Shown here: one piece after another, positions 1 to 6,740 of the stretch
How positions within the stretch are numbered: position 1 is the first letter of the stretch
How the letters are laid out: every line of letters starts with the position of its first letter
Assembly (NCBI GenBank): GCA_001803565.1
Contig: MHDQ01000269.1
Location: 1-6,740, forward strand
Length of the DNA stretch: 6,740 nucleotides
Origin: Nitrospinae bacterium RIFCSPLOWO2_12_FULL_45_22
GTDB lineage: Bacteria > 2-12-FULL-45-22
Direction of reading: 5' to 3'
Position numbers and translations under genes: made by a program
Notes under the pieces: model-generated
Told to the model about the DNA's origin: nothing
The model's database searches: none
What the model saw: only the letters and a program-made list of their open reading frames with translations

Positions 1-1
1 G

Positions 2-1009
2 AGGTCAGCCTGGTCTCTGGGCAGATTTTTGCTGGACCATTTCATTACCGTTGTACCACCCCAGATGCTACATGCAGACATCTGGTATCGAGGCACAGCC
101 GATGCGGTTTATCAGAATCTTAATCTGATTGAGGACTTTTGTCCTGATCTGGTAGCAGTGTTTGGCGCGGATCATATCTACCGTATGGACATCAGGCAAA
201 TGATCAGGTTTCATCTAGATAAAGAGGCCGAGGTAACAGTAGCGGCCCGACCGGTACCTATCGGCCAAGCCGCTTCCTTTGGCATTATAGGTATTAATAC
301 CGACCAAAGGGTAGTAGATTTTCAAGAAAAACCGGAAAGGCCAAAACCCCTTCCCCAAGACCCTTCCCTGGCTTTTTCCTCTATGGGAAACTATATATTT
401 AACCGGGAAGTGTTGGCCCGCACTTTGAAAGAGGACGCTCACCGGAGTACAGAGCATGATTTTGGCAGGACCATCCTCCCTCAACTCCTCTCTAAAGCCC
501 AGGTCTTTGCTTATAACTTTCTACAGAATGAGATGCCTGGCTGTAAAGAATATGAGGAGAAGGGATATTGGCGCGATGTAGGGTCTATCGAGACTTACTG
601 GGAAGCTCACATGGACCTATTAGGCCCTAGACCATGGTTTGATTTAAATAATCTACAATGGCCCCTAATGACCATGGAATTTGCCGGGCCACCAGCCAAG
701 ATTACCCGAGGAGAAGTGGAAGATTCTATCCTCGGTGAAGGATGTTTTATACGGGGCGGTAAAGTCAGCAGGTCAGTATTAGGACGAGGAGTCGTAGTAG
801 AAGAGGATAGCCTGATAGAAGACTCTATAGTTATGGACTTTTGCCAGATAAGCAAAGGAGCCAGGGTACGAAAGACCGTTATAGATCGCTATAATATCAT
901 TGAGGGCCAGGATCAGATCGGATATGAACCAGAAAGGGATAAAGAGAGATTCTTTTTGGACCCTTCAGGAATAGTGGTCATCCCTCGCGGCAAAACCCGG
1001 CAGTTGTAG
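2..1009 (+). CDS. glgC: Glucose-1-phosphate adenylyltransferase (ADP-glucose pyrophosphorylase), 5' partial
   Basis: GlgC makes ADP-glucose from glucose-1-phosphate and ATP, the committed step of bacterial glycogen synthesis in the cytoplasm. The frame is open from base 2 and the gene starts outside the window. About 335 residues are visible against roughly 400-430 for the family, so around 85 N-terminal residues, including the glycine-rich nucleotide-binding loop, are missing. Seen in order: WYRGTADAV (about residue 28), GADHIYRMD, PVPI, the sugar-phosphate motif EKPE, SMGNYIF, and YWRDVGSIETYW. After these come isoleucine-rich hexad repeats typical of the C-terminal left-handed beta-helix (DSIL, RSVL, DSIV, KTVI). 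The GADHIY form replaces the enterobacterial GDHIY form; both occur in the family. The TTG at 29 is internal, not a start. The last 45 bp overlap the convergent glycosyltransferase gene, and no terminator hairpin was seen after the stop. Family assignment is near certain; allosteric type cannot be judged. Confidence 0.94.
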   Translation, partial: RSAWSLGRFLLDHFITVVPPQMLHADIWYRGTADAVYQNLNLIEDFCPDLVAVFGADHIYRMDIRQMIRFHLDKEAEVTVAARPVPIGQAASFGIIGINTDQRVVDFQEKPERPKPLPQDPSLAFSSMGNYIFNREVLARTLKEDAHRSTEHDFGRTILPQLLSKAQVFAYNFLQNEMPGCKEYEEKGYWRDVGSIETYWEAHMDLLGPRPWFDLNNLQWPLMTMEFAGPPAKITRGEVEDSILGEGCFIRGGKVSRSVLGRGVVVEEDSLIEDSIVMDFCQISKGARVRKTVIDRYNIIEGQDQIGYEPERDKERFFLDPSGIVVIPRGKTRQL

Positions 1010-2647
1010 GCTTTTCCTGTTAGAGATAAGAATGGCCTTCCCCTCTTGGTCTACAATAAATCCAAAATCCGCTATATAGTCCCTTACCTTTTCATAATCT
1101 TTCTTATTTATCAAGCAATAAACCTGCTCTTTGGATGCCAAATACTGTCGCAACTCTTCCTTAGACTCTATCACCCGCCCCTGACGGCCACTATAAAAAA
1201 TGGCTGATTCCCGTAAGTGCTTATAGAATACTATCTTTTCTCCCGCTGGGACAAGCTGCCCCAGTTTTATAGCCACTCTTTTTACCGATTTGGATTGAGA
1301 TACAATAGGGAAGCCATAATAGATAAATATCAGAGTGGTTACTAAAATAAATATTAAGTTAATCAGGAAGAGCCCCTTTTTCTTATCTTTAATCAAAAAA
1401 AAGATATGGGAGGCACCAGTAGATATAAGCGCCAGGAGGGAAATTATAATAGTCTGGATTAATAAGGGCTGGGGGATATAGGGTAGAGGATGGTAATGTA
1501 GGTATATGAGCAGAAATAAAGGGGCTGGTAGGTAAGAGATTAATAAAAGCCAGGAAGATAGGCGGATACCTTTATTGAGGTTATTGCCGGCTGGAACCGC
1601 CATGAATAAATAATTATACCAGAATCGCCCTAACATAAGGGCTAAGGCAGGGTAGAGGGGCAGGAGATAAGGCCATTGCTTGGCCTTGGCTAAACTAAAA
1701 AAAAGAAATATTACCCCAAGCCAGAGGATTATAAATAGGCTGGCCCTCCTTTCTTTATCCCGGCTTTTTATTATAGTGGTCACCTGTGCAATCAAGGCAT
1801 TAGGCAAATAATATGTCCAGGGGATAAAGCTTATTGCTACTAAAGGAATATAATAGTAACTGGGTTGGCTATCCCCCGATGGGGGTGAGAAGAACCGGCC
1901 CAAATTTTGTTTAAAGAAAAAATGGCTGAAGAATTCTGGATTTTTTAATGTGACCAGAATATACCAGGGTAAGGATATCGCAAAAAATATTAATATCCCT
2001 TGCCTGGTAACTAGCTCTTTTAACTGACCTATCTTACCTACCAACAGCAAAAAAAGGATTATTATACCCATAGGCAATAAGAAGCCAATGGGCCCTTTAG
2101 CTAATACCCCAAAACCCATCGAAAGATAGAGGAGGAGAAGACAGGTATTGCTCCGCTCCTCTTTAAGATAAAAGAGATAAAAACATAAGAGCGAGAGGCT
2201 GATAAAGAAGGAAAGACCAATATCATGTACTACACTTTGAGATAAGGCTAGATAGATGCCGGTTGTAGCCAGGATAATACCAGCCAGGAAACCCGTTTCT
2301 CTATTGTAGAGATATTTCCCGAGATAAAATACTACTAGTACCCCGCCTAAACCCAATATGGCGGCCGGTAGCCGGGCAGCAAGCTCATTAACACCCAAAA
2401 ATAGAAAAGATAAGCTTACCAACCAATAATGTAGGATGGGTTTATCAAAAAATTTCTCACCATTAAACCGGGGGGTGATCCAGTCTCCGGTCTCTAAAAT
2501 CTCTTTAGAAACCTGGGCATGCATCCCTTCATCAGGCTCCCAGAGGGGGCGATTATTATTAAAGGGGAAAAAGAATAAAAATAGGGAGAAAAGGATTAAA
2601 AAAATAAGGGGGCAAAAATCATACTGCCATACAATCTTCCAGGTCAT
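965..2647 (-). CDS. ArnT/PMT-like integral membrane glycosyltransferase (GT-C fold)
   Basis: This 560-residue, strongly hydrophobic protein has about ten or more predicted membrane segments. Its N-terminus matches the ArnT/dolichol-phosphate-mannosyltransferase-like family: one membrane helix (about residues 11-28), then a first periplasmic loop with WEPDEG (Asp39/Glu40, the acidic catalytic pair of GT-C enzymes), SKEILETGDWITPRFNG and the family signature DKPILHYW (Lys69). A later FFSPPSG...YYYIPL...PW stretch is also typical. Such enzymes move a sugar from a polyprenyl-phosphate carrier to a lipid or protein on the outer face of the inner membrane. The acceptor (lipid A, other glycolipid or protein) cannot be read from sequence, so no symbol is given. 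The ATG at 2647 is fixed by an in-frame TAA just upstream (2651-2653), but no clear Shine-Dalgarno precedes it. The C-terminal soluble part (about 440-560) ends in codons overlapping glgC by 45 bp. Confidence 0.85.
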   Translation of the reverse strand: MTWKIVWQYDFCPLIFLILFSLFLFFFPFNNNRPLWEPDEGMHAQVSKEILETGDWITPRFNGEKFFDKPILHYWLVSLSFLFLGVNELAARLPAAILGLGGVLVVFYLGKYLYNRETGFLAGIILATTGIYLALSQSVVHDIGLSFFISLSLLCFYLFYLKEERSNTCLLLLYLSMGFGVLAKGPIGFLLPMGIIILFLLLVGKIGQLKELVTRQGILIFFAISLPWYILVTLKNPEFFSHFFFKQNLGRFFSPPSGDSQPSYYYIPLVAISFIPWTYYLPNALIAQVTTIIKSRDKERRASLFIILWLGVIFLFFSLAKAKQWPYLLPLYPALALMLGRFWYNYLFMAVPAGNNLNKGIRLSSWLLLISYLPAPLFLLIYLHYHPLPYIPQPLLIQTIIISLLALISTGASHIFFLIKDKKKGLFLINLIFILVTTLIFIYYGFPIVSQSKSVKRVAIKLGQLVPAGEKIVFYKHLRESAIFYSGRQGRVIESKEELRQYLASKEQVYCLINKKDYEKVRDYIADFGFIVDQEGKAILISNRKSLQLPGFAARDDHYS

Positions 2648-2718
2648 ATATTAAAATTAGTAGTGATATAACGCAAGCCTAAAGGCATTGCCCTACAATG
2701 CTCTGCCAGGAAGCTTGC

Positions 2719-2733
2719 ATAATTCAGAATTAT
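2719..2733. repeat. AT-rich palindrome, 7-bp arms with a one-base centre
   Basis: ATAATTC-A-GAATTAT is a perfect inverted repeat. A T-run follows on the plus strand (2733-2738), but the stem holds only one G/C pair per arm, so it is too weak for an intrinsic terminator. It could be a protein-binding site, or chance in AT-rich DNA. Confidence 0.4.
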
Positions 2734-2829
2734 TTTTTGTAGCAGCTAAACTTCTACTATGCTATCTTGTTGAAATTCTTTTTGCAATACTAGAAAGTTA
2801 ATCTTGCAATTTTTATTAAAATTGTTAGA

Positions 2830-2878
2830 TTAGCAAACTTACTATGAGACCTTTTGCTTACCCAACCAGATTTGCTAA
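2830..2878. repeat. Spaced inverted repeat TTAGCAAA / TTTGCTAA
   Basis: TTAGCAAA (2830-2837) and its exact reverse complement TTTGCTAA (2871-2878) flank 33 bp, ending 53 bp before the DksA-like start codon. Arms this far apart fit two operator half-sites better than a strong hairpin. The match is seen directly; function is a guess. Confidence 0.35.
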
Positions 2879-2931
2879 CCCATAAGGTTATGACTAATCC
2901 ATTCTGATAATACGGAGAGGTAGACTAAGAT

Positions 2932-3657
2932 ATGGACAAAAAGACTTTAGAAAGTTTTAAAGAGCTACTCCTTAAAGAACGGGAAAGACTAGCTGTAGAG
3001 GCGGAGAAAGCTAATAAAGAGTTCCAGATTTTAGGAGAGGATAGACCTATTGAGAGCGAAGAAAAGGCCAGTGTAAATATTGTCCTGGATGTATTGGCTA
3101 AACTAAGAGACCAGGGGAACAAAGAGTTAAAAGGTATAGAAGATGCCCTAACTAAAATCGAAGCTGGCGCCTATGGTATGTGCGAGGAGTGTGGTAAAAA
3201 TATCTCCGAGGCAAGGCTAAAGGTTTTACCTACAGCCCGGCTCTGTATAAATTGTAAAGAGATAATAGAAAAACGAGAAAAAATTGATTTGCTCCCCGAG
3301 AAGATTAAAGCTCCACAAAAAGTCTCTCTGGAAGAATATACGAACCTGTCTGATGAAGACCTAACAGAAACAATTTTTGAGCAGCTAGAAGAAGATGGAC
3401 GGGTAGATACTAGCAATCTTGAGGTCCTTGTCCAGGCTGGAAGAGTATTCCTCTCTGGCTCTGTTAGTTCCGAAGCAGATAGGCAGATAATCCTTCAATT
3501 AATCCCTGATAATATAGGGATAACCGATGTAGAAGATAAGCTGGAAGTAGCAGAATCTATCTACATTGCTGATGAAGCCGACTCCAAACCGCTTGATCAT
3601 CTTGAACTGGATGATGATCTTGAAGAGATAGATGAAGAAGACTTAGACCTTGACTAA
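2932..3657 (+). CDS. DksA/TraR-type C4 zinc-finger protein fused to a BON domain
   Basis: This 241-residue protein has no signal peptide. Residues 1-80 form a charged, helical, probable coiled-coil region. Residues 81-117 carry the DksA/TraR zinc finger, C84-x2-C87-x17-C105-x2-C108, with the family contexts YGMCEECG and PTARLCINCK. After a linker, residues about 139-207 read as a BON domain (DLTETIFEQLEEDGRVD, then VFLSGSVSSEADRQ and a closing DVEDKLEV). The tail (214-241) has 16 Asp/Glu among 28 residues. DksA-like proteins enter the secondary channel of RNA polymerase and alter promoter output. Counting back from the first zinc Cys, the E. coli tip residues D71/D74/A76 correspond without gaps to E41/E44/A46. 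E. coli DksA is about 150 residues, so the BON domain and tail are extra. GGAGAGG (2914-2920) lies 11 bp before the ATG, a slightly long gap. Zinc-finger call is firm, BON call good, cellular role inferred. Confidence 0.85.
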   Translation: MDKKTLESFKELLLKERERLAVEAEKANKEFQILGEDRPIESEEKASVNIVLDVLAKLRDQGNKELKGIEDALTKIEAGAYGMCEECGKNISEARLKVLPTARLCINCKEIIEKREKIDLLPEKIKAPQKVSLEEYTNLSDEDLTETIFEQLEEDGRVDTSNLEVLVQAGRVFLSGSVSSEADRQIILQLIPDNIGITDVEDKLEVAESIYIADEADSKPLDHLELDDDLEEIDEEDLDLD

Positions 3658-3659
3658 TC

Positions 3660-5120
3660 TCAATTACTTTCCATAAAGCTTTCCAATATCATTTTGCGTA
3701 GAGGGTTTTTTAGTTTTTTTAAGGCCAATTGCTCAATCTGCCTGATCCTTTCCCTACTAACGCCCATGATATTCCCTATCTCCTGGAGGGTATGCTCCGT
3801 TGTACCAGCAATACCGAAACGCATCTTAACCACCTGCTCTTCCCGGGGGGTGAGAGTAGACAGGACTTTCTTTACTTGCCGAGAGAGGTCTAGCCTGATA
3901 ATTGTTTCCGCAGGAGAATCTATCTTCTTATCTCTAACAAAATCCCCTAAACAGCTATCCTCATTACCTACCGGTGTTTCCAGAGAAAGGGGGTTTTTTG
4001 ACATCCTTAAGAGGTCCCGTACCTCCTCTGGAGTCAAATCAATCCCCTTAGCCACTTCGTTAATATGAGGTTCTCTACCCAATCCTTTCCATAGCTGATG
4101 GTACACACCGATTACTTTTTTTATTATTTCGGTTATATATACCGGGACCCTGATAGTTCTCGATTGTTCCGCAATAGCCCTCATTATGGACTGTCTAATC
4201 CACCAGATAGCATAAGTACTAAATTTATAGCCCTTCTTATAATCAAACTTCTCTGCGGCCTTTATTAATCCTATGTTACCTTCTTGAGCCAGATCCAGAA
4301 ATTTTACTCCGTGGTTAGTATAACGCTTTGCAATCATCAATACTAATCTTAGGTTCGACTCTACTAGCTTGTTTTTAGCTTCTCTAGCCTTTGCTTCTGC
4401 CCTCTCTATAGCCACCAGAGTAGCTTCTAAATCTTTTTGATTGGCTTGGTTATTAGAAGAGCCTAGGTTCTGGGTTTTTAATTGAACATTAATTTCTCTC
4501 AATCTCTGGCTAATACGGTCTATTTGTTCTTTCTTAAGATCCAATGCGCGCAATAACGCTAATAATCTCTCTTCGTTGCGCAAAAGGTTTGCCTTAAGCC
4601 TCTTGTATTCTTTTGCATCTCTTGTAGCTCTATTTATAGGCTTATTAATAATAAGCTTTTTTGTTTTATTGCTTTTATAAAGCCGATCTATCTTCCTCAG
4701 CGCTGCCTTAAAACTTTTTATATCCGCTATCCCATCTACTTCAGTTGTCCCAACGAGATTTTCTAAACGCTCCTCCCCCTTCTCGATCTTGTCTCCAAGT
4801 TTCAAAATCTCATCAATGGCATAAGGAGATGATAAAACAGCCCTTCTGATCTCCTCCTCTCCCTCCTCTTTTCTCCTGCCTAATTCACGCTCATCATTCT
4901 TGGTCAGTAGAGGATATTTCATCATTTCCTGAAAGTAGTGCGTATAGGGAGAACCCCTATATCCTTTAACCGGTTCCGCAGGTATGTCTTCAGTATCCAC
5001 CTCTTCGCTATTAGAAAATAATTCAGAAATATCTCCCTTCTCGTCTGACTGAAGCCCCTCTTCGGAAGAGACTTGTTCTTCTAAGTCTTCTTTTTCAGCT
5101 AAGTAAAAACTTATGCCCAT
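3660..5120 (-). CDS. rpoD: RNA polymerase sigma-70 family factor, RpoD/SigA-like
   Basis: This is the promoter-recognition subunit of RNA polymerase, with all of regions 1.2 to 4.2. Counting from the longest frame (GTG at 5168, 502 residues), region 1.2 is near 73-105 ([10 protein letters not shown]...[11 protein letters not shown]). A long charged non-conserved region spans about 106-265. Region 2 is 266-340 ([43 protein letters not shown]), region 3 about 341-420 with finger GDFVRD, and region 4 about 430-500 ([14 protein letters not shown], helix-turn-helix ending [16 protein letters not shown]). The position equal to E. coli T440 is Met (RQSIMRAI). Before region 1.2 there is only a short acidic stretch, not a recognisable region 1.1. 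Start chosen at 5120 because AAGGA lies a few bases upstream; ATG 5138 and GTG 5168 are alternatives without a good site. A near-consensus promoter lies upstream. Full set of domains favours the primary sigma, but a group 2 factor is possible. Confidence 0.88.
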
Positions 5121-5237
5121 ATCTTCCTTTTTCCACATCTTATTCTTATTAACTATTCTCCCCCCCACCTATTATTAAATTTTTTGTTTATTTTTAAAAC
5201 CTTTTCTTATATAATAAACAGAATAGCTTCCCCTGAG

Positions 5238-5263
5238 ACAAAGAAAGCCTGCTCTTTGCAGGC
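5238..5263 (-). terminator. Terminator-like hairpin in the sigma-gene leader (possible attenuator)
   Basis: Read on the minus strand, GCCTGC (5263-5258), a five-base loop AAAGA and GCAGGC (5252-5247) form a perfect six-bp, GC-rich stem. It is followed directly by TTTCTTTGT (5246-5238). It lies about 34-59 bases into the transcript expected from the promoter at 5303-5331 and well before the start codon. Stem and U-rich run are short, so it may be leaky or only a structural element. Confidence 0.4.
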
Positions 5264-5270
5264 CTGCAAA
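5255..5270. repeat. 16-bp perfect palindrome TTTGCAGGCCTGCAAA
   Basis: This is a perfect, uninterrupted palindrome in the leader of the sigma gene, roughly +27 to +42 from the inferred start. As DNA it could be an operator for a dimeric regulator. As RNA it can fold as a six-bp stem with a GGCC loop, using the same bases as one arm of the neighbouring terminator-like hairpin, so the two folds exclude each other. Confidence 0.5.
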
Positions 5271-5285
5271 AGTATTAAAAACACG

Positions 5286-5303
5286 TACTATAAACTTATA
5301 GTA
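5286..5303. promoter_or_regulatory. Dyad TACTATAA-AC-TTATAGTA over the probable transcription start
   Basis: Two perfect 8-bp arms (5286-5293 and 5296-5303) flank a two-base centre. The dyad begins on the last base of the minus-strand -10 box and covers the expected start near 5296, the classic place for a repressor operator. AT-richness makes chance occurrence possible, and no regulator gene is adjacent to suggest which protein would bind. Confidence 0.4.
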
Positions 5304-5331
5304 TTATACTACAATTCTTCCTAAGAGTCAA
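5303..5331 (-). promoter_or_regulatory. Near-consensus sigma-70 promoter driving the sigma-factor gene
   Basis: On the minus strand, TTGACT (5331-5326) and a perfect TATAAT (5308-5303) are separated by exactly 17 bp, 11 of 12 consensus bases. Transcription should start near 5296, giving a leader of about 175 nt to the ATG at 5120. It points toward the sigma gene and away from the TPI/GAPDH-like gene, for which no comparable promoter was found. Confidence 0.8.
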
Positions 5332-5424
5332 CCTTTTATTTAATTTTTTTATTAATTTTTCTCTTCATTTGACTTGCCTTTTGAAAGGAAGAAGTTTTAC
5401 CTAGTTGAAAAGGAGGAAAAATAT

Positions 5425-6740
5425 ATGAATGTCTTCAGGAAGGTCTGGGGTATTTTCTCTTCTAAGTCCTGGTGGTTAATAGGCAACCCTAAAGTAGAAC
5501 AGACACAGCGCTTAGAGATCCTAGACCATGCCCAGGCCATAGTAAAAGCTGCCCAGGATTTAGAGAGTATCGCAGTGGGTTATGCCCCATTAGCAGAGCT
5601 ATTATTCCCCGTAGGAGAGATATTTAAAGATAGGCCGGTAGGATTGGGTAGCCAGCGTATACCCTGGGAGCCCAGTGGGCTTCATACCGGTGGAACTTCG
5701 CCGGTAATCCTGAAAGAAGCAGGGGTTATCTTTGGATTAATCGGACATAGAGAAGCCCGGGATGACCTTGGCGAAGGCCCCCATCTCAATAAACAGATAA
5801 GAATAGCGTTGGATTATGGCATTATCCCTATCTTATGCTGTGGAGAGCCAAAAGGTTCCCTGGTAGAGTCAGAGACTACACGGGAAAAGGCTTTAAAAGC
5901 AGAATTACTACCAGCCCTCGAGGGGTTTACCGCCGAGGAACTCCTTCAGGGACAGCTCACCATAGCTTATGAGCCGGGTCATGTTATTGGGTTGGACCAA
6001 CCTGCAGATATGGGCTATATAAGGAGCGGATTCTCCCTGATAAAAAAGATTTTGCTGAAGCATAATCTGGAAGGCTTAGCTAAAAAGGGGAGACTGCTCT
6101 ATGGTGGTGGGGTAAATTCCGATACTATCCAGCAGGTATGGGGCCTGGATAGGCCGACCAAGGTCTTCTCGGGCGAGAACTGGGCAGGTTTTCTAGTAGG
6201 TAGGGCCAGTGCCTCACCAGACTTTATGGATATGATGGAAAAATGGCAAGCCAAATTAGGCCGGTATCGGGATAGGAGTAAGGTCTTCCTGATGGAGGAG
6301 GATAAGACGGGAGTCGAGAGGTTAGAAATACCTCAGATAGCCCCCCCCCAAAAGAAGGTTAGGGTAGCCGTCTATGGCATAGGCGAAGTGGGAGTTGGGT
6401 TTATAACCTCGGTCTTCAAAGAAGATAAAATAGACATTGTACAGTTGTTCAATATGGAAGTGGATGCAGAGGACATCCGGGCAAGGATATATAAGAGTCT
6501 GTTTATTGATAAAGATAAGGTATTTATAGATGACCACCATGTCGTGATAAAGGATGAGGTCGCCGTGCAAGATGAGATTGAGATTGATGGTGAAATCTTT
6601 AATCTAAGAAGCTTATTGAACAGCATGGTCAATGACCATAGCAAAATAACGAAGGTTTTACGGGAGCAGAAGATGCTGGTAACCCCGGCCCATGACCCCA
6701 GAGAAGCAGCCTCCCAGTTGGTAAAGGATATAGATATTGT
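5425..6740 (+). CDS. Triosephosphate isomerase-like domain fused to a GAPDH-like NAD-binding domain, 3' partial
   Basis: The frame is open from ATG 5425 to the right edge (438 codons seen). AGGAGG (5411-5416) sits 8 bp upstream, a strong start. Residues about 16-275 are a TIM-barrel like triosephosphate isomerase, which interconverts glyceraldehyde-3-phosphate and dihydroxyacetone phosphate. The catalytic set is present: N21 and K23 (GNPK for GNWK), H108 (GHREAR for GHSERR), CCGE at 138-141, and E183 (AYEPG). The phosphate-gripping parts differ: loop 6 reads PGHVIGLDQPA, YGGS becomes YGGG (226-229) and VGGAS becomes VGRAS (258-262). After a linker (about 285-309), residues 310-438 resemble the start of GAPDH: VAVYGIGEVG (GxGxxG at 318-323), DIVQLFN then DAEDI, EIDGEIF, and DP...DIDIV where GAPDH has DP...VDIV. 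The GAPDH catalytic Cys region would lie beyond the edge. TPI homology is firm; the GAPDH call is moderate, and the substrate is uncertain. Confidence 0.8.
   Translation, partial: MNVFRKVWGIFSSKSWWLIGNPKVEQTQRLEILDHAQAIVKAAQDLESIAVGYAPLAELLFPVGEIFKDRPVGLGSQRIPWEPSGLHTGGTSPVILKEAGVIFGLIGHREARDDLGEGPHLNKQIRIALDYGIIPILCCGEPKGSLVESETTREKALKAELLPALEGFTAEELLQGQLTIAYEPGHVIGLDQPADMGYIRSGFSLIKKILLKHNLEGLAKKGRLLYGGGVNSDTIQQVWGLDRPTKVFSGENWAGFLVGRASASPDFMDMMEKWQAKLGRYRDRSKVFLMEEDKTGVERLEIPQIAPPQKKVRVAVYGIGEVGVGFITSVFKEDKIDIVQLFNMEVDAEDIRARIYKSLFIDKDKVFIDDHHVVIKDEVAVQDEIEIDGEIFNLRSLLNSMVNDHSKITKVLREQKMLVTPAHDPREAASQLVKDIDI
6341..6349 (+). repeat. C9 homopolymer in the linker of the fused gene
   Basis: Nine consecutive C's encode Ala-Pro-Pro and the first base of Gln, between the TPI-like and GAPDH-like domains. 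The reading frame across the fusion depends on this count. One base fewer reaches a TAG after about nine codons, and one more reaches a TAG sooner, either way leaving a stand-alone TPI-like protein of roughly 310-315 residues. Confidence 0.9.

Follow-up and report, generated by a model that had tools for sequence, protein, structure and literature searches.

The window, that is, the whole stretch of DNA analysed here, is a complete contig (C269) of 6,740 bp from a 3.67-Mb assembly (G000) of 321 contigs, which is 85% complete. The last gene of the window, on the forward strand, is a stop-free frame running from an ATG at position 5425 to the contig end at 6740, where it is cut after 438 codons. 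It stands alone behind a divergently oriented sigma-factor gene and, as the preliminary description had stated, is served by a single ribosome-binding site, AAGGAGG at 5410-5416, 8 nt before the ATG. Further upstream in the window, at 2932-3657, a single protein combines a DksA/TraR zinc finger with a BON domain.

The encoded protein begins with a triosephosphate isomerase (TPI) barrel comprising residues 17-272 (5473-6240), delimited by the Pfam TIM profile (5.7e-35) and by alignment with 29 canonical TPIs. The codons of the catalytic residues are N21 (5485), K23 (5491), H108 (5746), E110 (5752) and E183 (5971). The phosphate-gripping loops 6-8 that follow (5977-6204) are altered, with G185/H186 in the place of V-W, G229 for S and R260 for G. 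A linker at 6250-6351, variable between copies of the gene, leads to the first part of a glyceraldehyde-3-phosphate dehydrogenase (GAPDH) domain at 6352-6738, which corresponds to the NAD-binding half and carries GxGxxG from 6376 and N343 (6451) at the position of the cofactor Asp. Nine consecutive C at 6341-6349 lie exactly at the domain junction and occur in the window copy only; a one-base slip there, in either direction, would bring a stop at 312-313 aa and leave the TPI half alone. The last ~129 residues form a Rossmann domain that scores 12.9 bits with Pfam Gp_dh_N. As this lies below the cut-off of 31.7 bits, membership of the GAPDH family is not decidable from the window alone, and the catalytic GAPDH half, which falls beyond the contig end, was read from two further contigs of the same assembly (C92 and C98) and from a second genome (G001).

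Contig C92 holds a full-length second copy as a 726-aa frame (C92:23661-25838), whose true start is probably Met 26 and which is 84% identical to the window gene over the 438 shared residues. The copy in G001, a groundwater metagenome-assembled genome that is 68% complete and placed by NCBI in 'Nitrospinota', has 714 aa (G001:C61:10459-12585, contig JACOWJ010000025.1) and is 68% identical. Both full-length proteins have the same order of domains, namely TPI barrel, variable linker and both GAPDH domains, and the frame is intact in both, although their source genomes belong to different families. The proposal that a bacterium carries an in-frame fusion of TPI followed by GAPDH is thus borne out by the frame and by both enzyme families. 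Contig C98 opens with a 136-aa GAPDH tail that is 95% identical to C92. The first 86 nt of C98 and the last 22 nt of the window are identical to C92, as would be expected if the assembly had broken at a repeated stretch. Judging from these ends, C98 probably carries the 3' end of the window gene, with ~130 codons missing between them. The DNA identity between window positions 5425-6738 and the C92 copy (L002) varies along the gene from 57% in the linker to 97%, an unevenness that could reflect gene conversion.

The Pfam TIM profile (PF00121, cut-off 20.1 bits) gives 121.4 bits for the window gene, 112.5 for the C92 copy and 127.9 for that of G001. For the comparison of active sites, the fusion proteins were aligned with the 29 canonical TPIs and with 14 canonical GAPDHs. 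Likeness to an orthodox TPI lies in the barrel and in the catalytic residues N, K, H, E and E, since the equivalents of Asn11, Lys13, His95, Glu97 and Glu165 are kept in all three copies (N46, K48, H133, E135 and E208 in C92 numbering). The differences, likewise shared by the three copies in each loop, concern loop 6, which reads PGHVIGLDQP for PVWAIGTGKT (V-W to G-H and T-G to L-D), loop 7, which has YGGGV for YGGSV (S to G254, C92 numbering), and loop 8, with VGR for VGG (G to R285, C92 numbering). A 9-residue insert separates loops 7 and 8, and the N-terminal motif is GNPK or GNAK. The equivalog cut-offs for orthodox TPI are missed by a wide margin (TIGR00419, 45.5 against 130.6 bits; PRK00042, 79.9 against 293 bits). 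The Foldseek and VIA lists of structural matches for the model of the 714-residue G001 protein were taken up by GAPDH chains, and the TPI half is therefore assigned from sequence evidence.

The C-terminal half belongs to the GAPDH family in spite of its divergence. The Pfam models named in the preliminary description gave a mixed answer: TIM and Gp_dh_C exceed their cut-offs, the latter with 29.8 bits in C92 and 31.9 in G001 against 24.4, whereas Gp_dh_N stays below its own (about 13 against 31.7 bits). A single-sequence search with the GAPDH part of C92 matched solved GAPDHs with E values down to 2e-19. The catalytic Cys and His, which had been expected beyond position 6740, are present as C522 and H552 of C92 (Cys149 and His176 equivalents) and as the same residues in G001, within the motifs SCT(S/G)NC and HSKTNSQQ. 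The common fold and the equivalents of S148, C149, T150, H176, T179, T208, R231 and N313 thus link the fusion to type I GAPDH (PF00044/PF02800, TIGR01534); the residues kept in C92 and G001 are S521, C522, T523, N525, H552, T555, T581, R606 and N707 in C92 numbering. The fusion departs from type I GAPDH in an insert in its N-terminal GAPDH domain, in Asn (N366) for the cofactor Asp, in Ser (S557) for D181, in PKEE for RRAR, by which the R195 equivalent is lost, and in the lack of GFGRIGR, the wording of which had already been missed in the window and in which alignment with canonical GAPDHs places E344 for an R (C92 numbering). In Bacillus GAPDH, Asp32 makes for a preference of NAD to NADP, and Arg195 contributes to the binding of inorganic phosphate. 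With the change of Asp to Asn and the loss of the R195 equivalent, the fusion may deviate from canonical GAPDH in its choice of coenzyme and in the phosphorylating step.

Modelled by AlphaFold2, the full-length protein of G001 has a pLDDT of 77, and its residues 322-714 superimpose on GAPDH 1npt with Z 38.6 and an rmsd of 2.2 A over 324 aligned residues; the GAPDH half folded alone reaches a pTM of 0.81. Canonical GAPDHs were among the AlphaFold2 inputs, and some of these were in part wrongly aligned; the modelled fold, not being independent of the sequence evidence, supports it without replacing it. The models for 2,4-diaminopentanoate and homoserine dehydrogenases match the window part weakly, but a Rossmann family unrelated to GAPDH is excluded by the C-terminal half, with Gp_dh_C found in the full-length copies and a GAPDH fold in the structure comparison. 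The suspicion that the Rossmann half is a divergent dehydrogenase was well founded, as it shows about 25% identity to canonical GAPDHs and scores 96.8 bits with the type I model TIGR01534 against a cut-off of 367.2. The models for erythrose-4-phosphate dehydrogenase (TIGR01532, 56.3 against 530.6 bits) and for ArsJ-associated GAPDH (NF033735, 90.6 against 450 bits) are missed as well.

Both halves are under purifying selection. Between the window gene and C92, dN/dS is 0.15 in the TPI half, 0.21 in the N-terminal part of GAPDH and 0.5 in the linker; between the C98 tail and C92 it is 0.06. Compared with canonical enzymes, the TPI half has a median identity of 29% and the full GAPDH half one of 24-26%, against 50% and 54%, respectively, among the canonical enzymes themselves. 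In trees of each half, the fusion sequences form one group with full support, outside all canonical sequences and on very long branches of ~6 changes per column, which are saturated, so that the origin of either half is not placeable. The best explanation is that the fusion represents a paralogue that has diverged strongly and that, at least in G001, is retained alongside ordinary gap-pgk.

The genomic setting differs among the three loci. The C92 copy starts 14 nt after a TauE/SafE-type exporter gene and is followed by cysD/cysN-type genes, of the sulfate-activation type, and the G001 copy follows spoVG. Neither the window locus nor that of G001 has TauE or cys genes, and pgk adjoins the fusion at none of the three. 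At L042 there are two small genes of the 23S rRNA intervening-sequence type, one separating the cysD- and cysN-like genes and one following them (12901-13281 and 14734-15048). Canonical GAPDH and PGK genes lie side by side on another contig of G001 (C59), and no bacterial-type TPI was found in that genome apart from the fusion. Neither PGK, canonical GAPDH nor bacterial-type TPI was found in the 85% complete source assembly apart from the fusion, and because PGK is missing too, a canonical operon may lie in its unassembled part. The source assembly also encodes a 496-aa protein resembling archaeal-type TPI (L005, 520-2010, reverse strand, on G000:C238; PRK04302, 100 bits), which has an insertion and is extended at its C-terminus. 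A search of 145 genomes, G001 included, gave no match to it at E 1e-12 outside the source assembly.

Taken on its residues, the gene is a rare bacterial TPI-GAPDH fusion in which the catalytic residues are intact and substrate recognition appears altered. Both active sites look competent; activity, substrate and the coupling of the two steps are what we infer. The reading that we favour, with some reserve, is a bifunctional, specialised isomerase-dehydrogenase, a diverged paralogue beside gap-pgk that probably differs in its preferred substrate or coenzyme or in the direction of flux. The N-terminal TPI-type barrel would interconvert a ketose phosphate and an aldose phosphate, and the flexible linker would join it to the C-terminal GAPDH-type dehydrogenase, which would oxidise that aldehyde, or in the reverse direction make it, via a cysteine thioester with NAD(P). 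Since G001 has an ordinary gap-pgk pair, the fusion looks extra and specialised rather than simply the glycolytic pair. A bolder proposal, which we put forward only tentatively, is that in this bacterial phylum a two-step enzyme built from TPI and GAPDH has left glycolysis for an undescribed pathway, the two halves having been re-tuned together for a new substrate.

The fusion might instead be the organism's usual TPI and GAPDH of glycolysis or gluconeogenesis, joined and fast-evolving, that acts on dihydroxyacetone phosphate and glyceraldehyde 3-phosphate and feeds PGK. In glycolysis the two steps directly follow each other, the core catalytic residues are all kept, and at least the TPI half may serve as the functional isomerase, given that neither genome showed another of bacterial type; in the source assembly the fusion may even be the main glycolytic pair. 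We nevertheless consider this rather unlikely, as PGK is adjoined by the canonical GAPDH in G001 and by the fusion at none of the three loci, and as loops that are near-invariant in the 29 canonical TPIs are altered. The altered phosphate and cofactor residues, together with the gap-pgk pair of G001, make a different or specialised substrate just as likely as glyceraldehyde 3-phosphate. The channelling of an aldehyde phosphate between the two halves, put forward in the preliminary description, may accordingly concern another aldehyde, if it occurs.

The specialised isomerase-dehydrogenase can also be imagined in a narrower form, as an enzyme of a side pathway acting, e.g., on a tetrose phosphate or on a sulfonate analogue of triose phosphate. 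Phosphate-recognition residues are altered in both halves, including the lost R195 and D181 equivalents, the C92 copy lies between exporter and sulfate-activation-type genes, and the solved relatives of TPI include a tetrulose-phosphate isomerase (11ef). This form is improbable as it stands, because the other two loci have no TauE or cys genes and the erythrose-4-phosphate dehydrogenase and ArsJ-associated models score far below their cut-offs. Another possible meaning of the substitutions in TPI loops 6-8, at the cofactor Asp and at the R195 equivalent is that catalysis in one half is no longer efficient. That only one half is an enzyme and the other a regulatory or scaffolding remnant would agree with how strongly the TPI loops and the GAPDH S-loop region have changed, but it is quite unlikely in view of the kept catalytic residues and of purifying selection in both halves. 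An assembly, sequencing or frameshift artefact, which the cut at the contig end and the C run at the junction might suggest, can be dismissed, as full-length fused copies lacking that run, 68% identical and with intact frame, occur on an independent contig (C92) and in an independent genome of another family (G001).

The interest of the preferred specialised enzyme lies in the bacterial occurrence of a fusion otherwise documented in eukaryotes and in the parallel changes of substrate-binding residues in both halves. It offers a compact test case for the question of whether consecutive steps become coupled when their enzymes are fused, and for the way in which two enzymes that rank among the most conserved can be re-specialised.

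The same architecture was sought in other genomes, with success in G001 and with no third genome among the 386 searched (protein search at E 1e-23 and a DNA signature of loop 6); the phylum is represented in this collection by two genomes only, those described here. A scan of genome contigs with a few short peptide patterns returned G001 only, viral contigs contained no fusion, and plasmids gave no match covering most of the protein. Canonical-looking TPI and GAPDH halves were fused in one frame in none of 60 genomes. No description of a bacterial TPI-GAPDH fusion was found in the literature searched, outside which most subscription journals lay. A known bacterial fusion that includes TPI is the PGK-TPI protein of Thermotoga (PRK13962), of which an example was found in G227 (L046). 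Its partner is PGK, N-terminal to TPI, whereas here the partner is GAPDH and C-terminal; a fusion of the PGK-TPI type is excluded, as the protein has no PGK domain.

The closer counterparts are the eukaryotic TPI-GAPDH fusions of stramenopiles, some Rhizaria and Thecamonas, which are equipped with mitochondrial targeting sequences and for which a mitochondrial location has mostly been predicted or demonstrated (PMC3527533, PMC6198282, PMC5715807). They share with the bacterial protein the same two enzymes in one polypeptide and a host that also has separate GAPDH and PGK. The bacterial barrel, in contrast, begins no more than about 20 residues after the first Met. Whereas the Blastocystis fusion construct starts with the canonical TPI motif GGNWK (primer, PMC6198282), the bacterial fusion has GNPK or GNAK, and both of its halves are far from canonical.
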